NCBI GenBank assembly: GCA_017415805.1
Contig: JAFQEC010000032.1
Coordinates: forward strand, 1 to 64,000
Source of the DNA: Clostridia bacterium
Lineage (GTDB): Bacteria > Bacillota > Clostridia > Oscillospirales > CAG-272
Length of the DNA stretch: 64,000 bases
Direction: 5' to 3'
Below, in pieces: positions 1 to 64,000 of this stretch. Within the stretch, counting starts at the first letter, position 1. Every line of letters begins with the position of its first letter. The notes below the pieces were generated by a model. That model searched no databases, was not told the DNA's origin, and saw only the letters and a program-made list of their open reading frames with translations. The translations under genes and the position numbers were made by a program.

Positions 1-1266
1 GTGCTGGCCACCAACGGCGACACCCGCCTTGGCGGCGACGACTTTGATCAGCGCATCATCGACTGGATGGCCGATAAGTTCCTCAAGGAGAACGGCGTGG
101 ATCTTCGCAACGACAAGATGGTGCTCCAGAGACTCAAGGACGCGGCAGAGAAGGCCAAGATCGAGCTCTCGGGCATGACCAGCTCCAACATCAATCTGCC
201 TTTTATCACGGCAACCGCGGCAGGACCGCTTCACTTTGAGGCAACGCTCACGCGCGCCGAGTTCGACCGCATCACGGCCGACCTCGTGGACCGTTGCATG
301 GAGCCTACCCGCAAGGCACTGGCCGATGCGGGCAAGTCGGTCTCGGAGATCGAAAAGGTGCTGCTGGTGGGCGGCTCGACCCGTATCCCCGCCGTGCAGG
401 AGGCCGTAAAGAAGTTCATCGGCAAGGAGCCCTTCAAGGGCATCAACCCCGACGAGTGCGTGGCCATCGGTGCCGCCATTCAGGGCGGCGTGCTGGGCGG
501 CGACAAGACCGACCTCTTGCTGCTCGACGTCACGCCTCTGTCGCTCGGTATCGAGACGCTGGGCGGCGTGTTCAACCGCATCATCGACCGCAATACCACC
601 ATCCCCGTGAAGAAGAGCCAGGTCTACTCGACCGCCGCTGACGGCCAGACCTCGGTAGAGATCCACGTGCTCCAGGGCGAGCGCGAGATGGCCGCAGGCA
701 ACACCACGCTCGGTCGCTTCAACCTCGACGGCATTGCACCCGCACCCCGCGGCGTGCCCCAGATCGAGGTTACCTTTGACATTGACGCAAACGGCATCGT
801 GAACGTCAGCGCCATGGATAAGGGCACGGGCAAGGAGACGCATATCACCATCACCTCTTCGACCAACATGTCGCAGGAGGATATTGACCGCGCCGTGAAG
901 GACGCAGAGCGCTTTGCCGAGGAGGACAAAAAGCAAAAGGAGGCCGTGGACACCAAGAACCACGCCGAGACGCTGATCTTCCAGAGCGAGAAGACGCTGG
1001 GCGAGATCGGTGACAAGGTCAGCGACGAGGAGAAGGCACCCGTAAAGGAGGCCATCGAGAAGCTGCGCACCACCGTGGCAGGCGGCGATACCGCTGCCAT
1101 CAAGGCCGATACCGAGGCACTGGAAAAGGCGTTCTACGCACTCTCCGAGAAGCTGTATGCCCAGTCGGGTGCACAGGCGGGCGCAGCCCCCGGTGCGGAT
1201 GCCGGCAACGCAGGCGAGGGCGGCTTCTACAACGCCGACTTTGAGGATAAGACCAACGGACAGTAA
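1..1266 (+). CDS. dnaK: Chaperone DnaK (Hsp70), C-terminal part; 5' end outside window
   Basis: ATP-dependent Hsp70 chaperone that, with DnaJ and GrpE, binds and releases unfolded proteins in the cytoplasm. The visible 421 residues begin inside the nucleotide-binding domain ([15 protein letters not shown], near residue 220 of full-length DnaK), so roughly the first third is missing and the GTG at position 1 is not a real start. The adenosine-binding motif [11 protein letters not shown] lies at about 120-130, the interdomain linker [16 protein letters not shown] at 171-186, then the beta-sandwich substrate domain and helical lid. The tail is Ala/Gly-rich and ends in FEDKTNGQ. It is followed after 50 bases by dnaJ. 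Identification is certain; the start cannot be judged. Confidence 0.98.
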
Positions 1267-1276
1267 GAACCAAAAC

Positions 1277-1300
1277 GGGCTGCCGCACAAGCGGCAGCCC
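1277..1300 (+). other. Intercistronic hairpin between dnaK and dnaJ
   Basis: A perfect 10-bp stem (GGGCTGCCGC / GCGGCAGCCC) with an ACAA tetraloop sits between the dnaK stop and the dnaJ ribosome-binding site (AGGAG at 1307-1311). No T-run follows (CTTTGC), so it is not a classical terminator. Such a structure could stabilise the dnaK 3' end or lower dnaJ expression relative to dnaK; this is inference. Confidence 0.7.
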
Positions 1301-1316
1301 CTTTGCAGGAGAAATT

Positions 1317-2456
1317 ATGGCAGACAAGCGCGATTATTATGAGGTCCTTGGCGTAGCCAAGACCGCTGACGAGGCCGCGATCAAGAAGGCCTACCGTCAG
1401 CTCGCAAAAAAATATCACCCCGATCTGCACCCGGGTGACGCCGAGGCGGAGAAGAGCTTCAAGGAGGTCAACGAGGCCTACGACGTCCTCTCGGACTCCG
1501 ATAAGCGCGCCAAGTACGATCAGTACGGCCACGCCGCATTTGACCCCGCCGCAGGCGCGGGTGCAGGCGGCTTTGGTGGGTTTGGCGGCTTTGGGGATTT
1601 CGGTGACATCTTCAGCAGCTTCTTCGGTGGGGGCTTTGGCGGTGGCAGCAGTGCGCGCCGCAACGGCCCCTCGCGCGGCGATGACATCGGCGCGCGCGTG
1701 TCAGTCTCCTTTGAGGAGGCGGCCTTTGGCGTGAAACGCGAGATCAGCTACAACCGCATCTGCCGCTGCCCCGACTGTGCGGGAAGCGGTGCGGCCAAGG
1801 GCAGCGCGCCCGAGACCTGTACGAAGTGCCGCGGCTCGGGTCAGATGAACGTGGTGCAAAATCTCGGCGGTATGCGCTTTCAGAGCACCACGACCTGCGA
1901 CAGCTGTCGCGGCTCGGGTAAGATCATCAAAAATCCGTGCAACAACTGCCGTGGCACGGGCTTTATCCGCATTACCAAAAAGCTGGAGGTGTCGATCCCT
2001 GCGGGCATTGATGACGGCGAGCGTATTGCGTTGCGCGGACAGGGAAACGACGGGCGAAACGGCGGCCCTGCGGGGGATCTGATCCTGCAGGTGATGGTCA
2101 AGCCGCACGCCATTTTTGAGCGCGAGGGCTACCACATTTATTGCGAGATCCCGATTCCCGTGACCGACGCGATACTGGGTGCCGAGATCGAGATCCCCAC
2201 GCTGGAGGGGAACATGAAATACACCATTCCCGAGGGCACACAGCCGGGCACGCAGTTTACCGTGCGCGGCAAGGGTATTCCGCACGTGAACAGCACGCGC
2301 CGCGGCGACCTGGTATTCCGCGTGAACGTGGAGATCCCGCGCGGTCTGTCCGACAAGCAAAAGGAGCAGCTACGCGCCTTTGCGGGGGAGTGCAGTACCG
2401 AGAATTACGGCAAAAAATCGGGCTTTTTCAAGCGTATTTTTGACAAATTCAAATAA
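1317..2456 (+). CDS. dnaJ: Chaperone protein DnaJ (Hsp40)
   Basis: Co-chaperone that delivers unfolded clients to DnaK and stimulates its ATPase. The 379 residues show the full type I layout: J domain 1-70 with the HPD motif at 34-36, a Gly/Phe-rich stretch at about 80-112, four CxxCxGxG zinc repeats with cysteine pairs 151/154, 168/171, 194/197 and 208/211, and the C-terminal substrate-binding domain. Length is normal for the family. The ATG follows AGGAG with a suitable gap. It lies between dnaK and prmA in the usual Firmicutes heat-shock order, and is expressed from the operon promoter upstream of the window. Confidence 0.98.
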
Positions 2457-2467
2457 TTGAGGACAGT

Positions 2468-3394
2468 ATGGAAAATTGTAAGGACTGGACACAGCTGAAG
2501 GTCACCGTAAAGCGCGAGCACCTGGATGAGCTGGTCGCCATTATGAGCATGATCCAGAACAATCTGATGATCGAGGATTTCAGCGACATTGATCTGACCT
2601 CGTGCTACGGGGATCTGATTGACGAGAGTATTCTGAACGCCGATAAAACGGTTGCGTCGGTTTCGGTGTTCCTGCCCGCTGACCGCCCCTTTACCGATGC
2701 CGTGTCGTTCCTGCGTGAGCGCATGAGCGCCGCCGCACTGGAGGGCAAGGTGGAGATGATCGGCGTCAACGAGGAGGATTGGGCAAACTCGTGGAAGGCG
2801 TATTATAAGACCTTGCATATCGGCAAGCGCATGGTTATCGTGCCCGCATGGGAGGATTATACCCCCGCCGAGGGCGAGATCGTCGTGCGTATGGATCCCG
2901 GCATGGCGTTCGGTACGGGTACGCACGAGACCACGCGGCTTGTGATCGAGCTGTTGGAGCAGTACACCAAAAAGGGCACGCGCGTGCTGGACGTGGGCTG
3001 CGGAAGCGGCATTCTGGCCATCTGTGCGTCCAAGCTGGGTGCGGCGGAGTGCCGCGCCTATGACATCGACCCCGTGGCCGTGCGCGTGGCCGAGGAGAAC
3101 GTGAAGGACAGCGGGCAGACCAACGTCATTTGCGGTGTCTCCGACCTGTTGCGTCAGGTCGATCTCACGGGCGGCAAGTACGATCTGGTGTGTGCCAACA
3201 TCGTGGCGGACATCATCATTCGCATGGCACCCGACGTTGGGAATTACATGAAGGACGATGCGATCCTGCTGGCCTCGGGTATCATCACCGAGCGTGCCGA
3301 GGAGGTCGTGGCCGCGCTGGAGACAAACGCCCTGCGTGTAGTCGAGCGACACGACGACAACGGCTGGAGCGCGCTCGTTGTGCAAAAAGTATAA
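2468..3394 (+). CDS. prmA: Ribosomal protein L11 methyltransferase PrmA
   Basis: SAM-dependent methyltransferase that trimethylates lysines and the N-terminus of ribosomal protein L11. The 308-residue protein has an N-terminal substrate-recognition domain followed by a Rossmann methyltransferase domain with motif I VLDVGCGSGI at about 173-182. The PrmA signature MDPGMAFGTGTHETT is at about 142-156, and CANIVADIII gives the NxxAN-type catalytic motif. It starts 11 bases after dnaJ with a GAGGA Shine-Dalgarno and is the last gene before a strong terminator. Gene order dnaJ-prmA-rsmE is conserved in Firmicutes, here split by a terminator and a new promoter. Confidence 0.96.
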   Translation: MENCKDWTQLKVTVKREHLDELVAIMSMIQNNLMIEDFSDIDLTSCYGDLIDESILNADKTVASVSVFLPADRPFTDAVSFLRERMSAAALEGKVEMIGVNEEDWANSWKAYYKTLHIGKRMVIVPAWEDYTPAEGEIVVRMDPGMAFGTGTHETTRLVIELLEQYTKKGTRVLDVGCGSGILAICASKLGAAECRAYDIDPVAVRVAEENVKDSGQTNVICGVSDLLRQVDLTGGKYDLVCANIVADIIIRMAPDVGNYMKDDAILLASGIITERAEEVVAALETNALRVVERHDDNGWSALVVQKV

Positions 3395-3398
3395 AGAT

Positions 3399-3428
3399 AG
3401 CCGTGGAGCGATCCACGGCTGTTTTTTT
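3399..3428 (+). terminator. Rho-independent terminator after prmA
   Basis: 9-bp perfect stem AGCCGTGGA / TCCACGGCT with a GCGA loop followed by seven T. It ends the dnaK-dnaJ-prmA unit. Confidence 0.92.
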
Positions 3429-3504
3429 GGGCAAAAAATCTGCATGCGGGGAGTCGAAATTGTAGCATTCGTCGAGAACGATGTAAATAATCACAAAAAG
3501 GGCA

Positions 3505-3533
3505 TTGACAAATTGTTGAATTTGCGCTATACT
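3505..3533 (+). promoter_or_regulatory. Sigma-A promoter for rsmE
   Basis: TTGACA at 3505-3510, exactly 17 bases, TATACT at 3528-3533. Near-consensus; about 30 bases upstream of the rsmE start, which has an AAGGAGG ribosome-binding site. Confidence 0.9.
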
Positions 3534-3564
3534 AATCATACGTTTTAAAAAAGGAGGATCGTGT

Positions 3565-4314
3565 ATGCCGCGTTTCTTTGTAAGAAGTGACCAAATCGAA
3601 AACGGCACGGTTACGATCCTGGGGGAGGACGCACACCACATCTCGCGCTCACTGCGCATGGCGGTGGGGGAGAGCATCACGGTCTCCGATATGCAGCGCC
3701 GTGTGTATTACTGCCGACTGTCGGCGTTTTTGCCCGACCGCGTGCTCGCCGTCGTGGAGCGCGAGGAGCAAGCAGACACCGAGCCCCCGTATACGGTCAC
3801 GCTCTATCAGGCATTACTCAAGGGCGACAAGCTGGATACCGTCATCCAAAAGGCAGTGGAGTGCGGTGCGGCACGCATCGTTCCCTTTGAAAGCGAGCGT
3901 TGCGTGGTGCGCTGTAAGCCCGAGGCCGAGGCGCACAAGACCGAGCGACGCTGTCGCATCGCACGCGAGGCGGCCAAGCAGTGTGGCCGCGGGATCTTGC
4001 CCGAGGTTCTGCCTACCGTGTCCTTTTTGGAAATGCTGACGCGCGTAAGCGCGGCCGATACCGTGATCTTTTGCTATGAGGGGGAAAACACCGAGCCGAT
4101 CGGAGCGTTTCTTGCCCGAAATCTACCGCGCGCGGGAAGTGAGCTTGCCGTGATCATCGGCAGCGAGGGCGGCTTTTCGCTCTCCGAGGTCGAGCAGGCG
4201 CGTTCCTGCGGCTTTGTGCCCATCGGGCTTGGAAAGCGGATCCTGCGCGCTGAAACCGCGCCGACCTTTGCGCTGGCCTGCATTGCGTGTATACACGAGC
4301 TTCAAGGCGAATAA
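3565..4314 (+). CDS. rsmE: 16S rRNA (uracil-1498-N3)-methyltransferase RsmE
   Basis: Methylates N3 of U1498 in the decoding region of 16S rRNA, using SAM and a SPOUT-type trefoil-knot fold. The 249 residues are the normal family length: an N-terminal PUA-like domain beginning MPRFFV with HHISRSLRM, then the knot with IIGSEGGF at 197-204 and LGKRILRAETA at 222-232, which form the SAM pocket. The start is fixed by AAGGAGG eight bases upstream. Unlike the usual arrangement it has its own strong promoter after a terminator rather than reading through from prmA; the mtaB gene that often follows is absent. Confidence 0.95.
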   Translation: MPRFFVRSDQIENGTVTILGEDAHHISRSLRMAVGESITVSDMQRRVYYCRLSAFLPDRVLAVVEREEQADTEPPYTVTLYQALLKGDKLDTVIQKAVECGAARIVPFESERCVVRCKPEAEAHKTERRCRIAREAAKQCGRGILPEVLPTVSFLEMLTRVSAADTVIFCYEGENTEPIGAFLARNLPRAGSELAVIIGSEGGFSLSEVEQARSCGFVPIGLGKRILRAETAPTFALACIACIHELQGE

Positions 4315-4316
4315 AG

Positions 4317-4346
4317 TTCACAAAAAAATATGCTTTTTTCTGTGAA
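4317..4346. repeat. AT-rich inverted repeat after rsmE
   Basis: TTCACA-A-AAAAA (4317-4328) pairs with TTTTTT-C-TGTGAA (4334-4346) with one mismatch. It could act as a weak terminator of rsmE on the plus strand or as a protein-binding site upstream of the next promoter. No G/C-rich stem, so termination would be poor. Confidence 0.4.
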
Positions 4347-4362
4347 AAATGGCAAAACCCTA

Positions 4363-4391
4363 TTGCAAATTGCTTAAAAATCGTGTAAAAT
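4363..4391 (+). promoter_or_regulatory. Sigma-A promoter for the PucR-type regulator
   Basis: TTGCAA at 4363-4368, 17 bases, TAAAAT at 4386-4391. The -35 is the end of a 16-base element (4352-4367) that recurs with 15 of 16 identities at the rplS promoter (26442-26457). Confidence 0.75.
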
Positions 4392-4442
4392 ATAAGTAAT
4401 TCTGAGTCATAACACATATAAGAAGGATGAGAGGTTAAACAT

Positions 4443-5528
4443 ATGTCAAACAGATTGTTTCAGGGCGTGATTCATCAAATGAAGGATGCGATTGACCGCG
4501 TGATCGGCGTTATGGACGAGAACGGCGTCATCATTTCCTGCTCAGAGCTGGTGAAGATCGGCGAGGTTCGTCAGGGTATCCGTGAGGAGCTGGTTTACGC
4601 CGCCGAGGAGATCACGTCGGGCGGTTACACCTACCGTCCCGTGTCGGGCGGTGTGAAGGCCGAGTATATCGTGTTTGTCGAGGGCGAGGACAAGATGGCG
4701 GCAAAGATGTCCAAGCTGCTTGCGATCTCGCTTGGCAATATCAAGAACCTCTACGACGAAAAGTACGATAAGGGCTCGTTTATCAAGAATATTATTTTGG
4801 ATAACATTCTGCCCAGCGACATTTACATCAAGAGCAAGGAGCTGCACTTCAATACCGAAGAGGTGCGTATCGTGTTCCTGATCAAGTTCTCCAGCAAGAC
4901 CGATATGATGCCCTTTGAGATGCTGCAAAACATGTTCCCTGACAAGTCCAAGGATTATGTGATCAGCGTCGGCGAGCACGACATCGTGCTGGTTAAGGAC
5001 ATCAAGCCCGGCACCGACAGCAAGGAGATCGAGCGCATCGCCACCAATATTGCCGATACACTGTGCACCGAGTTTTATACCAAGGTCGCCATCGGCGTTT
5101 CCACCGCGGTGGATAACATCAAGGATCTGGCGCGTGCCTACAAGGAGGCGCAGGTCGCCCTTGAGGTCGGCAAGGTGTTCGAGACCGAGAAGAACATCAT
5201 CAGCTATGAAAACCTCGGCATCGGCCGTTTGATCTATCAGCTTCCCACCACCCTGTGCGAGATGTTCTTGCAGGAGGTGTTCAAGAAGGGAAGCCTGGAG
5301 TCGCTCGACCGTGAGACGCTGATGACGATTCAGTGCTTCTTTGAGAACAACCTCAACGTATCCGAGACCTCACGCAAGCTCTTCGTGCACCGCAACACGC
5401 TGGTGTACCGTCTGGAGAAGATCCGTAAGCTCACGGGGCTTGACCTGCGTGAGTTCGAGCACGCCATTACCTTCAAGGTGGCGCTGATGGTGAAAAAATA
5501 CCTCAACTCCAAGCCCGCTAAATTCTGA
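4443..5528 (+). CDS. PucR/CdaR-family transcriptional regulator
   Basis: Probable transcription factor of 361 residues. The C-terminal 60 residues form the PucR-type helix-turn-helix: a long helix with CFFENNLNVSETSRKLFVHR, then NTLVYRLEKIRKLTGLDL, which is the family signature. The region before it (about 150-290) resembles the GGDEF-like domain of CdaR proteins (VAIGVSTAVDNIKDLARAYKEA). The N-terminal 130 residues look like a ligand-sensing PAS/GAF-like domain and match nothing I can name. A GAGAGG Shine-Dalgarno precedes the ATG. It is transcribed alone from its own promoter. Known relatives respond to sugar diacids or purine breakdown products; no catabolic gene is adjacent, so the ligand is unknown. 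Confidence 0.85.
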   Translation: MSNRLFQGVIHQMKDAIDRVIGVMDENGVIISCSELVKIGEVRQGIREELVYAAEEITSGGYTYRPVSGGVKAEYIVFVEGEDKMAAKMSKLLAISLGNIKNLYDEKYDKGSFIKNIILDNILPSDIYIKSKELHFNTEEVRIVFLIKFSSKTDMMPFEMLQNMFPDKSKDYVISVGEHDIVLVKDIKPGTDSKEIERIATNIADTLCTEFYTKVAIGVSTAVDNIKDLARAYKEAQVALEVGKVFETEKNIISYENLGIGRLIYQLPTTLCEMFLQEVFKKGSLESLDRETLMTIQCFFENNLNVSETSRKLFVHRNTLVYRLEKIRKLTGLDLREFEHAITFKVALMVKKYLNSKPAKF

Positions 5529-5537
5529 TTTTTACAT

Positions 5538-5576
5538 TGGGTAAGCGATGCACGGCTTTTGTGCGTCGCTTACCCA
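5538..5576. other. Long hairpin without T-run between regulator and S41 protease
   Basis: 16-bp stem TGGGTAAGCGATGCAC / GTGCGTCGCTTACCCA with a single G-U wobble and a 7-base loop. Neither strand has a clear T-run after it, so ordinary intrinsic termination is not supported. It is the only structure in the 117-base gap; no convincing promoter for the downstream gene was seen. Confidence 0.7.
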
Positions 5577-5645
5577 TGGTTGCTCTATTTGCGTTGATCC
5601 GTCGACTGTTTTTCGCTCCTTTTTCAGTGGATAGAAAGGTTTTTT

Positions 5646-7190
5646 ATGAGATTTTTGTTTTCGATCGAGCCTTCGGTTCTGCAAAGCGAGCGCGCAAGGA
5701 TCGACGAGACCGTTGCGCGCGTGCTTCCCGGCGCGCGCTGGCGCATTGACGCACGCGCAGGCGTGCTCACGGTAGAAACGCCGAATGGCGACATGAGCGC
5801 GGGCGAGGCTCTGCGCCTTGCGCTGCTGGCGGTCGGCGTGCACGCCGTTCCCATGATGCAAGCACCGCAGACCCCGCCGCCGATCTATATGGAAAAAAAG
5901 CGCGGCCGCACGGTCAGCCTGCCCGTTTTTATCGTCTCGCTGGTGGCGGTGGCACTGGTGGTTTCGTTGCTTGTGTTTTTCGTTTCCTCCGCGCTTTTTG
6001 GCGCGTTCGGCAACGACACGCTGGGCAACACCAATCCGAACCAAGAGGACTATGCTGACAAGATCGCACTGATCGATCAGTTCTTTAAGGAATATTCGAT
6101 ATACGACGCCGACGGAACGCTGCTGTTGGACGAAATGCTCAAGGCCTATGCGGCCGCTACGGGCGACCCCTACGCGGCGTACTATACGGCCGAGGAGTAT
6201 GCCGCGATGATCGCCGAAAACAATGCCGATCATGTCGGTGTGGGTATTACCGTGGTGTACGACGCGGCCACAAACACCATTCAGGTCGTCAGCGTCCTGC
6301 CCGACTCTCCCGCACTGGCGGCAGGCGTACTTCCCGGGGATCGCATTGTGGCGATCGGCACGGGAGATGCGCGCGTTTTGGTTTCCGAGGTCGGTTACGA
6401 CGTGGCCGTGGACGCCTTGCTCGGCGAGGAGGGGACCGTTGCCGAATTCGAGGTTTTGCGCGGAGAACAGACGATACCGTTTGCGATCACCCGCCAAAGG
6501 GTCACGACGGTGTCGGTCACAGGCAAAACGGCCGAGAGCGATCCTACGGTCGGCGTGGTGCGCATTACGGGCTTTGATACCAAGACCCCCGTTCAGTTTG
6601 CCGCCGAAATGGAGCGACTGATCGGCATGGGCTGTGTGCGCTTCGTGTTTGACGTACGCAACAATCCGGGCGGCGATCTGCGCTCGATCCAAGCCGTGCT
6701 CTCCTATTTTCTCAACGAAAACGATACGGTGCTGAGCACAGTTTATAAGGATGGCACCACGACCGTTTATCGGAACGTCGAGGCCGCCTATACCGACGGC
6801 TACGCCGATTGCAGCATCAAAAAAGAAAACCTTGGTAAATATCGCAATTATCCAATCACCGTGCTGACCAACGGTGCTACTGCCAGCGCGGCCGAGCTGT
6901 TTACCGCGGCGCTGCGCGATCACGGCCTTGCCGGCGTGGTTGGTGAGACGACCTTTGGCAAGGGTGTGCTGCAAAGCATTTACAGCCTGGAATCCTACGG
7001 ATACAGCGGCGCGATCAAGTTGACCGTGGGCTATTACAATCCGCCCTCAGGCGTGAATTACGACGGTGTGGGCATCGTGCCCGATACCACCGTGAAGCTT
7101 GGTGACGAGGCGGCGAAAAAGCATCTGTTTTTGCTCACCGAGGCCGAGGATGCACAGCTGCAAAAGGCCATTGAAAAAGTAAAACAATAA
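5646..7190 (+). CDS. S41-family C-terminal processing protease with extra cytoplasmic N-terminal domain
   Basis: Membrane-anchored serine protease of the CtpA/Prc family, expected to trim proteins outside the membrane. Of 514 residues, 1-85 are cytoplasmic, 91-118 form one membrane segment, a PDZ domain with HVGVGITV and AGVLPGDRI lies at about 195-280, and the S41 core follows. The catalytic dyad is Ser414 (NGATASAAE) and Lys439 (TTFGKG), with the oxyanion-loop motif DVRNNPGGDL at 336-345. The N-terminal 85 residues look like a beta-alpha-beta-beta-alpha fold similar in outline to HMA/ferredoxin-like domains and are not standard for CtpA. AAAGG lies upstream of the ATG. The target is unknown. 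Confidence 0.93.
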   Translation: MRFLFSIEPSVLQSERARIDETVARVLPGARWRIDARAGVLTVETPNGDMSAGEALRLALLAVGVHAVPMMQAPQTPPPIYMEKKRGRTVSLPVFIVSLVAVALVVSLLVFFVSSALFGAFGNDTLGNTNPNQEDYADKIALIDQFFKEYSIYDADGTLLLDEMLKAYAAATGDPYAAYYTAEEYAAMIAENNADHVGVGITVVYDAATNTIQVVSVLPDSPALAAGVLPGDRIVAIGTGDARVLVSEVGYDVAVDALLGEEGTVAEFEVLRGEQTIPFAITRQRVTTVSVTGKTAESDPTVGVVRITGFDTKTPVQFAAEMERLIGMGCVRFVFDVRNNPGGDLRSIQAVLSYFLNENDTVLSTVYKDGTTTVYRNVEAAYTDGYADCSIKKENLGKYRNYPITVLTNGATASAAELFTAALRDHGLAGVVGETTFGKGVLQSIYSLESYGYSGAIKLTVGYYNPPSGVNYDGVGIVPDTTVKLGDEAAKKHLFLLTEAEDAQLQKAIEKVKQ

Positions 7191-7221
7191 TAATTTTATA
7201 CAAGACAGAGGAGTACCCATC

Positions 7222-7710
7222 ATGGCAAACGAAAAAAGAAAAATGATGACCCAAGAGGGCTATGACGAGCTGGTCCGCGAGCTGAAATGGCGCGAGGGCG
7301 AGGAGCGCGAGCGTATTAAAAACGACATCGTGACCGCGCGCGGCTTCGGTGACCTTTCCGAGAACGCGGAGTACGACGCCGCCCGTAATGCGCAGGCAGA
7401 GAACGAGGCGCGTATTCTCCAGCTCAAATCCGATATTGAAAATGCAGAGGTGCACGACTCCTCGAAGGCGGTGCACGGTGTCATCGGCATCGGTGCGACC
7501 GTTCGTGTGAAGGATAAGGAGACGGGAGAGGAGCTGACCTGGCGCATCGTGGGATCGAACGAGGCCGACGTGCCCGGGGGCAAGATCTCCGATCTTTCGC
7601 CCGTGGGTCAGGCACTCATTGATCATCGCGCCGGCGATGTGGTCACGGGCACCGTTGAGGCATCGGGCTACACCTTTACCTACGAGGTGCTGGACGTTTC
7701 GCGCAGCTAA
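7222..7710 (+). CDS. greA: Transcription elongation factor GreA
   Basis: Rescues backtracked RNA polymerase by stimulating cleavage of the 3' end of the nascent RNA. The 162 residues have the normal layout: an N-terminal antiparallel coiled coil with the acidic tip region FGDLSENAEYDAAR, and a C-terminal FKBP-like domain with GATVRVKDKETGEE and ISDLSPVGQALIDHRAGDVV. The start has GAGGAG nine bases upstream. The lysS gene follows after 14 bases; greA-lysS pairing is common in Firmicutes and points to co-transcription. Confidence 0.97.
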   Translation: MANEKRKMMTQEGYDELVRELKWREGEERERIKNDIVTARGFGDLSENAEYDAARNAQAENEARILQLKSDIENAEVHDSSKAVHGVIGIGATVRVKDKETGEELTWRIVGSNEADVPGGKISDLSPVGQALIDHRAGDVVTGTVEASGYTFTYEVLDVSRS

Positions 7711-7724
7711 ATAAAGGAGACATC

Positions 7725-9230
7725 ATGGCAGAAGAGATCAAGAACGCGGTCGAGCAAGAGACCGTAGAGGAAAACATCGGCGATCAGCTCCGCATTCGTC
7801 GCGAGAAGCTGGCGGCACTGTGCGCCGCAGGGCAGAACCCGTTTGAAAAGGTCAAGTACGACTTTGATACCTATACCGCAGACATCCACGCCGATTTTGA
7901 GGGCTACGAGGATAAGAACGTCCGCATCGCAGGTCGTATTATGAGCCGCCGCGATATGGGCAAGGCCAACTTTATCGACGTGATGGACGGCAAGGGCCGT
8001 ATTCAATGCTACGTTCGTATCAACGACGTGGGTGAGGAGACCTTTGAGCAGTTCAAAAAGTGGGATATCGGTGATATCATTGGCGTTTCGGGCAAGGTGT
8101 TCCGCACCCGTCGCGGCGAGGTCTCAGTGCATGCCGAGAGCCTGGAGCTGCTGGCCAAGTCGCTGTTGCCCCTGCCCGAGAAGTTCCACGGCCTCAAGGA
8201 TACCGATACGCGCTACCGTCAGCGCTACGTGGATTTGATCGTGAATCCCGAGGTGAAGGATACCTTTGTCAAGCGCAGCCGCATTCTCACCGAGATCCGT
8301 CATTATCTGGACTCCAAGGGCTTTTTGGAGGTCGATACCCCTATTCTCACGCCCTTTGAGATCGGCGCCAGCGCCCGTCCGTTCGTGACGCACCACAACA
8401 CGCTCGATATGGACATGTATCTGCGCATTGAGACCGAGCTGTATTTGAAGCGTCTGATCGTGGGTGGCATGGACCGTGTGTACGAGGTGGGCCGTATCTT
8501 CCGCAACGAGGGCATGGATACCAAGCACAACCCCGAGTTTACCAGCATCGAGCTCTATCAGGCCTTTACCGATTACAAGGGCATGATGGATCTGGTCGAG
8601 GATCTGTACAAGTACCTCGCCGAGAAGATCTGCGGGTCGCTCACGATCCCGTACCAGGGGCATGAGATCAACATGGGCAGCTGGGAGCGCCTCACGATGG
8701 TCGAGGCGGTTCGCAAGTACGCAGGCGTGGATTACAACGACTGGGCTACCGATGAGGATGCCCGTGCCGCCGCTAAGGCCATGCACGTTGAGGTGCCTGC
8801 CAATGCCACCAAGGGCACGGTGCTCGTGGAGTTCTTTGACGCATACGTGGAGGAGAAGCTCATTCAGCCCACCTTCATTTACGATTATCCCGTGGAGAAC
8901 AGCCCGCTTGCCAAGCGCAAGCCCTCGGACGCCGCCTTTACCGAGCGCTTTGAGTATTTCATCAACGCCACGGAATTTGGCAACGCGTTCTCCGAGCTCA
9001 ATGACCCCATCGACCAAAAGGAGCGCTTTGAGCGTCAGGTAGCCGCCAAGCGCGCCGAGGACCCCAACACCACGGCTCGCGTGGATGACGACTATATCAC
9101 GGCACTGGAATACGGCCTTGCCCCCACGGGCGGCCTTGGCTTTGGCGTGGATCGCCTGGTGATGCTGCTCACCGACAGCGATTCGATCCGCGACGTGCTC
9201 CTGTTCCCGACGATGAAGCCGCTGGACTGA
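7725..9230 (+). CDS. lysS: Lysine--tRNA ligase (class II)
   Basis: Charges tRNA-Lys with lysine. The 501 residues start with an acidic extension, then an OB-fold anticodon-binding domain (about 65-150, VRIAGRIMSRRDMGKANFIDV) and the class II catalytic core with motif 1 (RHYLDSKGFLEVDTPIL), motif 2 (VYEVGRIFRNEGMDTKHNPEFTSIE region) and motif 3 (GFGVDRLVMLLT). Length is typical. AAAGGAG precedes the ATG. It is followed by a strong terminator; no T-box leader is visible before greA or lysS. Confidence 0.98.
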   Translation: MAEEIKNAVEQETVEENIGDQLRIRREKLAALCAAGQNPFEKVKYDFDTYTADIHADFEGYEDKNVRIAGRIMSRRDMGKANFIDVMDGKGRIQCYVRINDVGEETFEQFKKWDIGDIIGVSGKVFRTRRGEVSVHAESLELLAKSLLPLPEKFHGLKDTDTRYRQRYVDLIVNPEVKDTFVKRSRILTEIRHYLDSKGFLEVDTPILTPFEIGASARPFVTHHNTLDMDMYLRIETELYLKRLIVGGMDRVYEVGRIFRNEGMDTKHNPEFTSIELYQAFTDYKGMMDLVEDLYKYLAEKICGSLTIPYQGHEINMGSWERLTMVEAVRKYAGVDYNDWATDEDARAAAKAMHVEVPANATKGTVLVEFFDAYVEEKLIQPTFIYDYPVENSPLAKRKPSDAAFTERFEYFINATEFGNAFSELNDPIDQKERFERQVAAKRAEDPNTTARVDDDYITALEYGLAPTGGLGFGVDRLVMLLTDSDSIRDVLLFPTMKPLD

Positions 9231-9238
9231 TAAAAATC

Positions 9239-9267
9239 AAGCTACCGCCGTTGGCGGTAGCTTTTTT
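9239..9267 (+). terminator. Rho-independent terminator after lysS
   Basis: 11-bp stem AAGCTACCGCC / GGCGGTAGCTT with a GTT loop and a six-T tail. The ribosome-binding site AAGGTG of the next gene follows directly, so that gene depends on read-through or an unseen promoter. Confidence 0.9.
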
Positions 9268-9278
9268 AAGGTGAAGAT

Positions 9279-10028
9279 ATGCAAGAAAATAACAGAAACA
9301 GAGAAGAAAAGTTTGAGGCACACGACATTGGTGCAGGTGTTGCCGCACAGCGCGCAGAGCGACCGCACGGCAAGCTCTACCGCTGGCTGGATAATTTCTG
9401 GTATCATTACAAATGGCCCGTGCTCATCGGCGGCTTTTTTGCCATCGTGCTCCTGGTCTGTATTCTGCAAATGTGCGGCAAGGAGAGCGAGGGGGACGTG
9501 AATATCGTGTTGGCGGGCCCGTATAGCCTTGCGACCGACGAGACGGCTTACGGTGATCTGCAAAAGTGCCTTGCGGCGGAGCTTGCGCGTGACTACAACG
9601 ACGACGGTCAAAAGAAGGTCGACATCATGCACTACACCATTTATTCCGAGGAGCAGATCAAGGCCGCAAACGGCGAGATCCATACGTCGTCCAACACGGG
9701 GAATTACGATACCTACAAGGACTATCTCACCACGGGTGATGCGGGAATTTTGTTCCTTGACCCGTGGCTGTATGAGGAGCTGGCAGGCAAGACCGACCAT
9801 TTGCAGGAGATCACCGAGGTGGTGGGCAAGCAGCCCGAGGGCGCACTTTTGGACGAGAACGGCAAATGCTACGGCGTGCGGTTGGGGGACACCGCCCTCT
9901 ACCGCGAGAATAGTGCCGTTCGTATTTTGCCCGCGGACACCGTGATCTGCCTGATGAAGCCGTTGGTGTTCGGGGAGCAAAGCGAGTGGTCGCACACGCT
10001 GGAGTATCTGCGCGCGCTGATCGGATGA
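9279..10028 (+). CDS. Unknown single-pass membrane protein with external domain
   Basis: A 249-residue protein I cannot assign to a named family. Residues 1-46 are polar and cytoplasmic, 47-66 form one membrane segment (WPVLIGGFFAIVLLVCILQM), and 70-249 are predicted outside. The external part begins DVNIVLAGPY, contains DYNDDGQKKVDIMHYTIYSEE and DAGILFLDPWLYEELAG, and recalls substrate-binding-protein or alpha/beta sensor folds, but that is only a resemblance. AAGGTG lies five bases before the ATG. The gene sits between two terminators, directly after the lysS terminator, so it is either poorly expressed by read-through or has a promoter inside lysS. Confidence 0.75.
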   Translation: MQENNRNREEKFEAHDIGAGVAAQRAERPHGKLYRWLDNFWYHYKWPVLIGGFFAIVLLVCILQMCGKESEGDVNIVLAGPYSLATDETAYGDLQKCLAAELARDYNDDGQKKVDIMHYTIYSEEQIKAANGEIHTSSNTGNYDTYKDYLTTGDAGILFLDPWLYEELAGKTDHLQEITEVVGKQPEGALLDENGKCYGVRLGDTALYRENSAVRILPADTVICLMKPLVFGEQSEWSHTLEYLRALIG

Positions 10029-10036
10029 TGTTTTTG

Positions 10037-10069
10037 AAAAAAGCCACGGTTGTGTGCCGTGGCTTTTTT
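10037..10069. terminator. Bidirectional-looking terminator after the unknown membrane protein
   Basis: 13-bp stem AAAAAAGCCACGG / CCGTGGCTTTTTT with a 7-base loop; A-run on one side and T-run on the other. Confidence 0.9.
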
Positions 10070-10179
10070 GCATGTAAAATCGCGTCGAAACAGCATAAAA
10101 CACAAAGATATGTTCTTTTGTGAAAATAAACAAGTTTCTTTTTGAGAGAATAAGAATTCGCATTTTTCGCGCGCGTATC

Positions 10180-10208
10180 TTGACTTTTTCTTTATTATCT
10201 TGTATAAT
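10180..10208 (+). promoter_or_regulatory. Sigma-A promoter for the miaB-mutSL-tldDE operon
   Basis: TTGACT at 10180-10185, 17 bases, TATAAT at 10203-10208. The miaB ATG at 10237 with AAAGGAG follows about 22 bases after the expected start of transcription. Confidence 0.92.
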
Positions 10209-10236
10209 ATTATATTATATTTCCAAAGGAGACAGT

Positions 10237-11658
10237 ATGTCTGCAAATCCGAATTCTTTCGCAACGCCACACGCGCTTGACGAATGTCGCGCAGTCGTGC
10301 GCGCGCACACGGCGGCGTTTGCGGCACAGCACGGTCGAAGCCCGCGCTGCTTCGTGCTGACCTTCGGCTGTCAGCAAAACGTCGCGGACAGCGAAAAGCT
10401 CTCGGGCATGGCCGAGGAGCTGGGGTACGAGATCTGCTCCGCACCCGAGCAGGCTGAGCTGATTCTTGTGAACACCTGCGCCATTCGCGAGCATGCCGAG
10501 ATCAAGGCACTCTCGATCGTGGGGCAGTATAAGCACCTCAGGGAGAAAAATCCCGCGCTGCTCATCGGCGTTTGCGGCTGTATGGTGGTGCAGGAGCATC
10601 GCCGCGCGCAATTGCAGCGCAGCTACCCGTACGTGAGCTTTGTGCTGGGTACTGCGGCACTGCATCTGCTGCCCGAGCGCCTTGCCGAGTGCATCGTGCG
10701 CGAGCGCCGTATCTTCCGCGCCGATGAGAGCTATGCGATCGCCGAGGGCGTGCCGATCCGCCGCGAGAGCACCTACCGCGCCTTTGTCAGCATCATGTAC
10801 GGCTGCAACAACTTCTGCTCCTACTGCATCGTTCCTTACGTGCGCGGCCGCGAGCGCTCGCGTGCGCCTGAGGCAGTGATTGCAGAGGTTCGTCAATTGG
10901 TGGCTGAGGGCTACCGCGACATCACGCTGCTGGGGCAGAACGTCAATTCCTACGGCAAGGATCTCGGCACGGGCTACACCTTTGCCGACCTGCTCGCCGA
11001 GCTGGACAGCATAGAGGGGGATTACATCCTGCGCTTTATGACCAGCCACCCCAAGGATGCCACGCGGCGGCTCGTCGACGTGATGGCATCGGGCACGCAC
11101 ATCGCCCACCAGTTCCACCTGCCGCTGCAATCGGGCAGCGATGCGATCCTGAAAGCGATGAACCGCCATTACGACCGCGCCAAATATCTCGATATTCTCG
11201 ACTATATGCGTGAGCGCATGCCCGATATTGCCGTGACCTCGGATATCATCGTGGGCTTCCCCGGGGAGACCGACGCCGATTTTGAGGACACGCTTTTGAT
11301 GCTCTCGCGTGCACGCTTTGACAGTATCTTCTCGTTCATTTACTCGCCGCGAAAGGGAACGCCCGCGGCCGAGATGAAGGAGCAGATCCCGCGCGCCGTG
11401 CAGAACGCACGCTTTGACCGATTGCTCGCGCTTCAAAATGAGATCTCACTCGCGCAAAATCTGCCCTTGGTGGGCACGACCGTGCGCGTGCTTTGCGACG
11501 GCGAGAGCAAGACCGACGCGGGTATGCTGCAGGGCAGGACCGCACAAAATAAGATCGTCTTTTTTGCAGGGGATATCCCCGCAGGAGAATGGGTCGACGT
11601 GCAGATCGACCGCGCCGAGGCCTTTGCGCTTTACGGCACAATCCGAAATGAAGAATAA
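10237..11658 (+). CDS. miaB: tRNA-2-methylthio-N6-dimethylallyladenosine synthase MiaB
   Basis: Radical SAM methylthiotransferase that converts i6A37 to ms2i6A37 in tRNAs. The frame is open further upstream, but that would place the start before the promoter, so the ATG at 10237 with AAAGGAGA is chosen, giving 473 residues. The UPF0004 domain carries cysteines 45, 81 and 115 for the auxiliary cluster; the radical SAM motif CNNFCSYC has cysteines 190, 194 and 197; a C-terminal TRAM domain begins near 410. First gene of a run of seven closely spaced genes; the next encodes a YlbF/RicA-type protein, the same order as in Bacillus. Confidence 0.96.
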   Translation: MSANPNSFATPHALDECRAVVRAHTAAFAAQHGRSPRCFVLTFGCQQNVADSEKLSGMAEELGYEICSAPEQAELILVNTCAIREHAEIKALSIVGQYKHLREKNPALLIGVCGCMVVQEHRRAQLQRSYPYVSFVLGTAALHLLPERLAECIVRERRIFRADESYAIAEGVPIRRESTYRAFVSIMYGCNNFCSYCIVPYVRGRERSRAPEAVIAEVRQLVAEGYRDITLLGQNVNSYGKDLGTGYTFADLLAELDSIEGDYILRFMTSHPKDATRRLVDVMASGTHIAHQFHLPLQSGSDAILKAMNRHYDRAKYLDILDYMRERMPDIAVTSDIIVGFPGETDADFEDTLLMLSRARFDSIFSFIYSPRKGTPAAEMKEQIPRAVQNARFDRLLALQNEISLAQNLPLVGTTVRVLCDGESKTDAGMLQGRTAQNKIVFFAGDIPAGEWVDVQIDRAEAFALYGTIRNEE

Positions 11659-11678
11659 ACCGACGAAAGGATACAGTT

Positions 11679-12065
11679 ATGGGAATTTTTGAACTGGCGG
11701 CCGAGCTCGGCCGCACGCTGAAGGAAGACAAGAGACTTGTGGCATTGGAGGAGGCACGCGTCGCATACGAGAACGACGAGCGCGTAGGTCGCTTGATGAC
11801 CGAATACGAGGTCCAGCAAAAGGCCATTCAGAACGAGGCGATGAAGGCAGAGCGCAACGACGAGCTGATCCGCATGATCCAGGATCGCATCGACGCGCTG
11901 TACACCGAGATCACCGAGACCGAGACCTACCGCGCGCTGGAGAAGGCACAAAACGAGGTCAATGAGCTGATGGAAATGGTCAATACCACCATCACCTTCC
12001 AGATCACGGGCAAGACGTCCGCGGGCTGCACCCACGATTGCTCGACCTGCGGCGGCTGCCACTGA
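11679..12065 (+). CDS. YlbF/YmcA (RicF/RicA-like) family protein with Cys-rich tail
   Basis: Small helical protein of 128 residues, almost entirely charged alpha-helix, typical of the YlbF/YmcA family. In Bacillus subtilis RicA, RicF and RicT form an iron-sulfur-containing complex that aids RNA processing by RNase Y and affects competence, biofilm and sporulation. Here the C-terminus ends CTHDCSTCGGCH with Cys117, Cys121, Cys124, Cys127 and His128, a plausible metal or Fe-S ligand set. Its place between miaB and mutS matches ymcA (ricA) in Bacillus, although cotE, found there before mutS, is missing. Whether it is RicA or RicF in function cannot be told from the sequence. Confidence 0.85.
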   Translation: MGIFELAAELGRTLKEDKRLVALEEARVAYENDERVGRLMTEYEVQQKAIQNEAMKAERNDELIRMIQDRIDALYTEITETETYRALEKAQNEVNELMEMVNTTITFQITGKTSAGCTHDCSTCGGCH

Positions 12066-12107
12066 TTTCAATATCCGACCAAACCAAAAGAAAAGGAGCA
12101 CTGTGCC

Positions 12108-14699
12108 ATGACACCGATGATGGAGCAGTATTTCGAGATCAAAAACAAATACAAGGACTATCTCGTGTTCTATCGCCTGGGCGATTTTTATGAGATGTTT
12201 TTTGACGACGCGAGGCTCGCCTCGCGCGAGCTGGAGCTCACCCTCACGGGGCGCGACTGCGGCGAGCCCGAGCGCGCGCCGATGTGCGGCGTGCCGTTTC
12301 ACAGTGCAGAGAGCTACATCGCGCGCTTGATCGAAAAGGGATATAAGGTCGCGATCTGTGAGCAGATGGAGGATCCGTCCAAGGCCAAGGGGCTTGTCAA
12401 GCGCGACATCGTGCGCGTGGTCACGCCCGGCACGCTGCTCGAGCCCGGGATGCTCACCGAAAAGAAGAATAACTATGTCTGCGCCATCTGTATCGAGCAG
12501 GGGGCGTTCGGCGTTTGCTTTGCCGACGTTTCCACGGCGCAGATCCACGCCACCACACTCGCGGGAGACAACCGCATGGCACGGCTGCAAAGCGAGCTCG
12601 GCACCTTCGAGCCGCGCGAGGTCGTGGTGGATCTGCCGCATACCGACTTTGCGGAGCTTGCGGATTTCATCACCAACCGTGTGGGTGCGATGATCTCGGC
12701 AGGGGAGGCGGCACGCTTTGATTACACGGCCGCGTGCGCGCGTCTGCGTGCGCAGTTTGGCGATACGCTCCCGCAAGGCTGGGAGGAGCAACGGGCGATG
12801 GTCTGCTCGGTGGGTGCGCTGCTGGATTACATCGGTGAAATGCAGCGCAGTGACGTGGGCTACATCAAGGAGCTCACGGTCTACTCCGACGGCCAGTACA
12901 TGGATATGGACATCAATACGCGCCGCAATCTCGAGCTGACCGAGACCATGCGCAGCAAGGAGAAGCGCGGCACGCTGCTCTGGGTGCTCGATCGCACCCG
13001 CACCGCCCCCGGCGCGCGCCTCTTGCGCTCGTGGGTGGAGCATCCGCTGCTCTCCGATAAGGCCATCGTCACGCGCCAGGGTGCCGTGGAGGAGCTGTTT
13101 GGCAATTATATGCTGCGCGGGGAGCTGGGCGACACGCTCTCGGGCGTGCTGGATCTCGAGCGCCTCATCACACGCATCGTCTACGGCACGGCCAATGCCA
13201 AGGACCTGCGCGCCGTTGCCGCTACCGTTGCCGTGCTCCCCGAGGTGCGCCGACTGCTTGCCGACTGCCGCGACGGGGAATTGCGCCGCATTTTTGAGGA
13301 TCTGGACGACCTTCGCGATATTCACGCCCTGATCGACGCCGCCATTGACGAGGATCCGCCCTTCGTTTTGCGCGAGGGGGGACTGATCCGCAAGGGCTAC
13401 AATACTGATGTCGACTATCTGCGCTCGGTCATGCAGGACGGCAAATCGTGGATCGAGCGCGTGGCCGCCGAGGAGCGCGAGGCAACGGGCATCCGCACGC
13501 TCAAGATCGGCTATAACAAGGTGTTTGGCTATTACATTGAGGTGTCGAAGTCCTTTGTGGATCAGGTGCCCGAGCGCTATATTCGCAAGCAAACCCTCAC
13601 AAACGGCGAGCGTTACATCACCGAGGAGCTTAAGGATATGGAGGCCACCATTCTCGGTGCGGCCGACAAGGTCTGCTCGCTCGAATACGAAATTTTCCAG
13701 GAGATCCGCGCCAAGGTCGCCGCCGAGGGCGAGCGCATTCAGCGCGTGGCCAACCGTCTGGCGGAGCTGGACGTGTATCTCTCGCTGGCCGACGTGGCGG
13801 CCAAGAACAAGTATGTGCGCCCCGAGGTCGATATGAGCGACACCGTGGTGATTCGCGACGGCCGCCATCCCGTTGTGGAGCAGTTCGTAAAGGACACGTA
13901 TTTTGTGCCCAACGACGCGCTGCTTGACACCGACAAGAATCGCGTGATGCTCATCACCGGTCCGAACATGGCGGGTAAATCCACTTATATGCGTCAGGTC
14001 GCGCTGATCGTGCTGATGGCGCAGATCGGCTCGTTCGTGCCTGCCGCCGAGGCGCGCATCGGCATCGTGGACAAGCTGTTTACGCGCGTGGGCGCGTCGG
14101 ACGATCTCGCGTCGGGGCAGTCCACCTTCATGCTGGAGATGAACGAGGTCGCCTACATTCTGCGCAACGCGACGCGCCGCAGTCTGATCATCTATGACGA
14201 GGTCGGGCGCGGCACGAGTACCTTTGACGGCATGAGCATTGCGCGTGCTATCGTGGAATACACGCACAGCCGCAGGATCGGCGCAAAAACGCTGTTTGCC
14301 ACGCATTATCACGAGCTCACCTCGCTCGAGGAGGAGCTGGACGGGGTGGTGAACTACAACATTGCCGCCAAGAAGCGCGGGGACAGTATCACGTTCCTGC
14401 GCAAGATCATTCGCGGCTCCACCGACGACAGCTACGGCATTGAGGTCGCGAAGCTCGCAGGACTGCCGAACGAGGTCATTCGCCGTGCGCGCGAGGTGCT
14501 TGCCTCGGTTGAGGCCACGGCCAAGGCCGTGCAGACCGCGCCGACAGAGAACACAAAGCAACAGGATGACACGCTCATTACAATGGACGACTGTGTGAAC
14601 GCGCAGGTCATTGACGCCCTGCGCGGTATGGACATCAACACCCTCTCGCCCTATGAGGCCATGAGCTTTTTGTTCGATTTGAAGAAACGCCTGAATTAA
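12108..14699 (+). CDS. mutS: DNA mismatch repair protein MutS
   Basis: Recognises base mismatches and small loops and starts repair with MutL. The 863 residues cover all five domains. The mismatch-binding wedge motif FYEMFFDDA is near residues 29-37, the Walker A motif GPNMAGKS is at 618-625, and the DEVGRGTSTFDG segment and FATHYHELTSL switch follow. The C-terminal helix-turn-helix dimerisation region ends in ALRGMDINTLSPYEAM. AAAAGGAG precedes the ATG. The 10-base gap to mutL and shared orientation indicate co-transcription. Confidence 0.98.
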   Translation: MTPMMEQYFEIKNKYKDYLVFYRLGDFYEMFFDDARLASRELELTLTGRDCGEPERAPMCGVPFHSAESYIARLIEKGYKVAICEQMEDPSKAKGLVKRDIVRVVTPGTLLEPGMLTEKKNNYVCAICIEQGAFGVCFADVSTAQIHATTLAGDNRMARLQSELGTFEPREVVVDLPHTDFAELADFITNRVGAMISAGEAARFDYTAACARLRAQFGDTLPQGWEEQRAMVCSVGALLDYIGEMQRSDVGYIKELTVYSDGQYMDMDINTRRNLELTETMRSKEKRGTLLWVLDRTRTAPGARLLRSWVEHPLLSDKAIVTRQGAVEELFGNYMLRGELGDTLSGVLDLERLITRIVYGTANAKDLRAVAATVAVLPEVRRLLADCRDGELRRIFEDLDDLRDIHALIDAAIDEDPPFVLREGGLIRKGYNTDVDYLRSVMQDGKSWIERVAAEEREATGIRTLKIGYNKVFGYYIEVSKSFVDQVPERYIRKQTLTNGERYITEELKDMEATILGAADKVCSLEYEIFQEIRAKVAAEGERIQRVANRLAELDVYLSLADVAAKNKYVRPEVDMSDTVVIRDGRHPVVEQFVKDTYFVPNDALLDTDKNRVMLITGPNMAGKSTYMRQVALIVLMAQIGSFVPAAEARIGIVDKLFTRVGASDDLASGQSTFMLEMNEVAYILRNATRRSLIIYDEVGRGTSTFDGMSIARAIVEYTHSRRIGAKTLFATHYHELTSLEEELDGVVNYNIAAKKRGDSITFLRKIIRGSTDDSYGIEVAKLAGLPNEVIRRAREVLASVEATAKAVQTAPTENTKQQDDTLITMDDCVNAQVIDALRGMDINTLSPYEAMSFLFDLKKRLN

Positions 14700-14709
14700 G
14701 GAGCGCAAA

Positions 14710-16662
14710 ATGGGAAAAATCAATGTACTTTCCTTTGCCGTTGCCAATCTGATCGCTGCGGGTGAGGTGGTGGACCGCCCCGCCTCGGTGATCAAGGAGC
14801 TCCTGGAAAACGCCATTGACGCGGGGGCCACCCGTGTCACGGTGGAGATCCAGCACGGCGGCATCACCTTTATGCGCGTAGCGGATAACGGATGCGGCAT
14901 GGAAAAGGAGGATCTGCCCGTGGCCATCCGCCGCCACGCCACCAGCAAGATCCGCGAGGCGGACGATCTGGACGGGATCGCAACGCTGGGCTTTCGCGGC
15001 GAGGCACTGGCGGCGATCGCCGCCGTTTCGGATCTGCGCATCATCACGCGCACCGCGCAAAACGAGTTTGGCTATATGCTCCAGTCCAGCGGCGGCGAGG
15101 TGAAGGACGTTGTGGAGCAGGGGTGTCCCGTGGGTACGACGGTGATCGTAGAGAACCTCTTTGGTAACGTCCCTGCACGCCGCAAGTTCCTCAAAAAGGA
15201 TGTGTCCGAGTCGATCGCGGTCACCACGTATGTGGAGAAGATCGCGCTCTCGCACCCCGATATTGCCATTCGGCTGATCGTGGACGGCAATCTGAAGCTG
15301 GATACCGCAGGCGACGGCGATCTGCGCTCCGCGATGTACGCGGTGTTCGGCCGCGATTTCGTGGCGCGCACCATCCCCGTCGAGGGCGGGAACGAGAGCG
15401 TCAAGGTGCGCGGCTTCATCGGTCGCCCCGATAACGTGCGCCCCAAGCGCAATTTTGAGAATTTCTTTATCAACGGCCGTTATATCAATTGCCGCACCGC
15501 GGCGGCGGCACTGGAGCAGGCGTTTACGTCCTTTATCCCGCCCGAGAAATTCCCGTGCTGCGTGCTGCATATCGAGATCAATCCTGCGGCCGTGGACGTC
15601 AACGTTCACCCCGCCAAATTAGAGGTCAAGTTTTCCAACGAAAGACCTGTGTTTGAGGCGGTCTATTACGCTGTGCGCGCCGCGCTGGAGGCCAATACCG
15701 ATCGCCCCGACCTTAAGCTGAAGGATGCCGTGCCCGATGCCGTGCGTGCCTTCGTGCCGATCGAGGAGGGGAAGCGCGAGTCGGTGGCCGCGCGTCAGAT
15801 CTCAATGCGAGATATGCCTGCCAAGCCTGCGGCAGCACCCGAGCCCTTTGCGCGCATGAGCGCCGCAGACTATGCCGCGCGCTATACCGCCGAGGGCAAG
15901 GAAGCCCAAAGAGCGTCTGCCTCTCTGCCGTACCGCACGGATGGTTTGGCAGTCCCTAAAAAAGAAGAAATTCCGCATCCGCCACTGCGCGTGTCAGATA
16001 CCGCGCATGCTGCACCGCCAAAAACGGCGTCTGCACCCCAAGCACCGTCCGTCGCGCCTGTTGAGACCGCACCTGCTATCGAGAGCTGGCGTATCATCGG
16101 TGAGGCGTTCCATACCTACGTGATCGTAGAGCGCGGAGAGGAGCTTTTGCTCATCGACAAGCACGCCGCGCACGAGCGTGTGCTCTTTGAGGATCTCAAC
16201 GCCCGCCGCAAGGCCGATACCGCCAAAACCGCACAAATGCTTCTTGTGCCGTATCCGCTAACGGTGAGTGCCGAGGAGCGCGAAACGCTGGAGTTCTATC
16301 GCACCGAGATCGAGGCCGTGGGCTTCGGCTACGCGCTGACGGCACACGGTGCAGGACTCTCCGAGATCCCCGCAGGGCTCTCACCCGCGGCGGCAGGGGA
16401 GCTGCTGCTCACACTGGCCGAGGGCTTGCGCGAGGGCACGGGCAACGCGGAGCTCGCGCGTGACATTGTGTTTGAAAAGGCACTCTATCAGGGCGCGTGC
16501 AAGGCCGCACTCAAGGCGGGGCGTGAGTATCCCCCCGAATACGTGGAGGCGCTGTGCCGCCGATTGATGGCACTGCCCGACATTACAGTCTGTCCGCACG
16601 GCAGACCCATCGCCGTGGTGCTCACGCGCGCGACGCTCCACCGCCAGTTCGGCAGAGGTTGA
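14710..16662 (+). CDS. mutL: DNA mismatch repair protein MutL (endonuclease type)
   Basis: ATPase that links MutS to strand cutting. The 650 residues comprise a GHKL ATPase domain (ENAIDAGA, DNGCGM, GFRGEALAAI), a variable Pro/Ala-rich linker at about 380-455, and a C-terminal domain. That domain has the metal-dependent nuclease motif DKHAAHERVLFE at 483-494, matching DQHA(x)2E(x)4E, plus the ACKAALKAG and CPHGRP motifs. This makes it an intrinsic nicking MutL, as expected for a bacterium without MutH. AAGGAG lies just before the ATG. Confidence 0.97.
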   Translation: MGKINVLSFAVANLIAAGEVVDRPASVIKELLENAIDAGATRVTVEIQHGGITFMRVADNGCGMEKEDLPVAIRRHATSKIREADDLDGIATLGFRGEALAAIAAVSDLRIITRTAQNEFGYMLQSSGGEVKDVVEQGCPVGTTVIVENLFGNVPARRKFLKKDVSESIAVTTYVEKIALSHPDIAIRLIVDGNLKLDTAGDGDLRSAMYAVFGRDFVARTIPVEGGNESVKVRGFIGRPDNVRPKRNFENFFINGRYINCRTAAAALEQAFTSFIPPEKFPCCVLHIEINPAAVDVNVHPAKLEVKFSNERPVFEAVYYAVRAALEANTDRPDLKLKDAVPDAVRAFVPIEEGKRESVAARQISMRDMPAKPAAAPEPFARMSAADYAARYTAEGKEAQRASASLPYRTDGLAVPKKEEIPHPPLRVSDTAHAAPPKTASAPQAPSVAPVETAPAIESWRIIGEAFHTYVIVERGEELLLIDKHAAHERVLFEDLNARRKADTAKTAQMLLVPYPLTVSAEERETLEFYRTEIEAVGFGYALTAHGAGLSEIPAGLSPAAAGELLLTLAEGLREGTGNAELARDIVFEKALYQGACKAALKAGREYPPEYVEALCRRLMALPDITVCPHGRPIAVVLTRATLHRQFGRG

Positions 16663-16708
16663 ATTACATACAGGGTCGAGCTGTATTCTCGGCACCGAAA
16701 GGAAAGCT

Positions 16709-17851
16709 ATGTCAAAATTTGAACTGCTAAAGCAAGAGGGCCGCGCACGGCGCGGTGTCCTGCACACCATACACGGTGACATCCAGACTCCCGTTTTCAT
16801 GAACGTGGGCACGTGTGCCGCCATCAAGGGCGGCGTTTCGACCGTGGAGCTTGAGGAGATCGACTGCCAGGTCGAGCTCTCGAACACCTATCATCTGCAT
16901 CTGCGCCCGGGCGACGGTCTCATCCGCGACATGGGGGGCTTGCACAAATTTATGAACTGGAAGCGCCCGATCCTCACTGACAGCGGCGGATTTCAGGTAT
17001 TTTCGCTCTCACAGCTGCGTAAAATTACCGAAGAGGGCGTGCGCTTTGCCTCGCACATCGACGGCAAGCGTATTTTCATGGGCCCAGAGGAGAGCATGCA
17101 GATCCAATCCAATCTTGCATCCACCATCGCCATGGCGTTTGACGAATGTATTGAAAATCCCGCGCCCTACGACTACGTGAAGGAGTCGATCGCGCGCACC
17201 TACCGCTGGCTTGTGCGCTGTAAGGCCGAAATGGCGCGCCTGAACGCCCTGCCCGATACCATCAACCGCGAGCAGATGCTCTTTGGTATCAATCAAGGCA
17301 GCACCTATGCAGATCTGCGCGTGGAGCACATGAAGCAGATCGCCGAGCTGGATCTGGACGGCTACGCCATCGGCGGCCTTGCCGTGGGTGAAACGGCCGA
17401 CGAAATGTACCGCATCATCGACGCGGTCGAGCCGCATATGCCAAAGGACAAGCCGCGGTATCTCATGGGCGTGGGCACGCCCTGCAATATTCTCGAGGCC
17501 GTGCATCTGGGTGTGGATTTCTTTGACTGTGTGATGCCCAGCCGCAACGCGCGCCACGGAAATCTGTTCACATGGCACGGCAAGATCAATCTACTCAATG
17601 AAAAATACGCGCGAGATCCCCGTCCGCTGGACGAGGGCTGCAATTGCCCCACGTGCCGCAATTACTCGCGTTCCTACATCCGTCACCTCATCAAGGCAAA
17701 GGAGTCGCTTGGCATGCGCTTTGCCGTCACGCACAACCTCTATTTCTACAACGAGCTCACGCGCAGGATGCGTGAGGCGCTGGAGGGCGGATACTTCGAG
17801 AGCTTTTATCAGAAATACCGCAATATTCTGGGCGAGCGCCATCCCGACTAA
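16709..17851 (+). CDS. tgt: tRNA-guanine transglycosylase (queuine/preQ1)
   Basis: Exchanges G34 for preQ1 in GUN anticodon tRNAs, a step of queuosine synthesis. The 380 residues hold the TIM-barrel signature DSGGFQVFS (Asp91), the nucleophile region GVDFFDCVMPSRNARHG, and the zinc site CNCPTC...H at about 311-340. Length is normal. AAAGGA lies upstream of the ATG. In Firmicutes tgt often sits beside queA and yajC; here it is between mutL and tldD, with no other queuosine gene in the window. Confidence 0.97.
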   Translation: MSKFELLKQEGRARRGVLHTIHGDIQTPVFMNVGTCAAIKGGVSTVELEEIDCQVELSNTYHLHLRPGDGLIRDMGGLHKFMNWKRPILTDSGGFQVFSLSQLRKITEEGVRFASHIDGKRIFMGPEESMQIQSNLASTIAMAFDECIENPAPYDYVKESIARTYRWLVRCKAEMARLNALPDTINREQMLFGINQGSTYADLRVEHMKQIAELDLDGYAIGGLAVGETADEMYRIIDAVEPHMPKDKPRYLMGVGTPCNILEAVHLGVDFFDCVMPSRNARHGNLFTWHGKINLLNEKYARDPRPLDEGCNCPTCRNYSRSYIRHLIKAKESLGMRFAVTHNLYFYNELTRRMREALEGGYFESFYQKYRNILGERHPD

Positions 17852-17875
17852 GAGCCTTGCCGAAAAGGAGAAATT

Positions 17876-19258
17876 ATGATCGAAAAACACACCCTCGAGG
17901 AGCTGCTTGGCATCGCGGTGTCCACGGGTGCGGATTTTGCCGAGGTCTTTGCCGAGCACGAGCACTCCAACACCATTCGCCTCGTCGCAGAGAGGATCGA
18001 GTCGATCCGCGATCACGTGCGTGCGGGCGTGGGCATCCGCGCCTTTGTGGGCACCAAGACCTACTATGCCTCGACCTCGGATACCTCGCGTGAGGGGCTG
18101 CTTGCCTGTGCCGCCGCTGTGGCGGGCGCAGTGGGCGACGCCAAGAGCGCGGGCGCGCGCATCACGCTGATGCCCGATGCGATCCCGGACCGTCACGCCA
18201 TTCGCCTGTATCCCGACGACGTGGCAACGCGCGAGAAGGTGGAGCTTTTGCGTGAGGCGTGCACCGCCGCGCGCGAGACCGACGAGCGCATCGCACAGGT
18301 GCAGGGCACGTTCCTGGACGTGGATCGCCGCTTTTTGGTGGCGAACACCGAGGGGCTGTGCCGCACCGACCGCAAGGTGCGCACGCGCATCGCCGTGAGT
18401 GCCGTGGCCTCGGCCGCAGGGGAGAACCAATCGGGCTCGTTTGCACCCGGTGCCGGCATGGGCATGGAGCTTTTTGAGACCGTATCTCCGCGTGCTGTGG
18501 GCAAGCGTGCCGCCGATCAGGCGCTGACCAATCTCGGCGCGGTCTATTGCCCCGCGGGCACGATGACCGTGGCCATCGAAAACGGCTTTGGCGGCGTGAT
18601 CTTCCATGAGGCGTGCGGCCACTCGCTGGAGGCCACGTCCGTGGGTATCGGCGCGTCGCAAATGGCAGGAAAGCTGGGGCAGCAGATTGCAAACCCCAAG
18701 GTGACCGCCATTGACGACGGCACCATCCCCAACGGCTGGGGCTCGTACAGCATCGACGATGAGGGCAACCCCGCACAGCGCAACGTGCTCATTGAGAACG
18801 GCATTTTGAAGGGCTATATGATCGACCGCCTCGGCGCGCGCCGCATGGGGCTTCCCATGACGGGCAACAGCCGCCGCGAGAGCTATACCTACGAGCCCAC
18901 CTCGCGCATGACCAACACTTTTATTGACAACGGCCCCGACAAAAACGAGGATATCATCGCCTCGATCGAATACGGGCTTTACGCCAAGGACATGGGCGGT
19001 GGCTCGGTCAATCCTCTGACGGGCGAATTCAATTTCGCCGTCAAGGAGGGCTACTTGGTGCGCAACGGCAAGATCTGTGAGGCCGTGCGCGGCGCGTCGC
19101 TGATCGGCACGGGCGCGCAGATCCTGCAAGACATTGACATGGTGGGGCAGAACCTCGCCACGGGGCAGGGTATGTGCGGCTCATCCAGCGGCAGCGTGCC
19201 CACCGACGTGGGCCAGCCCCTCATTCGCGTGCGCAAGATCACGGTAGGAGGTCGCTGA
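17876..19258 (+). CDS. tldD: TldD-family metalloprotease subunit
   Basis: Catalytic partner of the TldD/TldE zinc metallopeptidase, which degrades unfolded peptides and in some bacteria matures ribosomal peptides such as microcin B17. The 460 residues contain the HExxxH zinc motif HEACGH at 244-249, preceded by the NGFGGVIF strand, and the C-terminal Cys ligand region near GMCGSSSG. AAAGGAG precedes the ATG. The stop overlaps the tldE start (TGATG), so the two subunits are translationally coupled. No peptide precursor gene is visible nearby. Confidence 0.94.
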   Translation: MIEKHTLEELLGIAVSTGADFAEVFAEHEHSNTIRLVAERIESIRDHVRAGVGIRAFVGTKTYYASTSDTSREGLLACAAAVAGAVGDAKSAGARITLMPDAIPDRHAIRLYPDDVATREKVELLREACTAARETDERIAQVQGTFLDVDRRFLVANTEGLCRTDRKVRTRIAVSAVASAAGENQSGSFAPGAGMGMELFETVSPRAVGKRAADQALTNLGAVYCPAGTMTVAIENGFGGVIFHEACGHSLEATSVGIGASQMAGKLGQQIANPKVTAIDDGTIPNGWGSYSIDDEGNPAQRNVLIENGILKGYMIDRLGARRMGLPMTGNSRRESYTYEPTSRMTNTFIDNGPDKNEDIIASIEYGLYAKDMGGGSVNPLTGEFNFAVKEGYLVRNGKICEAVRGASLIGTGAQILQDIDMVGQNLATGQGMCGSSSGSVPTDVGQPLIRVRKITVGGR

Positions 19259-20595
19259 TGAACTTCGAACAGATCAAAAAAATTTTGTTCCGCGAGGCTA
19301 AAAAAGCAGGCCTTTCGGAGTTTGATGTGTATTTCCGCATGTCGAGCGAGAGCGCGGCAGAGGCACTCAACCGCGAGCTCTCCAGCTTCTCGTCGGGCAC
19401 GGTGGGGGGCGTGTCCTTCCGCTGTACGGTCGACGGGCGCCTTGGAAGCGCCGCAACGCAGTGCTTGCAGGAGGCGGAGCTTTGTGCGCTCGTACCCCGC
19501 GCCGTGGCCAACGCCACGGTGATCGACACCGATGAGCAGCCGATCTTTTTCGAGGGCTCGGCACACTACCAAGCACCGACCGCCGTCCTGCCCGATATCC
19601 CCGATGCGGCTGAGCTGCGCCGCGCGGTGCTCGCACTGCAAGAGGAGCTGTATGCCGCAAGTGACCGCGTCACCGACGGCACGTCCAGTGCCGCAGGGGG
19701 TGCTATGACCGAGGTCTCGATCGCCAATTCCAAGGGGCTTTTGCTCTCGCACCGTATGGGCATGACCTACACCTATGCCGAGGCGGTGGTCAAGGAGGGC
19801 GAGGAGGCCGCGTACGGCACGTCCTTTGGGAAAATGCCCCTCTCGGACGCGTGCGCGCTCTCGCACAAGGCCGTGGACGAGGCCCTCTCCAAGCTGGGCG
19901 CAGGGAACGTGAAAACAGGGAAATACGACGTGATCTTCTCGGCGCGTCAGGTGCGCACGCTGCTCGCGGCCTTCTCGGGCGTGTTCAGCGGCAAGAACGC
20001 CCTGCTCGGTCTTTCCTTGCTCAGGGGCAAGGAGGGCAGTGCGGTGGCCGCCCCGTGTCTGTCGCTTGTGGACGATCCGTTTTACGCCGAGAATACGGTG
20101 CAGCTGCCCTTTGACGCCGAGGGCGTGGCCGTTTTTGAAAAAAAGGTGATCGACAAGGGCGTTTTACAGACGCTGCTCTATGACCTCACCACGGCCAAAA
20201 AGGCAGGATGCGCGACCACGGGCAACGCACAGCGCGGCTCATATGCCGACCCCATTTCGATCGCGCCCTATTGCCTGCGCGTGGAAGGGGGCGTATATAC
20301 GCCCGAGGAGCTGCGCGCGCGGCTTGGTGACGGGTTGTATATCACCGAACTCAAGGGTCTGCACGCAGGCGCGGATGCCGTTACGGGCGATTTTTCGATC
20401 GAGAGCGCGGGCTTTCTGGTAAAGAACGGTGCGCTCGCCGCCCCCGTGCACTCCTTCACAGTCGCGGGCAATTTCTTTGAGCTGCTTCGCGCCGTGGACG
20501 GCGTGGCCGATAACGTGGAAATGGGAATGTCGTCCCTTTCCTGCATCGCCGCACCCGACCTGCTCGTGCGTGGACTTTCGGTCGCGGGCGAATAA
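19258..20595 (+). CDS. tldE: TldE/PmbA-family subunit
   Basis: Non-catalytic partner of TldD; it lacks the HExxxH motif but keeps the same fold. The upstream-open frame begins inside tldD, but the ATG at 19258, overlapping the tldD stop and preceded by AGGAGG, gives the expected MNFEQIKKILFREAKKAGLSEF start and 445 residues. Typical PmbA features are DAVTGDFSIESAGFLVKNG near the C-terminus and MGMSSLSCIAAPDLLVRGLSVAG at the end. It is the last gene of the miaB operon; no terminator hairpin is clear before the next promoter. Confidence 0.92.
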   Translation: MNFEQIKKILFREAKKAGLSEFDVYFRMSSESAAEALNRELSSFSSGTVGGVSFRCTVDGRLGSAATQCLQEAELCALVPRAVANATVIDTDEQPIFFEGSAHYQAPTAVLPDIPDAAELRRAVLALQEELYAASDRVTDGTSSAAGGAMTEVSIANSKGLLLSHRMGMTYTYAEAVVKEGEEAAYGTSFGKMPLSDACALSHKAVDEALSKLGAGNVKTGKYDVIFSARQVRTLLAAFSGVFSGKNALLGLSLLRGKEGSAVAAPCLSLVDDPFYAENTVQLPFDAEGVAVFEKKVIDKGVLQTLLYDLTTAKKAGCATTGNAQRGSYADPISIAPYCLRVEGGVYTPEELRARLGDGLYITELKGLHAGADAVTGDFSIESAGFLVKNGALAAPVHSFTVAGNFFELLRAVDGVADNVEMGMSSLSCIAAPDLLVRGLSVAGE

Positions 20596-20620
20596 TTTGT
20601 AAAAAAAATGATGACAGGAC

Positions 20621-20649
20621 TTGATTGTTTTCGCGTTCTGTTATATAAT
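20621..20649 (+). promoter_or_regulatory. Sigma-A promoter for argS-yebC
   Basis: TTGATT at 20621-20626, 17 bases, TATAAT at 20644-20649; about 30 bases upstream of argS. Confidence 0.88.
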
Positions 20650-20681
20650 GAACTGTCGAAATTTTCTTTAAGAGGAATGTT

Positions 20682-22418
20682 ATGCTGACGATGAAAAAAG
20701 AGATCGCCGCGGCTCTGGCCGACGGGATCGCCAAGCTCGGCGCACCCACCGTGCCCGAGGCCGCGGAAATCGCGGCAATGCTGGAGTATCCGCCAGAGGA
20801 AAGCATGGGCGACCTGGCCCTGCCTTGCTTCAAATTAAGCCGCACCCTGCGGCGCGCCCCCGTGCAGATCGCAGCGGCCTTGGCTGACGCGCTTGCGGAT
20901 GTGGCGTGTGTGCAGAAGGCCGAGGCCGTGAACGGATATTTGAATATCACCATCGCGGGGCAGTACCTGCTCGATCGCGTGCTGGCCGATATTTTTGCCA
21001 AGGGTGAAAAATACGGCGCGAGCGATATGGGCAAGGGCAAGACCGTGGTGCTGGACTACTCCTCGCCCAACGTGGCCAAGCCCTTCCATATCGGGCATCT
21101 CGGCACCACCGTGATCGGTCACTCGCTCAAAAAGCTTCACGAGTTTGCGGGCTACGGTTGCGTGGGCATCAACTACCTCGGTGACTGGGGCACCCAGTTC
21201 GGCAAGCTCATCGTGGCTTACAAGAAGTGGGGCAACCGCGAGATGATCGAGCAGGGGGGAATCGACAAGCTGGTCGAGCTCTACGTGCAGATCAACAACG
21301 CCATCTCGGGCAATGAGGAGAAGTGTATCCCCGCCGATCCCGCACTCGGGGACGAGGCACGCGCCGAGTTCCACAAGCTCGAGCAGGGAGACGAGGAAAA
21401 TCTTGCGCTCTGGCGCTGGTTTATCGACATCAGCCTTGCTGAATATGAAAAGACCTACAAGCAGCTGGGCATTGAGTTTGACAGCTATAAGGGCGAGAGC
21501 TTTTATACCGATAAAATGCCCGCCCAGGTACAAAAGCTGCGCGATCAGGGGCTTCTCAAGATCGACGACGGCGCATCCATCGTGGACCTTGAGCCCTACG
21601 GCATGCCGCCCTGCCTGATCCTCAAGCGCGACGGCTCCACGCTCTATCCCACGCGTGACATCGCCGCCGCGGTCTACCGCAAAGAGACCTATGACTTCGA
21701 CAAGGCCATCTACGTGACCTCGGCAGGGCAGAGCCTGCACTTTGCACAGTGGTTCAAGGTCGTGGAGCTGATGGGCTACGAGTGGTTCGATCAGCTCGTG
21801 CACGTGCCCTACGGCACGGTCAGCATCAACGGCGCCAAGCTCGCCACGCGTACGGGCAACGTGGTGCTGCTCAAGGATCTGTTCAAGGCGGCCATCGACG
21901 AGGTGGCGGCCATTATGGAGCAGAAGAACCCCAATATCGAGAACAAGGCCGAGGTTGCCGAGGCGGTGGGCGTTGGCGCGATCGTGTTCTACTACCTCTC
22001 CAACAGCCGCATCAAGGACATCAATTTCGTGATGGAGGATGCCCTCAATTTTGACGGCAATACGGGCCCCTACGTCCAGTACACCTACGCACGCACCTGC
22101 GCGGTTCTGCGCAAGGCGGGCGAGGACGAGGGGGGCACGCTCAAGATCACCGCGCCCGAGGAGGGCACGCTGCTCAAGACCCTCGCGCGCTTCCCCGAGA
22201 AGGTGCTCTCGGCCATTGCCGATTACGAGCCCTCGGTCATCACGCGCTATATTCTGGAGGTGGCGGCCGCCTTCAATCGCTTCTACCACAGCTGCCCGAT
22301 TCTTGGCAGCGAGGATGCGGACGTGCGCGCCACCCGTGTGGCCATCACCCGTGCGGCAAACATCGTGCTGGGCAACGCCTTCCCGTTGATTTGCCTCAAG
22401 AAAATGGAAAAAATTTAA
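20682..22418 (+). CDS. argS: Arginine--tRNA ligase (class I)
   Basis: Charges tRNA-Arg with arginine. The 578 residues show the ArgRS-specific N-terminal tRNA-contacting domain, the HIGH motif as PFHIGHLG, the KMSKS-equivalent region NGAKLATRTGNVVLL, and the C-terminal DALR anticodon domain (NTGPYVQYTYARTCAVLRK). AAGAGG is upstream of the ATG at 20682; an alternative ATG lies three codons on (20691). yebC follows after 13 bases. No T-box leader is present in the short 5' region. Confidence 0.97.
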   Translation: MLTMKKEIAAALADGIAKLGAPTVPEAAEIAAMLEYPPEESMGDLALPCFKLSRTLRRAPVQIAAALADALADVACVQKAEAVNGYLNITIAGQYLLDRVLADIFAKGEKYGASDMGKGKTVVLDYSSPNVAKPFHIGHLGTTVIGHSLKKLHEFAGYGCVGINYLGDWGTQFGKLIVAYKKWGNREMIEQGGIDKLVELYVQINNAISGNEEKCIPADPALGDEARAEFHKLEQGDEENLALWRWFIDISLAEYEKTYKQLGIEFDSYKGESFYTDKMPAQVQKLRDQGLLKIDDGASIVDLEPYGMPPCLILKRDGSTLYPTRDIAAAVYRKETYDFDKAIYVTSAGQSLHFAQWFKVVELMGYEWFDQLVHVPYGTVSINGAKLATRTGNVVLLKDLFKAAIDEVAAIMEQKNPNIENKAEVAEAVGVGAIVFYYLSNSRIKDINFVMEDALNFDGNTGPYVQYTYARTCAVLRKAGEDEGGTLKITAPEEGTLLKTLARFPEKVLSAIADYEPSVITRYILEVAAAFNRFYHSCPILGSEDADVRATRVAITRAANIVLGNAFPLICLKKMEKI

Positions 22419-22431
22419 GGAGATAACAGGT

Positions 22432-23160
22432 ATGTCGGGACATAGCAAATGGGCCAATATCAAGCATAAGAAGGAAAAGACCGATGCGCAAAAGGCCAAG
22501 GTCTTTACCAAGATCGGCAAGGAGATCGCCGTTGCCGTCAAGGCGGGCGGCGGAGATCCCAATTCCAACTCCAAGCTCCGTGACCTCATTCAGAAGGCCA
22601 AATCCAACAATGTGCCCAACGACAACATTGATCGCATCATCAAAAAGGCGATGGGCAGCACGGGCGAGAACTACGAGGAGGTCACCTACGAGGGCTACGG
22701 CCCCGGCGGTGTGGCCGTGATCGTGGAGACCACCACCGACAACCGCAACCGCACCGCGGGCAACGTGCGCTCTTATTTCAACAAGTATAAGGGCAACATG
22801 GGCACCTCGGGCTGCGTTTCGTTCCTCTTTGAGGACAAGGGTGTCATCATCGTGAGCAATGAGGACGGTGACATCGACGAGGATAAGCTGATGGAGACCG
22901 CACTGGAGTCGGGCGCAGAGGATTTTGCCGCAGGCGAGGGCGTGTTTGAGATCTACACCGTGGTGGACGATCTCTACGCCGTCAAGGAAGCGATCGAGGC
23001 CGCGGGCTATCCCGTTGTCTCGGCCGAGAAGGACAAGATCCCCTCGAACACCGTGACGCTCACGAGCGACGACGACCTCAAATTTATGGGGCTCTTGGTC
23101 GAAATGCTCGAAGAGGACGACGACGTGATGAACGTCTACCACAACTGGGAGAACTGCTGA
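22432..23160 (+). CDS. YebC/PmpR-family protein
   Basis: Conserved 242-residue protein starting MSGHSKWANIKHKKEKTDAQK, the family hallmark. Members were first described as transcriptional regulators; more recent work assigns several a translation role, easing stalling at proline stretches. The three-domain fold and length match the family, with EEVTYEGYGPGGVAVIVE in the middle. AAGGAG precedes the ATG. It is the second gene of the argS unit and is followed by a terminator. Which role applies here cannot be seen from the sequence. Confidence 0.95.
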   Translation: MSGHSKWANIKHKKEKTDAQKAKVFTKIGKEIAVAVKAGGGDPNSNSKLRDLIQKAKSNNVPNDNIDRIIKKAMGSTGENYEEVTYEGYGPGGVAVIVETTTDNRNRTAGNVRSYFNKYKGNMGTSGCVSFLFEDKGVIIVSNEDGDIDEDKLMETALESGAEDFAAGEGVFEIYTVVDDLYAVKEAIEAAGYPVVSAEKDKIPSNTVTLTSDDDLKFMGLLVEMLEEDDDVMNVYHNWENC

Positions 23161-23170
23161 AAAGAAAACG

Positions 23171-23199
23171 ACGGAGAGGCTTGGCTTCTCCGTTTTTTT
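23171..23199 (+). terminator. Rho-independent terminator after yebC
   Basis: 10-bp stem ACGGAGAGGC / GCTTCTCCGT with one G-U wobble, TTG loop and seven T. Confidence 0.9.
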
Positions 23200-23233
23200 G
23201 TTGTCAAAGCCTGCCTTGGTGAAATTTCTCTTT

Positions 23234-23262
23234 TTGCTTTGGTGCAAAATTGCACATATTAA
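23234..23262 (+). promoter_or_regulatory. Probable promoter with operator-like repeat for the flippase
   Basis: TTGCTT at 23234-23239, 17 bases, TATTAA at 23257-23262. The spacer contains the inverted repeat GTGCAA-AA-TTGCAC (23242-23255), which could bind a regulator. The -10 is imperfect, so this is less certain than the other promoters. Confidence 0.55.
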
Positions 23263-23289
23263 TAAAAAATGCATTGCGGGGGAATAGAC

Positions 23290-24717
23290 ATGGCCAAGGA
23301 AGGGAAATTGCTCAAGCACACGGTTCTCATCGGTGCATCCTCGGCGCTTTGCAAGGCAGTTTCCTTCTTTTTACTGCCGCTTTATACGGCAACTTTAAGT
23401 CCTGCGGAATTCGGTGCATCCGATATTCTGGTCAGCACGGCGGTGCTTCTTTTGCCGCTGGTCTCGTGTAACGCGCCCGAGGCGGTCTTTCGCTTCGGCG
23501 CGGGTGAGCACGCGCCGAGCGGCGTGCTTGCTGCGGGCGCGCGGTGCGTGGGGATCGGGCTTTTTGTATTTTTGCTTTTTCTGCCGCTTTTTGGCTTTTC
23601 ACAGGTGCTTCGCCCGTATTTGCTTTATTTGTATTTGTACGTGGCGGCGGCCAATTTACACAGCCTGCTGGCGCATGCGCTGCGCGCGGCAGGGGAGTAC
23701 GGGCTCTATGCCCTTCAGCAGATCTTTTGTGCACTGCTCACGGCGGTGCTCGGCGTTCTGTTTTTGACGGTTCTGCGCCTTGGTGTGCGCGGGTATCTGG
23801 CCTCGGTGCTTGTGGCGGATCTGATCACGGCGATCGTGCTTGCGCTTTGCCTGCGCCCGTGGCGGCTCTTGCAGGGGAACGAGTCACGCCAAGGCCTTGC
23901 GCGTGCGATGCTGCGCTATTCGGTGCCGCTGATCCCCGCATCGGCGCTCTGGTGGGTGATCGCACTCTCGGACCGTTATATTTTACTGAGCTTTCACGGC
24001 GAGGTCGCCACGGGCATCTATGCGGCGGCAGGACGCTTACCGAGCCTTTTGACCTTCGCACTGGGCATCTTTATGGAGGCATGGCAATATGCCGCTATTT
24101 GCGAAAAAAACGAAACGCGCGCCGTGCGCTTTGGCAAAATGTATGCCATGCTCCTGCCGTTTCTGGTGGCACTGTGCGCCGCCTTGATGCTGGCGGCACG
24201 GCCGCTTGTGTGGCTGATCTTTGATGCTGATTATGCCGCTGCCGCGCGTGACGTGCCGCTGTTGCTGCTCGCGGGCTTTTTTGCGGCACTGGCCTCTTTT
24301 TTTGGGAGCGTGTATACCGTAAAGATGCACTCGGGCGCGGTGTTCTGGACGACGCTCGGCGGGGCATTACTCAATCTCGTGCTCAATTTTGCACTGATCC
24401 CGCGTATGGGAACAACGGGTGCCGCACTCGCCACCTGCTTTGCCTATGCCTTGGTTTTTGTGTTGCGTGCATGGCACACGCGCGCGACCATGCCGTTTTA
24501 TCGCTATGCAAAAAAAACCGCCGCCAGCGCGCTTTTGCTGCTCTTTGCCGCGTTGCTTGGTGCACGCGCACGGCTCGGCCCTTTTGCCATCGGCGCTTTG
24601 CTTGCGCCCATACCCTTTTGGCGCGAGGGCATAAATTTGCTTGCTTTCTTGCGAAAACGGCTGGATGGGGTGTTGAAAAAGCGCAAAAAAGCGCGCGGTG
24701 ATATTGACAAAGCGTGA
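23290..24717 (+). CDS. MOP-superfamily oligosaccharide flippase-like membrane protein
   Basis: Integral membrane protein of 475 residues with about 12-14 hydrophobic segments, similar in outline to Wzx/PST polysaccharide flippases that move lipid-linked sugars across the membrane. The N-terminal MAKEGKLLKHTVLIGASSALCKAVSFFLLPLYT and the motif SALWWVIALSDRYILLSFHG are typical of the family. The ATG at 23290 follows GGGGGAA; an in-frame ATG seven codons upstream has no ribosome-binding site. It is a single-gene unit. No glycosyltransferase genes are adjacent, so the substrate is unknown. Its last codons overlap the promoter of the next gene. Confidence 0.85.
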   Translation: MAKEGKLLKHTVLIGASSALCKAVSFFLLPLYTATLSPAEFGASDILVSTAVLLLPLVSCNAPEAVFRFGAGEHAPSGVLAAGARCVGIGLFVFLLFLPLFGFSQVLRPYLLYLYLYVAAANLHSLLAHALRAAGEYGLYALQQIFCALLTAVLGVLFLTVLRLGVRGYLASVLVADLITAIVLALCLRPWRLLQGNESRQGLARAMLRYSVPLIPASALWWVIALSDRYILLSFHGEVATGIYAAAGRLPSLLTFALGIFMEAWQYAAICEKNETRAVRFGKMYAMLLPFLVALCAALMLAARPLVWLIFDADYAAAARDVPLLLLAGFFAALASFFGSVYTVKMHSGAVFWTTLGGALLNLVLNFALIPRMGTTGAALATCFAYALVFVLRAWHTRATMPFYRYAKKTAASALLLLFAALLGARARLGPFAIGALLAPIPFWREGINLLAFLRKRLDGVLKKRKKARGDIDKA

Positions 24718-24732
24718 ATTGTGTCTTATAAT
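24704..24732 (+). promoter_or_regulatory. Sigma-A promoter for the NhaC-type antiporter
   Basis: TTGACA at 24704-24709, 17 bases, TATAAT at 24727-24732; full consensus. The -35 lies inside the end of the flippase gene. Confidence 0.93.
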
Positions 24733-24745
24733 AGAGAAGAAGAAT

Positions 24746-24767
24746 GCGCGACCCGATCGCGCTTTTT
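24746..24767 (+). terminator. Terminator-like hairpin just inside the antiporter leader
   Basis: 6-bp stem GCGCGA / TCGCGC with a 5-base loop followed by five T. It begins only about seven bases after the expected transcription start, so it may serve to end flippase transcripts or to attenuate the new transcript. Confidence 0.5.
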
Positions 24768-24793
24768 CTTTCAAAAAAATAAGGAGAAAAGGT

Positions 24794-26428
24794 ATGAAGC
24801 TTGACCGTCGTCTTCGAAATCTCATCATCATTGCCCTGGCACTGATCGCGGTTGTGGTGCTTGCCATCACGCTGCGTGCGGACAGTGCCGACGCAAGCCC
24901 CTATTACGCCACCTTCATGTCGCTGGTGCCCCCCATCATCGCCATCGGCCTTGCGCTGCTCACCAAGGAGGTGTACAGCTCGCTGTTTGTCGGTGTGCTG
25001 GCAGGCGCACTGTTTCACGCCGATTTTAATGTGATCAAGGCGATGGACGCCGTTACCAATGACGGCTTGATCACCGCCATTGCCGACACCGCAGGTATTT
25101 TTGCATTCCTCGTTATTCTTGGTGCTATTGTTATTCTGCTCAATAAGGCAGGCGGCTCCAAGGCGTTTGGAAAGTGGGCACAGACCCACGTCAAAACGCG
25201 CGTGGGCGCAATTCTTGCCACCTTTGTGCTTGGTGTGCTGATCTTTGTGGACGACTATTTCAACTGCCTGACCGTTGGCAGCGTGATGCGCCCCGTGTCG
25301 GATACGCACAAGATCTCGCGCGCAAAGCTCGCCTACATCATTGATGCCACCGCCGCACCCATTTGCATGATCGCCCCCGTTTCCTCTTGGGCGGCCGCCG
25401 TGGTGGACTATGTGGAGGACGGACAGGGACTTTCCTATTTCATCCGTGCCATTCCGTACAATTTCTATTCGCTGCTTACCATCGTGTTTGTGATCGCCAT
25501 CGCCTTGATGGGCTTTGATTACGGCAAGATGGCAAGTGCCGAGCTGGCCGCGCAAGCAGGTGACCTCGGAGCAGAGGAGCATGAGGAGAACACTGAGGAG
25601 CACGGCGAAAACGAGCGTGCCCGCGTGCTGGACCTTGTGCTGCCCATCTGCACGCTGATCGTTTCGTGCGTTTTGGCACTGCTTTACGTGGGTGGGTTCT
25701 TCGCCAAGGACAGCGAATATTATATGAGCCTGACGGGTGCCTTCGGTGATACCGACGCCACCGTGGCACTGCCTTGGGGATCTCTGATTGCACTGATTTT
25801 GATTATCGTGTATCTGATGGCCCGTCGCCTGATCACCTTTAAGACCTCGATGGAAGCGATCCCGAAGGGCTTTATTGCCATGGTCCCCGCGATCCTGATC
25901 CTGACGCTTGCAACCTCTCTCAAGAATGTGACGGGTCTGCTCGGCTCGGATGTGTTTGTTGAGGGCCTGTTGGAAAATGCAGGCGCGCTCAAGCTCTTCC
26001 TGCCTGCGATCATCTTTGTGATCGCGTGCTTCCTTGCTTTTGCAACGGGCACCTCTTGGGGCACGTTCGGTATTCTTATTCCCATCGTGCTTGCCGTTGA
26101 TCTCGGCGCGGAGCTTAGCATCATCGCCATGTCCGCCTGCCTTGCGGGTGCAGTTTGCGGTGACCATTGCTCGCCCATCTCGGATACCACCATTATGGCA
26201 TCCGCGGGCGCACAGTGTAATCACGTGCAGCACGTGTCCACACAGCTGCCCTATGCCATTACTGTGGCGGCGGTTTCCTTCGTTTGCTACATCATCGCGG
26301 GTGTTGCACAGAGCGTGGGACTGTACTGGTGGTTCTCGCTGCCCTTTGGTATGGTTTTGATGGTGGCGACGCTCTTTGGCATTCGCTTTGTGCAGAACAA
26401 GAAACAGGCCTTGCCGGCAGAAAAATAA
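24794..26428 (+). CDS. NhaC-family Na+/H+ antiporter
   Basis: Membrane protein of 544 residues with about 11-12 hydrophobic segments, of the NhaC/IT superfamily that exchanges sodium (or an amine or organic acid) for protons. Family signatures are LIFVDDYFNCLTVGSVMRPVSD, IDATAAPICMIAPVSSWAA, and AVCGDHCSPISDTTIMASAGAQCNH. An acidic loop (EEHEENTEEHGENE) lies near residue 265. The start is the ATG at 24794 with AAGGAGA; longer frames would begin before the promoter. It is transcribed alone. Substrate choice within the family cannot be decided from sequence. Confidence 0.88.
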   Translation: MKLDRRLRNLIIIALALIAVVVLAITLRADSADASPYYATFMSLVPPIIAIGLALLTKEVYSSLFVGVLAGALFHADFNVIKAMDAVTNDGLITAIADTAGIFAFLVILGAIVILLNKAGGSKAFGKWAQTHVKTRVGAILATFVLGVLIFVDDYFNCLTVGSVMRPVSDTHKISRAKLAYIIDATAAPICMIAPVSSWAAAVVDYVEDGQGLSYFIRAIPYNFYSLLTIVFVIAIALMGFDYGKMASAELAAQAGDLGAEEHEENTEEHGENERARVLDLVLPICTLIVSCVLALLYVGGFFAKDSEYYMSLTGAFGDTDATVALPWGSLIALILIIVYLMARRLITFKTSMEAIPKGFIAMVPAILILTLATSLKNVTGLLGSDVFVEGLLENAGALKLFLPAIIFVIACFLAFATGTSWGTFGILIPIVLAVDLGAELSIIAMSACLAGAVCGDHCSPISDTTIMASAGAQCNHVQHVSTQLPYAITVAAVSFVCYIIAGVAQSVGLYWWFSLPFGMVLMVATLFGIRFVQNKKQALPAEK

Positions 26429-26452
26429 ATTTGAAAAAAATGCAAAAACCTA

Positions 26453-26481
26453 TTGCATTTTCCAAGCAGGTGTGATATAAT
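26453..26481 (+). promoter_or_regulatory. Sigma-A promoter for rplS
   Basis: TTGCAT at 26453-26458, 17 bases, TATAAT at 26476-26481. The -35 ends a 16-base element nearly identical to that of the 4363 promoter. About 75 bases of 5' leader precede rplS; an L19-type leader is possible but not recognisable with confidence. Confidence 0.88.
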
Positions 26482-26563
26482 ACCATCTGTGTGTTTACAC
26501 GAAGTATAAGGGTGGTCCGCTGCCAAGCTCTGCATGAACATCCGGATTTTAAGGAGGCCAAAC

Positions 26564-26905
26564 ATGAACTTGATTCAGGCTTTTACAAACGAGCAATTGA
26601 AGGAAGAGGTACCGGTTATTCGCATCGGTGACACCGTGCGCATCCACAACAAGATCGTTGAGGGTACCAAAGAGAGAATTCAGCTTTTCGAGGGCACCGT
26701 TATCGCCAAGCACGGCGGCGGCATCTCCGAGACCTTCACCGTCAGACGCGTTTCTTACGGTGTCGGTGTGGAGAAGACCTTCCCCCTCCATTCGCCCAAC
26801 GTGGCAAAAGTTGATGTCATCCGCGTCGGTAAGGTCCGCCGCGCAAAGCTTTACTACCTGCGTGACCGCGTTGGTAAGGCTTCCAAGGTCAAGGAGAAGA
26901 TCTAA
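26564..26905 (+). CDS. rplS: 50S ribosomal protein L19
   Basis: Large-subunit protein at the 30S-50S interface. The 113 residues show the family pattern [57 protein letters not shown] and [30 protein letters not shown]. The ATG at 26564 after AAGGAGG gives the normal start [14 protein letters not shown]; the frame is open ten codons further without a ribosome-binding site. Here it is a lone gene, not in the usual rpsP-rimM-trmD-rplS cluster. Confidence 0.98.
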
Positions 26906-26914
26906 GACCGTATA

Positions 26915-26945
26915 CAAAAAGCAACCGCTTGGCGGTTGCTTTTTG
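26915..26945. terminator. Bidirectional terminator, rplS side
   Basis: 14-bp stem CAAAAAGCAACCGC / GCGGTTGCTTTTTG with a TTG loop, 9 bases after rplS. Confidence 0.92.
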
Positions 26946-26963
26946 TGTTTCTTGTGCCAAATC

Positions 26964-26995
26964 AAAAAAGAACCGCCCGACGGGCGGTTCTTTTT
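26964..26995. terminator. Bidirectional terminator, pckG side
   Basis: Stem AAAAAGAACCGCCC / GGGCGGTTCTTTTT with a GAC loop. Read on the minus strand it ends pckG; with the previous hairpin it insulates the two convergent genes. Confidence 0.92.
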
Positions 26996-27007
26996 GTCGT
27001 TGTTTGA

Positions 27008-28792
27008 TTAGCCGAGTCTCTTCTCGAGAGCAGCAAGCTCCTCGTACATGGTAGCGGGAACGCGGTCACCAACCTGAGCATAGAACTCCTTGATGTTGGC
27101 AACGTCTGCCTTCCAGGACTCGACGTCCACCGACAGAAGATCCTTGATGGTGTCAAGCGTGACATCCGAAAGACCCTCAATGTTAATGTCCTCGGCCTTG
27201 GGCACGTAGCCGATAGCGGTCTCAACGGCGTCCACCTTGCCCTCGCAGCGAGCCAGGATCCAGAGAAGGACGCGCATATTGTCGCCGAAGCCGGGCCAGA
27301 TGAAGTGGCCTTCGTCATCGGTGCGGAACCAGTTGACGTGGAAGATCATGGGCGGGTTGGGGATCTTCTTGCCCATATCCAGCCAGTGCTTCCAGTAGTC
27401 ACCCATGTTGTAGCCCACGAAGGGACGCATTGCCATGGGGTCGCGGCGGACAACGCCGACAGCGCCTGCGGCTGCTGCGGTGGTCTCGGAGGCCATGATC
27501 GAGCCCACGAACGAGCCGTGCTGCCAGTTGAAGGACTGGTAAACCAGGGGAGCAGTCTTTGCACGGCGGCCGCCGAAGACGATGGCCGACACGGGCACGC
27601 CCTTCAGGCTGTTGAACTCAGGCGAAATGCAGGGGCAGTTCGCAGCCAGAGCCGTAAAGCGGGAGTTGGGATGTGCGCCGCAGGTGGACTTATCCTTCTT
27701 ATCATACTTGGTGCAGTCCCAAGGATTGCCCTTCCAGTCGATGGCGTTACCGGGCTGGGGAGGATTGTTGTCCAGGCCCTCCCACCAGACGGTGTTGTTC
27801 TTGGTGTCGTGCACGACGTTGGTGAAGATGGTGTCGCGCTTGGTGGTTGCCAGTGCGTTGGGGTTGGATTTTTCGTTGGTGCCGGGGGCCACGCCGAAGA
27901 AGCCGTTCTCGGGGTTGACCGCCCAGAGTCTGCCGTCCTCACCCACGCGCAGCCAAGCGATGTCGTCACCGACGCACTCAACCTCGTAGCCCTGCTCGCG
28001 CAGGAACTTCGGGGGGATGAGCATGGCAAGGTTGGTCTTGCCGCAAGCAGAGGGGAATGCAGCGGTGACGTACTTCTTCTCACCGTTGGGGTACTTCACG
28101 CCCAGAATGAGCATGTGCTCGGCCATCCAGCCTTCCTTGCGGCCAAGGTAGGATGCAATACGCAGTGCAAAGCACTTCTTGCCCAGCAGCACGTTTCCGC
28201 CGTAGCCCGAGTTCACGGACATGATCTCGTTGGTCTCGGGGAAGTGGGTGATATAGCGGTTCTCCTCGTCAATGTCAGCGCGTGCGTGCAGACCCTTGAT
28301 ATAGTCTGCGCTGTCGCCGAGCGCCTCAAGCACGTTGGTGCCCACGCGCGTCATGATGAGCATGTTCAGCACGACGTAGATCGAGTCGGTCAGCTCAATG
28401 CCGTACTTGGCAAAGTCCGAGCCGACAACGCCCATGGAGTAGGGGATGACGTACATGGTGCGGCCCTTCATCGAGTTCTTGTAGAGCTTGAACAGCTTTT
28501 CCTTCATCTCGGCAGGAGCCATCCAGTTGTTGATGTTGCCTGCGTCTTCCTTCTTCTCGGTGCAGATGAAGGTGCGGTTTTCCACGCGTGCAACGTCGTT
28601 GACAGCGGTGCGGTGCAGGTAGCAGTTGGGCAGCAGCTCCTGGTTGAGCTTGATAAGCTCACCGGTGGAGCAGGCCTCGGCACGCAGAGCCTCTGCCTGT
28701 GCCTCGGAGCCGTCGATCCAGACGATCTTGTCGGGATTCGTCATAGCGGCCATTTCGTCGATCCAGGACAAAACGTACTTGTTGTTGGTCAT
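27008..28792 (-). CDS. pckG: Phosphoenolpyruvate carboxykinase (GTP)
   Basis: Interconverts oxaloacetate plus GTP with phosphoenolpyruvate plus CO2 and GDP. The 594 residues match the GTP-dependent class: the kinase P-loop FPSACGKTNLAML with the reactive cysteine at 250, the substrate segment MSVNSGYGGN near 191-200, and KGNPWDCTKYDKKDKSTCGAHPNSRFTA. In many anaerobic gut bacteria this enzyme runs in the carboxylating direction to make oxaloacetate for succinate or propionate; direction here is inference. GAGGAG precedes the ATG on the minus strand. The upstream region has a promoter and two palindromes, suggesting regulation. Confidence 0.97.
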   Translation of the reverse strand: MTNNKYVLSWIDEMAAMTNPDKIVWIDGSEAQAEALRAEACSTGELIKLNQELLPNCYLHRTAVNDVARVENRTFICTEKKEDAGNINNWMAPAEMKEKLFKLYKNSMKGRTMYVIPYSMGVVGSDFAKYGIELTDSIYVVLNMLIMTRVGTNVLEALGDSADYIKGLHARADIDEENRYITHFPETNEIMSVNSGYGGNVLLGKKCFALRIASYLGRKEGWMAEHMLILGVKYPNGEKKYVTAAFPSACGKTNLAMLIPPKFLREQGYEVECVGDDIAWLRVGEDGRLWAVNPENGFFGVAPGTNEKSNPNALATTKRDTIFTNVVHDTKNNTVWWEGLDNNPPQPGNAIDWKGNPWDCTKYDKKDKSTCGAHPNSRFTALAANCPCISPEFNSLKGVPVSAIVFGGRRAKTAPLVYQSFNWQHGSFVGSIMASETTAAAAGAVGVVRRDPMAMRPFVGYNMGDYWKHWLDMGKKIPNPPMIFHVNWFRTDDEGHFIWPGFGDNMRVLLWILARCEGKVDAVETAIGYVPKAEDINIEGLSDVTLDTIKDLLSVDVESWKADVANIKEFYAQVGDRVPATMYEELAALEKRLG

Positions 28793-28816
28793 AGTTTTTT
28801 CTCCTCTTGTATTTGG

Positions 28817-28831
28817 GATGGTACTACCATC
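28817..28831. promoter_or_regulatory. Palindrome near the pckG transcription start
   Basis: Perfect GATGGTA-C-TACCATC, 7-bp arms, lying just downstream of the predicted pckG start of transcription. A short hairpin or an operator are both possible. Confidence 0.5.
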
Positions 28832-28845
28832 GTTTCCCAGTATAG

Positions 28846-28874
28846 ATTTTACTACACTTTTGCAAGATTTTCAA
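28846..28874 (-). promoter_or_regulatory. Predicted sigma-A promoter for pckG
   Basis: On the minus strand TTGAAA (plus 28869-28874), 17 bases, TAAAAT (plus 28846-28851). An alternative -10, TATACT, lies a few bases downstream with a 15-base spacer to TTGCAA. Confidence 0.7.
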
Positions 28875-28890
28875 CAGAAACTTGCAAAAG
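28857..28890. promoter_or_regulatory. 10-bp inverted repeat flanking the pckG -35 region
   Basis: CTTTTGCAAG (28857-28866) and its exact reverse complement CTTGCAAAAG (28881-28890), 14 bases apart, bracket the -35 hexamer. This is the arrangement of an operator for a dimeric repressor. The regulator is not identifiable. Confidence 0.6.
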
Positions 28891-28944
28891 TTACACTTTG
28901 TTAACATGTAAACGCGCACACGGGAAAATTTATGACAGCTTGCA

Positions 28945-30519
28945 CTATTTTTTTGCCGTTTGCGCCTGTGCAATTTGCTCCTTTGTGGGGAAAAGCGAGC
29001 GCAAAAGCCATGTGGCATCACTTTTTCCAAAGGTTCCCGTAAGTGCAAGAAGCAGAACGTACAGTGCGGCAAGGAGCAGAATGTGCAGTGTCAGCGAAAG
29101 TCCGCCGCTGTGTACGGCGAAGGGAAGCAAACGGTGCAAAAGGGTTAGGATACAGGAGGCACCGATCACCGCGGCAAGCGGACGAACCAAAAGCGTAAAG
29201 ATACGGGGGCGATAGCGGCTGATGCGCAGCAGGCGCGCGATGCTGAGGGCTGCATTCAGAATCTCGGTAATGTAAATGGTGATCAAATACCCCCAAATTC
29301 CAAAGCACGGCACCAACAGCCAGACCGCGACCACCGAAACGAAGGCGTCCAGAATGTTCACGTTCATCGAGTAGACCTGCTCTCCCATGCCCTTGAGCAT
29401 GGCGTCCGTGGCAGTATCCAGATACATCACGGGAATCAGCGGCGCCAGCGCGCGGATAAAGGCCGCAACCTCAGAGCTGTCATAAAGCACCTGCCCAAGC
29501 TCCCCCGAAAGGCAGAGCATCGCACCCGCCACACCGATCGAAAAGAGGAATGTCATTTGGTAAACGCGCCCTGCAATATAGCGGATCTCCACCTCGTTTC
29601 CTGCCGCCTGCTGCTCGGTCACCTCGGGAATGAGAAGTGCGGAAAATGACGAGAGAATGGCGGCGGGATAGAGCACCACGGGCAGCGCCATGCTGTGCAG
29701 CGATCCGTAGGATGCCAATGCGGCCGAGCTGCCTGCTCCAAAGGCTATAAGCCCTCGTGGGATTAAAATATGTTCTATTGCAAGTAAACCTGACCGCGCA
29801 TATGCGCTGATCGCCACGGGCATTGCCACCGCCGCCACACGGATGGGACCGCTGTATTTTGCAGTGCCGACATGGCGAAAATGCCGTTTGTCCGCCACGT
29901 ACAAAACAAGGTTGAGCACCAAGGAAACCGATTCGGAAACCGCACCGCCCAGCAGAATGGCGAGCATACAGCCCTCAACGGTTTTGGGCGCGACCGCGAC
30001 GAGCAGATAGCCCGTGAGCGAGATCTTGATTGCCTGCTCCGCCACCTGTGCGATCGCGTTTTTCCAGGCACGGCGCACGGCGGTGAAATAGCCGTTTAGA
30101 ACCGAGGTCAGCGCGATCGGAAGGAGCGTGAAGGAGAGCAGCCGCAACGCACGCACCGTCCGCACATCGTGCAGAAGAAGGCGGCCGATAGGGGCGGAAA
30201 GGCCAAACAAAAGGATCGATGAAAGCGTGCCGAAAAAGAGGGCGTAGGAGAGGCACGCCAAAAGACACCGACGGTTTTCCGCGCCTCCGCTTCGCTCCAG
30301 TCGCTCGGCCACGGTACGCACGGTGGCGAGGTGGATGCCCGAGGTCGCCAGCGTGGTTGCAAAGCCGTACACGCTTCCCACCAGTGAAAGCAAGCCCATC
30401 GCCTCTGCGCCCACACGGTTAGAGACATAGACGTTGAAGCTCACCGAGACGGTGCGCATCAAAAGCGCGACCGCCGTGAGCAGCAGCGCGTTCAAAAAAT
30501 ACTGACGTTTGGTTTTCAT
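28945..30519 (-). CDS. SpoVB-like polysaccharide/lipid flippase family membrane protein
   Basis: Integral membrane protein of 524 residues with about 14 hydrophobic segments, of the MOP superfamily close to SpoVB/MurJ-type proteins. The N-terminus QYFLNALLLTAVALLMRTVSVSFNVYVSNRVGAEAMGLL and the motif GIHLATVRTVAERL resemble SpoVB of Clostridia. SpoVB-like proteins act in lipid II or cell-wall precursor handling, including in species that do not sporulate, so the gene does not prove sporulation. The gene is transcribed on the minus strand with AGGTGAAG before the ATG and has no clear terminator before pckG. Confidence 0.83.
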   Translation of the reverse strand: MKTKRQYFLNALLLTAVALLMRTVSVSFNVYVSNRVGAEAMGLLSLVGSVYGFATTLATSGIHLATVRTVAERLERSGGAENRRCLLACLSYALFFGTLSSILLFGLSAPIGRLLLHDVRTVRALRLLSFTLLPIALTSVLNGYFTAVRRAWKNAIAQVAEQAIKISLTGYLLVAVAPKTVEGCMLAILLGGAVSESVSLVLNLVLYVADKRHFRHVGTAKYSGPIRVAAVAMPVAISAYARSGLLAIEHILIPRGLIAFGAGSSAALASYGSLHSMALPVVLYPAAILSSFSALLIPEVTEQQAAGNEVEIRYIAGRVYQMTFLFSIGVAGAMLCLSGELGQVLYDSSEVAAFIRALAPLIPVMYLDTATDAMLKGMGEQVYSMNVNILDAFVSVVAVWLLVPCFGIWGYLITIYITEILNAALSIARLLRISRYRPRIFTLLVRPLAAVIGASCILTLLHRLLPFAVHSGGLSLTLHILLLAALYVLLLALTGTFGKSDATWLLRSLFPTKEQIAQAQTAKK

Positions 30520-30545
30520 AGCTTCACCTCGTGTTCATTCTATTC

Positions 30546-30573
30546 GCCGCGCGTGTAAGATAGACCGCGCGGC
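30546..30573. repeat. Inverted repeat between divergent genes
   Basis: GCCGCGCG (30546-30553) and CGCGCGGC (30566-30573) with 12 bases between, located between the SpoVB-like gene start and the next gene's -35. Possible shared operator or 5' leader hairpin. Confidence 0.4.
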
Positions 30574-30576
30574 CTC

Positions 30577-30605
30577 TTTACAAATTTTTTGAATTATGCT
30601 ATACT
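30577..30605 (+). promoter_or_regulatory. Sigma-A promoter for the cytidylate-kinase-like gene
   Basis: TTTACA at 30577-30582, 17 bases, TATACT at 30600-30605. Confidence 0.82.
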
Positions 30606-30672
30606 GAAATCAAGGCCGCACTCATATGCTTTTTGCAAAAAGGCGGCTCAGTTCCCGGAAGGAGAGGCAACA

Positions 30673-31317
30673 ATGGCGAAAACGGTAGCAATCACCATCG
30701 GCAGACAGTACGGAAGCGGAGGTCACGACATCGGCTTGCGCGTGGGCGAGCTTCTCGGCTTCAAGGTCTATGACAAGGAGCTGATCGGATTGGCGGCGGA
30801 AAAAAGCGGCGTAAACCCCGATTATCTGCGCCGCGTGGACGAGAAGGCCACAAACAGTCTGCTCTATACACTGGCGCTTGGCGGCTCGCTGTACCGTGCA
30901 CGGCACCTTGGCGTGGACGTGCCGATCAACGACCAGCTGTTTATCACGCAGACCGAGATCATCAAGAAGGCGGCAGAGGAGGAGTCCTGCATTTTCATCG
31001 GCCGCTGTGCCGATTACGTGCTGCGCAACCATCCGGGGCGCTTGAGCTTCTTTATTTACGCTGATATCAAGGCGCGCGCAAGCCGTATCGCCCAGCGTTA
31101 CGCCATCACCCACGAGGAGGCGATAGGCCGCATCAATAAGACCGATAAGCGGCGCATCGGCTATTATAACTATTACACAGGAAAAAAGTGGGGGAAATTT
31201 GACAATTACCATCTCTCCATTGATAGCTCGTTGCTTGGCGTAGAGGGCACGGCGCAGGCCATCGCTGACATTGTGCGTGTCTATTTATCCGAGAGCGAGG
31301 AGGATAAAAAGCTCTGA
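30673..31317 (+). CDS. Cytidylate kinase-like family protein
   Basis: P-loop kinase of 214 residues related to cytidylate kinase, the family often found as an extra copy in Clostridia. The N-terminal ITIGRQYGSGGHDIGLRVGE carries a GxxGSGG-type loop rather than the GxxGxGKS of true Cmk, followed by YDKELIGLAAEKSG and the lid ADIKARASRIAQRYAITHEEA. The ATG at 30673 follows GGAGAGG; the longer frame has no ribosome-binding site and would start at the promoter. The true substrate (CMP or another small molecule) is not established for this subgroup. Confidence 0.85.
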   Translation: MAKTVAITIGRQYGSGGHDIGLRVGELLGFKVYDKELIGLAAEKSGVNPDYLRRVDEKATNSLLYTLALGGSLYRARHLGVDVPINDQLFITQTEIIKKAAEEESCIFIGRCADYVLRNHPGRLSFFIYADIKARASRIAQRYAITHEEAIGRINKTDKRRIGYYNYYTGKKWGKFDNYHLSIDSSLLGVEGTAQAIADIVRVYLSESEEDKKL

Positions 31318-31353
31318 ACAAAACGGCACGATTTGTCAAGCGACAAAAAACTC

Positions 31354-31382
31354 TTGACAAGAATGCGGCAGCGGACTATGAT
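31354..31382 (+). promoter_or_regulatory. Sigma-A promoter for rubredoxin
   Basis: TTGACA at 31354-31359, 17 bases, TATGAT at 31377-31382. Confidence 0.9.
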
Positions 31383-31418
31383 ATATAGTGCAAACCACAA
31401 CACAGGAGGCTTTTACCC

Positions 31419-31601
31419 ATGGCTGTTTATGTCTGCGCATTGTGTGGATATGAGTACGACCCCAAAAACGGAGATCCCGAAAACGGGATTGAGGAAGGTA
31501 CGGAATTTGAGGACCTGCCCGAAGGTTTCGAGTGCCCGCTTTGCGGCGCATCGAAAGAGGATTTTGAACGTCAAAACAGCGAGAGCGAAGACGAGGAATA
31601 A
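31419..31601 (+). CDS. Rubredoxin-like protein
   Basis: Small iron protein of 60 residues that carries single electrons, commonly to superoxide reductase, rubrerythrin or oxygen-detoxifying enzymes in anaerobes. Four ligands are in two CxxC pairs, Cys6/Cys9 ([10 protein letters not shown]) and Cys39/Cys42 ([13 protein letters not shown]), the normal rubredoxin spacing. The tail is acidic (SESEDEE). AGGAGG precedes the ATG. It has its own strong promoter and terminator, with no partner gene nearby. Confidence 0.94.
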
Positions 31602-31641
31602 AGCAAGCAGGCGGTGCCGTTGGGTACCGCCTGCTTGCTTT
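31600..31641 (+). terminator. Terminator after rubredoxin
   Basis: A 16-bp perfect stem AAAGCAAGCAGGCGGT / ACCGCCTGCTTGCTTT that overlaps the stop codon. The T-run is short (TTTAT), but the stem is the longest perfect one in the window. Confidence 0.8.
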
Positions 31642-31674
31642 ATCCATTTTTTGTGCATATTTGTATAAAAAAGG

Positions 31675-31703
31675 TTGACTTTTCTTATATAAGAAGTTAT
31701 AAT
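31675..31703 (+). promoter_or_regulatory. Sigma-A promoter of the nusB-recN operon, with palindromic spacer
   Basis: TTGACT at 31675-31680, 17 bases, TATAAT at 31698-31703. The spacer holds a perfect 14-base palindrome TTCTTATATAAGAA at 31682-31695, ideally placed for a repressor. Confidence 0.9.
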
Positions 31704-31746
31704 ATTAAATATCAAATTAAACTCTCACAGCGAAGGGAAGAATGTT

Positions 31747-32166
31747 ATGGCAATCAACAGAAGAGAAGCACGTGAGGCGGTTTTTGAGCTGCTGTTCGAG
31801 ACCGAGTTTCGCAAGGAGGAGGGGGCGGAGTCCATTTATGCCGCCGCCGTGGAAAACCGCGAGATCGCAGAGGACGATTATATCCGCAGCGCTTATTTCG
31901 GCGTGCTGTCACATCTTGAGGAAATCGATGCGCGCATCAACCGCCATTCCAACGGCTGGAAGACCTCGCGCATTTCGCGCGTGTCACGCTCGATCATTCG
32001 CCTTTGCGTGTATGAAATGCTGTACTGTGCCGATATTCCCGAGAGTGTTTCGCTCAACGAGGCGGTCGAGCTTTGCAAGAAGTTTGACGAGGAAAAGGCG
32101 CGCCCCTTCCTCAACGGCGTACTCAACGGCATCAAAAACGAGATCGTAGGCGAGCGAAATGGCTGA
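31747..32166 (+). CDS. nusB: Transcription antitermination factor NusB
   Basis: All-helical RNA-binding protein that with NusE binds boxA of rRNA transcripts and prevents early termination. The 139 residues start MAINRREAREAVFELLFETEF and include SRVSRSIIRLCVYEMLY and SVSLNEAVELCKKFDEEKARPFLNGVLNGI, all family signatures. GAAGGGAAG lies upstream of the ATG. First gene of a ten-gene run; its stop overlaps the next gene by eight bases. Confidence 0.96.
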   Translation: MAINRREAREAVFELLFETEFRKEEGAESIYAAAVENREIAEDDYIRSAYFGVLSHLEEIDARINRHSNGWKTSRISRVSRSIIRLCVYEMLYCADIPESVSLNEAVELCKKFDEEKARPFLNGVLNGIKNEIVGERNG

Positions 32167-33115
32167 GGCCTGCTATATCGGGATCGACACCAGCAATTAT
32201 ACCACCTCGGTCGCACTGGTAAGTGCGAAGGGCGAGATCCTTGCCAATCTCAAGCGGCCGCTTCCCGTGCGATCGGGCGAGTGCGGTCTGCGGCAAAGCG
32301 ACGCGGTCTTTGCGCATGTGCGCAATCTGCCCGTGCTGATGCAGGAGCTGGAGACACTTCTTGCAGGGCGCACGCCCTGTGCCATCGGCGTATCAGCCAA
32401 GCCGCGCGACGCCGAGGATTCCTATATGCCCTGCTTTCTCGCGGGCGTTGCGGCGGCTGAGGCCATGGCAGCGGGATTGCACGTGCCACTCCTGCGCTTC
32501 TCGCACCAAAACGGACACCTGATGGCCGCACTGCACGGCGCAGGTGCGAGCGAAGCACTGTTCGGTCGGCCCTTCGGCGCCTTTCACGTTTCGGGCGGCA
32601 CCACAGAGCTTTTGTACGTTCGCCCGCGCGGCCTTGATTTTTCGGTGGAGAAGGTCGGCGGAACGGCCGATCTCAATGCGGGGCAGGCTGTCGATCGCAT
32701 CGGCGTGATGCTGGGGCTGGATTTCCCGTGCGGCCCTGCGCTGGAGCTGCTGGCGGGCGAGAACACGGCACGTGTGCCGAAGCCGCGTGTTTCGGTGAAA
32801 GGCATGAATTGCAATCTCTCGGGATTGGAAAACCTTGCGCGTGCACTGCTGGAAAAAAGCGGCGATCGCGCGCTGAGCGCCGCTTATACACTGGATTTTA
32901 TCGCACAGACCCTTGGCACTATGGCAGAGAATTTTCGCGCGGAGCACGGCCCCTTGCCGCTGCTGTTTGCAGGCGGCGTGATGAGCAACCGCCGCATCAC
33001 CGCCGCGCTCGCCGCGCGCTTGCCCGAGGTCTTCTTTGCGCCCCCTGCCTATTCCGCCGATAATGCGGTAGGTGTGGCGCTGCTGTGCCGTGCACGGCAT
33101 ATGGCGGAAAATTAA
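32159..33115 (+). CDS. TsaD/Kae1-like (peptidase M22 family) protein
   Basis: ASKHA-fold protein of 318 residues, a paralogue of TsaD, the t6A-modification enzyme. It keeps the HxxxH metal motif as HQNGH (His116, His120), the IGIDTSNYTTSVALV phosphate strand at 7-21, FHVSGGTTELLYV and FAGGVMSNRRI. Sequence is too divergent and the context wrong for it to be the main tsaD. Many Clostridia carry this gene between nusB and xseA, in the place of folD of Bacillus. It overlaps nusB, so it is translationally coupled. Function is not established; Sua5 (t6A step 1) is encoded elsewhere in the window. Confidence 0.85.
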   Translation: MAEACYIGIDTSNYTTSVALVSAKGEILANLKRPLPVRSGECGLRQSDAVFAHVRNLPVLMQELETLLAGRTPCAIGVSAKPRDAEDSYMPCFLAGVAAAEAMAAGLHVPLLRFSHQNGHLMAALHGAGASEALFGRPFGAFHVSGGTTELLYVRPRGLDFSVEKVGGTADLNAGQAVDRIGVMLGLDFPCGPALELLAGENTARVPKPRVSVKGMNCNLSGLENLARALLEKSGDRALSAAYTLDFIAQTLGTMAENFRAEHGPLPLLFAGGVMSNRRITAALAARLPEVFFAPPAYSADNAVGVALLCRARHMAEN

Positions 33116-33133
33116 GCACGAAAGGAGAAGCGT

Positions 33134-34345
33134 ATGTCTGCCAATCTGCTGACGGTAACCGAGCTCAACGAGTATTTGCGTATGCTTATGGACGGCAATC
33201 CGCTTCTCGGCAACGTTTTCGTGCGCGGTGAGATCTCCAATTTCACCAATCACTATAAAACAGGGCATTTTTACTTTTCCCTGAAGGATGAGGGCGGTGC
33301 TTTGCGCGCCGTGATGTTCCGTTCGTATGCGGCAAGGCTCGCTTTTTTGCCCGAGAACGGCATGAAGGTGATCCTGCACGGCCGCGTGAGCGTTTATCCG
33401 CGCAACGGCGAGTATCAGATCTACGTGGACGATATGCAGCCCGACGGCGTTGGTGCGCTGTGGCTGGCTTACGAGCAGCTGCGCCAAAAATTGGAAGGAG
33501 AGGGGCTGTTCGATCCTGCGCGCAAGCGCGCCTTGCCCCCTTATCCCGCACGCATCGGCATCATCACCTCGCCCACGGGCGCGGCGGTGCGTGATATGAT
33601 CCAGATCCTCGGCCGCCGCTATCCCGCGGCCGAGGTGATCCTGTATCCCGCGCTGGTGCAGGGTACGGATGCGCCCAAGAGCCTGATCGCAGGGCTTCGG
33701 CTGTTTGCCACCGCGCTGCCCGTGGACGTGATCCTGCTGGGACGCGGCGGTGGCTCTGCCGAGGATCTGTTTGCCTTTAACAACGAGGAGCTGGCGCGCG
33801 CCGTGGCGGCATCGCCGATCCCTGTGGTGAGTGCGGTCGGGCACGAGACCGATTTTACGATCTGTGATTTCGTGGCCGATCTGCGCGCGCCCACGCCCTC
33901 TGCGGCGGCCGAGCTGGCCGTGCCCGATGCCGCGGAGCTGCGCCGTGCGCTGTCGGCGACGGCGGAGCGCATGAGCGCGACCCTCTCGCATCGCATTTCA
34001 CATGCGCGTGCGCGGCTCGATGCGTTGGCCGCATCGGGGGCATTGCGCTCACCGCGATACACCCTGGACGAAAAGCGCATGGCGCTGGGGATGGCCGAGC
34101 AGCGGCTGGTGCATCTGACCGAGCAGGGGATGCACACGGCACACAGCTCGCTTACCGCGCTCTGCGCGCGCCTGAAGGGCCTCAACCCCTTGGACGTGCT
34201 CACGCGCGGCTATGCGGCAGTCTTTGACGGTGCGCATCGCCCGATCACGCGTGCCGCCGAGCTCGCGGCAGGGCAGACCGTCCACATTCAATTTTCCGAC
34301 AAAACGGCGGATGCCACGGTCAGCGGCATCCGAGAAAGCGAGTAA
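33134..34345 (+). CDS. xseA: Exodeoxyribonuclease VII large subunit
   Basis: Catalytic subunit of ExoVII, which degrades single-stranded DNA from both ends. The 403 residues contain an N-terminal OB fold (VFVRGEISNFTNHYKTGHFYFSLKDE), the conserved ITSPTGAAVRDMIQIL and LLGRGGGSAEDLFAFN motifs, and VSAVGHETDFTICDFVADLRAPTPSAAAEL, followed by a coiled-coil region and a C-terminal barrel. AAAGGAG precedes the ATG. The small subunit gene follows after two bases. Confidence 0.97.
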   Translation: MSANLLTVTELNEYLRMLMDGNPLLGNVFVRGEISNFTNHYKTGHFYFSLKDEGGALRAVMFRSYAARLAFLPENGMKVILHGRVSVYPRNGEYQIYVDDMQPDGVGALWLAYEQLRQKLEGEGLFDPARKRALPPYPARIGIITSPTGAAVRDMIQILGRRYPAAEVILYPALVQGTDAPKSLIAGLRLFATALPVDVILLGRGGGSAEDLFAFNNEELARAVAASPIPVVSAVGHETDFTICDFVADLRAPTPSAAAELAVPDAAELRRALSATAERMSATLSHRISHARARLDALAASGALRSPRYTLDEKRMALGMAEQRLVHLTEQGMHTAHSSLTALCARLKGLNPLDVLTRGYAAVFDGAHRPITRAAELAAGQTVHIQFSDKTADATVSGIRESE

Positions 34346-34347
34346 AT

Positions 34348-34581
34348 ATGGCAAACGAAGAAATGCGCTTTGAAGAAGCAATGGCGGCACTGGAGGAGCT
34401 GGTGGCGCGATTGGAGGCGGGCAAGGTCGGTCTTGACGAGTCGCTTGCGCTCTATGAGCAGGGCATGCGGCTGGTTCGTCTGTGCAACGCACAGCTCGAT
34501 CGCGCACAGCAGCGCGTTGCCGCGGTCCGCATGACCGAAGAGGGCCTTGTGACCGAGCCCTTTGACGGAGCGAAGGCATGA
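34348..34581 (+). CDS. xseB: Exodeoxyribonuclease VII small subunit
   Basis: Short helical subunit of 77 residues that coats the XseA coiled coil. It has the family pattern FEEAMAALEELVARLEAGKVGLDESLALYEQGMRLVRLCNAQLDRAQQ. It starts two bases after xseA and its stop overlaps the ispA start (ATGA), so all three are coupled. Confidence 0.96.
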   Translation: MANEEMRFEEAMAALEELVARLEAGKVGLDESLALYEQGMRLVRLCNAQLDRAQQRVAAVRMTEEGLVTEPFDGAKA

Positions 34582-35462
34582 ATATTTCGCAAATACTGGA
34601 ACAAAACGCCGCACTGGTCGAGACCGCGCTTCGCGAGGCATTGGCGCTCAGCGACCCCGATTTTGAAGCTGTGCTTTCTGCCGAGCGTTACAGTCTGCTG
34701 GCGGGCGGCAAGCGCATCCGCCCCACCCTGGTGCTGGAGCTCTGCCGATTGCTTGGCGGCACCGATACCGCGGCACTTCCGTTCGCCGTGGCTGTCGAGA
34801 TGGTGCACACCTATTCGCTCATTCACGACGATCTGCCCTGCATGGATGACGACGATCTGCGCCGCGGTTTGCCGACCTGTCACAAGAAATTCGGCGAGGC
34901 CACCGCACTGCTCGCAGGGGACGGACTTCTGACGCGTGCGTTTGGCGTGGCGGCGGGCAATACTGCCGTTTCGGCTGAGCAGGCACTGGCCGCCGTGCGT
35001 GTGCTGTCGCACGCGGCGGGGAGCTTTGGCATGATCGGCGGACAGGTGATGGATCTGGCGGGAGAGGGCACACACCTCACCGAGCAAGCGCTTTGCAAGC
35101 TGCACGCACACAAAACGGGCGCGCTCATTCGCGCGAGTGCGTTGCTTGGGTGTCTCGCGGCGGGCTTGCGCGAGGATGATCCGCGTGTCGCGGCGGCTTC
35201 GCGCTTTGCCGACGGGATCGGGCTTGCGTTTCAGATCGTGGATGACGTGCTGGATGCGACCGCAAGCACCGAGGTGCTCGGCAAGAGCGCGGGCTCGGAC
35301 GAGCGAAGCGAAAAGACCACGTTTTTAACCTACTATACACCCGAAGCGGCGCTCGCGTATGCACGCCGCGTGACCGATGCGGCCAAGCAAGCGCTCGCGG
35401 TATTTCCGCGCACCGAACGGCTGCTGGCACTGGCCGATCATCTGATTGAGAGAAAAAATTAA
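34578..35462 (+). CDS. ispA: Short-chain (farnesyl-type) polyprenyl diphosphate synthase
   Basis: Condenses IPP with allylic diphosphates to make C15 (or C10-C20) precursors for undecaprenyl phosphate and other isoprenoids. The 294 residues have both aspartate-rich motifs: DDLPCMD at 84-90 and DDVLD at 222-226, with GGKRIRP at 43-49. Position after xseB matches ispA in Firmicutes. In Bacillus dxs follows; here a PAP2-like gene and tlyA do. Confidence 0.94.
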   Translation: MNISQILEQNAALVETALREALALSDPDFEAVLSAERYSLLAGGKRIRPTLVLELCRLLGGTDTAALPFAVAVEMVHTYSLIHDDLPCMDDDDLRRGLPTCHKKFGEATALLAGDGLLTRAFGVAAGNTAVSAEQALAAVRVLSHAAGSFGMIGGQVMDLAGEGTHLTEQALCKLHAHKTGALIRASALLGCLAAGLREDDPRVAAASRFADGIGLAFQIVDDVLDATASTEVLGKSAGSDERSEKTTFLTYYTPEAALAYARRVTDAAKQALAVFPRTERLLALADHLIERKN

Positions 35463-35465
35463 CGC

Positions 35466-35969
35466 ATGGAGTTTGAAATGATACAACTGAAAAATCACCT
35501 GATCGATCTTGTCACCAACCCCGTACTGTTGGCTGCGGTAGTGGCGTGGCTGATCGCACAGATCCTCAAGATCTTCACCTCGCCCTCACACCGCGAGAAC
35601 ATTTCGTTTTTGCGCTTTGTGCTGGGCAGTGGCGGTATGCCCAGCTCACACTCGGCGGCGGTTTGCGCCACCTGCTTTTCGTGCGGCATCATCTATGGCT
35701 ACGACTCGGCGATCTTTGCGGTCTCCGCGGTGCTGGCTGTGGTCGTGATGCGTGATGCCGCAGGCATCCGCCGCGAGGCAGGAAAGCAGGCGCAGGTCAT
35801 CAATCAGGTCTCGCAGGAGCTCAGCAAAAAGCGAAAGAGCTTTATGGTATCCAATCTCCAGGAGCTGCTGGGGCATACCCCCTTACAGGTTCTGTTTGGC
35901 GGCTTGCTCGGGCTTGCAATGGCGTATTTTTGCCAGTGCTGGCTGTTCTTGAAGATCCTGCCCGTATAA
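35466..35969 (+). CDS. Divergent PAP2-family membrane protein (DUF212)
   Basis: Membrane protein of 167 residues with three to four hydrophobic segments and the divergent PAP2 signature GSGGMPSSHSA, plus VVMRDAAGIRREAGKQA. Classical PAP2 enzymes dephosphorylate lipid phosphates such as undecaprenyl diphosphate; activity of this divergent group is unproven. The ATG at 35466 lies three bases after ispA; an alternative in-frame ATG is at 35478. Position next to a prenyl diphosphate synthase makes a prenyl-phosphate substrate plausible, which is inference. Confidence 0.88.
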   Translation: MEFEMIQLKNHLIDLVTNPVLLAAVVAWLIAQILKIFTSPSHRENISFLRFVLGSGGMPSSHSAAVCATCFSCGIIYGYDSAIFAVSAVLAVVVMRDAAGIRREAGKQAQVINQVSQELSKKRKSFMVSNLQELLGHTPLQVLFGGLLGLAMAYFCQCWLFLKILPV

Positions 35970-35973
35970 CGTC

Positions 35974-36756
35974 ATGCGTTTGGATGTATATCTTGCAGCC
36001 AACGGCTATGCCGAGAGCCGCGAGCGCGCCAAGCGGCTGATCGAATCGGGCGCGGTTACGGTGGGCGGCGCTCTTGCCCAAAAGGCCGCGCAGGAGGTGG
36101 TGGGCGCGCCCGCGATCACCGTGCGCGAGGAGCGCTTTGTAGGGCGCGGCGGTGAGAAGCTGGATGCTGCCTTGCGCTTATTTTCGGTTGATCCGCGCGG
36201 CCTTCATGCGCTGGATATCGGTGCTTCCACGGGGGGCTTTACCGATTGCCTTTTGCAGCATGGCGCAGCCGCGGTGGTGGCACTGGACGCAGGCATGGGA
36301 CAGCTGCATCCGCGGTTGCTTGCCGATGCGCGTGTGAGAAATATTGAAAAATACAACGCGCGTGAGCTCGCGCCCGCCGATGTCGGCACGGTCGAGCTTG
36401 TTGTGATGGATGTTTCCTTTATTTCGCAGACCTATATTTTGCCGCGTATCCCCTCGGTGCTCTCCGAGGATGGACGATTGATCTCGCTCGTGAAGCCGCA
36501 ATTTGAGGCGGGGCGTACAGCTCTGAACAAGAAGGGGCTCGTGAAGCATCCGCGTGACCGCGTGATGGCCGTACGGCGCGTGCTGTCGGCCGCGGCCGAG
36601 GCAGGGCTTCGGTGCGTGGGGCTTGCCCCCTCGCCGATCCGCGGGGGCGACGGCAACGAGGAATATTTAGCCGTGTTTGAAAAGAGCGCGGATTGCAGGG
36701 GCAATTTGCACATTTCGGTGGAAAAAACAGTTTTGGAAGGGGCGGTGAGCCAATGA
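35974..36756 (+). CDS. tlyA: TlyA-family rRNA 2'-O-methyltransferase / hemolysin A-like
   Basis: S4-domain plus FtsJ-type methyltransferase of 260 residues. In mycobacteria TlyA methylates C1409 of 16S and C1920 of 23S rRNA, sites that affect capreomycin sensitivity. The S4 domain covers about 1-60 (MRLDVYLAANGYAESRERAKRLIESGAV), the SAM motif LDIGASTGGFTDCLLQHGA follows at about 80-98, then VVMDVSFISQTYILP and SLVKPQFEAGR. It starts four bases after the PAP2-like gene and overlaps nadK by four bases. Confidence 0.92.
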   Translation: MRLDVYLAANGYAESRERAKRLIESGAVTVGGALAQKAAQEVVGAPAITVREERFVGRGGEKLDAALRLFSVDPRGLHALDIGASTGGFTDCLLQHGAAAVVALDAGMGQLHPRLLADARVRNIEKYNARELAPADVGTVELVVMDVSFISQTYILPRIPSVLSEDGRLISLVKPQFEAGRTALNKKGLVKHPRDRVMAVRRVLSAAAEAGLRCVGLAPSPIRGGDGNEEYLAVFEKSADCRGNLHISVEKTVLEGAVSQ

Positions 36757-37634
36757 CAGTCAAAAGTGTTGCACTGATCACAAATTTTAATATCTATGAC
36801 AAGGCCAATGCCGCGATGCGTGTGGCAGAGGAGCTGGTACAGTACGATGTGCGCATCCTGATCGCTTCGGTGAACAAGGATAAGATCTTCCGCATGCGCC
36901 GCAATCGCAAGGAGTATACCTATCTCCCCTTGGAGGAGATCTACCGCGAGGCCGATTGCATCATCGTGCTGGGCGGCGACGGAACGCTGCTCGATGCCGC
37001 GCGGCGTGCGGCGCCCCTTGGCAAGCCCTTGCTTGGCATCAATATGGGGCGGCTTGGCTATATGACCGAGCTGGAGATCTCGGATCTTGCGCAGCTCGCC
37101 AAGCTCTTTTCGGGCGAGTTTACCGTTGACGAGCGCACCATGCTCTCGGTGCGGATCCTCGCGCAAAACGATGCGGTCAAGGCAGAGTCCTTTGCCCTCA
37201 ATGACGCCGTGATCTCAAACGGCTCGGTCGCGCGAATCGTGGATCTGGAGCTTTACGAGAACTGCGAGCTGATCTCGACCTACCGTGCAGACGGCTTGAT
37301 CGTGGCAACGCCCACGGGCTCTACGGCGTATTCCATGTCGGCAGGCGGTCCGATCACAGATCCCCATCTGCCCTGCTTTTGCATCACGCCCGTGTGTCCG
37401 CATTCGCTCTCGGCGCGTCCGCTTCTGTTCCGCGACGACGCCGTGCTGGATATCAAAAACATCTGTCAGCGCGAGAAGATGCTCTATCTGACCCTGGACG
37501 GGCGCAACAATTTTGAGATCTATCGCGGTGACCGTGTGCGCATCACGCGCGCGCCGATGCTCACGCGCCTGATCCGCTTTCAGAGTGGCGGATTTTATAA
37601 AAAGTTGCAGAAAAAACTGAATTCATATGAGTAA
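36753..37634 (+). CDS. nadK: NAD kinase
   Basis: Phosphorylates NAD to NADP. The start is the ATG overlapping the tlyA stop (ATGA), giving 293 residues; longer frames lie inside tlyA. The GGDGT motif is at 74-78 with LLDAARRAA after it, GINMGRLGYMTEL follows, and the substrate loop is TPTGSTAYSMSAGGPI. Insertion between tlyA and argR is common in Clostridia though not in Bacillus. Confidence 0.96.
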   Translation: MTVKSVALITNFNIYDKANAAMRVAEELVQYDVRILIASVNKDKIFRMRRNRKEYTYLPLEEIYREADCIIVLGGDGTLLDAARRAAPLGKPLLGINMGRLGYMTELEISDLAQLAKLFSGEFTVDERTMLSVRILAQNDAVKAESFALNDAVISNGSVARIVDLELYENCELISTYRADGLIVATPTGSTAYSMSAGGPITDPHLPCFCITPVCPHSLSARPLLFRDDAVLDIKNICQREKMLYLTLDGRNNFEIYRGDRVRITRAPMLTRLIRFQSGGFYKKLQKKLNSYE

Positions 37635-37646
37635 AAGAGGTAGAAG

Positions 37647-38102
37647 ATGAAGACCAACAGACAGAAGAAGATCCTGGAGATCGTTGCGCGCCATCACGTG
37701 GAGACGCAGGATGACCTGATCTATCACCTGATGGAGGAGGGCTACTCGGTCACGCAGGCAACCATCTCGCGCGACATTCGCGAGCTCCAGCTGACCAAGG
37801 TCCTCACGGGAAAGGGCAGCTATCGCTACGTTGCCCCCAAGAAGGAGGACATGGTGACGGGCATGAAGTTCAACGCCGCACTGGTCGATTCGATCACCAG
37901 CGTGGACTATGCGCAGAACATCATCGTCATCAAGACCTACCCGGGGCTCGCACAGGCAGTCGCGGCAGGTGTGGACAACCTGTCGCTCGCGGACCTGCTC
38001 GGTTGTGTGGCAGGGGATGATACCATCCTGATCGCCACGCGCAGCGAGATCTCGGCCAAGCTCATCAGCGAGCGCATCCGTATTATGATGAAGGCGGGCT
38101 GA
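37647..38102 (+). CDS. argR: Arginine repressor ArgR/AhrC
   Basis: Hexameric regulator that uses arginine as co-repressor for arginine biosynthesis and catabolic genes. The 151 residues have an N-terminal winged helix (SVTQATISRDIRELQLTKV) and a C-terminal arginine-binding core with the GCVAGDDTILIATRS motif. AGAGGTAG precedes the ATG. It is adjacent to recN, the conserved Firmicutes order. No arginine genes are in the window apart from argS. Confidence 0.96.
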   Translation: MKTNRQKKILEIVARHHVETQDDLIYHLMEEGYSVTQATISRDIRELQLTKVLTGKGSYRYVAPKKEDMVTGMKFNAALVDSITSVDYAQNIIVIKTYPGLAQAVAAGVDNLSLADLLGCVAGDDTILIATRSEISAKLISERIRIMMKAG

Positions 38103-38103
38103 T

Positions 38104-39777
38104 ATGCTGGATTCGCTTCACATTGAGAACATGGCGGTCATACGGTCGCTGGATGTCGATTTTGGGGGCGGTCTTTCGGTGATCAGCGGTGAAACGGGCT
38201 CGGGCAAGTCGGTGATGATGGATTCGTTGGCGTTTTTGCTGGGCGGACGGCCCGAGCGCGAGCTTGTGCGCAGCGGCACCGAGCAAGCGCTGGTCAGCGC
38301 GGTATTCTCAAATATCGGTGCGGCGGCTACGGCTTATCTTGCCGAGCAAGGGCTTGAGGCCGAGGATGAGCTGCTTTTGCAGCGCACGCTCACGGCGGAC
38401 GGCAAATCGCGCTGCCGTCTCAACGGCCGCGCGGTGCCACAGTCGATCCTGCGCGGCCTTTCGGGGTATCTGGTGAGCATCCACGGTCAAAACGACAATC
38501 AGCTGCTGCTGCAAAAGGCGGCGCAGGCACGGATCTTGGATTCCTGTGCCGATTTCGGGGATACCACGGAGCGTTACACCGCCGCCTTTGCGGCGTATAC
38601 CGAGACAGAGCGCCGTCTTGCATCCTTGCGCCGTGACAGCGCAGAGCAAAGCCGTCTGCGCGATATGCTGGAATTTCAGATCGCCGATATTGATGCCGCC
38701 AAGCTCCGATGCGGTGAGGAGGAGGAGCTGCTCGCGCGCCGCGTGAAGCTGCAAAATGCCGAGCGCATCGCCAAGCAGACCGCGTTTTTGTACCGCGCGC
38801 TGTACGGGAGCGAAAAGGGCAGTGCTGCGCTGATCTTAGAGCGCGCCTCACAGGCCATGCACCAGCTCTCGGGCATGATGACGGGCGCAGAGGAAATGGC
38901 ACAAAAGCTGATGAGCATGCGCTATGAGGTGGAGGATATGGCCAACACCGCGCGCGACTTTGCCGAGGATTTTGACACCGACCCCACCGAGGCACTCAAC
39001 CGCGTGGAGGCTCGACTGGATACCATCACCAAGCTGCGCCGCAAATACGGCGCGGATATTGCCGAGATCCTGGAGTTTCGCCGTACCGCGGCAGAGCGAC
39101 TTTCTCTGCTGGAGAATACCGAGCGATCCGAGGCCGAGCTGCAAAAGCAGCTCGCCGCACAAAGATCCGAGCTGACGCTGCTGGCCGACGCCTTGCATCA
39201 GGCACGCGAGAGGGCGGCAGAGGAGCTTTGCGCACGCGTGCTGGCCGAGCTTTCCTTCTTGGATATGCCCGCAGTGCGCTTTGATATTGCACTTGCGCGC
39301 ACGGCGGAATTCGGCGCGCACGGCAACGACGACGTGGAGTTTTGCATCGCCACCAACCCGGGTGAGCCTCTTTTGCCCCTCTCACGCATCGCATCGGGCG
39401 GGGAGCTGGCACGCATCATGCTGGCCCTCAAAAGCGTGCTCAACGAGCGCGACGGCGTTGCAACGGCGGTCTTTGACGAGGTCGATACGGGTATTTCGGG
39501 CAAGACCGCGCGCAAGATCGGCATTAAGCTTTCCGAGATCGGCCGCGCTACACAGGTGATCTCCATCACCCACTCGGCGCAGATCGCATCGCTTGCAAGC
39601 GCACATTACCGCATTGTCAAGCACGCCGAGCACGACCGTGCGCACACCACCGTTGAGCGCTTGGACGAGCAGGGACGCGTTGCCGAGGTGGCGCGTATTC
39701 TGGGCGGCCTTTCGGTCACCGAGGCACAGCGCGAGGCGGCGCGCGAGATGATCGAGGAGGGCAGGGCCTACCGATGA
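38104..39777 (+). CDS. recN: DNA repair protein RecN
   Basis: SMC-like ATPase that acts in double-strand-break repair. The 557 residues start with LHIENMAVIRSLDVDFGGGLSVISGETGSGKS, the Walker A GETGSGKS at 29-36. A long coiled coil separates it from the signature SRIASGGELARIMLALK and Walker B VFDEVDTGISGKTA. It starts one base after argR and ends the nusB operon. In Bacillus recN is followed by spoIVB and spo0A; here it is followed by a promoter and glyS. Confidence 0.96.
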   Translation: MLDSLHIENMAVIRSLDVDFGGGLSVISGETGSGKSVMMDSLAFLLGGRPERELVRSGTEQALVSAVFSNIGAAATAYLAEQGLEAEDELLLQRTLTADGKSRCRLNGRAVPQSILRGLSGYLVSIHGQNDNQLLLQKAAQARILDSCADFGDTTERYTAAFAAYTETERRLASLRRDSAEQSRLRDMLEFQIADIDAAKLRCGEEEELLARRVKLQNAERIAKQTAFLYRALYGSEKGSAALILERASQAMHQLSGMMTGAEEMAQKLMSMRYEVEDMANTARDFAEDFDTDPTEALNRVEARLDTITKLRRKYGADIAEILEFRRTAAERLSLLENTERSEAELQKQLAAQRSELTLLADALHQARERAAEELCARVLAELSFLDMPAVRFDIALARTAEFGAHGNDDVEFCIATNPGEPLLPLSRIASGGELARIMLALKSVLNERDGVATAVFDEVDTGISGKTARKIGIKLSEIGRATQVISITHSAQIASLASAHYRIVKHAEHDRAHTTVERLDEQGRVAEVARILGGLSVTEAQREAAREMIEEGRAYR

Positions 39778-39833
39778 GCGATCCCAAGCGTGCTTGAAGG
39801 CGCAAAAAGTGCGGATGAAATGTCGGGGAATAC

Positions 39834-39862
39834 TTGACAAGAGCCGCGAAGAAGAGTAAAAT
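39834..39862 (+). promoter_or_regulatory. Sigma-A promoter for glyS
   Basis: TTGACA at 39834-39839, 17 bases, TAAAAT at 39857-39862. The leader is only about 25 bases, too short for a T-box. Confidence 0.9.
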
Positions 39863-39892
39863 AACAATATTACAGCAAATTGAGGAGATACT

Positions 39893-41308
39893 ATGAACAA
39901 CCTGGAAAAAACAATGGATAAGATCGTCGCCCTTTGCAAGAACCGCGGCTTTATTTTCCCCGGCTCGGAGATCTACGGCGGCCTTGCCAACTCCTGGGAC
40001 TACGGCCCTCTTGGCGTGGAGTTCAAGAACAACGTCAAAAAGGCATGGTGGAAGAAGTTCGTGCAGGAGAGCCGCTACAACGTCGGCCTGGACAGCGCGA
40101 TCATCATGAACCCCGAGGCATGGGTGGCATCGGGCCACGTGGGTGGATTTTCCGATCCGCTGATGGACTGCAAAGCCTGCAAGGCGCGTCACCGTGCGGA
40201 CAAGCTCATCGAGGAGTATGCCTTCGAGAACGGCCTTGAGGACAACCCCGCAGGCTGGAGCTTTGAGCAGATGTCTGCGTATATCGAGGAGAAGGGCATC
40301 GTTTGCCCCACCTGCGGCAAAAAGGACTTCACCGCCATCAAGAAGTTCAATCTGATGTTCAAGACCTTCATCGGTGTCACCGAGGATTCGACCAACACCG
40401 TGTATCTGCGCCCCGAGACCGCACAGGGAATTTTTGTGAATTTCCCCGCGATCCAGCGCTCCACGCGCCGCAAGTTGCCCTTTGGTGTTTGCCAGATCGG
40501 CAAATCCTTCCGAAACGAGATCACGCCCGGTAACTTCGTGTTCCGCACGCGCGAGTTCGAGCAGATGGAGCTGGAGTTCTTCTGCAAGCCCGGCACGGAT
40601 CTGGAGTGGTTCGCCTACTGGAAGGATTTTTGCAAGAAGTGGCTGCTCGATCTCGGCATGCGTGAGGAGAATCTGCGTCTGCGCGATCACGACCCCGAGG
40701 AGCTGGCCTTCTATTCCAAGGGCACCACGGACTTTGAGTTCCTGTTCCCGTTTGGCTGGGGCGAGCTGTGGGGAATTGCTGACCGTACCGACTACGATCT
40801 CGGTCAGCACGCCAAGCACTCCAACAAGGATATGACCTATTTCGACCCCGAGACAAACGAGCGCTACACCCCCTACGTGGTAGAGCCGTCGCTGGGCGCG
40901 GACCGCGTGGCGCTCGCCTTCCTTGTCGATGCCTATGACGAAGAGGTGATCGACGAGGCGAAGAACGACGTGCGCGTGGTGCTGCATCTGCATCCCGCAC
41001 TCGCACCCTACAAGGTGGCGGTGCTGCCCCTCTCCAAAAAGCTCTCCGACAAGGCACTTGAGGTGCGTGACGAGCTGGCCAAGTATTTTGCCGTGGATTA
41101 CGACGAGACGGGCTCGATCGGCAAGCGTTACCGCCGCGAGGATGAGATCGGCACGCCCCTTTGCGTGACCGTGGACTTTGAGACGGTTGGCGACGGCGAG
41201 AAGGCCGCTGACAACTGCGTGACCGTGCGTGACCGCGATACCATGGAGCAGGTCCGCATTCCGATCAGCGAGCTCAAGGACTATATTGAGAAGAAAATTG
41301 CATTTTAA
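39893..41308 (+). CDS. glyS: Glycine--tRNA ligase, single-chain (alpha2) type
   Basis: Class II synthetase that charges tRNA-Gly. The 471 residues match the eukaryote/archaeon-like single-chain form, also found in many Firmicutes: [22 protein letters not shown] near the N-terminus, [12 protein letters not shown], a class II motif 2 with [24 protein letters not shown], and [15 protein letters not shown]. The C-terminal anticodon domain begins near 370. GAGGAG precedes the ATG. It is a single-gene unit between a consensus promoter and a strong terminator. Confidence 0.97.
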
Positions 41309-41312
41309 GCAA

Positions 41313-41340
41313 AAAAAGCGGCGCTGTTGCGCCGCTTTTT
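41313..41340 (+). terminator. Rho-independent terminator after glyS
   Basis: 12-bp stem AAAAAGCGGCGC / GCGCCGCTTTTT with a TGTT loop. It separates glyS from the kinase/PqqD/peptidase cassette. Confidence 0.93.
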
Positions 41341-41350
41341 GCTTTTTCTA

Positions 41351-41379
41351 TTGCATTTTTGCTTCCTTTATGATAAAAT
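41351..41379 (+). promoter_or_regulatory. Sigma-A promoter of the HprK/PqqD/peptidase cassette
   Basis: TTGCAT at 41351-41356, 17 bases, TAAAAT at 41374-41379. The predicted start of transcription near 41386 rules out starts further upstream in the kinase frame. Confidence 0.85.
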
Positions 41380-41410
41380 AAGTGCATATGAGAAAAAAGG
41401 GGGGATCGGC

Positions 41411-42121
41411 TTGAAGATCCGTATTGCAGAGCTGAATATCGAGATCCAAAACCGATACCCGTATACCGCACGGCAATGTGTGGGCTATGAGGCGGAGTTT
41501 GACCGCGCGGACATTACGGTCTGCGTGCCGATCGAGGACGTCAAGCGCGAGTTTGAGCGCTCTGTCGAGGGGTGCTCACCCGGTTACGCCGAGTTCATCT
41601 GCATTTACCGCGCCATCGCACGCGAGCTGCCGCGCTTCGGTGCGTTCGTGTTTCACGCATCGGTGGTGGAGTGTGACGGCAGGGCATACGCCTTTACCGC
41701 CACCAGCGGCACGGGCAAATCCACCCACACCGCACTCTGGTTGCAGGAATTCGGCGCGCGCGCGCGCATCATCAACGGCGACAAGCCCATCTTTCGCTTT
41801 TTTGGGGATACGCTCTACGCCTGCGGCACGCCCTGGTGCGGCAAGGAGCGACAGGGCTGTAACGCCGTATCACCCTTGGCGGCACTCTGCTTTCTGGAGC
41901 GCGATACCGTCAACCGCATCGCACCCATTGACGATGCCGAGGCGGTGAAGCATCTGTTCCATCAGATCTTTATCCCCGAGAGCATCGAGGCAGCAGGTCT
42001 GCTGTTTGACCTGCTCGACCGAACCGTACGCAATATCCCGACCTATTTGTTGGGGTGCAATATCTCGCCCGAGGCCGCACACGTGGCCTACCGCGGCATG
42101 CAGAGAGGAGAAAACGAATGA
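41411..42121 (+). CDS. HPr kinase-like P-loop protein
   Basis: Protein of 236 residues related to the C-terminal half of HPr(Ser) kinase. It has the P-loop FTATSGTGKSTHT at about 95-107, the acidic segment INGDKPIFRF at 121-130, and GTPWCGKERQGCN. HprK-like kinases of this size occur in some RiPP clusters; in paeninodin-type lasso clusters one phosphorylates the peptide. The start is a TTG at 41411 preceded by AAAGGGGGG; the only longer frame would begin in the glyS terminator. First gene of a three-gene unit, overlapping the next by four bases (ATGA). The substrate is unknown; true HPr as a target is unlikely because the regulatory N-terminal domain is absent. Confidence 0.8.
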   Translation: MKIRIAELNIEIQNRYPYTARQCVGYEAEFDRADITVCVPIEDVKREFERSVEGCSPGYAEFICIYRAIARELPRFGAFVFHASVVECDGRAYAFTATSGTGKSTHTALWLQEFGARARIINGDKPIFRFFGDTLYACGTPWCGKERQGCNAVSPLAALCFLERDTVNRIAPIDDAEAVKHLFHQIFIPESIEAAGLLFDLLDRTVRNIPTYLLGCNISPEAAHVAYRGMQRGENE

Positions 42122-42384
42122 TCCGCAGTAATTTATTTATCAAGCGCAAGATCGGCACGCAATTCGTCATCGTTGCGATCGGCGAGGCCACCAAGCGCTT
42201 CAACGGCATGATCACCGTCAACGAAACGGGCAGCTTCATCTGGGATCAACTGGAGAAGGATATCACGCTGGACGAGCTGGTCAACGCTGTGACCGCAGAG
42301 TACGAGGTGGATGCCGACACCGCCCGTGCCGATGCAGGTCGTTTTATCGAGACCCTGAAGGAGGTCGGCGCGCTTGCACAGTGA
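42118..42384 (+). CDS. PqqD-like (RRE) peptide-binding protein
   Basis: Small protein of 88 residues with the PqqD pattern: IGTQFVIVAIGEATKRFNGMITVNETGSFIWDQL, then DITLDELVNAVTAEYEVDADTARADAGRFIETLKEVGAL. PqqD-type domains bind leader peptides of ribosomally made, modified peptides and present them to modifying enzymes. The start is the ATG overlapping the kinase stop, with AGAGGAG upstream. It overlaps the next gene by eleven bases. No precursor peptide or radical SAM gene is visible nearby, so the partner may lie elsewhere in the genome or be a larger protein. Confidence 0.85.
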   Translation: MIRSNLFIKRKIGTQFVIVAIGEATKRFNGMITVNETGSFIWDQLEKDITLDELVNAVTAEYEVDADTARADAGRFIETLKEVGALAQ

Positions 42385-42838
42385 AGTGAACCGCGACTTC
42401 TCGCTGGAGGAGCTGCTGCCGCTAATCACCGAGGTGACCGAGGCAGGCGGGGAATTCCGCTTGCATCCCCGCGGCACGAGCATGCGCCCGATGCTGCGCG
42501 AGGGCAAGGATTCGGTGGTGCTTGTGCGCCCCGACACACCGCGTAAGCGAGAGATCTATCTCTATCGGCGCGCAAGCGGCCAATTCGTCCTACATCGTCT
42601 TTTGCGCGTGGAAAAGAACGGCACGCTCACCTTCTGCGGTGACAATCAGCTTTATTTGGAGCGCGGCATCGCGGCGGACGCCCTGATCGCACGCGTTTCG
42701 GCCTATTACCGCGGCAAAAAGCGTATTTCCATGGCATCCGTGCGCCAGCGCCTGTATGCCGCCCTGTATTGCTTCTGGCCCTACCGTTGGCTGCGTTATC
42801 TCCCGCGCCGCATGATACAAAAAATATTTCATAAGTAA
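42374..42838 (+). CDS. S24/S26-like serine peptidase without N-terminal membrane anchor
   Basis: Protein of 154 residues resembling the S24/S26 (LexA/signal peptidase) fold. It has a catalytic-type GTSMRPML with Ser36, LHRLLR with His74 in the position used by Ser/His (SipW-like) signal peptidases instead of lysine, and FCGDNQ at 87-92. There is no N-terminal hydrophobic anchor; the C-terminus (RLYAALYCFWPYRWLRYLP) is aromatic and basic and could sit on the membrane. The TTG start at 42374 follows GGAGGT and is favoured; a GTG four codons later is possible. Third and last gene of the cassette, ended by a terminator. A role in cutting a leader peptide is inferred from context. Confidence 0.75.
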   Translation: MHSEVNRDFSLEELLPLITEVTEAGGEFRLHPRGTSMRPMLREGKDSVVLVRPDTPRKREIYLYRRASGQFVLHRLLRVEKNGTLTFCGDNQLYLERGIAADALIARVSAYYRGKKRISMASVRQRLYAALYCFWPYRWLRYLPRRMIQKIFHK

Positions 42839-42841
42839 AAA

Positions 42842-42866
42842 ACACCGACAGCGTCGGTGTTTTTTT
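42842..42866 (+). terminator. Terminator after the HprK/PqqD/peptidase cassette
   Basis: 8-bp stem ACACCGAC / GTCGGTGT, AGC loop, then seven T. Confidence 0.9.
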
Positions 42867-42875
42867 GAAATAGAT

Positions 42876-42902
42876 AAAAGCCACCTAAATAAGGTGGCTT
42901 TT
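42876..42902 (-). terminator. Terminator of the XRE regulator gene
   Basis: 11-bp stem AAAAGCCACCT / AGGTGGCTTTT with a 5-base loop, overlapping the stop codon of the minus-strand gene. Confidence 0.8.
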
Positions 42903-43146
42903 ACTGTTCGATCTCCAAATCTTTCGAATCGAAAATTTCATTATTCAAAAATTCGGCAAGGGGCATGTGAAATCCCCGCGCGAGCAAAATAACTGTGCTC
43001 AAGGTCACGGTTTTATTCCGTCCGTTCATGATGCATTGCATGCTTCCGTGCTGTATGCCCGATTCTTGCTCCAAGCGGTATTGGGACATGTTTTTCTCTT
43101 TCAATAGCATGGAAATGCGCTTTGCGACGGCGTCGTTTACAGTCAA
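42901..43146 (-). CDS. XRE/Cro-family DNA-binding regulator
   Basis: Small helix-turn-helix protein of 81 residues in the Cro/C1 family. The HTH spans about 8-62: VAKRISMLLKEKNMSQYRLEQESGI, then the recognition helix HGSMQCIMNGRNK and VTLSTVILLARGFHMPLAEFLN. The start is a TTG (reverse of CAA at 43144-43146) with AGGAGG eight bases upstream. It is divergent from the SLOG gene and separated from it by three operator-like palindromes, so it probably represses itself and its neighbour. Its DNA is visibly more AT-rich than the surrounding core genes, a sign of acquisition. Confidence 0.9.
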   Translation of the reverse strand: MTVNDAVAKRISMLLKEKNMSQYRLEQESGIQHGSMQCIMNGRNKTVTLSTVILLARGFHMPLAEFLNNEIFDSKDLEIEQ

Positions 43147-43176
43147 GCAGATATCCTCCTTGTGAGAAGATTTAAC

Positions 43177-43298
43177 TCCGTAGTTTTACCTACACAAATA
43201 TAGTATCAAGAAAATTCAAAAATTATAAGAAGGCACGCCTACATATTGGCTTGATTTTTGTTTCTCCTTATGATATGCTATGTAGGCATACCTACATA
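43177..43298. promoter_or_regulatory. Three related operator-like palindromes between XRE and SLOG genes
   Basis: All fit TATGTAGG-N4-CCTACATA. The copy at 43279-43298 is perfect (8/8 and 8/8). The copy at 43226-43245 matches 6/8 and 8/8. The copy at 43177-43196 matches 5/8 and 7/8. Centres are about 49 and 53 bases apart, near five helical turns. The perfect copy covers the -10 end and start site of the SLOG promoter; the weakest lies just before the XRE start. Confidence 0.75.
43251..43279 (+). promoter_or_regulatory. Predicted promoter of the SLOG gene
   Basis: TTGATT at 43251-43256, 17 bases, TATGCT at 43274-43279. It is bracketed by the second and third palindromes. Confidence 0.6.
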
Positions 43299-43312
43299 AC
43301 AGAGAATTGGTA

Positions 43313-43767
43313 ATGATCATCACATTTTGCGGACACGCTCAATTTCACGGAACAAATGAGCAAGAGCAAAAAATTCTTGATTTCTTAAAAGAAACGGTAG
43401 GAGATCAAGGGGCAGAAATCTATTTGGGCGGATATGGAGATTTTGACCGCTTTGCATACGATTGCTGTAAAAGGTATCAGAAGATGCATCCAAATGTTTC
43501 TCTTGTTTTTGTTGCGCCGTATCTAACAGCGGAATATCAACGTAATCATTTACAATATCAAAAGAAAAGATATGACGCGATACTCTATCCCGAAATTGAA
43601 AAAAGGCCACAAAGCTTGCGATTATCTACCGAAACAGATATATGGTAGAAAAAGCAAGCTATGTTGTGGCATATGTATCGCATGATTGGGGCGGAGCTTA
43701 TGCGATGTATAAGTACGCAAAAACAAAAAGGAAGGAAATCTTCAATCTTGCAGATTGGGATAAATAA
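43313..43767 (+). pseudogene. SLOG-superfamily (DUF1273/YpsA-like) gene with one-base frameshift
   Basis: The first frame (43313-43648) starts MIITFCGHAQFHGTNEQEQK and has GGYGDFDRFAYDCC, the nucleotide/ligand-binding loop of the SLOG (DprA/LOG-like) superfamily. It ends with the out-of-family tail RPQSLRLSTETDIW. Another frame continues the protein with RNRYMVEKASYVVAYVSHDW and GGAYAMYKYAKTKRKEIFNL, also typical of the family. Adding one A to the six-A run at 43599-43604 joins them into 151 residues. So the gene is either broken, affected by a sequencing error, or expressed by slippage. SLOG proteins sense nucleotide-type ligands; some act in anti-phage systems. Neighbour XRE gene and AT-rich sequence suggest a small acquired module. 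Confidence 0.8.
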
Positions 43768-43795
43768 AGATCCACCGCATTTGCGGTGGATCTTT
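43766..43795. terminator. Bidirectional terminator between the SLOG gene and the minus-strand operon
   Basis: 13-bp stem AAAGATCCACCGC / GCGGTGGATCTTT with a 4-base loop; T-run at 43798-43803 on the plus strand. Confidence 0.85.
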
Positions 43796-43801
43796 GCTTT
43801 T

Positions 43802-43996
43802 TTAATGCTCGTGCCCCTCGTCATCGTCGCCGCCGATCTGGGAGAGGATCTCCTCCTCCAGTCGCTTGCGCTCGATCTCATAGCGGATCATCACCACGGT
43901 GTAGTAGGCAACGCCCGCCACCATGAGGGCCGCGAGGACGATCGCCACGATGCGCACGATCAGCCGGGAGCGATCCTTTTTTACCGTCTTTTTCAT
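43802..43996 (-). CDS. Small single-pass membrane protein, unknown function
   Basis: A 64-residue protein with a basic N-terminus (MKKTVKKDRSR), one membrane segment at about 12-37 (LIVRIVAIVLAALMVAGVAYYTVVMI), a charged helix (RYEIERKRLEEEIL) and an acidic, His-containing tail (GGDDDEGHEH). The ATG lies three bases after the topoisomerase stop, with GAGG inside that gene's last codons, so it appears translationally coupled. No family is recognised. Last gene of the coaE operon. Confidence 0.7.
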   Translation of the reverse strand: MKKTVKKDRSRLIVRIVAIVLAALMVAGVAYYTVVMIRYEIERKRLEEEILSQIGGDDDEGHEH

Positions 43997-43999
43997 ACT

Positions 44000-46267
44000 T
44001 TACCTCAAAATCTCTCCATCCAGCGAGAGCTGCGTGGCGCCCACGTTTTTATCATTCAGCGGCACACCCATAGCGGGGAGCTTATATTTGCGGTAGCCCT
44101 TGTCGTCACCGAAGTCGGTGCGCACCTGTGCCACCTTTTTCTCGCGCCGTCCCATGCTCATCAGCGTCACGCCGTTTGCCGAGCGCGTGGACATCACGGG
44201 GATGAGCGAGGATTTGAACACGATGGCGCGTTCCGCGTCGGAGACCAGCATCAGATCCATGGGATCCTTTTCCACCTCGTGCAAAACTCCCACTATGGGA
44301 GAGGCGGCGGAATACGCCCCTGTGAGTCGCTTGCGGTTGCCCTTGGTCTCGTAGGCCGAGATCGGCACGCGCACGCCCTTGCCGTTCTCAAAAATGAAGA
44401 TCATGTTCTCGCCCGCAGGATAGGTGTTCTGCACGCGCATATAGATCGGACGCTCGTCCTTATCCATCTTCAAATACGCATTGAGGAAGTCGCCCATCGC
44501 AGAGGCCTTGGTATTTTCAAAGTCGGCAACTGCCGCACGGTAGACCTGACACTTGTCGGTGAAGAACAGAAGATTGTCCTTGTTCTCGGCGTCGACCGTT
44601 TGTGCGATATAGTCGCCGTCCTTGACCTTTTGCTCGTCCTTGCCGATGCGCGCACTGCCTTCCAGTGATTTGAAGGTGATCTTTTTGAAATAGCCCTCGC
44701 GCGTGAGTACCAATCGCACGGGGTAATTCTCCACGACATTCTCCACGTCCTCGACCTCGGGCAGATCCTCGGCGAAGATCAGCTGCGACTGGCGCGGCTT
44801 GCCGTATTTCTTTTTGATCTCGGCCAGCTGCGTGGCGATATGCGCGCGGATCTTGAGCTCATCTGCCAGGATCTCCTCCAGCTCTGCGATCTCGGATTTC
44901 AGTGTGTTCATCTCGTTCACGCAGTTGAGCATGTATTTTTTGTTGAGGTTGCGCAGCTTGATATTGGCGATATATTCGGCCTGCACCTGATCAATGTCAA
45001 AGCCTGCCATCAGGTCGGTCACGACCTGCTCGTCGGTCTCGGCGCGGCGGATGATACGAATGGCCTTATCAATATCAAGCAGCACCTTGCCGAGTGCCAT
45101 CAAAAGGTGGTAGCGGTCACTCTTTTTGCGCAGGTCAAAGCGCAGCTCACGGCGCACGCACTCGGTGCGGAAGCTGATCCATTCCTTGAGGATGTCCACC
45201 ACGCCAAGCTGTCGGGGAGTGGAGTTGATCAGCACGTTGAAGTTGCACTTAAAGCTGTCCTCCAGGGGCGTGAGCTTATAAAGGCGGTTCATCAGCGCAT
45301 CGGGATCCACGCCGCGGCGCAGCTCCAGCGTGAGCTTGAAGCCGTTGAGGTCGATCTCGTCGCGGAAATCGGCGATCTCCTTGACCTTGTTTTCCTTCAC
45401 CAGGGCGGCAATGCTGTCCAGAATGGCTTCAATGCTGGTGGAATAGGGGATCTGCAAAATGTCAATGCAGTTGGCATCCTTGTCGTACTTATAGCGTGCA
45501 CGGATACGTACCGAGCCCTGACCCGTTTCATAGATCTTGCGCATTTGCTCACGGTCATAGATGATCAGACCGCCGCCCGAAAAATCGGGGGCCTTGATCA
45601 GATCCAGGATCCTGTCTACGCCGGCCTTTGGATTGCGCAAAAGCGCGATCGTTCCGTCACAGATCTCGGCCAGATTGAACGAGCAGATGTTCGACGCCAT
45701 ACCCACCGCAATACCCGTATTCGGGGTCACCAGCACGTTGGGGAAGGTGGTGGGCAGGAGCACGGGCTCCTTCATGGTGTTGTCAAAGTTGTCTACGAAT
45801 TCTACGGCGTCCTTGTCAATGCCGCCGAACAGCTCCTGACAGATGGGATCCAGCTTGACCTCGGTATAGCGTGCGGCGGCGTACTTCATGTCGCTGGAAT
45901 ACTGCTTGCCAAAGCTACCCTTGGAGTCCACGAGGGGATGCAGGAGTGCATCGTGACCGCGCGTGAGGCGCACCATGGTCTCGTAAATGGCGGCGTCGCC
46001 GTGGGGGTGGAGCTGCATGGTGCGGCCCACCACGTTCGAGCTCTTTTTGCGCTCACCCGTGAGCAGTCCCATTTTATACATCGTATACAGGAGCTTGCGG
46101 TGCGAGGGCTTGAGGCCGTCGATCTCGGGGATGGCGCGCGAGATGATCACGCTCATCACGTAGGGCATGTAATTCTTCTCAATGGTTTCGGTGATCGGCT
46201 GCGGGATCGAGGGTGCAGGAACGATCTGGGAACGGTCGGTCACGGGGGATGACTTCTTTCTGGCCAT
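44000..46267 (-). CDS. Type II topoisomerase A subunit (ParC/GyrA-like)
   Basis: DNA-cutting subunit of a type IIA topoisomerase. The 755 residues start SRAIPEIDGLKPSHRKLLYTMYKMGLLTG (43-71) and include the catalytic tyrosine Tyr134 (AAARYTEV), the QRDR helix LHPHGDAAIYETMVRL at 86-101, a long coiled coil and a short C-terminal beta region. Residues for quinolone bridging are Ala92 and Glu96 instead of Ser and Asp. The ATG at 46267 with AAAGGA is preferred over a TTG eight codons earlier. The B subunit (ParE) gene is not next to it. Whether it is ParC or a second GyrA cannot be settled here; ParC is more likely from length. Confidence 0.9.
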   Translation of the reverse strand: MARKKSSPVTDRSQIVPAPSIPQPITETIEKNYMPYVMSVIISRAIPEIDGLKPSHRKLLYTMYKMGLLTGERKKSSNVVGRTMQLHPHGDAAIYETMVRLTRGHDALLHPLVDSKGSFGKQYSSDMKYAAARYTEVKLDPICQELFGGIDKDAVEFVDNFDNTMKEPVLLPTTFPNVLVTPNTGIAVGMASNICSFNLAEICDGTIALLRNPKAGVDRILDLIKAPDFSGGGLIIYDREQMRKIYETGQGSVRIRARYKYDKDANCIDILQIPYSTSIEAILDSIAALVKENKVKEIADFRDEIDLNGFKLTLELRRGVDPDALMNRLYKLTPLEDSFKCNFNVLINSTPRQLGVVDILKEWISFRTECVRRELRFDLRKKSDRYHLLMALGKVLLDIDKAIRIIRRAETDEQVVTDLMAGFDIDQVQAEYIANIKLRNLNKKYMLNCVNEMNTLKSEIAELEEILADELKIRAHIATQLAEIKKKYGKPRQSQLIFAEDLPEVEDVENVVENYPVRLVLTREGYFKKITFKSLEGSARIGKDEQKVKDGDYIAQTVDAENKDNLLFFTDKCQVYRAAVADFENTKASAMGDFLNAYLKMDKDERPIYMRVQNTYPAGENMIFIFENGKGVRVPISAYETKGNRKRLTGAYSAASPIVGVLHEVEKDPMDLMLVSDAERAIVFKSSLIPVMSTRSANGVTLMSMGRREKKVAQVRTDFGDDKGYRKYKLPAMGVPLNDKNVGATQLSLDGEILR

Positions 46268-46287
46268 TTGGGTGGTTCCTTTCCGTG

Positions 46288-47331
46288 TCAAATTTTACGT
46301 ATCTGATGCGCCGCGGCGCGCAGGATGCGGTTGTAAAGGGCAAGCCCCAGCCCTTCCTTGGGGGGCAGATGGGCGTATAGCTTGCGAATGGCGGGACAGC
46401 CGTCGGCAAGGCGAAGCGCCGCAAATAAGCGCTTGGATTGCACGCGCAGATCGTTGCGCGGCCCAAGGGAAAACAGCGGCGTGCCCGCAGGGAAGTGCGC
46501 GCACTCCTCATCGTAGCAAAGAAAGCCTGTGTCGGGTTGCTTGGCTTGCTCTAACATGTAGTCCAGTACCCGATCCGCATCGCCGTCCAGCAGCGTGAGT
46601 GCGGCATTGGGGGCATAATGGCGGTATTTCATACCGGGCGAGATCGGACGCTCTCCCTCGGCGAGCATCGAGAGCACGGCGGGGGCGATCTGCACGCGGC
46701 GGCAGATGCGGCAAAGCGCGTCGTAGGTCACCGCACCCGGGCGCAGGAGCGTGCCCTCATCACCGTCGAGCTTGATAATGGTGGATTCCAGACCGAATTC
46801 GCACTCGCCGCCGTCGATGATCATGGAAACGCGGCCGTCCAGATCCTCGATCACGTGCGCGGCACAGGTGGGCGAGGGCTTGCCCGAGCGATTGGCCGAG
46901 GGTGCGGCGATCGGCACGCCTGCGGCGGCGATCAGTGCATTGGCCACAGGGTGTGCAGGGCAGCGTACCGCCACGGTTTCAAGGCCGCCTGTGACCGAGA
47001 GGGGCACGGTATCCTTTCGCGGCAAAATCACCGTCAGGGGCCCCGGCATAAAGGTCTTGGCCAGCGCGTAGTAGGTCTCGCTTGTCACGGCGTAGGGCTC
47101 TGCGTCCTCTGGACGCGCGATATGGATGATGAGAGGGTTGTCCGACGGACGACCCTTGGCCGCATAGATGGCGCGTGCGGCGTTCTCGTCGGTGGCGTTG
47201 CCCCCGATGCCGTAGACCGTCTCGGTGGGAAAGACCACCAGCTCGCCGCGCCGCAAAAGCGCGGCCGCGCGCGCGATCTCGGCCTCGTGGCCGATCGGAG
47301 AGGGAACGCGGAGTATCTCGGTTTGCAACAT
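46288..47331 (-). CDS. L-threonylcarbamoyladenylate synthase (Sua5/YwlC)
   Basis: Makes threonylcarbamoyl-AMP from threonine, bicarbonate and ATP, the first step of t6A37 in ANN-decoding tRNAs. The 347 residues include the YrdC core (GELVVFPTETVYGIGGNATDE, IYAAKGRPSDNPLIIHIA, RCPAHPVANALIAAAGVPIAAPSANRSGKPSPT) and the extra C-terminal Sua5 domain joined by a linker beginning SPGMKYRHYAPNA. That makes it the Sua5 rather than the short TsaC form. It lies eight bases after prfA. Confidence 0.95.
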   Translation of the reverse strand: MLQTEILRVPSPIGHEAEIARAAALLRRGELVVFPTETVYGIGGNATDENAARAIYAAKGRPSDNPLIIHIARPEDAEPYAVTSETYYALAKTFMPGPLTVILPRKDTVPLSVTGGLETVAVRCPAHPVANALIAAAGVPIAAPSANRSGKPSPTCAAHVIEDLDGRVSMIIDGGECEFGLESTIIKLDGDEGTLLRPGAVTYDALCRICRRVQIAPAVLSMLAEGERPISPGMKYRHYAPNAALTLLDGDADRVLDYMLEQAKQPDTGFLCYDEECAHFPAGTPLFSLGPRNDLRVQSKRLFAALRLADGCPAIRKLYAHLPPKEGLGLALYNRILRAAAHQIRKI

Positions 47332-47339
47332 ATGTCTTC

Positions 47340-48407
47340 TTACTTATCCTTTTCTTGCATTTTACGGGCGGCGTCCTCGTTGCGCAGAGCCGCGATCAGC
47401 TCGTCCAGCCCCCCGTCCAGCACTTTTTCAATGTTGTAGAGCGAGAGCCCGATGCGGTGATCGGTCACGCGCCCTTGCGGGTAGTTATAGGTACGGATGC
47501 GCTCACTGCGGTCGCCCGTGCCGACTTGGTTTTTGCGCTCGTTGGCAATCGCGGTTTGCTGTGCGCGCAATTCCATATCGTAGAGCCGCGCACGCAGCAT
47601 CTTCATGGCCTTGTCGCGGTTTTTGAACTGACTGCGCTCCTCCTGGCACTCCACCACGATGCCCGTGGGCTTATGTGTTAAGCGCACGGCGGATTCGGTC
47701 TTGTTGATGTGCTGACCGCCCGCACCGCTGCTCTTGCAGGATTCCATGGTAATATCGGCAGGGTTGATCGAGACCTCGACCTCGTCGACCTCGGGCAGGA
47801 CGGCAACCGTCACGGTCGAGGTCTGGATGCGCCCTTGCGATTCGGTCACGGGCACGCGCTGGACGCGATGCACGCCCGATTCAAAGCGAAAGAGGGAATA
47901 CGCGCCCTCTCCCTCGACCGAAAACGAGATCTCGCGAAAGCCGCCGAGATCGGTCTCGTTCGCTCCAATGCGCGCCGTGCGAAAGCCGATGCGCTCGGCG
48001 TACATGGTATACATACGGTACAGGACTGCGGCAAACAGTGCCGCCTCCTCGCCGCCCGCCCCCGCACGGATCTCCACGATGACGTTTCGCTCGTCGTTGG
48101 GGTCACGGGGAAGGAGCAAGCGCTCCAGCTCGTCGGTCAGCTCCGCAATACGCGCAAGACAGGCACGGTGCTCCTCGTCGGCAAGGGCAGCAAGCGACGT
48201 GTCATCGCTGTTTGCCAGCTCCTCCACATCGGCGGCCTCGCGCTCGGCATCTTGCAGAGCACGGTAGGCGCTCACCAAGGGCTCGAGGGCGCGCAGCTCC
48301 TTCATCAGTGCGGCATAGGCCCCACTGTCCGAGAGGACCGAGGGGTCGGCGCTTTTGGCCTCCAGCTCGGCAAAGCGCGCCGCGGCCTTATCCAACGCTT
48401 CTCTCAT
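47340..48407 (-). CDS. prfA: Peptide chain release factor 1
   Basis: Ends translation at UAA and UAG. The 355 residues have the GGQ motif at 230-232 (SGAGGQHINKTESAVR) and the codon-reading tripeptide PVT at 186-188, which marks RF1 rather than RF2 (SPF). The GAGGEEAALFAA segment is at about 116-127. It overlaps the M18 peptidase gene by four bases. The prmC methyltransferase that usually follows prfA is absent. Confidence 0.97.
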   Translation of the reverse strand: MREALDKAAARFAELEAKSADPSVLSDSGAYAALMKELRALEPLVSAYRALQDAEREAADVEELANSDDTSLAALADEEHRACLARIAELTDELERLLLPRDPNDERNVIVEIRAGAGGEEAALFAAVLYRMYTMYAERIGFRTARIGANETDLGGFREISFSVEGEGAYSLFRFESGVHRVQRVPVTESQGRIQTSTVTVAVLPEVDEVEVSINPADITMESCKSSGAGGQHINKTESAVRLTHKPTGIVVECQEERSQFKNRDKAMKMLRARLYDMELRAQQTAIANERKNQVGTGDRSERIRTYNYPQGRVTDHRIGLSLYNIEKVLDGGLDELIAALRNEDAARKMQEKDK

Positions 48408-49798
48408 TCAGCCGTGCAAAAGGCCACGAAGGCGCGGTAGGCCTCATAAAGATCGACCTTTGCGATCACCTCGAAGGGCGCGTGCATCGAGATCACGGGA
48501 ACGCCGAGGTCCACGGTCTCGATATTGTGCGCGGCGATATATTTGGCGACCGTTCCGCCGCCGCCGCAATCCACGCGGCCGAGCTCGCCTGCCTGCCAGA
48601 CCACGCCCTCCTTCTCCATCGCGCCGCGCAGCCAGCCGATATACTCGGCGCTGGCATCGTTGGTGCCCGATTTGCCGCGCGAGCCCGTAAATTTGGTGAG
48701 CACCACGCCGCAGGAAAGAAGGGGAGTATTGCGCTTTTCAAACACGTCGGGGAAGTTGGGGTCATAGGCCGCCGAAACGTCGGCCGAGAGGCACTTGGAG
48801 TTGGCACGCACCACGGCGGGATTGCCGCCAAGGCTTTGGGCGATCTCGTTGATGAGATCCATAAAAATGTCGGATTTCATGCCCGTGTTGCCGTCGCTGC
48901 CCGTTTCTTCCTTGTCGGCAAGGATGCACATGAGGGTGTGCTTCGAGTCGGCACATTCAAGGATCGCAGACAGTGCAGGATAAGCGCACACGCGATCGTC
49001 GTGCCCGTAGGCACCGATCAGGGAGCGATCAAAGCCGATGTCGCGCGCCTTGAAGGCGGGAACAACGCACAGCTCCGCCGAGAGGAAATCGGCTTCGGTA
49101 ATGCCGTATTTCTCGTGCAGGAGCGCGAGGGTGTTGAGCTTGATGGCATCGGTTTCGTCCGCACCGTCAAACGGGCGGCTGCCCACCAGCACGTTGAGCT
49201 TTTCACCGGGGATCGCCTCGCCCAAGGGCTTTTTGCTCTGCTCCTGGCCGAGATGGGGGAGCAGATCGTTGATATAAAACACGGGGTCGCGCTCGTCCTC
49301 GCCCACCGAAACGTCGATGACTGAGCCGTCGGCCATGGCCACCACGCCGTGCAGCGCAAGGGGCGTTGCCACCCACTGATACTTGCGGATGCCGCCGTAG
49401 TAGTGCGTTTTGAAAAAGCTCATGCCACTCTCCTCGTAAAGGGGACATTGCTTGAGGTCGATGCGGGGCGCATCAATGTGTGCGGCGGCGATGCGGATGC
49501 CGCACTCGATGGGCTCACTGCCCACGGTAAAGAGAATAAGGCTCTTGCCGCGGTTGTTGTAATAGTATTTTCCGCCGCGCTGCACGCGCTCGCCCAGCGT
49601 GTAGGGAACAAAGCCCGCCGCCGTGGCAAGGCGGATGCCTTCCTTCACGGCCTCACGCTCGGTCTTGGCGGCATCCAGAAAGGCCGCATAGCCGCGCGCA
49701 TAGTCGTGTGCGGCATCCAGTGCCTGCTTGCTTGCAGATTCGTATACGGTTTTTTTCTTGTAAAAGAGCTTTTCGCTCCATTCCTTGGCGTTCGACAT
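48404..49798 (-). CDS. M18-family aminopeptidase
   Basis: Cytoplasmic zinc aminopeptidase of the aspartyl/M18 family that removes N-terminal residues from peptides. The 464 residues show IRIAAAHIDAPRIDLKQCPLYE with a zinc ligand, the acidic catalytic region ADKEETGSDGNTGM and VISMHAPFEVIAKVDLYEAYRAF near the end. Length is close to the family norm (430-480). AGGAG lies upstream of the ATG. It is inside the coaE operon, overlapping prfA. Confidence 0.94.
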   Translation of the reverse strand: MSNAKEWSEKLFYKKKTVYESASKQALDAAHDYARGYAAFLDAAKTEREAVKEGIRLATAAGFVPYTLGERVQRGGKYYYNNRGKSLILFTVGSEPIECGIRIAAAHIDAPRIDLKQCPLYEESGMSFFKTHYYGGIRKYQWVATPLALHGVVAMADGSVIDVSVGEDERDPVFYINDLLPHLGQEQSKKPLGEAIPGEKLNVLVGSRPFDGADETDAIKLNTLALLHEKYGITEADFLSAELCVVPAFKARDIGFDRSLIGAYGHDDRVCAYPALSAILECADSKHTLMCILADKEETGSDGNTGMKSDIFMDLINEIAQSLGGNPAVVRANSKCLSADVSAAYDPNFPDVFEKRNTPLLSCGVVLTKFTGSRGKSGTNDASAEYIGWLRGAMEKEGVVWQAGELGRVDCGGGGTVAKYIAAHNIETVDLGVPVISMHAPFEVIAKVDLYEAYRAFVAFCTAE

Positions 49799-49810
49799 GA
49801 GGATCTCCTT

Positions 49811-50383
49811 TTATGCGTGAAATTGATATTTTTCGGTATATTCGCGATAGCGCTTCAGCGTGTCGGACACGTACGCATCGGTCTCGGGAAAGGGAATGAC
49901 TAAAAGCGTCTTTCCGTCTGCGGAATATGCGCGCGATTCAAGCCATTCCGCCACGCGGCTCTCGCCTGCGTTGTAGGCGGCAAGCGCTACGGACCAGCTC
50001 CCGAAACGCGCAAACAGATACGAAAGATAATAGGTGCCGTAACGGATATTGACCGCAGGATCGAGGATCGCCGCGTCACAGAGCGCCTCGCTGAATTTTT
50101 CGTCGCGCAGAAAGGCAAAGGTCTCGGGCATCAGCTGCATCAGACCCTTCGCCCCCGCGGGCGAGACGGCGTCGGCGCGAAAATCGCTCTCGGTGCGGAT
50201 CACCGCAAGGACAAGCCCCGCGGGCACGCCGTATTCCAGCGCCGCCGTGCAGGCGAGGTCAAAATACTCTCGCTCCATCCGCGCGCGGCGGCGTGCGGCG
50301 TGGCACTCGGCCAGCGTGAAAGTCAGGAGCACGAGCGCCAGCAGCAGCGCGAGTGATCGGCCGATCCGTTTGGCAAAGGACAT
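49811..50383 (-). CDS. Lytic transglycosylase (SLT domain)
   Basis: Small cell-wall enzyme of 190 residues that cuts peptidoglycan between MurNAc and GlcNAc. A membrane/signal segment lies at about 10-25 (SLALLLALVLLTFTLAE). The SLT domain has the catalytic glutamate at Glu65 (VIRTESDFRA), then SPAGAKGLMQLMPETF and LSYLFARFGSWSVALAAYNAGESRV. It is the short SLT form common in Clostridia. The signal could be cleaved or act as an anchor. Six bases separate it from coaE. Confidence 0.93.
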   Translation of the reverse strand: MSFAKRIGRSLALLLALVLLTFTLAECHAARRRARMEREYFDLACTAALEYGVPAGLVLAVIRTESDFRADAVSPAGAKGLMQLMPETFAFLRDEKFSEALCDAAILDPAVNIRYGTYYLSYLFARFGSWSVALAAYNAGESRVAEWLESRAYSADGKTLLVIPFPETDAYVSDTLKRYREYTEKYQFHA

Positions 50384-50389
50384 ACAACA

Positions 50390-50998
50390 CTACAACCCCA
50401 ATTCCGAATTTTTGAGAAACGTGCGGATCTGGGATTCGAGATGCGCCTCATCCGCGTCGTTTTCGAGGATACAGTGGCAATGTGCGCGAAAGAAGGCATC
50501 GTTCTTCTGTGCATTGATACGGCGCTCGGCCGCGGTACGGTCAATACCGTCGCGCGCACAAATGCGCGCGACGCGCGTCTCACGGTTGGCCAATACGCCC
50601 AGCACAAGATCACATTCGTGCTCGATGCCCGCTTCAAAGAGCTGGGGAGCATCCAACAAAACGGCGCGGGCCCCCGTGTCCTTGTAGGATTGCACCAGCT
50701 CGTGCGCTTTTGCCATAATATATTTATGGGTAATTGTGTTCAAAGTATGCAGCCGTGCATCGGTATCTGCGTGCCCAAGCACCGCCTGTGCGAGCCGTAC
50801 GCGCTCCACGGTGCCTGTTTTGTTTAGGATCTCTTGTCCAAAGGCACGCACCAGCTCGTCGGTCATAGTGCCCTTTTGCAGTAAAAGCTCGTGGTAGATG
50901 CCGTCGGTGTCGATCGAGGGGATGCCGTAGCGCGCAAAAATGCGGCAGGCAAGACCTTTTCCCGCACCGCTTTGTCCCGTGATCCCAAGAATCTTCAT
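50390..50998 (-). CDS. coaE: Dephospho-CoA kinase
   Basis: Phosphorylates dephospho-CoA in the last step of CoA synthesis. The start is the ATG at 50998 with GGGGAG upstream, giving 202 residues; the frame is open further but enters the promoter. The P-loop is GITGQSGAGKGL, in which the usual Ser/Thr after the lysine is Gly then Leu. IDTDGIYHELLL (substrate) and VLLDAPQLFEAGIEHECDLVLGV follow. First gene of the minus-strand operon reaching the small membrane protein. Confidence 0.92.
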   Translation of the reverse strand: MKILGITGQSGAGKGLACRIFARYGIPSIDTDGIYHELLLQKGTMTDELVRAFGQEILNKTGTVERVRLAQAVLGHADTDARLHTLNTITHKYIMAKAHELVQSYKDTGARAVLLDAPQLFEAGIEHECDLVLGVLANRETRVARICARDGIDRTAAERRINAQKNDAFFRAHCHCILENDADEAHLESQIRTFLKNSELGL

Positions 50999-51032
50999 GA
51001 CGCCTGCTCCCCATAAAAGTAAATTCATATAT

Positions 51033-51061
51033 ATTATACTACATTTTGTAAACAATTGCAA
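51033..51061 (-). promoter_or_regulatory. Sigma-A promoter of the coaE operon
   Basis: On the minus strand TTGCAA (plus 51056-51061), 17 bases, TATAAT (plus 51033-51038). It is the only promoter recognised for the seven genes down to 43.8 kb. Confidence 0.85.
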
Positions 51062-51091
51062 GGTGAATTTACAGATGTTGTGTTTTTTGTC

Positions 51092-51120
51092 TTGAAATTT
51101 TCCCCGAAATCCGTTATAAT
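51092..51120 (+). promoter_or_regulatory. Sigma-A promoter for HAD-murB-whiA-dnaE
   Basis: TTGAAA at 51092-51097, 17 bases, TATAAT at 51115-51120. It is back to back with the coaE promoter. Confidence 0.9.
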
Positions 51121-51144
51121 GAAAAAAAGGGAGGTGTGATCCGG

Positions 51145-51831
51145 ATGCGATATCACACAATACTTTTTGATGCCGATAATACCTTGTTGGATTTCGCGCG
51201 CTCCGAGCGTGCGGCACTGACCGAGGCATTGCAGAAAATGGGTGTTGTTGCAAGCGATGAGATGATCGCGGCATACAGCGCGATCAATCTGTCCATGTGG
51301 AAAAGGCTGGAGCGCGGCGAGATCACCAAGGGTGAGCTGCGCGAGGCGCGCTTTGCCGAATTTTGCCGTCGCTTTGATCTCTCGCTTGATGTGCGCGTGC
51401 TGGCGGATCACTATTTGGAGTCGCTTGCCACAAAATCCTTTCTGATGGAAGGGGCACTCGCGGTGTGTGAGACGCTGGCTGCCCATTGCCGTCTGTATAT
51501 CATCACCAACGGGATCGCGCGCGTTCAGCACGGGCGCTTTGACGTCTCACCGCTGTATCCCTTGTTTGAAGACACCTTTATTTCCGATGAGATCGGTCAC
51601 GAGAAGCCGAGCACCGCGTTTTTTGATGCGGTCAGGCGCAAAATTCCCGATTTTGATGCGGCTACTACGTTGGTCGTGGGGGATTCGCTGACCTCAGATA
51701 TCGCGGGCGGTATTGCCGCAGGTCTTGATACCTGTTGGTATGACCGAAACAGCAAGGGTGCGCCGCAGGACATGGCCATCACCTATACCGTGCACACGCT
51801 GGAGGAGATCCTTCCTCTGGTCTTGCGGTGA
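51145..51831 (+). CDS. HAD-superfamily phosphatase (YjjG-like nucleotidase)
   Basis: Hydrolase of 228 residues with the HAD motif I ILFDADNTLLDF (Asp9 nucleophile, Asp11), motif II YIITNG, motif III GHEKPSTAFF and motif IV VVGDSLTSDIAGG. The closest named members are YjjG/YfnB-type noncanonical pyrimidine nucleotidases; substrate is inferred. The ATG at 51145 is used; a GTG three codons upstream overlaps the GGAGG ribosome-binding site. The stop overlaps the murB GTG start (GTGA). Confidence 0.9.
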   Translation: MRYHTILFDADNTLLDFARSERAALTEALQKMGVVASDEMIAAYSAINLSMWKRLERGEITKGELREARFAEFCRRFDLSLDVRVLADHYLESLATKSFLMEGALAVCETLAAHCRLYIITNGIARVQHGRFDVSPLYPLFEDTFISDEIGHEKPSTAFFDAVRRKIPDFDAATTLVVGDSLTSDIAGGIAAGLDTCWYDRNSKGAPQDMAITYTVHTLEEILPLVLR

Positions 51832-52733
51832 TCGGGGCGGTTCGGGACGTTTTCAAGCAAACGACGATTCCATACCGCACCGACGTGGATACACGCACGC
51901 TTTCCACCTTTCGCATCGGCGGTGTTTGTCCGCTTGTGATCGAGCCGCAATGCGAGAACGAGCTGATCGAGGCAATACGCATCTGCCGCCTTGTCGGTGT
52001 GCGCTTTGCCGTGATCGGACGGGGAAGTAATCTTTTATTTGCGGACGGAGAGCTGAAGCATGTGCTCATCCGCGCCGCCGCGCTTGACGCTCTGCGTCCT
52101 ACACAAGTGGGAATTTCGGCACAGGCGGGCTGTTCGCTTGCACGCCTGGCGCACTTCGCGGCGGACCGGGAGCTGTCGGGCCTTGCGTTTGCCGCAGGCA
52201 TCCCCGGAACACTGGGCGGTGCACTTGTGATGAATGCAGGTGCTTACGGTAAAGAGATCGGTACACTGGTGCAAAGCGTGACGGTATTAGACATCTGCCA
52301 AGCGCGCGTTACGGTCCTGTCGCGTGAGGAGCTGTGCTTCTCGTATCGCAGCAGCCTGCTGCAAGCGCGCGACCTTACGGTGCTCTCGGCTGAGCTTGCG
52401 CTGCCCGTGCGCGCCTCGCGCGCGGCGATCCTTGCCGAAATGGCGGAGCTTGCAAAAAGGCGCAGGGAATCACAGCCCTTACAGCAGCCCAGTGCAGGGA
52501 GCGTTTTTCGCCGTCCCGCATCGGGTGAGCCGATGGGCAAGGTGATCGAGGAGTTGGGGCTCAAGGGGCTTCGGTGCGGCAACGCGGCCGTTTCCGACAA
52601 GCACGCGGGGTTTATTGTCAATCTCGGCGGTGCAACCGCCGCAGACGTATTGACGCTGATCGAGCATATTCGAAAAAATGTGGAAAGGGAAAGGGGATTT
52701 TTGCCGATTCCGGAGATTCGGTACGTCCCGTAA
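51828..52733 (+). CDS. murB: UDP-N-acetylenolpyruvoylglucosamine reductase
   Basis: FAD enzyme that reduces UDP-GlcNAc-enolpyruvate with NADPH to UDP-MurNAc. The 301 residues hold RTFRIGGVCPLVIEP-like and VIGRGSNLLFADGE FAD-binding segments, SGLAFAAGIPGTLGGALVMNAGAYGKEIG, and PSAGSVFRRPASGEPMGKVIEELGLKG with the catalytic serine. The last features fit type II MurB. The start is GTG overlapping the HAD gene stop. The whiA gene starts four bases after its stop. Confidence 0.95.
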   Translation: MIGAVRDVFKQTTIPYRTDVDTRTLSTFRIGGVCPLVIEPQCENELIEAIRICRLVGVRFAVIGRGSNLLFADGELKHVLIRAAALDALRPTQVGISAQAGCSLARLAHFAADRELSGLAFAAGIPGTLGGALVMNAGAYGKEIGTLVQSVTVLDICQARVTVLSREELCFSYRSSLLQARDLTVLSAELALPVRASRAAILAEMAELAKRRRESQPLQQPSAGSVFRRPASGEPMGKVIEELGLKGLRCGNAAVSDKHAGFIVNLGGATAADVLTLIEHIRKNVERERGFLPIPEIRYVP

Positions 52734-52737
52734 GTGC

Positions 52738-53598
52738 ATGAACTACTCATTGATCTTAAAGCAAGAGCTGATCCAGGGCGTTCCCAAGGCGCTTTGCTGT
52801 CGCAAGGCCTATGCGGCGGGGCTTTTTTTCGACGCGCTGGAGATCGGTGAGGGCTGTCTTGCGCTTGCTCCCACTGCCGCTGTCGCACGGCGCGAGTGCG
52901 CGCGTGTGTATCGCGAGCAATACCGCCGCGAGGCTCTGCTCGGGGGCGGCGCACTGCTGTTTTCCTCGGAAAAGCTGTATGCCACGCGCAACAGCGAGCC
53001 CGTGCTTGCCTGTGCACAGTGTGCAGGACACTTTTTACGCGGACTTCTGATCGTTTGCGGCTCGGTCACCGATCCGCAAAAGGCCTATCATCTGGAGCTT
53101 CGGCTTGCAAACACGGAAAGAGTACCGTATCTGGCGCGCTTTTTTGAGGAGCGCGGCTGGCACCTCGGCTGTCGCAAGATCCGCGGTGGCCTTGGGCTGT
53201 ATTCTAAAAACAGCACCGTGATCGAGGAGCTGTTGACGGTGACAAGCGCGCATCAGGCACTTTTTACCATGATGAACGCAAAAATTGCGCGTGAGATCCG
53301 CAACGTGGAGAATCGCGCCACAAACTGCGTGGCACGCAACATTCACCGTGCGGTGGATGCCGCCACGCGTCAATGCGAGGCCGTTTCGGAGCTTATCAGA
53401 AGCTCAAGGCTGGAAAAAATGCCGCCCGAGCTACAGGAAACGGCACGCTTGCGCTTGGAAAACAGTGAGGCATCGCTCACGGAGCTGGCGCAGCTGCACA
53501 ATCCCCCTATTACAAAATCGGGTCTCAATCACCGTCTGCAAAAAATTCTGGAATTTGCAAGCACGGGGAAGGATGCCGAGGAAAATCGCAAAAAATAA
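52738..53598 (+). CDS. whiA: WhiA-like DNA-binding protein
   Basis: Conserved Gram-positive protein of 286 residues with a LAGLIDADG-like N-terminal domain and a C-terminal helix-turn-helix. It matters for chromosome segregation and cell division in Bacillus, and for sporulation in Streptomyces. Signatures are LRGLLIVCGSVTDPQKAYHLEL, RRATNC-type segment ENRATNCVARNIHRAVDAATRQ, and the C-terminal HNPPITKSGLNHRLQKI. The ATG at 52738 lies four bases after murB, without a strong ribosome-binding site. The rapZ and yvcK genes that usually precede whiA are absent. Confidence 0.92.
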   Translation: MNYSLILKQELIQGVPKALCCRKAYAAGLFFDALEIGEGCLALAPTAAVARRECARVYREQYRREALLGGGALLFSSEKLYATRNSEPVLACAQCAGHFLRGLLIVCGSVTDPQKAYHLELRLANTERVPYLARFFEERGWHLGCRKIRGGLGLYSKNSTVIEELLTVTSAHQALFTMMNAKIAREIRNVENRATNCVARNIHRAVDAATRQCEAVSELIRSSRLEKMPPELQETARLRLENSEASLTELAQLHNPPITKSGLNHRLQKILEFASTGKDAEENRKK

Positions 53599-53614
53599 AG
53601 GAAAGGAGAACGCC

Positions 53615-56600
53615 ATGTCCGATTTCGTTCATTTGCATCTGCACAGTGAATACAGCCTGCTCGATGGTGCGTGCCGCATTGCCGAGATTCCTTTGCGCGC
53701 CAAGGAGTGCGGACATACGGCCGTTGCGCTCACCGATCACGGTGTGCTCTATGGCGCGGTGGCGTTCTATAAGGCGTGCGTGAAAGAGGGGATCAAGCCG
53801 ATCATCGGCTGTGAGGTCTACGTGGCACCGCGCACGCGCTTTGACAAAACAGGGGCGGATGCACACCCCTATCATCTGGTCCTGCTTTGCGAAAACGAGG
53901 TGGGGTATGCGAACCTGCTCACCCTTGTTTCGCGCAGCTTTACCGAGGGCTTTTATTCCAAGCCTCGCGTGGATATGGAGCTGTTGCGTGAGCACTCCGA
54001 GGGGCTGATCGCGCTCTCGGCTTGCCTTGCAGGGCGCATCCCCAGGCTCTTGGTAAGAGGTGATTTTACGGGGGCGCGCTCTGCGGCAAAAGAACTCTCT
54101 GTTATCTTTGGAAAGAACAATTTTTATCTTGAGCTGCAAGACCACGGCTTAGCGGAGCAAAAACAGATCCTGCCCGACCTTTTGAAGCTGGCCGAGGAGC
54201 TGGAGCTTGGGGTGGTCGCTACCAACGACTGTCACTACCTGCGCCGCACCGATGCCGAGATGCAGGCAACGCTGCTTTGCATCCAGACCAACACCCAGCT
54301 CGCGGACGGCAGACCCATCGGCTTTGAGACCGACGAGTTTTACTACAAGACCACCGACGAGATGCGCATGCTGTTCGGGCGCTACGAGGGTGCGATCGAG
54401 AACACGGCCCGTATCGCCGAGCGCTGTAATTTTGCGTTTGATTTCAGCAAAACGCACCTGCCCAAGTTCCCGTGCCCCGAGGGGCTTGCCGCCCCCGTTT
54501 ATTTGCGGCGTCTTGCCGAGCAGGGATTTTCCGCACGCGTGGCAGCGGGCTTGATCGACTATTCCTTTGCTACGGAAGGGCAGTATCGCGAGCGCCTTGC
54601 CTATGAGCTTTCGGTGATCGAATCTATGGGCTATGCCGACTATTTCCTCATCGTGCAGGATTACGTCAATTTTGCACGCGGCAAGAAGATCCCCGTGGGC
54701 CCCGGGCGCGGCTCGGGCGCGGGAAGTCTGGTTGCCTTTTCTCTTGGCATCACGGACGTGGATCCGCTGCGCTTTGATCTGCTGTTCGAGCGCTTTCTCA
54801 ATCCCGAGCGCATCAGCATGCCCGATATTGACATGGATTTCTGCTACAACCGCCGCGACGAGGTCATTCGTTATGTCAGCGAGCGCTACGGAAAGGATCA
54901 CGTTTCCCAGATCATCACCTTCGGTACGTTGGCGGCACGCGCTGCCGTGCGCGACGTTGGACGTGCGCTGGGCATGTCCTACGCAGAGGTGGACGCGGTA
55001 GCAAAGACGATTCCGCGCGAGCTTGGCATCACCATTGCCGACGCGCTGAAATTGCCCGATCTGAAGCGTCTTTGCGCCGAAAATCCCGACGTGAAGCGTC
55101 TGGTGACGCTGGCGATGGCGCTGGAAGGAATGCCGCGTAACGTCTCGATCCACGCCGCGGGTGTGGTGATCACCGAGCGCGCGCTCTCGGATTACGTTCC
55201 TTTGGCGGCGAGCAACGGCGTGATCCTCACGCAATACGATATGGATACCATCGCCGAGCTCGGACTTTTGAAATTCGACTTTCTCGGTCTGCGGTATCTG
55301 ACCATTATCAATGACGCGGTGCTGCAGATCCGCGAGAGCGAGCCTGATTTTGACATCGAAAAGATCCCGCTGGACGACCCCGAGACCTACCGACTGATCG
55401 GTAAGGGAATGACGGCGGGCGTGTTTCAGCTCGAGTCAGGCGGCATGCGCCAGATGCTTATGAATCTTGCCCCAGAGCGCTTTGACGATATTATTGCGGC
55501 CATCGCGCTCTACCGACCGGGGCCCATGGATTCGATCCCCACCTTCATTGAAAACCGAAAGCATCCCGAGGGCGTGACCTACCGCACGCCGCTGCTTAAG
55601 CCGATCCTGCGCTCGACCTACGGCTGCGTGGTCTATCAGGAGCAGGTGATGCAGGTCTTCCGCGAGCTGGCGGGCTACACCTTCGGCCACGCAGACGTGG
55701 TGCGCCGCGCCATGTCCAAGAAGAAGGCAAGCGTGATGGAGGCCGAGCGCGGCGATTTCGTTGCGGGCTGTGCCAAAAACGGCATATCTGCCGACGTGGC
55801 CAACGCGCTCTTTGACGATATGACCGCCTTTGCGCATTACGCCTTCAACAAGAGCCACGCGGCCGCTTATGCGGTGATCTCCTACCGCACGGCATACCTC
55901 AAGCAGCACTATCCGAAGGCCTATTTTGCGGCACTGCTCACCTCGGAGCTGGGGAACATGCCCAAGATCACCGAATATATTGCCGAGGTCGGCAAGCGCG
56001 GTGTGCGCGTGCTGCCCCCCGATATCAATGAATCCAATGCGGTCTTTCACGTGAGTGGCGCGCACATCCGCTTTGGGCTTCTCGCCCTGAAAAACGTCGG
56101 AAAGGCGTTTTTGGACGGCGTGGTCGAGGAGCGCACGCGCTCGGGACCCTTCCGTTCGTTTGACGAGTTTTTGGACCGTATGTCGGCATACGATCTCAAC
56201 AAGCGGCAGATCGAATCGCTGATCAAGGCGGGCGCATTTGACAATCTCGGCGTTTACCGTAGCCGTCTGATGGCGGTCCTGGAGGAGATGATCGACCGCT
56301 TGCAAAGCCGTAACCGCAGCAAGCTCTCGGGTCAGCTGGATATCTTTTCCACGCCGGGCGCGGAGCGCCCAGAGGTGGAATATCCGCAAATTCCCGAATT
56401 TGATCTTCGCGATCTGCTCGCACAGGAAAAGGATGCGGCGGGAATGTATTTCTCGGGACATATGCTCGATGGCTTCTCCAAGGCACTCTCGGATCCCGCG
56501 ATCTGCGAGATCCGCACCCTTCGCGAGACCGATGCGGACGGCGCTCCGCTTGCAGTTGATCGCGCGCGCGTTACCGTTGCGGGGATCGTGACGGCGATGA

Positions 56601-57109
56601 CGGGCAAGACCACCAAAAGGGACGAGCGCATGGCCTTCTTCACGCTGGAGGACCGCTATGGCGAGATCGAGTGCCTCGCCTTCCCGAAGATCCTCGCGCA
56701 GTTCTCGCATATCCTGCACACCGACGCTGTGATCCGCGTGGAGGGCAACCTCTCGCTTCGCGAGGACGAAAGCGCCAAGATACTCGTCTCCAAGATCGAG
56801 CCCCTGCCCGATAACGAGACGCTTGCGCGTGCACCGCGTGTCCAACAAGCGCCCAAGCAGATAGCGCCCGTGCGTGCCGTTGCACCCGAGCACGCAAAAA
56901 TTCTGTATTTGCGCGTGCCGTCTCTCTCCGATCCTCTTTGGCACCGCGCACGCAACGTGCTGGAAATTTTTGAGGGCGATCTGCCTGTTTCGGTCTACGA
57001 TTCTGCAACAAAGACCTATCAAATGCAGGAAGCGGGCTTTGACTGCACGGCGTATACACTGCACGAGCTGGAAGAAATACTCGGCACTGACAATGTGGTG
57101 CTGAAGTGA
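53615..57109 (+). CDS. dnaE: DNA polymerase III subunit alpha
   Basis: Replicative polymerase of the DnaE type. A 5' extension overlapping whiA is open but has no ribosome-binding site; the ATG at 53615 after GGAAAGGAG gives 1164 residues. The N-terminal PHP domain begins FVHLHLHSEYSLLDG and includes KPIIGCEVYV. The polymerase motif PDIDMDF is at 403-409 (Asp404, Asp406), with YGKDHVSQIITFGTLAARA after it. YASFNKSHAAAYAVISY-type segment and a C-terminal OB fold (VTVAGIVTAMTGKTTKRDERMAFFTLEDRYG) complete the layout. In Firmicutes it usually works beside PolC. Confidence 0.97.
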   Translation: MSDFVHLHLHSEYSLLDGACRIAEIPLRAKECGHTAVALTDHGVLYGAVAFYKACVKEGIKPIIGCEVYVAPRTRFDKTGADAHPYHLVLLCENEVGYANLLTLVSRSFTEGFYSKPRVDMELLREHSEGLIALSACLAGRIPRLLVRGDFTGARSAAKELSVIFGKNNFYLELQDHGLAEQKQILPDLLKLAEELELGVVATNDCHYLRRTDAEMQATLLCIQTNTQLADGRPIGFETDEFYYKTTDEMRMLFGRYEGAIENTARIAERCNFAFDFSKTHLPKFPCPEGLAAPVYLRRLAEQGFSARVAAGLIDYSFATEGQYRERLAYELSVIESMGYADYFLIVQDYVNFARGKKIPVGPGRGSGAGSLVAFSLGITDVDPLRFDLLFERFLNPERISMPDIDMDFCYNRRDEVIRYVSERYGKDHVSQIITFGTLAARAAVRDVGRALGMSYAEVDAVAKTIPRELGITIADALKLPDLKRLCAENPDVKRLVTLAMALEGMPRNVSIHAAGVVITERALSDYVPLAASNGVILTQYDMDTIAELGLLKFDFLGLRYLTIINDAVLQIRESEPDFDIEKIPLDDPETYRLIGKGMTAGVFQLESGGMRQMLMNLAPERFDDIIAAIALYRPGPMDSIPTFIENRKHPEGVTYRTPLLKPILRSTYGCVVYQEQVMQVFRELAGYTFGHADVVRRAMSKKKASVMEAERGDFVAGCAKNGISADVANALFDDMTAFAHYAFNKSHAAAYAVISYRTAYLKQHYPKAYFAALLTSELGNMPKITEYIAEVGKRGVRVLPPDINESNAVFHVSGAHIRFGLLALKNVGKAFLDGVVEERTRSGPFRSFDEFLDRMSAYDLNKRQIESLIKAGAFDNLGVYRSRLMAVLEEMIDRLQSRNRSKLSGQLDIFSTPGAERPEVEYPQIPEFDLRDLLAQEKDAAGMYFSGHMLDGFSKALSDPAICEIRTLRETDADGAPLAVDRARVTVAGIVTAMTGKTTKRDERMAFFTLEDRYGEIECLAFPKILAQFSHILHTDAVIRVEGNLSLREDESAKILVSKIEPLPDNETLARAPRVQQAPKQIAPVRAVAPEHAKILYLRVPSLSDPLWHRARNVLEIFEGDLPVSVYDSATKTYQMQEAGFDCTAYTLHELEEILGTDNVVLK

Positions 57110-57129
57110 CAGAAATCACGCGCGTTCCC

Positions 57130-57143
57130 ACTGTTCCAACAGT
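57130..57143. repeat. 14-base palindrome before PBP1
   Basis: ACTGTT-CC-AACAGT, perfect 6-bp arms, just upstream of the terminator-like hairpin. Operator or additional RNA structure; function unknown. Confidence 0.4.
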
Positions 57144-57149
57144 ATCACG

Positions 57150-57193
57150 CACCCCCGCCTTGTTCAAAATGAGAACAGAGCGGGGGTGTTTTT
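57150..57193 (+). terminator. Terminator-like hairpin ending at the PBP1 start codon
   Basis: 9-bp stem CACCCCCGC / GCGGGGGTG (57150-57158, 57180-57188), with an inner GTTC/GAAC stem, then five T and directly the ATG at 57194. The 3' arm GGGGGTG is also the only Shine-Dalgarno candidate for PBP1, so folding would both stop transcription and hide the ribosome-binding site. Confidence 0.8.
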
Positions 57194-59578
57194 ATGTGGA
57201 TCAAAAAAATCGGTGGGGGATTTGTGACGTTTGTGCTGTCGTGTTTTCTCGTCGCAACCCTCACCGCAACCGTTGCGGTGGCCGCAGGCGGCGTCTGGGC
57301 GGCGACGGCGCTGGACGGCGAGGTGGCCGAGGAGCTGTTCCTCATTGGGAGCACAGACCGCACCACGCGGCTGTATTACTACGACGAAAAGGGGAGGCCC
57401 ACAGAGCTTGTGAGTGACCGCATCAGCGGCTATGAGAACGCGCTCTACTGTCCGCTATCCGAGATGCCCGAGCATCTCAAAAATGCGTTTGTAGCGATCG
57501 AGGATAAGCGATTCTATGAGCACGGCGGTATCGACTGGGCGCGCACGGCCGCGGCGGTGCTGCGGTATCTGCGCGTACGTGACGGACAGTTCGGGGGATC
57601 GACCATCACACAGCAGCTGGTCAAAAACCTTACGGGGGAGAGCGAAAAAAGCGTTTCACGCAAGGTCAGCGAGCTGTTGCGCGCGGTCAAGGTGGAAAAA
57701 GAGCTTGGCAAAGAGGAGATTTTAGAGCAATATCTCAACGTGGTCAATCTGTCGGAGAATTGCTACGGGGTTCGCACGGCGGCGAACGCCTATTTTTCCA
57801 AGGAGCCCCGAGACCTCACACTGGCCGAGGCGGCGAGCATCGCCGCTATAACCAACAATCCCTCACGCTACAATCCCATCCGTCATCCGCAAAGCAATCG
57901 CGCACGGCGCGATCTGATTCTTTCGGAAATGTATGCACAGGGCATGATCGGCGAGCAGGAATACCGTACCGCGGTGGCCGAGGAGCTTGCGCTCACGGTC
58001 AACCGAGAAACGCTTTCGGGGCGAGTGAACTCCTGGTATGCCGATATGGTGGTGAGCGACGTGATCCGCGCTCTTTGCCGCGAGCGCGGCATGAGTGAGG
58101 CAACGGCAAGCCGACTCGTGTATTGTGGGGGGCTTCGTATCTACACCGCGATGAATCCCGAAATGCAACGCATCACAGAGGAATATTATGCGGATGAAGC
58201 GCATTTTCCGACGCATGGAGATGGAAAGCACGCGCAAAGCGCGATGCTGATCGTTGATCCGAAAAGCGGTGATATTCTGGCGGTCGCGGGCGCGATCGGC
58301 GAGAAGCGCTCCAACCGCATCCAGAATTTTGCCACAGACACCAAGCGCCCATCGGGATCGGTCATCAAGCCGCTTTCGGTGTACGCACCTGCTCTTGAAA
58401 AAAATCTCGTAACCTATGCCACGGTATTTGACGATGTGCCAAGGAATTTTCGGCAAAACGGCGCGCCCTGGCCGCGCAACTCACCCGATGTGTACCGCGG
58501 ACTGATCAATGTCAACACCGCACTCACACATTCGGTAAACACGGTCAGTGTTTCGCTGTATGAGCGCTTAGGCGGTGATGTATGCTATCGCTTTTTGCAC
58601 GATGAGCTGGGCTTTGTGTCCCTTTCGGAGCAGGGCGATCGCGGCGCGGCGGCGCTCGCCCTTGGGCAGCAGAGCGCAGGGGTCACGCTGCGCGAGACGG
58701 TGGGCGGCTATACGGCGCTTGCCAACGGCGGCGTTTACACGGGCACACGCAGCTTTTATAAGGTGGTGGACAGCAAGGGAGAGCTGCTTTTATCCGACGA
58801 GCCGCAAGAGAGGCGTGTGTTGGACGCTTCCAACGCGTCGATCCTGACGCTGATGCTGCGGCAGGTGGTGGAAAACGGCACGGGCAAGGCACTCACACTC
58901 AAAAAACAGATCGAAGTGGCAGGCAAGACCGGCACCTCGGGCAGGAGCTGCGATAAGTGGTTCGTGGGGTACACGCCCGAGCTGCTGGCGGGTGTTTGGT
59001 ATGGGCACGAATATCCGCAAGCGCTGACCGATATAAAGGGAAATCCCGCGCTTGCGATCTTCGATGCGGTGCTCGCCGATATCTATACGCAATCTCCCGC
59101 CAAGGCACGACGCTTTACCGTGTCCGAGGATGTGATCGCGGTGCGCTATTGCCGCGATTCGGGAAAGCTCCCGTGTGATGCCTGTCGATTTGATCCGCGC
59201 GGGAGTCGCATGGAGGTCGGATATTTCAAGCGAGGCACCGAGCCGCACGAGACCTGTGACCGACACGTGAAGATCCTGTATTGCGATCACGGTGGAGTCG
59301 CCACGCCCTTTTGCCCGGAGGAGGAGTGCCATACAACGGCACTGCTGCGCGTATCGCGCGTGTTCCCACGTCAGATCAAGGTGATGGATGCACCTTACAC
59401 CTATGGCGGTGCAATGCCAATAAGGGAACAATATTTCTCCTCTAATGAGCCATATTATGCTCTAAATTACGATTCCAAGCGATATTTTGGGGTAGAAATG
59501 GGGCTGTCGCCTTACAACCGCATCTGCCCCGTGCACACGGCGGATGACTTCTGGAGCGAGCGTGTTGAGATCGAGTAA
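57194..59578 (+). CDS. Class A penicillin-binding protein (PBP1A-type)
   Basis: Bifunctional peptidoglycan synthase of 794 residues. One N-terminal membrane anchor at about 8-32 is followed by a family 51 glycosyltransferase domain with catalytic Glu103 (AIEDKRFYEHGG) and GGSTITQQLVKNL. The transpeptidase domain has SVIK at 389-392, SVN at 447-449 and KTG at 578-580. The C-terminal 140 residues are Cys-rich (CRDSGKLPCDACRFDPRG, CDRHVKILYC, FCPEEECH), a feature of several clostridial PBP1 proteins, of unknown role. The start codon directly follows a terminator-like hairpin. Confidence 0.94.
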   Translation: MWIKKIGGGFVTFVLSCFLVATLTATVAVAAGGVWAATALDGEVAEELFLIGSTDRTTRLYYYDEKGRPTELVSDRISGYENALYCPLSEMPEHLKNAFVAIEDKRFYEHGGIDWARTAAAVLRYLRVRDGQFGGSTITQQLVKNLTGESEKSVSRKVSELLRAVKVEKELGKEEILEQYLNVVNLSENCYGVRTAANAYFSKEPRDLTLAEAASIAAITNNPSRYNPIRHPQSNRARRDLILSEMYAQGMIGEQEYRTAVAEELALTVNRETLSGRVNSWYADMVVSDVIRALCRERGMSEATASRLVYCGGLRIYTAMNPEMQRITEEYYADEAHFPTHGDGKHAQSAMLIVDPKSGDILAVAGAIGEKRSNRIQNFATDTKRPSGSVIKPLSVYAPALEKNLVTYATVFDDVPRNFRQNGAPWPRNSPDVYRGLINVNTALTHSVNTVSVSLYERLGGDVCYRFLHDELGFVSLSEQGDRGAAALALGQQSAGVTLRETVGGYTALANGGVYTGTRSFYKVVDSKGELLLSDEPQERRVLDASNASILTLMLRQVVENGTGKALTLKKQIEVAGKTGTSGRSCDKWFVGYTPELLAGVWYGHEYPQALTDIKGNPALAIFDAVLADIYTQSPAKARRFTVSEDVIAVRYCRDSGKLPCDACRFDPRGSRMEVGYFKRGTEPHETCDRHVKILYCDHGGVATPFCPEEECHTTALLRVSRVFPRQIKVMDAPYTYGGAMPIREQYFSSNEPYYALNYDSKRYFGVEMGLSPYNRICPVHTADDFWSERVEIE

Positions 59579-59587
59579 AGCAAAAAG

Positions 59588-59612
59588 CTCCCCACGGAAA
59601 ACCCGTGGGGAG
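59588..59612. terminator. Terminator between PBP1 and mnmA
   Basis: 10-bp stem CTCCCCACGG / CCGTGGGGAG with a 5-base loop. The better T-run is on the minus strand (CTTTTTG), so it mainly ends mnmA. Confidence 0.85.
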
Positions 59613-59623
59613 TCTCTCATTAT

Positions 59624-60658
59624 TTAGCGGATGATGCCGCCGCCGATCACATAATCGTCCTTGTAAAGAACCACCGATTGACCGGGGCAAACGGCGCGCT
59701 GTGCTTCTTCAAATTCCACCGTGAGCTCGTCATCACCCGTTTGCTCCACGCGTGCGGCGGCCGTCCGTGTGCCGTAGCGGATCTTGGCGCTCACGTGCAT
59801 GGGAGTGTCCATACGGTCAAACGGAATCAGATTGATGCTGTGTGCTACAAGGCGTTTGGAGAACAGCTCCGCATTCTCACCCAGCGTCACGGTATTTGCG
59901 GCGGCATCCTTGGCGATGACATAGATCGGATGCCCTGCGGCAAAGCCCAGCCCCTTGCGCTGGCCGATGGTGTAGCGGATGTGCCCCTCGTGCTCGCCCA
60001 GCACCCGACCGTCTGAGGAAAGGAGCTTGCCGTGCGCAAAATCCGTGCCGCGTGTGCGACGGATGAAGGCGGCGTAATCGCCGTCGGGAATGAAGCAGAT
60101 GTCCTGGCTGTCCTTGCGCGCCGCCATGGGGAAGTCCTTTTCCTGTGCGATGGCGCGCACCGCGTCTTTGTCAAGGCCACCGAGCGGAAGCTCCACACGC
60201 GCGAGCACGTCCTGCCCGAGTGTATAGAGCACGTAGCTCTGATCCTTCTGCGCGCAGGCGGCGGTGCGCAGCAGCATACGCCCATTTGTGCTTTTCTCAA
60301 TGCGCGCGTAGTGGCCTGTTGCCAGGCGGTCATAGCCCCGTTGCTTGGCATAATCGAACAATGCGCCGAATTTAACGGTGCGGTTGCAGGTCACGCAAGG
60401 GTTCGGGGTGAGCCCCGCCTCATAGGCGCGGATAAAGGGCTCCTTGACAAGCGCGTTAAAGAGATCGGCAAAGTCAGCCGTGTAATGCTCGATGCCAAGT
60501 GCGTGACAAAGCGCGGCGGCATCGTCGGCATCGCGGCTCGGCGCGTGCTCCAGCTGCATGGTCACACCTGCGGCACGCGCGTGGTGCTCGACCGAGAGCG
60601 CGGCGGCCACGGCGCTGTCCACGCCACCGCTCATGGCGATCAAAATGGCGTCATTCAT
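59624..60658 (-). CDS. mnmA: tRNA-specific 2-thiouridylase MnmA
   Basis: Adds sulfur to U34 of Lys, Glu and Gln tRNAs using ATP and a sulfur relay. The 344 residues show the PP-loop SGGVDS at 10-15, NPCVTCNRTVKFG with Cys91 (aligned to E. coli Cys102), and SQDICFIPDGDY with Cys188 (E. coli Cys199), and a C-terminal beta barrel. Length is normal. It overlaps trmL by eight bases and is transcribed with it. Confidence 0.96.
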   Translation of the reverse strand: MNDAILIAMSGGVDSAVAAALSVEHHARAAGVTMQLEHAPSRDADDAAALCHALGIEHYTADFADLFNALVKEPFIRAYEAGLTPNPCVTCNRTVKFGALFDYAKQRGYDRLATGHYARIEKSTNGRMLLRTAACAQKDQSYVLYTLGQDVLARVELPLGGLDKDAVRAIAQEKDFPMAARKDSQDICFIPDGDYAAFIRRTRGTDFAHGKLLSSDGRVLGEHEGHIRYTIGQRKGLGFAAGHPIYVIAKDAAANTVTLGENAELFSKRLVAHSINLIPFDRMDTPMHVSAKIRYGTRTAAARVEQTGDDELTVEFEEAQRAVCPGQSVVLYKDDYVIGGGIIR

Positions 60659-61163
60659 GGCTCAAATTCCAATCGTAGCGTGTGAGATTTCCGTTCTCCT
60701 TCAAACCCGCAAAGTCTTGCTGGCGCAGGATCTCATAGACCGCGACGGCGACCGAGTTGGAGAGGTTCAGGCTACGCAGCTGATCGCGCATCGGGATGCG
60801 CACGGCGGTGTCGGGGTGCTGCACCAGCAGCTCCTCGGGCAGCCCTGCGCTCTCCTTGCCGAACATGATGTATACCTCATCGGGGTAGGTGACGTCGGTG
60901 TGCTTGCGCGGTGCCTTGGTGGAGAAATAATAGATCTTGGCGCCCTCGTTGCGTGCAAAAAAGTCGTCAAGGCCGTCGTAGTAGGTAATATCGAGCTTGT
61001 CCCAGTAGTCCAGCCCCGCGCGCTTGAGCTTCTTGTCGTCGATGGTGAAGCCAAGGGGGCGGATGAGATGCAGAGAAGCACCCGTTGCGGCACAGGTACG
61101 GGCCACGTTGCCCGTGTTCTGTGGGATCTCGGGCTCAAAAAGAACGATATGAATATGGGGCAT
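60651..61163 (-). CDS. trmL: tRNA (cytidine/uridine-34-2'-O)-methyltransferase TrmL
   Basis: SPOUT methyltransferase of 170 residues that modifies the wobble ribose of Leu tRNAs. It starts PHIHIVLFEPEIPQNTGNVARTCAATGASLHLI and has IMFGKESAGLPEELL and IPMRDQLRSLNLSNSVAVAVYEILRQ, the knot signatures. GGAGG precedes the ATG on the minus strand. Both trmL and mnmA act on tRNA position 34, which fits the shared transcript. Confidence 0.95.
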   Translation of the reverse strand: MPHIHIVLFEPEIPQNTGNVARTCAATGASLHLIRPLGFTIDDKKLKRAGLDYWDKLDITYYDGLDDFFARNEGAKIYYFSTKAPRKHTDVTYPDEVYIMFGKESAGLPEELLVQHPDTAVRIPMRDQLRSLNLSNSVAVAVYEILRQQDFAGLKENGNLTRYDWNLSHE

Positions 61164-61192
61164 GGATCAAAACCTCCGAATATACTGCCTCT

Positions 61193-61221
61193 ATTATAGC
61201 GAATTGCACGCCATGTTTCAA
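61193..61221 (-). promoter_or_regulatory. Sigma-A promoter for trmL-mnmA
   Basis: On the minus strand TTGAAA (plus 61216-61221), 17 bases, TATAAT (plus 61193-61198). Confidence 0.88.
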
Positions 61222-61234
61222 GTGGCTTGAAACA
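61214..61234. promoter_or_regulatory. Inverted repeat over the trmL -35 box
   Basis: TGTTTCAAG-TGG-CTTGAAACA, perfect 9-bp arms, covering the -35 hexamer of trmL and lying upstream of secA. Candidate operator. Confidence 0.55.
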
Positions 61235-61282
61235 AATTGCAAATTTTTTCGTATTCGTATAGCAATTTTAAGAATAATGTTG

Positions 61283-61288
61283 TATAAT
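61283..61288 (+). promoter_or_regulatory. Probable -10 box of secA
   Basis: TATAAT preceded by GTTG; the -35 position 17 bases upstream reads only TAGCAA. The secA ATG with GGAGG follows 33 bases later. Confidence 0.55.
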
Positions 61289-61320
61289 AGACTTAATTAT
61301 TTTCAGATGCGGAGGAAACT

Positions 61321-64000
61321 ATGGGTCTGTTTCGCAAAATGTTTGGGTCTTACAGTGACCGTCAGATCAAAAAGCTACGCAAAATTGCAAATTCCATCGA
61401 GGAAAAGGCCGAAGAATACGCCGCCATGTCCAACGAGGAGCTGGCGCACGTAACCGTCGTGCTCAAGGAGCGTCTGGCCGCAGGTGAGACCCTGGAGGAT
61501 ATTCTGGTCGATGCCTTTGCCGCCGTGCGCGAGGCTGACGACCGTATTCTTGGAAAGCGCCCCTTTTACGTACAACTGCTCGGCGGTATCATCCTGCATC
61601 AGGGCCGTATTGCCGAGATGAAAACGGGTGAGGGTAAAACGCTGGTCGCCACCATGCCTGCCTACCTCAACGCACTTGCAGGAAAGGGTGTGCACGTGGT
61701 CACCGTCAACGATTATCTCGCACGCCGTGACAGCGAGGAGATGGGCCGCGTTTACGCCTTCATGGGCCTCTCCACGGGGCTTGTGGTGCACGGACTCTCG
61801 TCGGCCGAGAAGCGTGCGGCCTACAATGCCGATATTACCTACGGCACCAACAACGAGTTCGGATTTGACTACCTGCGTGATAACATGGTGGTCTATAAGA
61901 AGGATATGGTCCAGCGCGGCCACAATTTCGCCATCGTGGACGAGGTGGACTCCATTCTCATCGACGAGGCACGCACGCCTCTGATCATTTCGGGCGCGGG
62001 CGAGCAGCCTACCGACCTGTACGACCGTGCCAACAGCCTTGTGCGCAATATGACCAAGCAGGTGCGCAAGGAGGTTGACAACAAAGAGGCCACCGACGAG
62101 GTCGAGGCCGATTATCTGGTGGACGAGAAGGCGCGCCACACCATCCTCACGCCCCGCGGCGTGAAGCGCGCAGAGGAATTCTTCGGTATTGAGAACCTCT
62201 CCGACCCCGAAAACTCGGAGCTCGCGCACCACATCAATCAGGCCATTCACGCCTGGGGCGCGATGCGCCGCGACGTGGACTACGTGGTCAACGAGAACGG
62301 CGTGATGATCGTGGATGCCTTCACGGGCCGTATCATGCCCGGCCGCCGTTACTCCAACGGTCTGCATCAGGCCATCGAGGCCAAGGAGGGTGTGAAGGTT
62401 CAAAAGGAGAACCGCACGCTTGCCACCATCACCTTCCAGAACTATTTCCGTATGTACGGCAAGCTCTCGGGCATGACGGGTACGGCACTCACCGAGGAGA
62501 CCGAGTTCCGCGAGATCTACGCGCTGGACGTGGTGGAGGTGCCCACCAACCGCCCGATGATCCGCGTGGATCACAACGACGTGGTGTATATCAACACCAA
62601 GGCCAAGATCGACGCCATCGTGGCACAGGTGGCCGCTTGCTATGAGAAGGGACAGCCCGTTCTTGTGGGTACGGTGAGCGTGGATAAATCCGAGGAGCTC
62701 TCGGCACGCTTGCGCCGTGAGGGCATTCCGCACAACGTGCTCAACGCCAAGCACCACGAGCGTGAGGCCGAGATCGTGGCACAGGCAGGTAAATTCGGCG
62801 CGGTGACCATTTCCACCAATATGGCGGGGCGCGGTACCGATATTATGCTGGGCGGCAACCCCGAATTTTTGGCGAAAAACGAAATGCGTAAGCAGGGCGT
62901 GCCCGAGGAGCTGATTGCAATGGCTGCGGGCACGGCCGATATCGAGGACGGGGAGCTGCGCGCCGCGCGCGAGCGCTTCCATGAACTCCAAAAGCATTTC
63001 AAGGAACAGATCGCGCCCGAGGCCGAGCGCGTACGCGCCGCAGGCGGCCTGTATATTCTCGGCACCGAGCGGCACGAGAGCCGCCGTATCGACAACCAGC
63101 TCCGTGGCCGATCGGGCCGTCAGGGTGACCCCGGCGAATCGCGCTTTTTCCTGTCGTTGGAGGACGATCTCATGCGTTTGTTCGGCGCGATGCGTATTCA
63201 GAATATGGTTACGCGCCTTGGCATCCCCGAGGACCAGCCCATCAACGCGCGCATTCTTTCCAATTCCATTGAGGGGGCGCAAAAGCGTATTGAGGATCAG
63301 AACTTCAAGCGCCGCAAGTACGTGCTGACCTACGATGACGTGATGAATCAGCAGAGAAACCTCATTTACAGCCAGCGCCTGGAGGTGCTCAACGGTGAGG
63401 ATATCTCCGCAACCATTCTTGCCATGCTCCGCAGCTCGGTGGAGGAGACGGTGTATTCCTTCGTTTCGGGGGATGACACCGAGCTCTGGAATCTTACGGG
63501 GCTGGAAGGGCATTATAAGGGCTTTTTGCTCAACAGCGGCGATCTCGCGCTCGACACCTTTGATGCCAAGCACGTCAAGCCCGATGACATCGTGGAGCGT
63601 ATCGTTGAGAAGGCCGAGGCACGCTACCGCGAGAAGGAGGAGCTCTTTGGCGCCGAGGTGTTCGGTGAGGTTCAGCGCTCGATCCTCTTGCAGACCGTGG
63701 ACCGTCACTGGATGGAGCACATCGACACGATGGACGATCTCAAGGAGAGCATCGGCTTGCAGGCCTACGCACAGCGCGACCCCGTGAACGAGTACCGCTT
63801 GCAGGGCTCGGATATGTTCGACGCGATGGTGGCCAATATCCGCGAGGAAACGGTACGCACCGTTCTCTCGGTCGTGCCGCGCACACAGCCGATCCGGCGC
63901 GTGCAGGTGGCAAAGCCCTTGCAGGAGTCCTTTGCGGGCGCGAAGGGTGCGGCCGCCAAGAAAACGATCGTGGTGCGCAAGGCCGAAAAGGTTGGCCGCA
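61321..64000 (+). CDS. secA: Protein translocase subunit SecA, 3' end outside window
   Basis: ATPase motor that pushes preproteins through SecYEG. The reading frame starts MGLFRKMFGSYSDRQIKKLRKI at the ATG after GGAGG and stays open to the window edge (893 codons), so the C-terminus and any zinc-binding tail are cut off. Walker A is MKTGEGKT at 100-107, followed by VNDYLARRDSEEMG, TYGTNNEFGFDYLRDNM, the DEAD-type VDEVDSILIDEARTPLIISG, and STNMAGRGTDIMLGGN with QLRGRSGRQGDPGESRFFLSLEDDLM. Length so far equals nearly the whole protein. One SecA is in the window; no SecA2 sign is seen. Confidence 0.97.
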   Translation, partial: MGLFRKMFGSYSDRQIKKLRKIANSIEEKAEEYAAMSNEELAHVTVVLKERLAAGETLEDILVDAFAAVREADDRILGKRPFYVQLLGGIILHQGRIAEMKTGEGKTLVATMPAYLNALAGKGVHVVTVNDYLARRDSEEMGRVYAFMGLSTGLVVHGLSSAEKRAAYNADITYGTNNEFGFDYLRDNMVVYKKDMVQRGHNFAIVDEVDSILIDEARTPLIISGAGEQPTDLYDRANSLVRNMTKQVRKEVDNKEATDEVEADYLVDEKARHTILTPRGVKRAEEFFGIENLSDPENSELAHHINQAIHAWGAMRRDVDYVVNENGVMIVDAFTGRIMPGRRYSNGLHQAIEAKEGVKVQKENRTLATITFQNYFRMYGKLSGMTGTALTEETEFREIYALDVVEVPTNRPMIRVDHNDVVYINTKAKIDAIVAQVAACYEKGQPVLVGTVSVDKSEELSARLRREGIPHNVLNAKHHEREAEIVAQAGKFGAVTISTNMAGRGTDIMLGGNPEFLAKNEMRKQGVPEELIAMAAGTADIEDGELRAARERFHELQKHFKEQIAPEAERVRAAGGLYILGTERHESRRIDNQLRGRSGRQGDPGESRFFLSLEDDLMRLFGAMRIQNMVTRLGIPEDQPINARILSNSIEGAQKRIEDQNFKRRKYVLTYDDVMNQQRNLIYSQRLEVLNGEDISATILAMLRSSVEETVYSFVSGDDTELWNLTGLEGHYKGFLLNSGDLALDTFDAKHVKPDDIVERIVEKAEARYREKEELFGAEVFGEVQRSILLQTVDRHWMEHIDTMDDLKESIGLQAYAQRDPVNEYRLQGSDMFDAMVANIREETVRTVLSVVPRTQPIRRVQVAKPLQESFAGAKGAAAKKTIVVRKAEKVGR

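Follow-up and report, generated by a model that had tools for sequence, protein, structure and literature searches.

A kinase–RRE–peptidase cassette resembling the LppK-LppB-LppS core of linear polyphosphorylated peptide systems in a Clostridia bacterium, with candidate precursors encoded elsewhere in the genome

The closest described counterpart of the locus presented here is the biosynthetic system behind a RiPP family from Bacilli, the linear polyphosphorylated peptides (LPPs), reported by Popov et al. in 2026 (PMC13381572). According to the main text of that study, the lppAKBSDN cluster of Paenibacillus alginolyticus encodes the precursor LppA, the HprK-like kinase LppK, which puts several phosphates on Ser3, the RRE LppB, which grips a YxxP motif via N33 and D70, the SpI-like peptidase LppS, which cuts after FET with the aid of LppB, the MsbA-like exporter LppD, and the NTP transferase LppN. 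The published clusters contain the precursor. The main text is silent on Clostridia, radical SAM enzymes, and precursors encoded in trans, and its supplement may list some of the genomes analysed here (PMC13381572).

The window analysed here is a whole stretch of 64,000 nucleotides from a Clostridia bacterium of the CAG-272 lineage. Three genes form an overlapping chain on the same strand, in agreement with a preliminary description made from the sequence alone: the kinase ORF, which starts with TTG and is preceded by AAGGGGGGAT, shares four bases (ATGA) with the PqqD ORF, and the peptidase ORF, also with a TTG start, overlaps the PqqD ORF by 11 bases (Table 1). The same description had assigned the chain one promoter and one terminator; the terminator was recovered, and the promoter was absent from the consensus-scan output and is plausible by eye only. 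No small conserved ORF was found in the flanks of the trio in the window, and neither an exporter gene nor an asparagine-synthetase-like cyclase adjoins it there. A proposed connection with TldD/TldE was abandoned, as these genes lie about 20 kb off among unrelated housekeeping genes and no recurrence was seen near the trio. Elsewhere in the window, the ORFs at 43307-43648 and 43642-43767 overlap in different frames and may be one frameshifted gene.

Table 1. Features of the three-gene locus and its borders (positions are those of the window)
Feature	Position	Strand	Evidence
LppK-like kinase, HprK fold, 236 aa	41411..42121	+	ORF, motifs, AlphaFold2 model and Foldseek
LppB-like discrete RRE (PqqD domain), 88 aa	42118..42384	+	PF05402, profile matches
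LppS-like SpI/SEC11-type peptidase, 154 aa	42374..42838	+	Motifs, profile matches
Possible sigma-70 promoter, TTGCAT-17-TAAAAT	41351..41386	+	By eye, weak
Intrinsic terminator of the trio	42837..42868	+	Hairpin -15.9 kcal/mol, z -5.2; U-run in sequence
Terminator of the upstream gene glyQS	41313..41340	+	Separates glyQS from the trio

The kinase carries the P-loop ATSGTGKSTH and the motifs NGDKP and PWxGK, and alignment showed GxGK[ST]TH, NxDKP, and PxxGK to be invariant among relatives. No Pfam model, PF07475 included, matched the kinase of the window, and its matches to HprK-related NCBIfam models (ScmC, HprK_rel_A) were all sub-threshold. The AlphaFold2 model (pLDDT 72, pTM 0.75) matched HprK best in Foldseek (E 5e-6, probability 1.00), which, together with the invariant P-loop, confirms the earlier assignment to P-loop kinases related to HPr kinase. 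Likewise, the second protein proved to be the PqqD/RRE domain it had been taken for, matching PF05402 at 4.6e-19 and the profiles of the lasso B1 protein TbiB1 (5.7e-11) and of LppB (9x8z; 4.8e-7). Its N35 and D72 align with the leader-binding N33 and D70 of LppB, and N35 is conserved in at least 90% of relatives. For the RRE, AlphaFold2 run with no alignment as input gave a model of low quality (pLDDT 56), which was set aside. The third protein gave a weak Pfam match below the cut-off (PF00717, 5e-4) and profile matches to SEC11A (4.4e-5), SEC11C, and signal peptidase I. Its residues S36, H74, and GD89-90 belong to the boxes GxSMxP, HR, and GD, which are invariant in relatives, Ser36 and His74 included; the protein is a Ser/His peptidase-like enzyme without an N-terminal anchor, as first described. 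E96 aligns with the second Asp of the SEC11A stretch AVDDRG, the catalytic residue there, and is Glu, not Asp. The peptidase shares the Ser and His boxes and GDN with the SEC11A/SipW signal peptidases and differs from them in having no membrane anchor and in being encoded with an RRE.

Compared with the LPP cluster, the trio corresponds to LppK-LppB-LppS in the same order, with an HprK-like kinase, a discrete RRE bearing the YxxP-binding Asn and Asp, and an SpI/SipW-like peptidase. Further likenesses are the YxxP leader followed by Ser in the precursors described below, the links to polysaccharide loci, the apparent lack of a cyclase, and the NTP transferase and ABC exporter present in relatives of the trio. 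In contrast to the published clusters, the precursors are mostly unlinked to the trio, occur several per genome, and often lie behind secreted-protein genes; the peptides are shorter (about 31-54 aa) and have another consensus beyond the Pro, the NTP transferase and exporter are outside the locus, Glu replaces the third catalytic Asp of the peptidase, and a radical SAM enzyme is added in some relatives. HprK_rel_A/PqqD_rel_X (HPr-rel-A) and the SynChlorMet proteins ScmC/ScmD also pair an HprK-like kinase with a PqqD protein, but these names come without an SpI peptidase, and their curated cut-offs were far from reached (18.8 bits against 200 and 26.4 bits against 125); no trio protein matched TIGR04352 or TIGR04353 over the cut-off. 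We consider it likely that these three genes form the LppK-LppB-LppS core of a RiPP system of the LPP type that acts in trans. The trio matches this core, and the machinery is therefore already known; the earlier suggestion that the substrate might not be a classical RiPP is superseded by the LPP pathway now described (PMC13381572). The absence of an in-cluster precursor is treated as a variant trait and no bar to LPP membership.

The kinase was found in 90 of the 146 family genomes. Among about 60 family kinase loci read with their flanks, the ordered trio was the most frequent form, accounting for more than half and bearing out the conservation on which the first reading depended, followed by kinase plus PqqD and then by kinase alone, in some cases at contig ends. 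A relatives search with the kinase alone returned one relative, a kinase without RRE or peptidase. The trio is also common across the class, where the peptidase profile matched 137 of 391 genomes at E <= 1e-6, the weakest matches probably being other signal peptidases. In several relative loci, PF14907 (NTP_transf_5) lies directly 3' of the peptidase, and it occurs within 3 kb of the kinase at 18 of 116 kinase loci; 75 of the 146 genomes contain both PF14907 and the kinase, and those with a single one of the two genes number 15 and 16 (Fisher 4.5e-11). The genome of the window holds two NTP_transf_5 genes unlinked to the trio, one of them within a polysaccharide locus. Genomes further removed add an ABC exporter and polysaccharide genes to the trio and, in some cases, a radical SAM protein. 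Fusions were read between peptidase and ABC exporter (L160:7838-10195, L161:5906-8191) and between peptidase and NTP_transf_5 (L162:1143-2690, L166:6605-8155), the one in L161 by Pfam and those in L160, L162, and L166 by reading the sequence. In three congeneric species, NTP_transf_5 is also part of a long fused ORF (L097:9196-11811, L099, L100); in L097, which lies within a glycan locus, Pfam places an O-antigen ligase domain N-terminal to it.

Several relative loci showed additional features. In L156, L163, L170, L171, and L172, trio homologues come with YxxP peptides that contain Cys and with a radical SAM protein, which may represent a modified LPP-like branch. A family of membrane proteins of 220-235 aa (one of 222 aa) with no clear Pfam match lies 5' of the kinase in seven loci, for example at L038:9079-9735, L040:7940-8638, L041:4251-4916, and L089:2159-2866. 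At L167:4058-7039, the peptidase and a secreted glycoside-hydrolase-like protein share one reading frame, either as a fusion or as an assembly effect.

When small ORFs flanking the trio in relatives were scanned for a motif taken from distant loci, YxxP-leader peptides were found just 5' of the kinase, and an iterated profile then yielded a peptide family. Comparing all small ORFs with one another, with a minimum of three loci, recovered SCIFF and missed these peptides because they diverge. The 69 unique peptides share the consensus Y-x-x-P-E-I-E-I-I-x-[FL]-x-x-E-D-[IV]-I-T-T-S, behind which comes an acidic tail (22% D/E, 3% K/R). Ser occupies position 20 in 78% of them, and the family is covered by no Pfam or NCBIfam model. 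The FET spacing is unlike that of the Bacilli LPPs, and aligning on FET or on Ser leads to different putative cuts. In some relatives, such as L155, L149, and L164, the precursor lies inside the cluster, so that a recurring trio accompanied by a conserved gene for a small peptide, named in the preliminary description as the observation to look for, is present among relatives. Profile matches of the peptides to human RIG-I (E 0.01) were judged to be due to chance.

Two candidate precursors were identified in the genome of the window, replacing the earlier picture of a cassette without a precursor; both are unlinked to the trio, as expected from the suggestion that the substrate is encoded elsewhere. 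The first (C36:57233-57349, 38 residues, MKKTYETPWFNILNFSPIDDIMSTSPEGSDPWEGDEGW) reached E 0.007 with its own peptide left out of the profile and was the sole match in this genome up to E 10. Its gene stands alone between serA-like and prfB-like genes and has a promoter-like sequence, a Shine-Dalgarno sequence, and a hairpin plus U-run terminator. The peptide has a YETPWF leader and then STS, conforming to YxxPx[V/I/L/F] plus Ser, encoded in trans; it departs from the consensus by S-P for E-T before the acidic stretch and by one extra residue before the Ser. The second candidate (C20:8681-8830, MKKRYELLNVSLEGLEPIDILAASQGGGGGGGYQNPGNGDNDDYENDIF) was found at E 0.14 with a wider profile and has no leader Pro (YELL). 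It starts 5 bases past the stop of a gene whose 2201-residue product carries a signal peptide, a position that fits the pattern of the family and played no part in the search.

Across the family, the peptide (E <= 0.01) was found in 64 of 90 kinase-positive and in 1 of 56 kinase-negative genomes (Fisher 1e-18, not tree-corrected), and the lone kinase-negative match is doubtful, sitting inside a 276-residue frame. Within the genus of the window's organism (21 genomes), at E <= 1, all 14 kinase-positive genomes and one of seven kinase-negative genomes had a match (p 1e-4, not tree-corrected; p 0.003 with strong matches only). This within-genus contrast speaks against shared ancestry as the sole cause of the co-occurrence. 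On its own, the kinase may work with other partners, since the peptide was missing at E <= 0.01 from 26 of the 90 kinase-positive genomes, and RRE and peptidase are absent from many kinase loci. With respect to location, 83 of 106 family peptides (E <= 1e-3) were on kinase-free contigs, a count inflated by draft assemblies although many such contigs are tens of kilobases long, and 18 were within 5 kb of a kinase; up to seven peptides occurred per genome.

A same-strand gene no more than 130 nt upstream was found for 51 of the 69 unique peptides. Where the upstream gene was complete, 20 of 28 encoded proteins of 300 residues or more whose N-terminus was signal-like by a crude signal test, versus 206 of 1434 nearby genes (p 3e-11). 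The upstream proteins include endonuclease I, a metallophosphatase, and adhesive pectate-lyase-like domains. In one genome, five unlinked precursor loci (L226, L227, L228, L230, L103) share the identical core ITLSAPDELAKDDDTAVAPDSWFN, and the proteins upstream of them are secreted and different or diverged. The large secreted proteins encoded upstream of precursors in L214, L193, L159, L224, L083, L220, and L144 have roughly their last 100 residues in common, a possible sorting or anchoring domain.

These associations could also arise if the trio modified a protein, for instance HPr or a surface protein, and the peptides co-occurred with it for ecological reasons. The HprK fold of the kinase and the many peptides adjoining secreted-protein genes are compatible with such a role, but a separate canonical HprK is encoded elsewhere in the same genome (3.4e-72), the peptides bear the leader motif bound by this type of RRE, in which N35 and D72 are kept, their presence follows the kinase within one genus, and the substrate of the published homologue is a peptide (PMC13381572); we regard a protein substrate as improbable. 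A lasso-peptide pathway, with the cyclase and B2 protease located elsewhere in the genome, is more clearly unlikely. The RRE is indeed nearest to lasso B1 proteins, and paeninodin-type lasso peptides are likewise accompanied by a kinase and an NTP transferase (PMC13381572), sharing with the trio an RRE, an HprK-like kinase, and a [Y/W]xxP leader. However, no B2-type cysteine protease (PF13471) was detected in the window's own genome, none exceeded the cut-off in the 146 family genomes, and the Ser/His peptidase stands in for B2; moreover, the leader has Tyr and not Trp, and the RRE carries Asn where paeninodin RREs carry Gly (PMC13381572).

It is similarly hard to see the trio as an accessory to a SCIFF system on another contig, which we hold to be very improbable: the only other PqqD match of the genome is a radical SAM protein of the SCIFF type, preceded by a gene for a Cys-rich peptide, yet SCIFF maturases bear their own RRE, SCIFF has no YxxP leader, and no co-location with the trio was observed.

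Under the LPP-type reading, the trio most likely binds, phosphorylates, and cuts one peptide class, as proposed earlier and as the conserved trio and its homology to the LPP enzymes (PMC13381572) suggest. The RRE would grip the Y-x-x-P leader of short precursors encoded elsewhere, for which the C36 and C20 peptides are candidates; the HprK-fold kinase would then phosphorylate a Ser just past the leader, the one conserved in D-[IV]-I-T-x-S, and the RRE would recruit the soluble Ser/His peptidase to cut off the leader, presumably leaving a linear acidic phosphopeptide. Judging from relatives, modification by an unlinked NTP_transf_5, ABC export, and a role at the cell surface may follow.

As far as the accessible literature shows, the split, trans-acting, multi-precursor LPP arrangement tied to secreted proteins is new. 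It would represent a common LPP form in another part of Bacillota, whose short precursors, scattered in several copies over a genome and unlinked to the trio, are missed by mining that relies on clusters. More tentatively, one cassette might serve dispersed precursors, mostly co-transcribed with large secreted proteins, and the phosphopeptides might be joined to surface glycans, so that LPPs would be a means of surface coating or protein-to-glycan tethering and not a diffusible product; joining to glycans is proposed because the NTP transferase is fused to an O-antigen ligase in sister species. The sites behind secreted-protein genes and this fusion offer a clue to function, and testable substrates are named here.

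The SCIFF-type RiPP locus of the same genome (C11, L096) consists of a 48-aa Cys-rich peptide at 10530-10676, directly upstream of a 458-aa protein at 10741-12117 with an N-terminal PqqD-like region, and the pair is also found in sister species.
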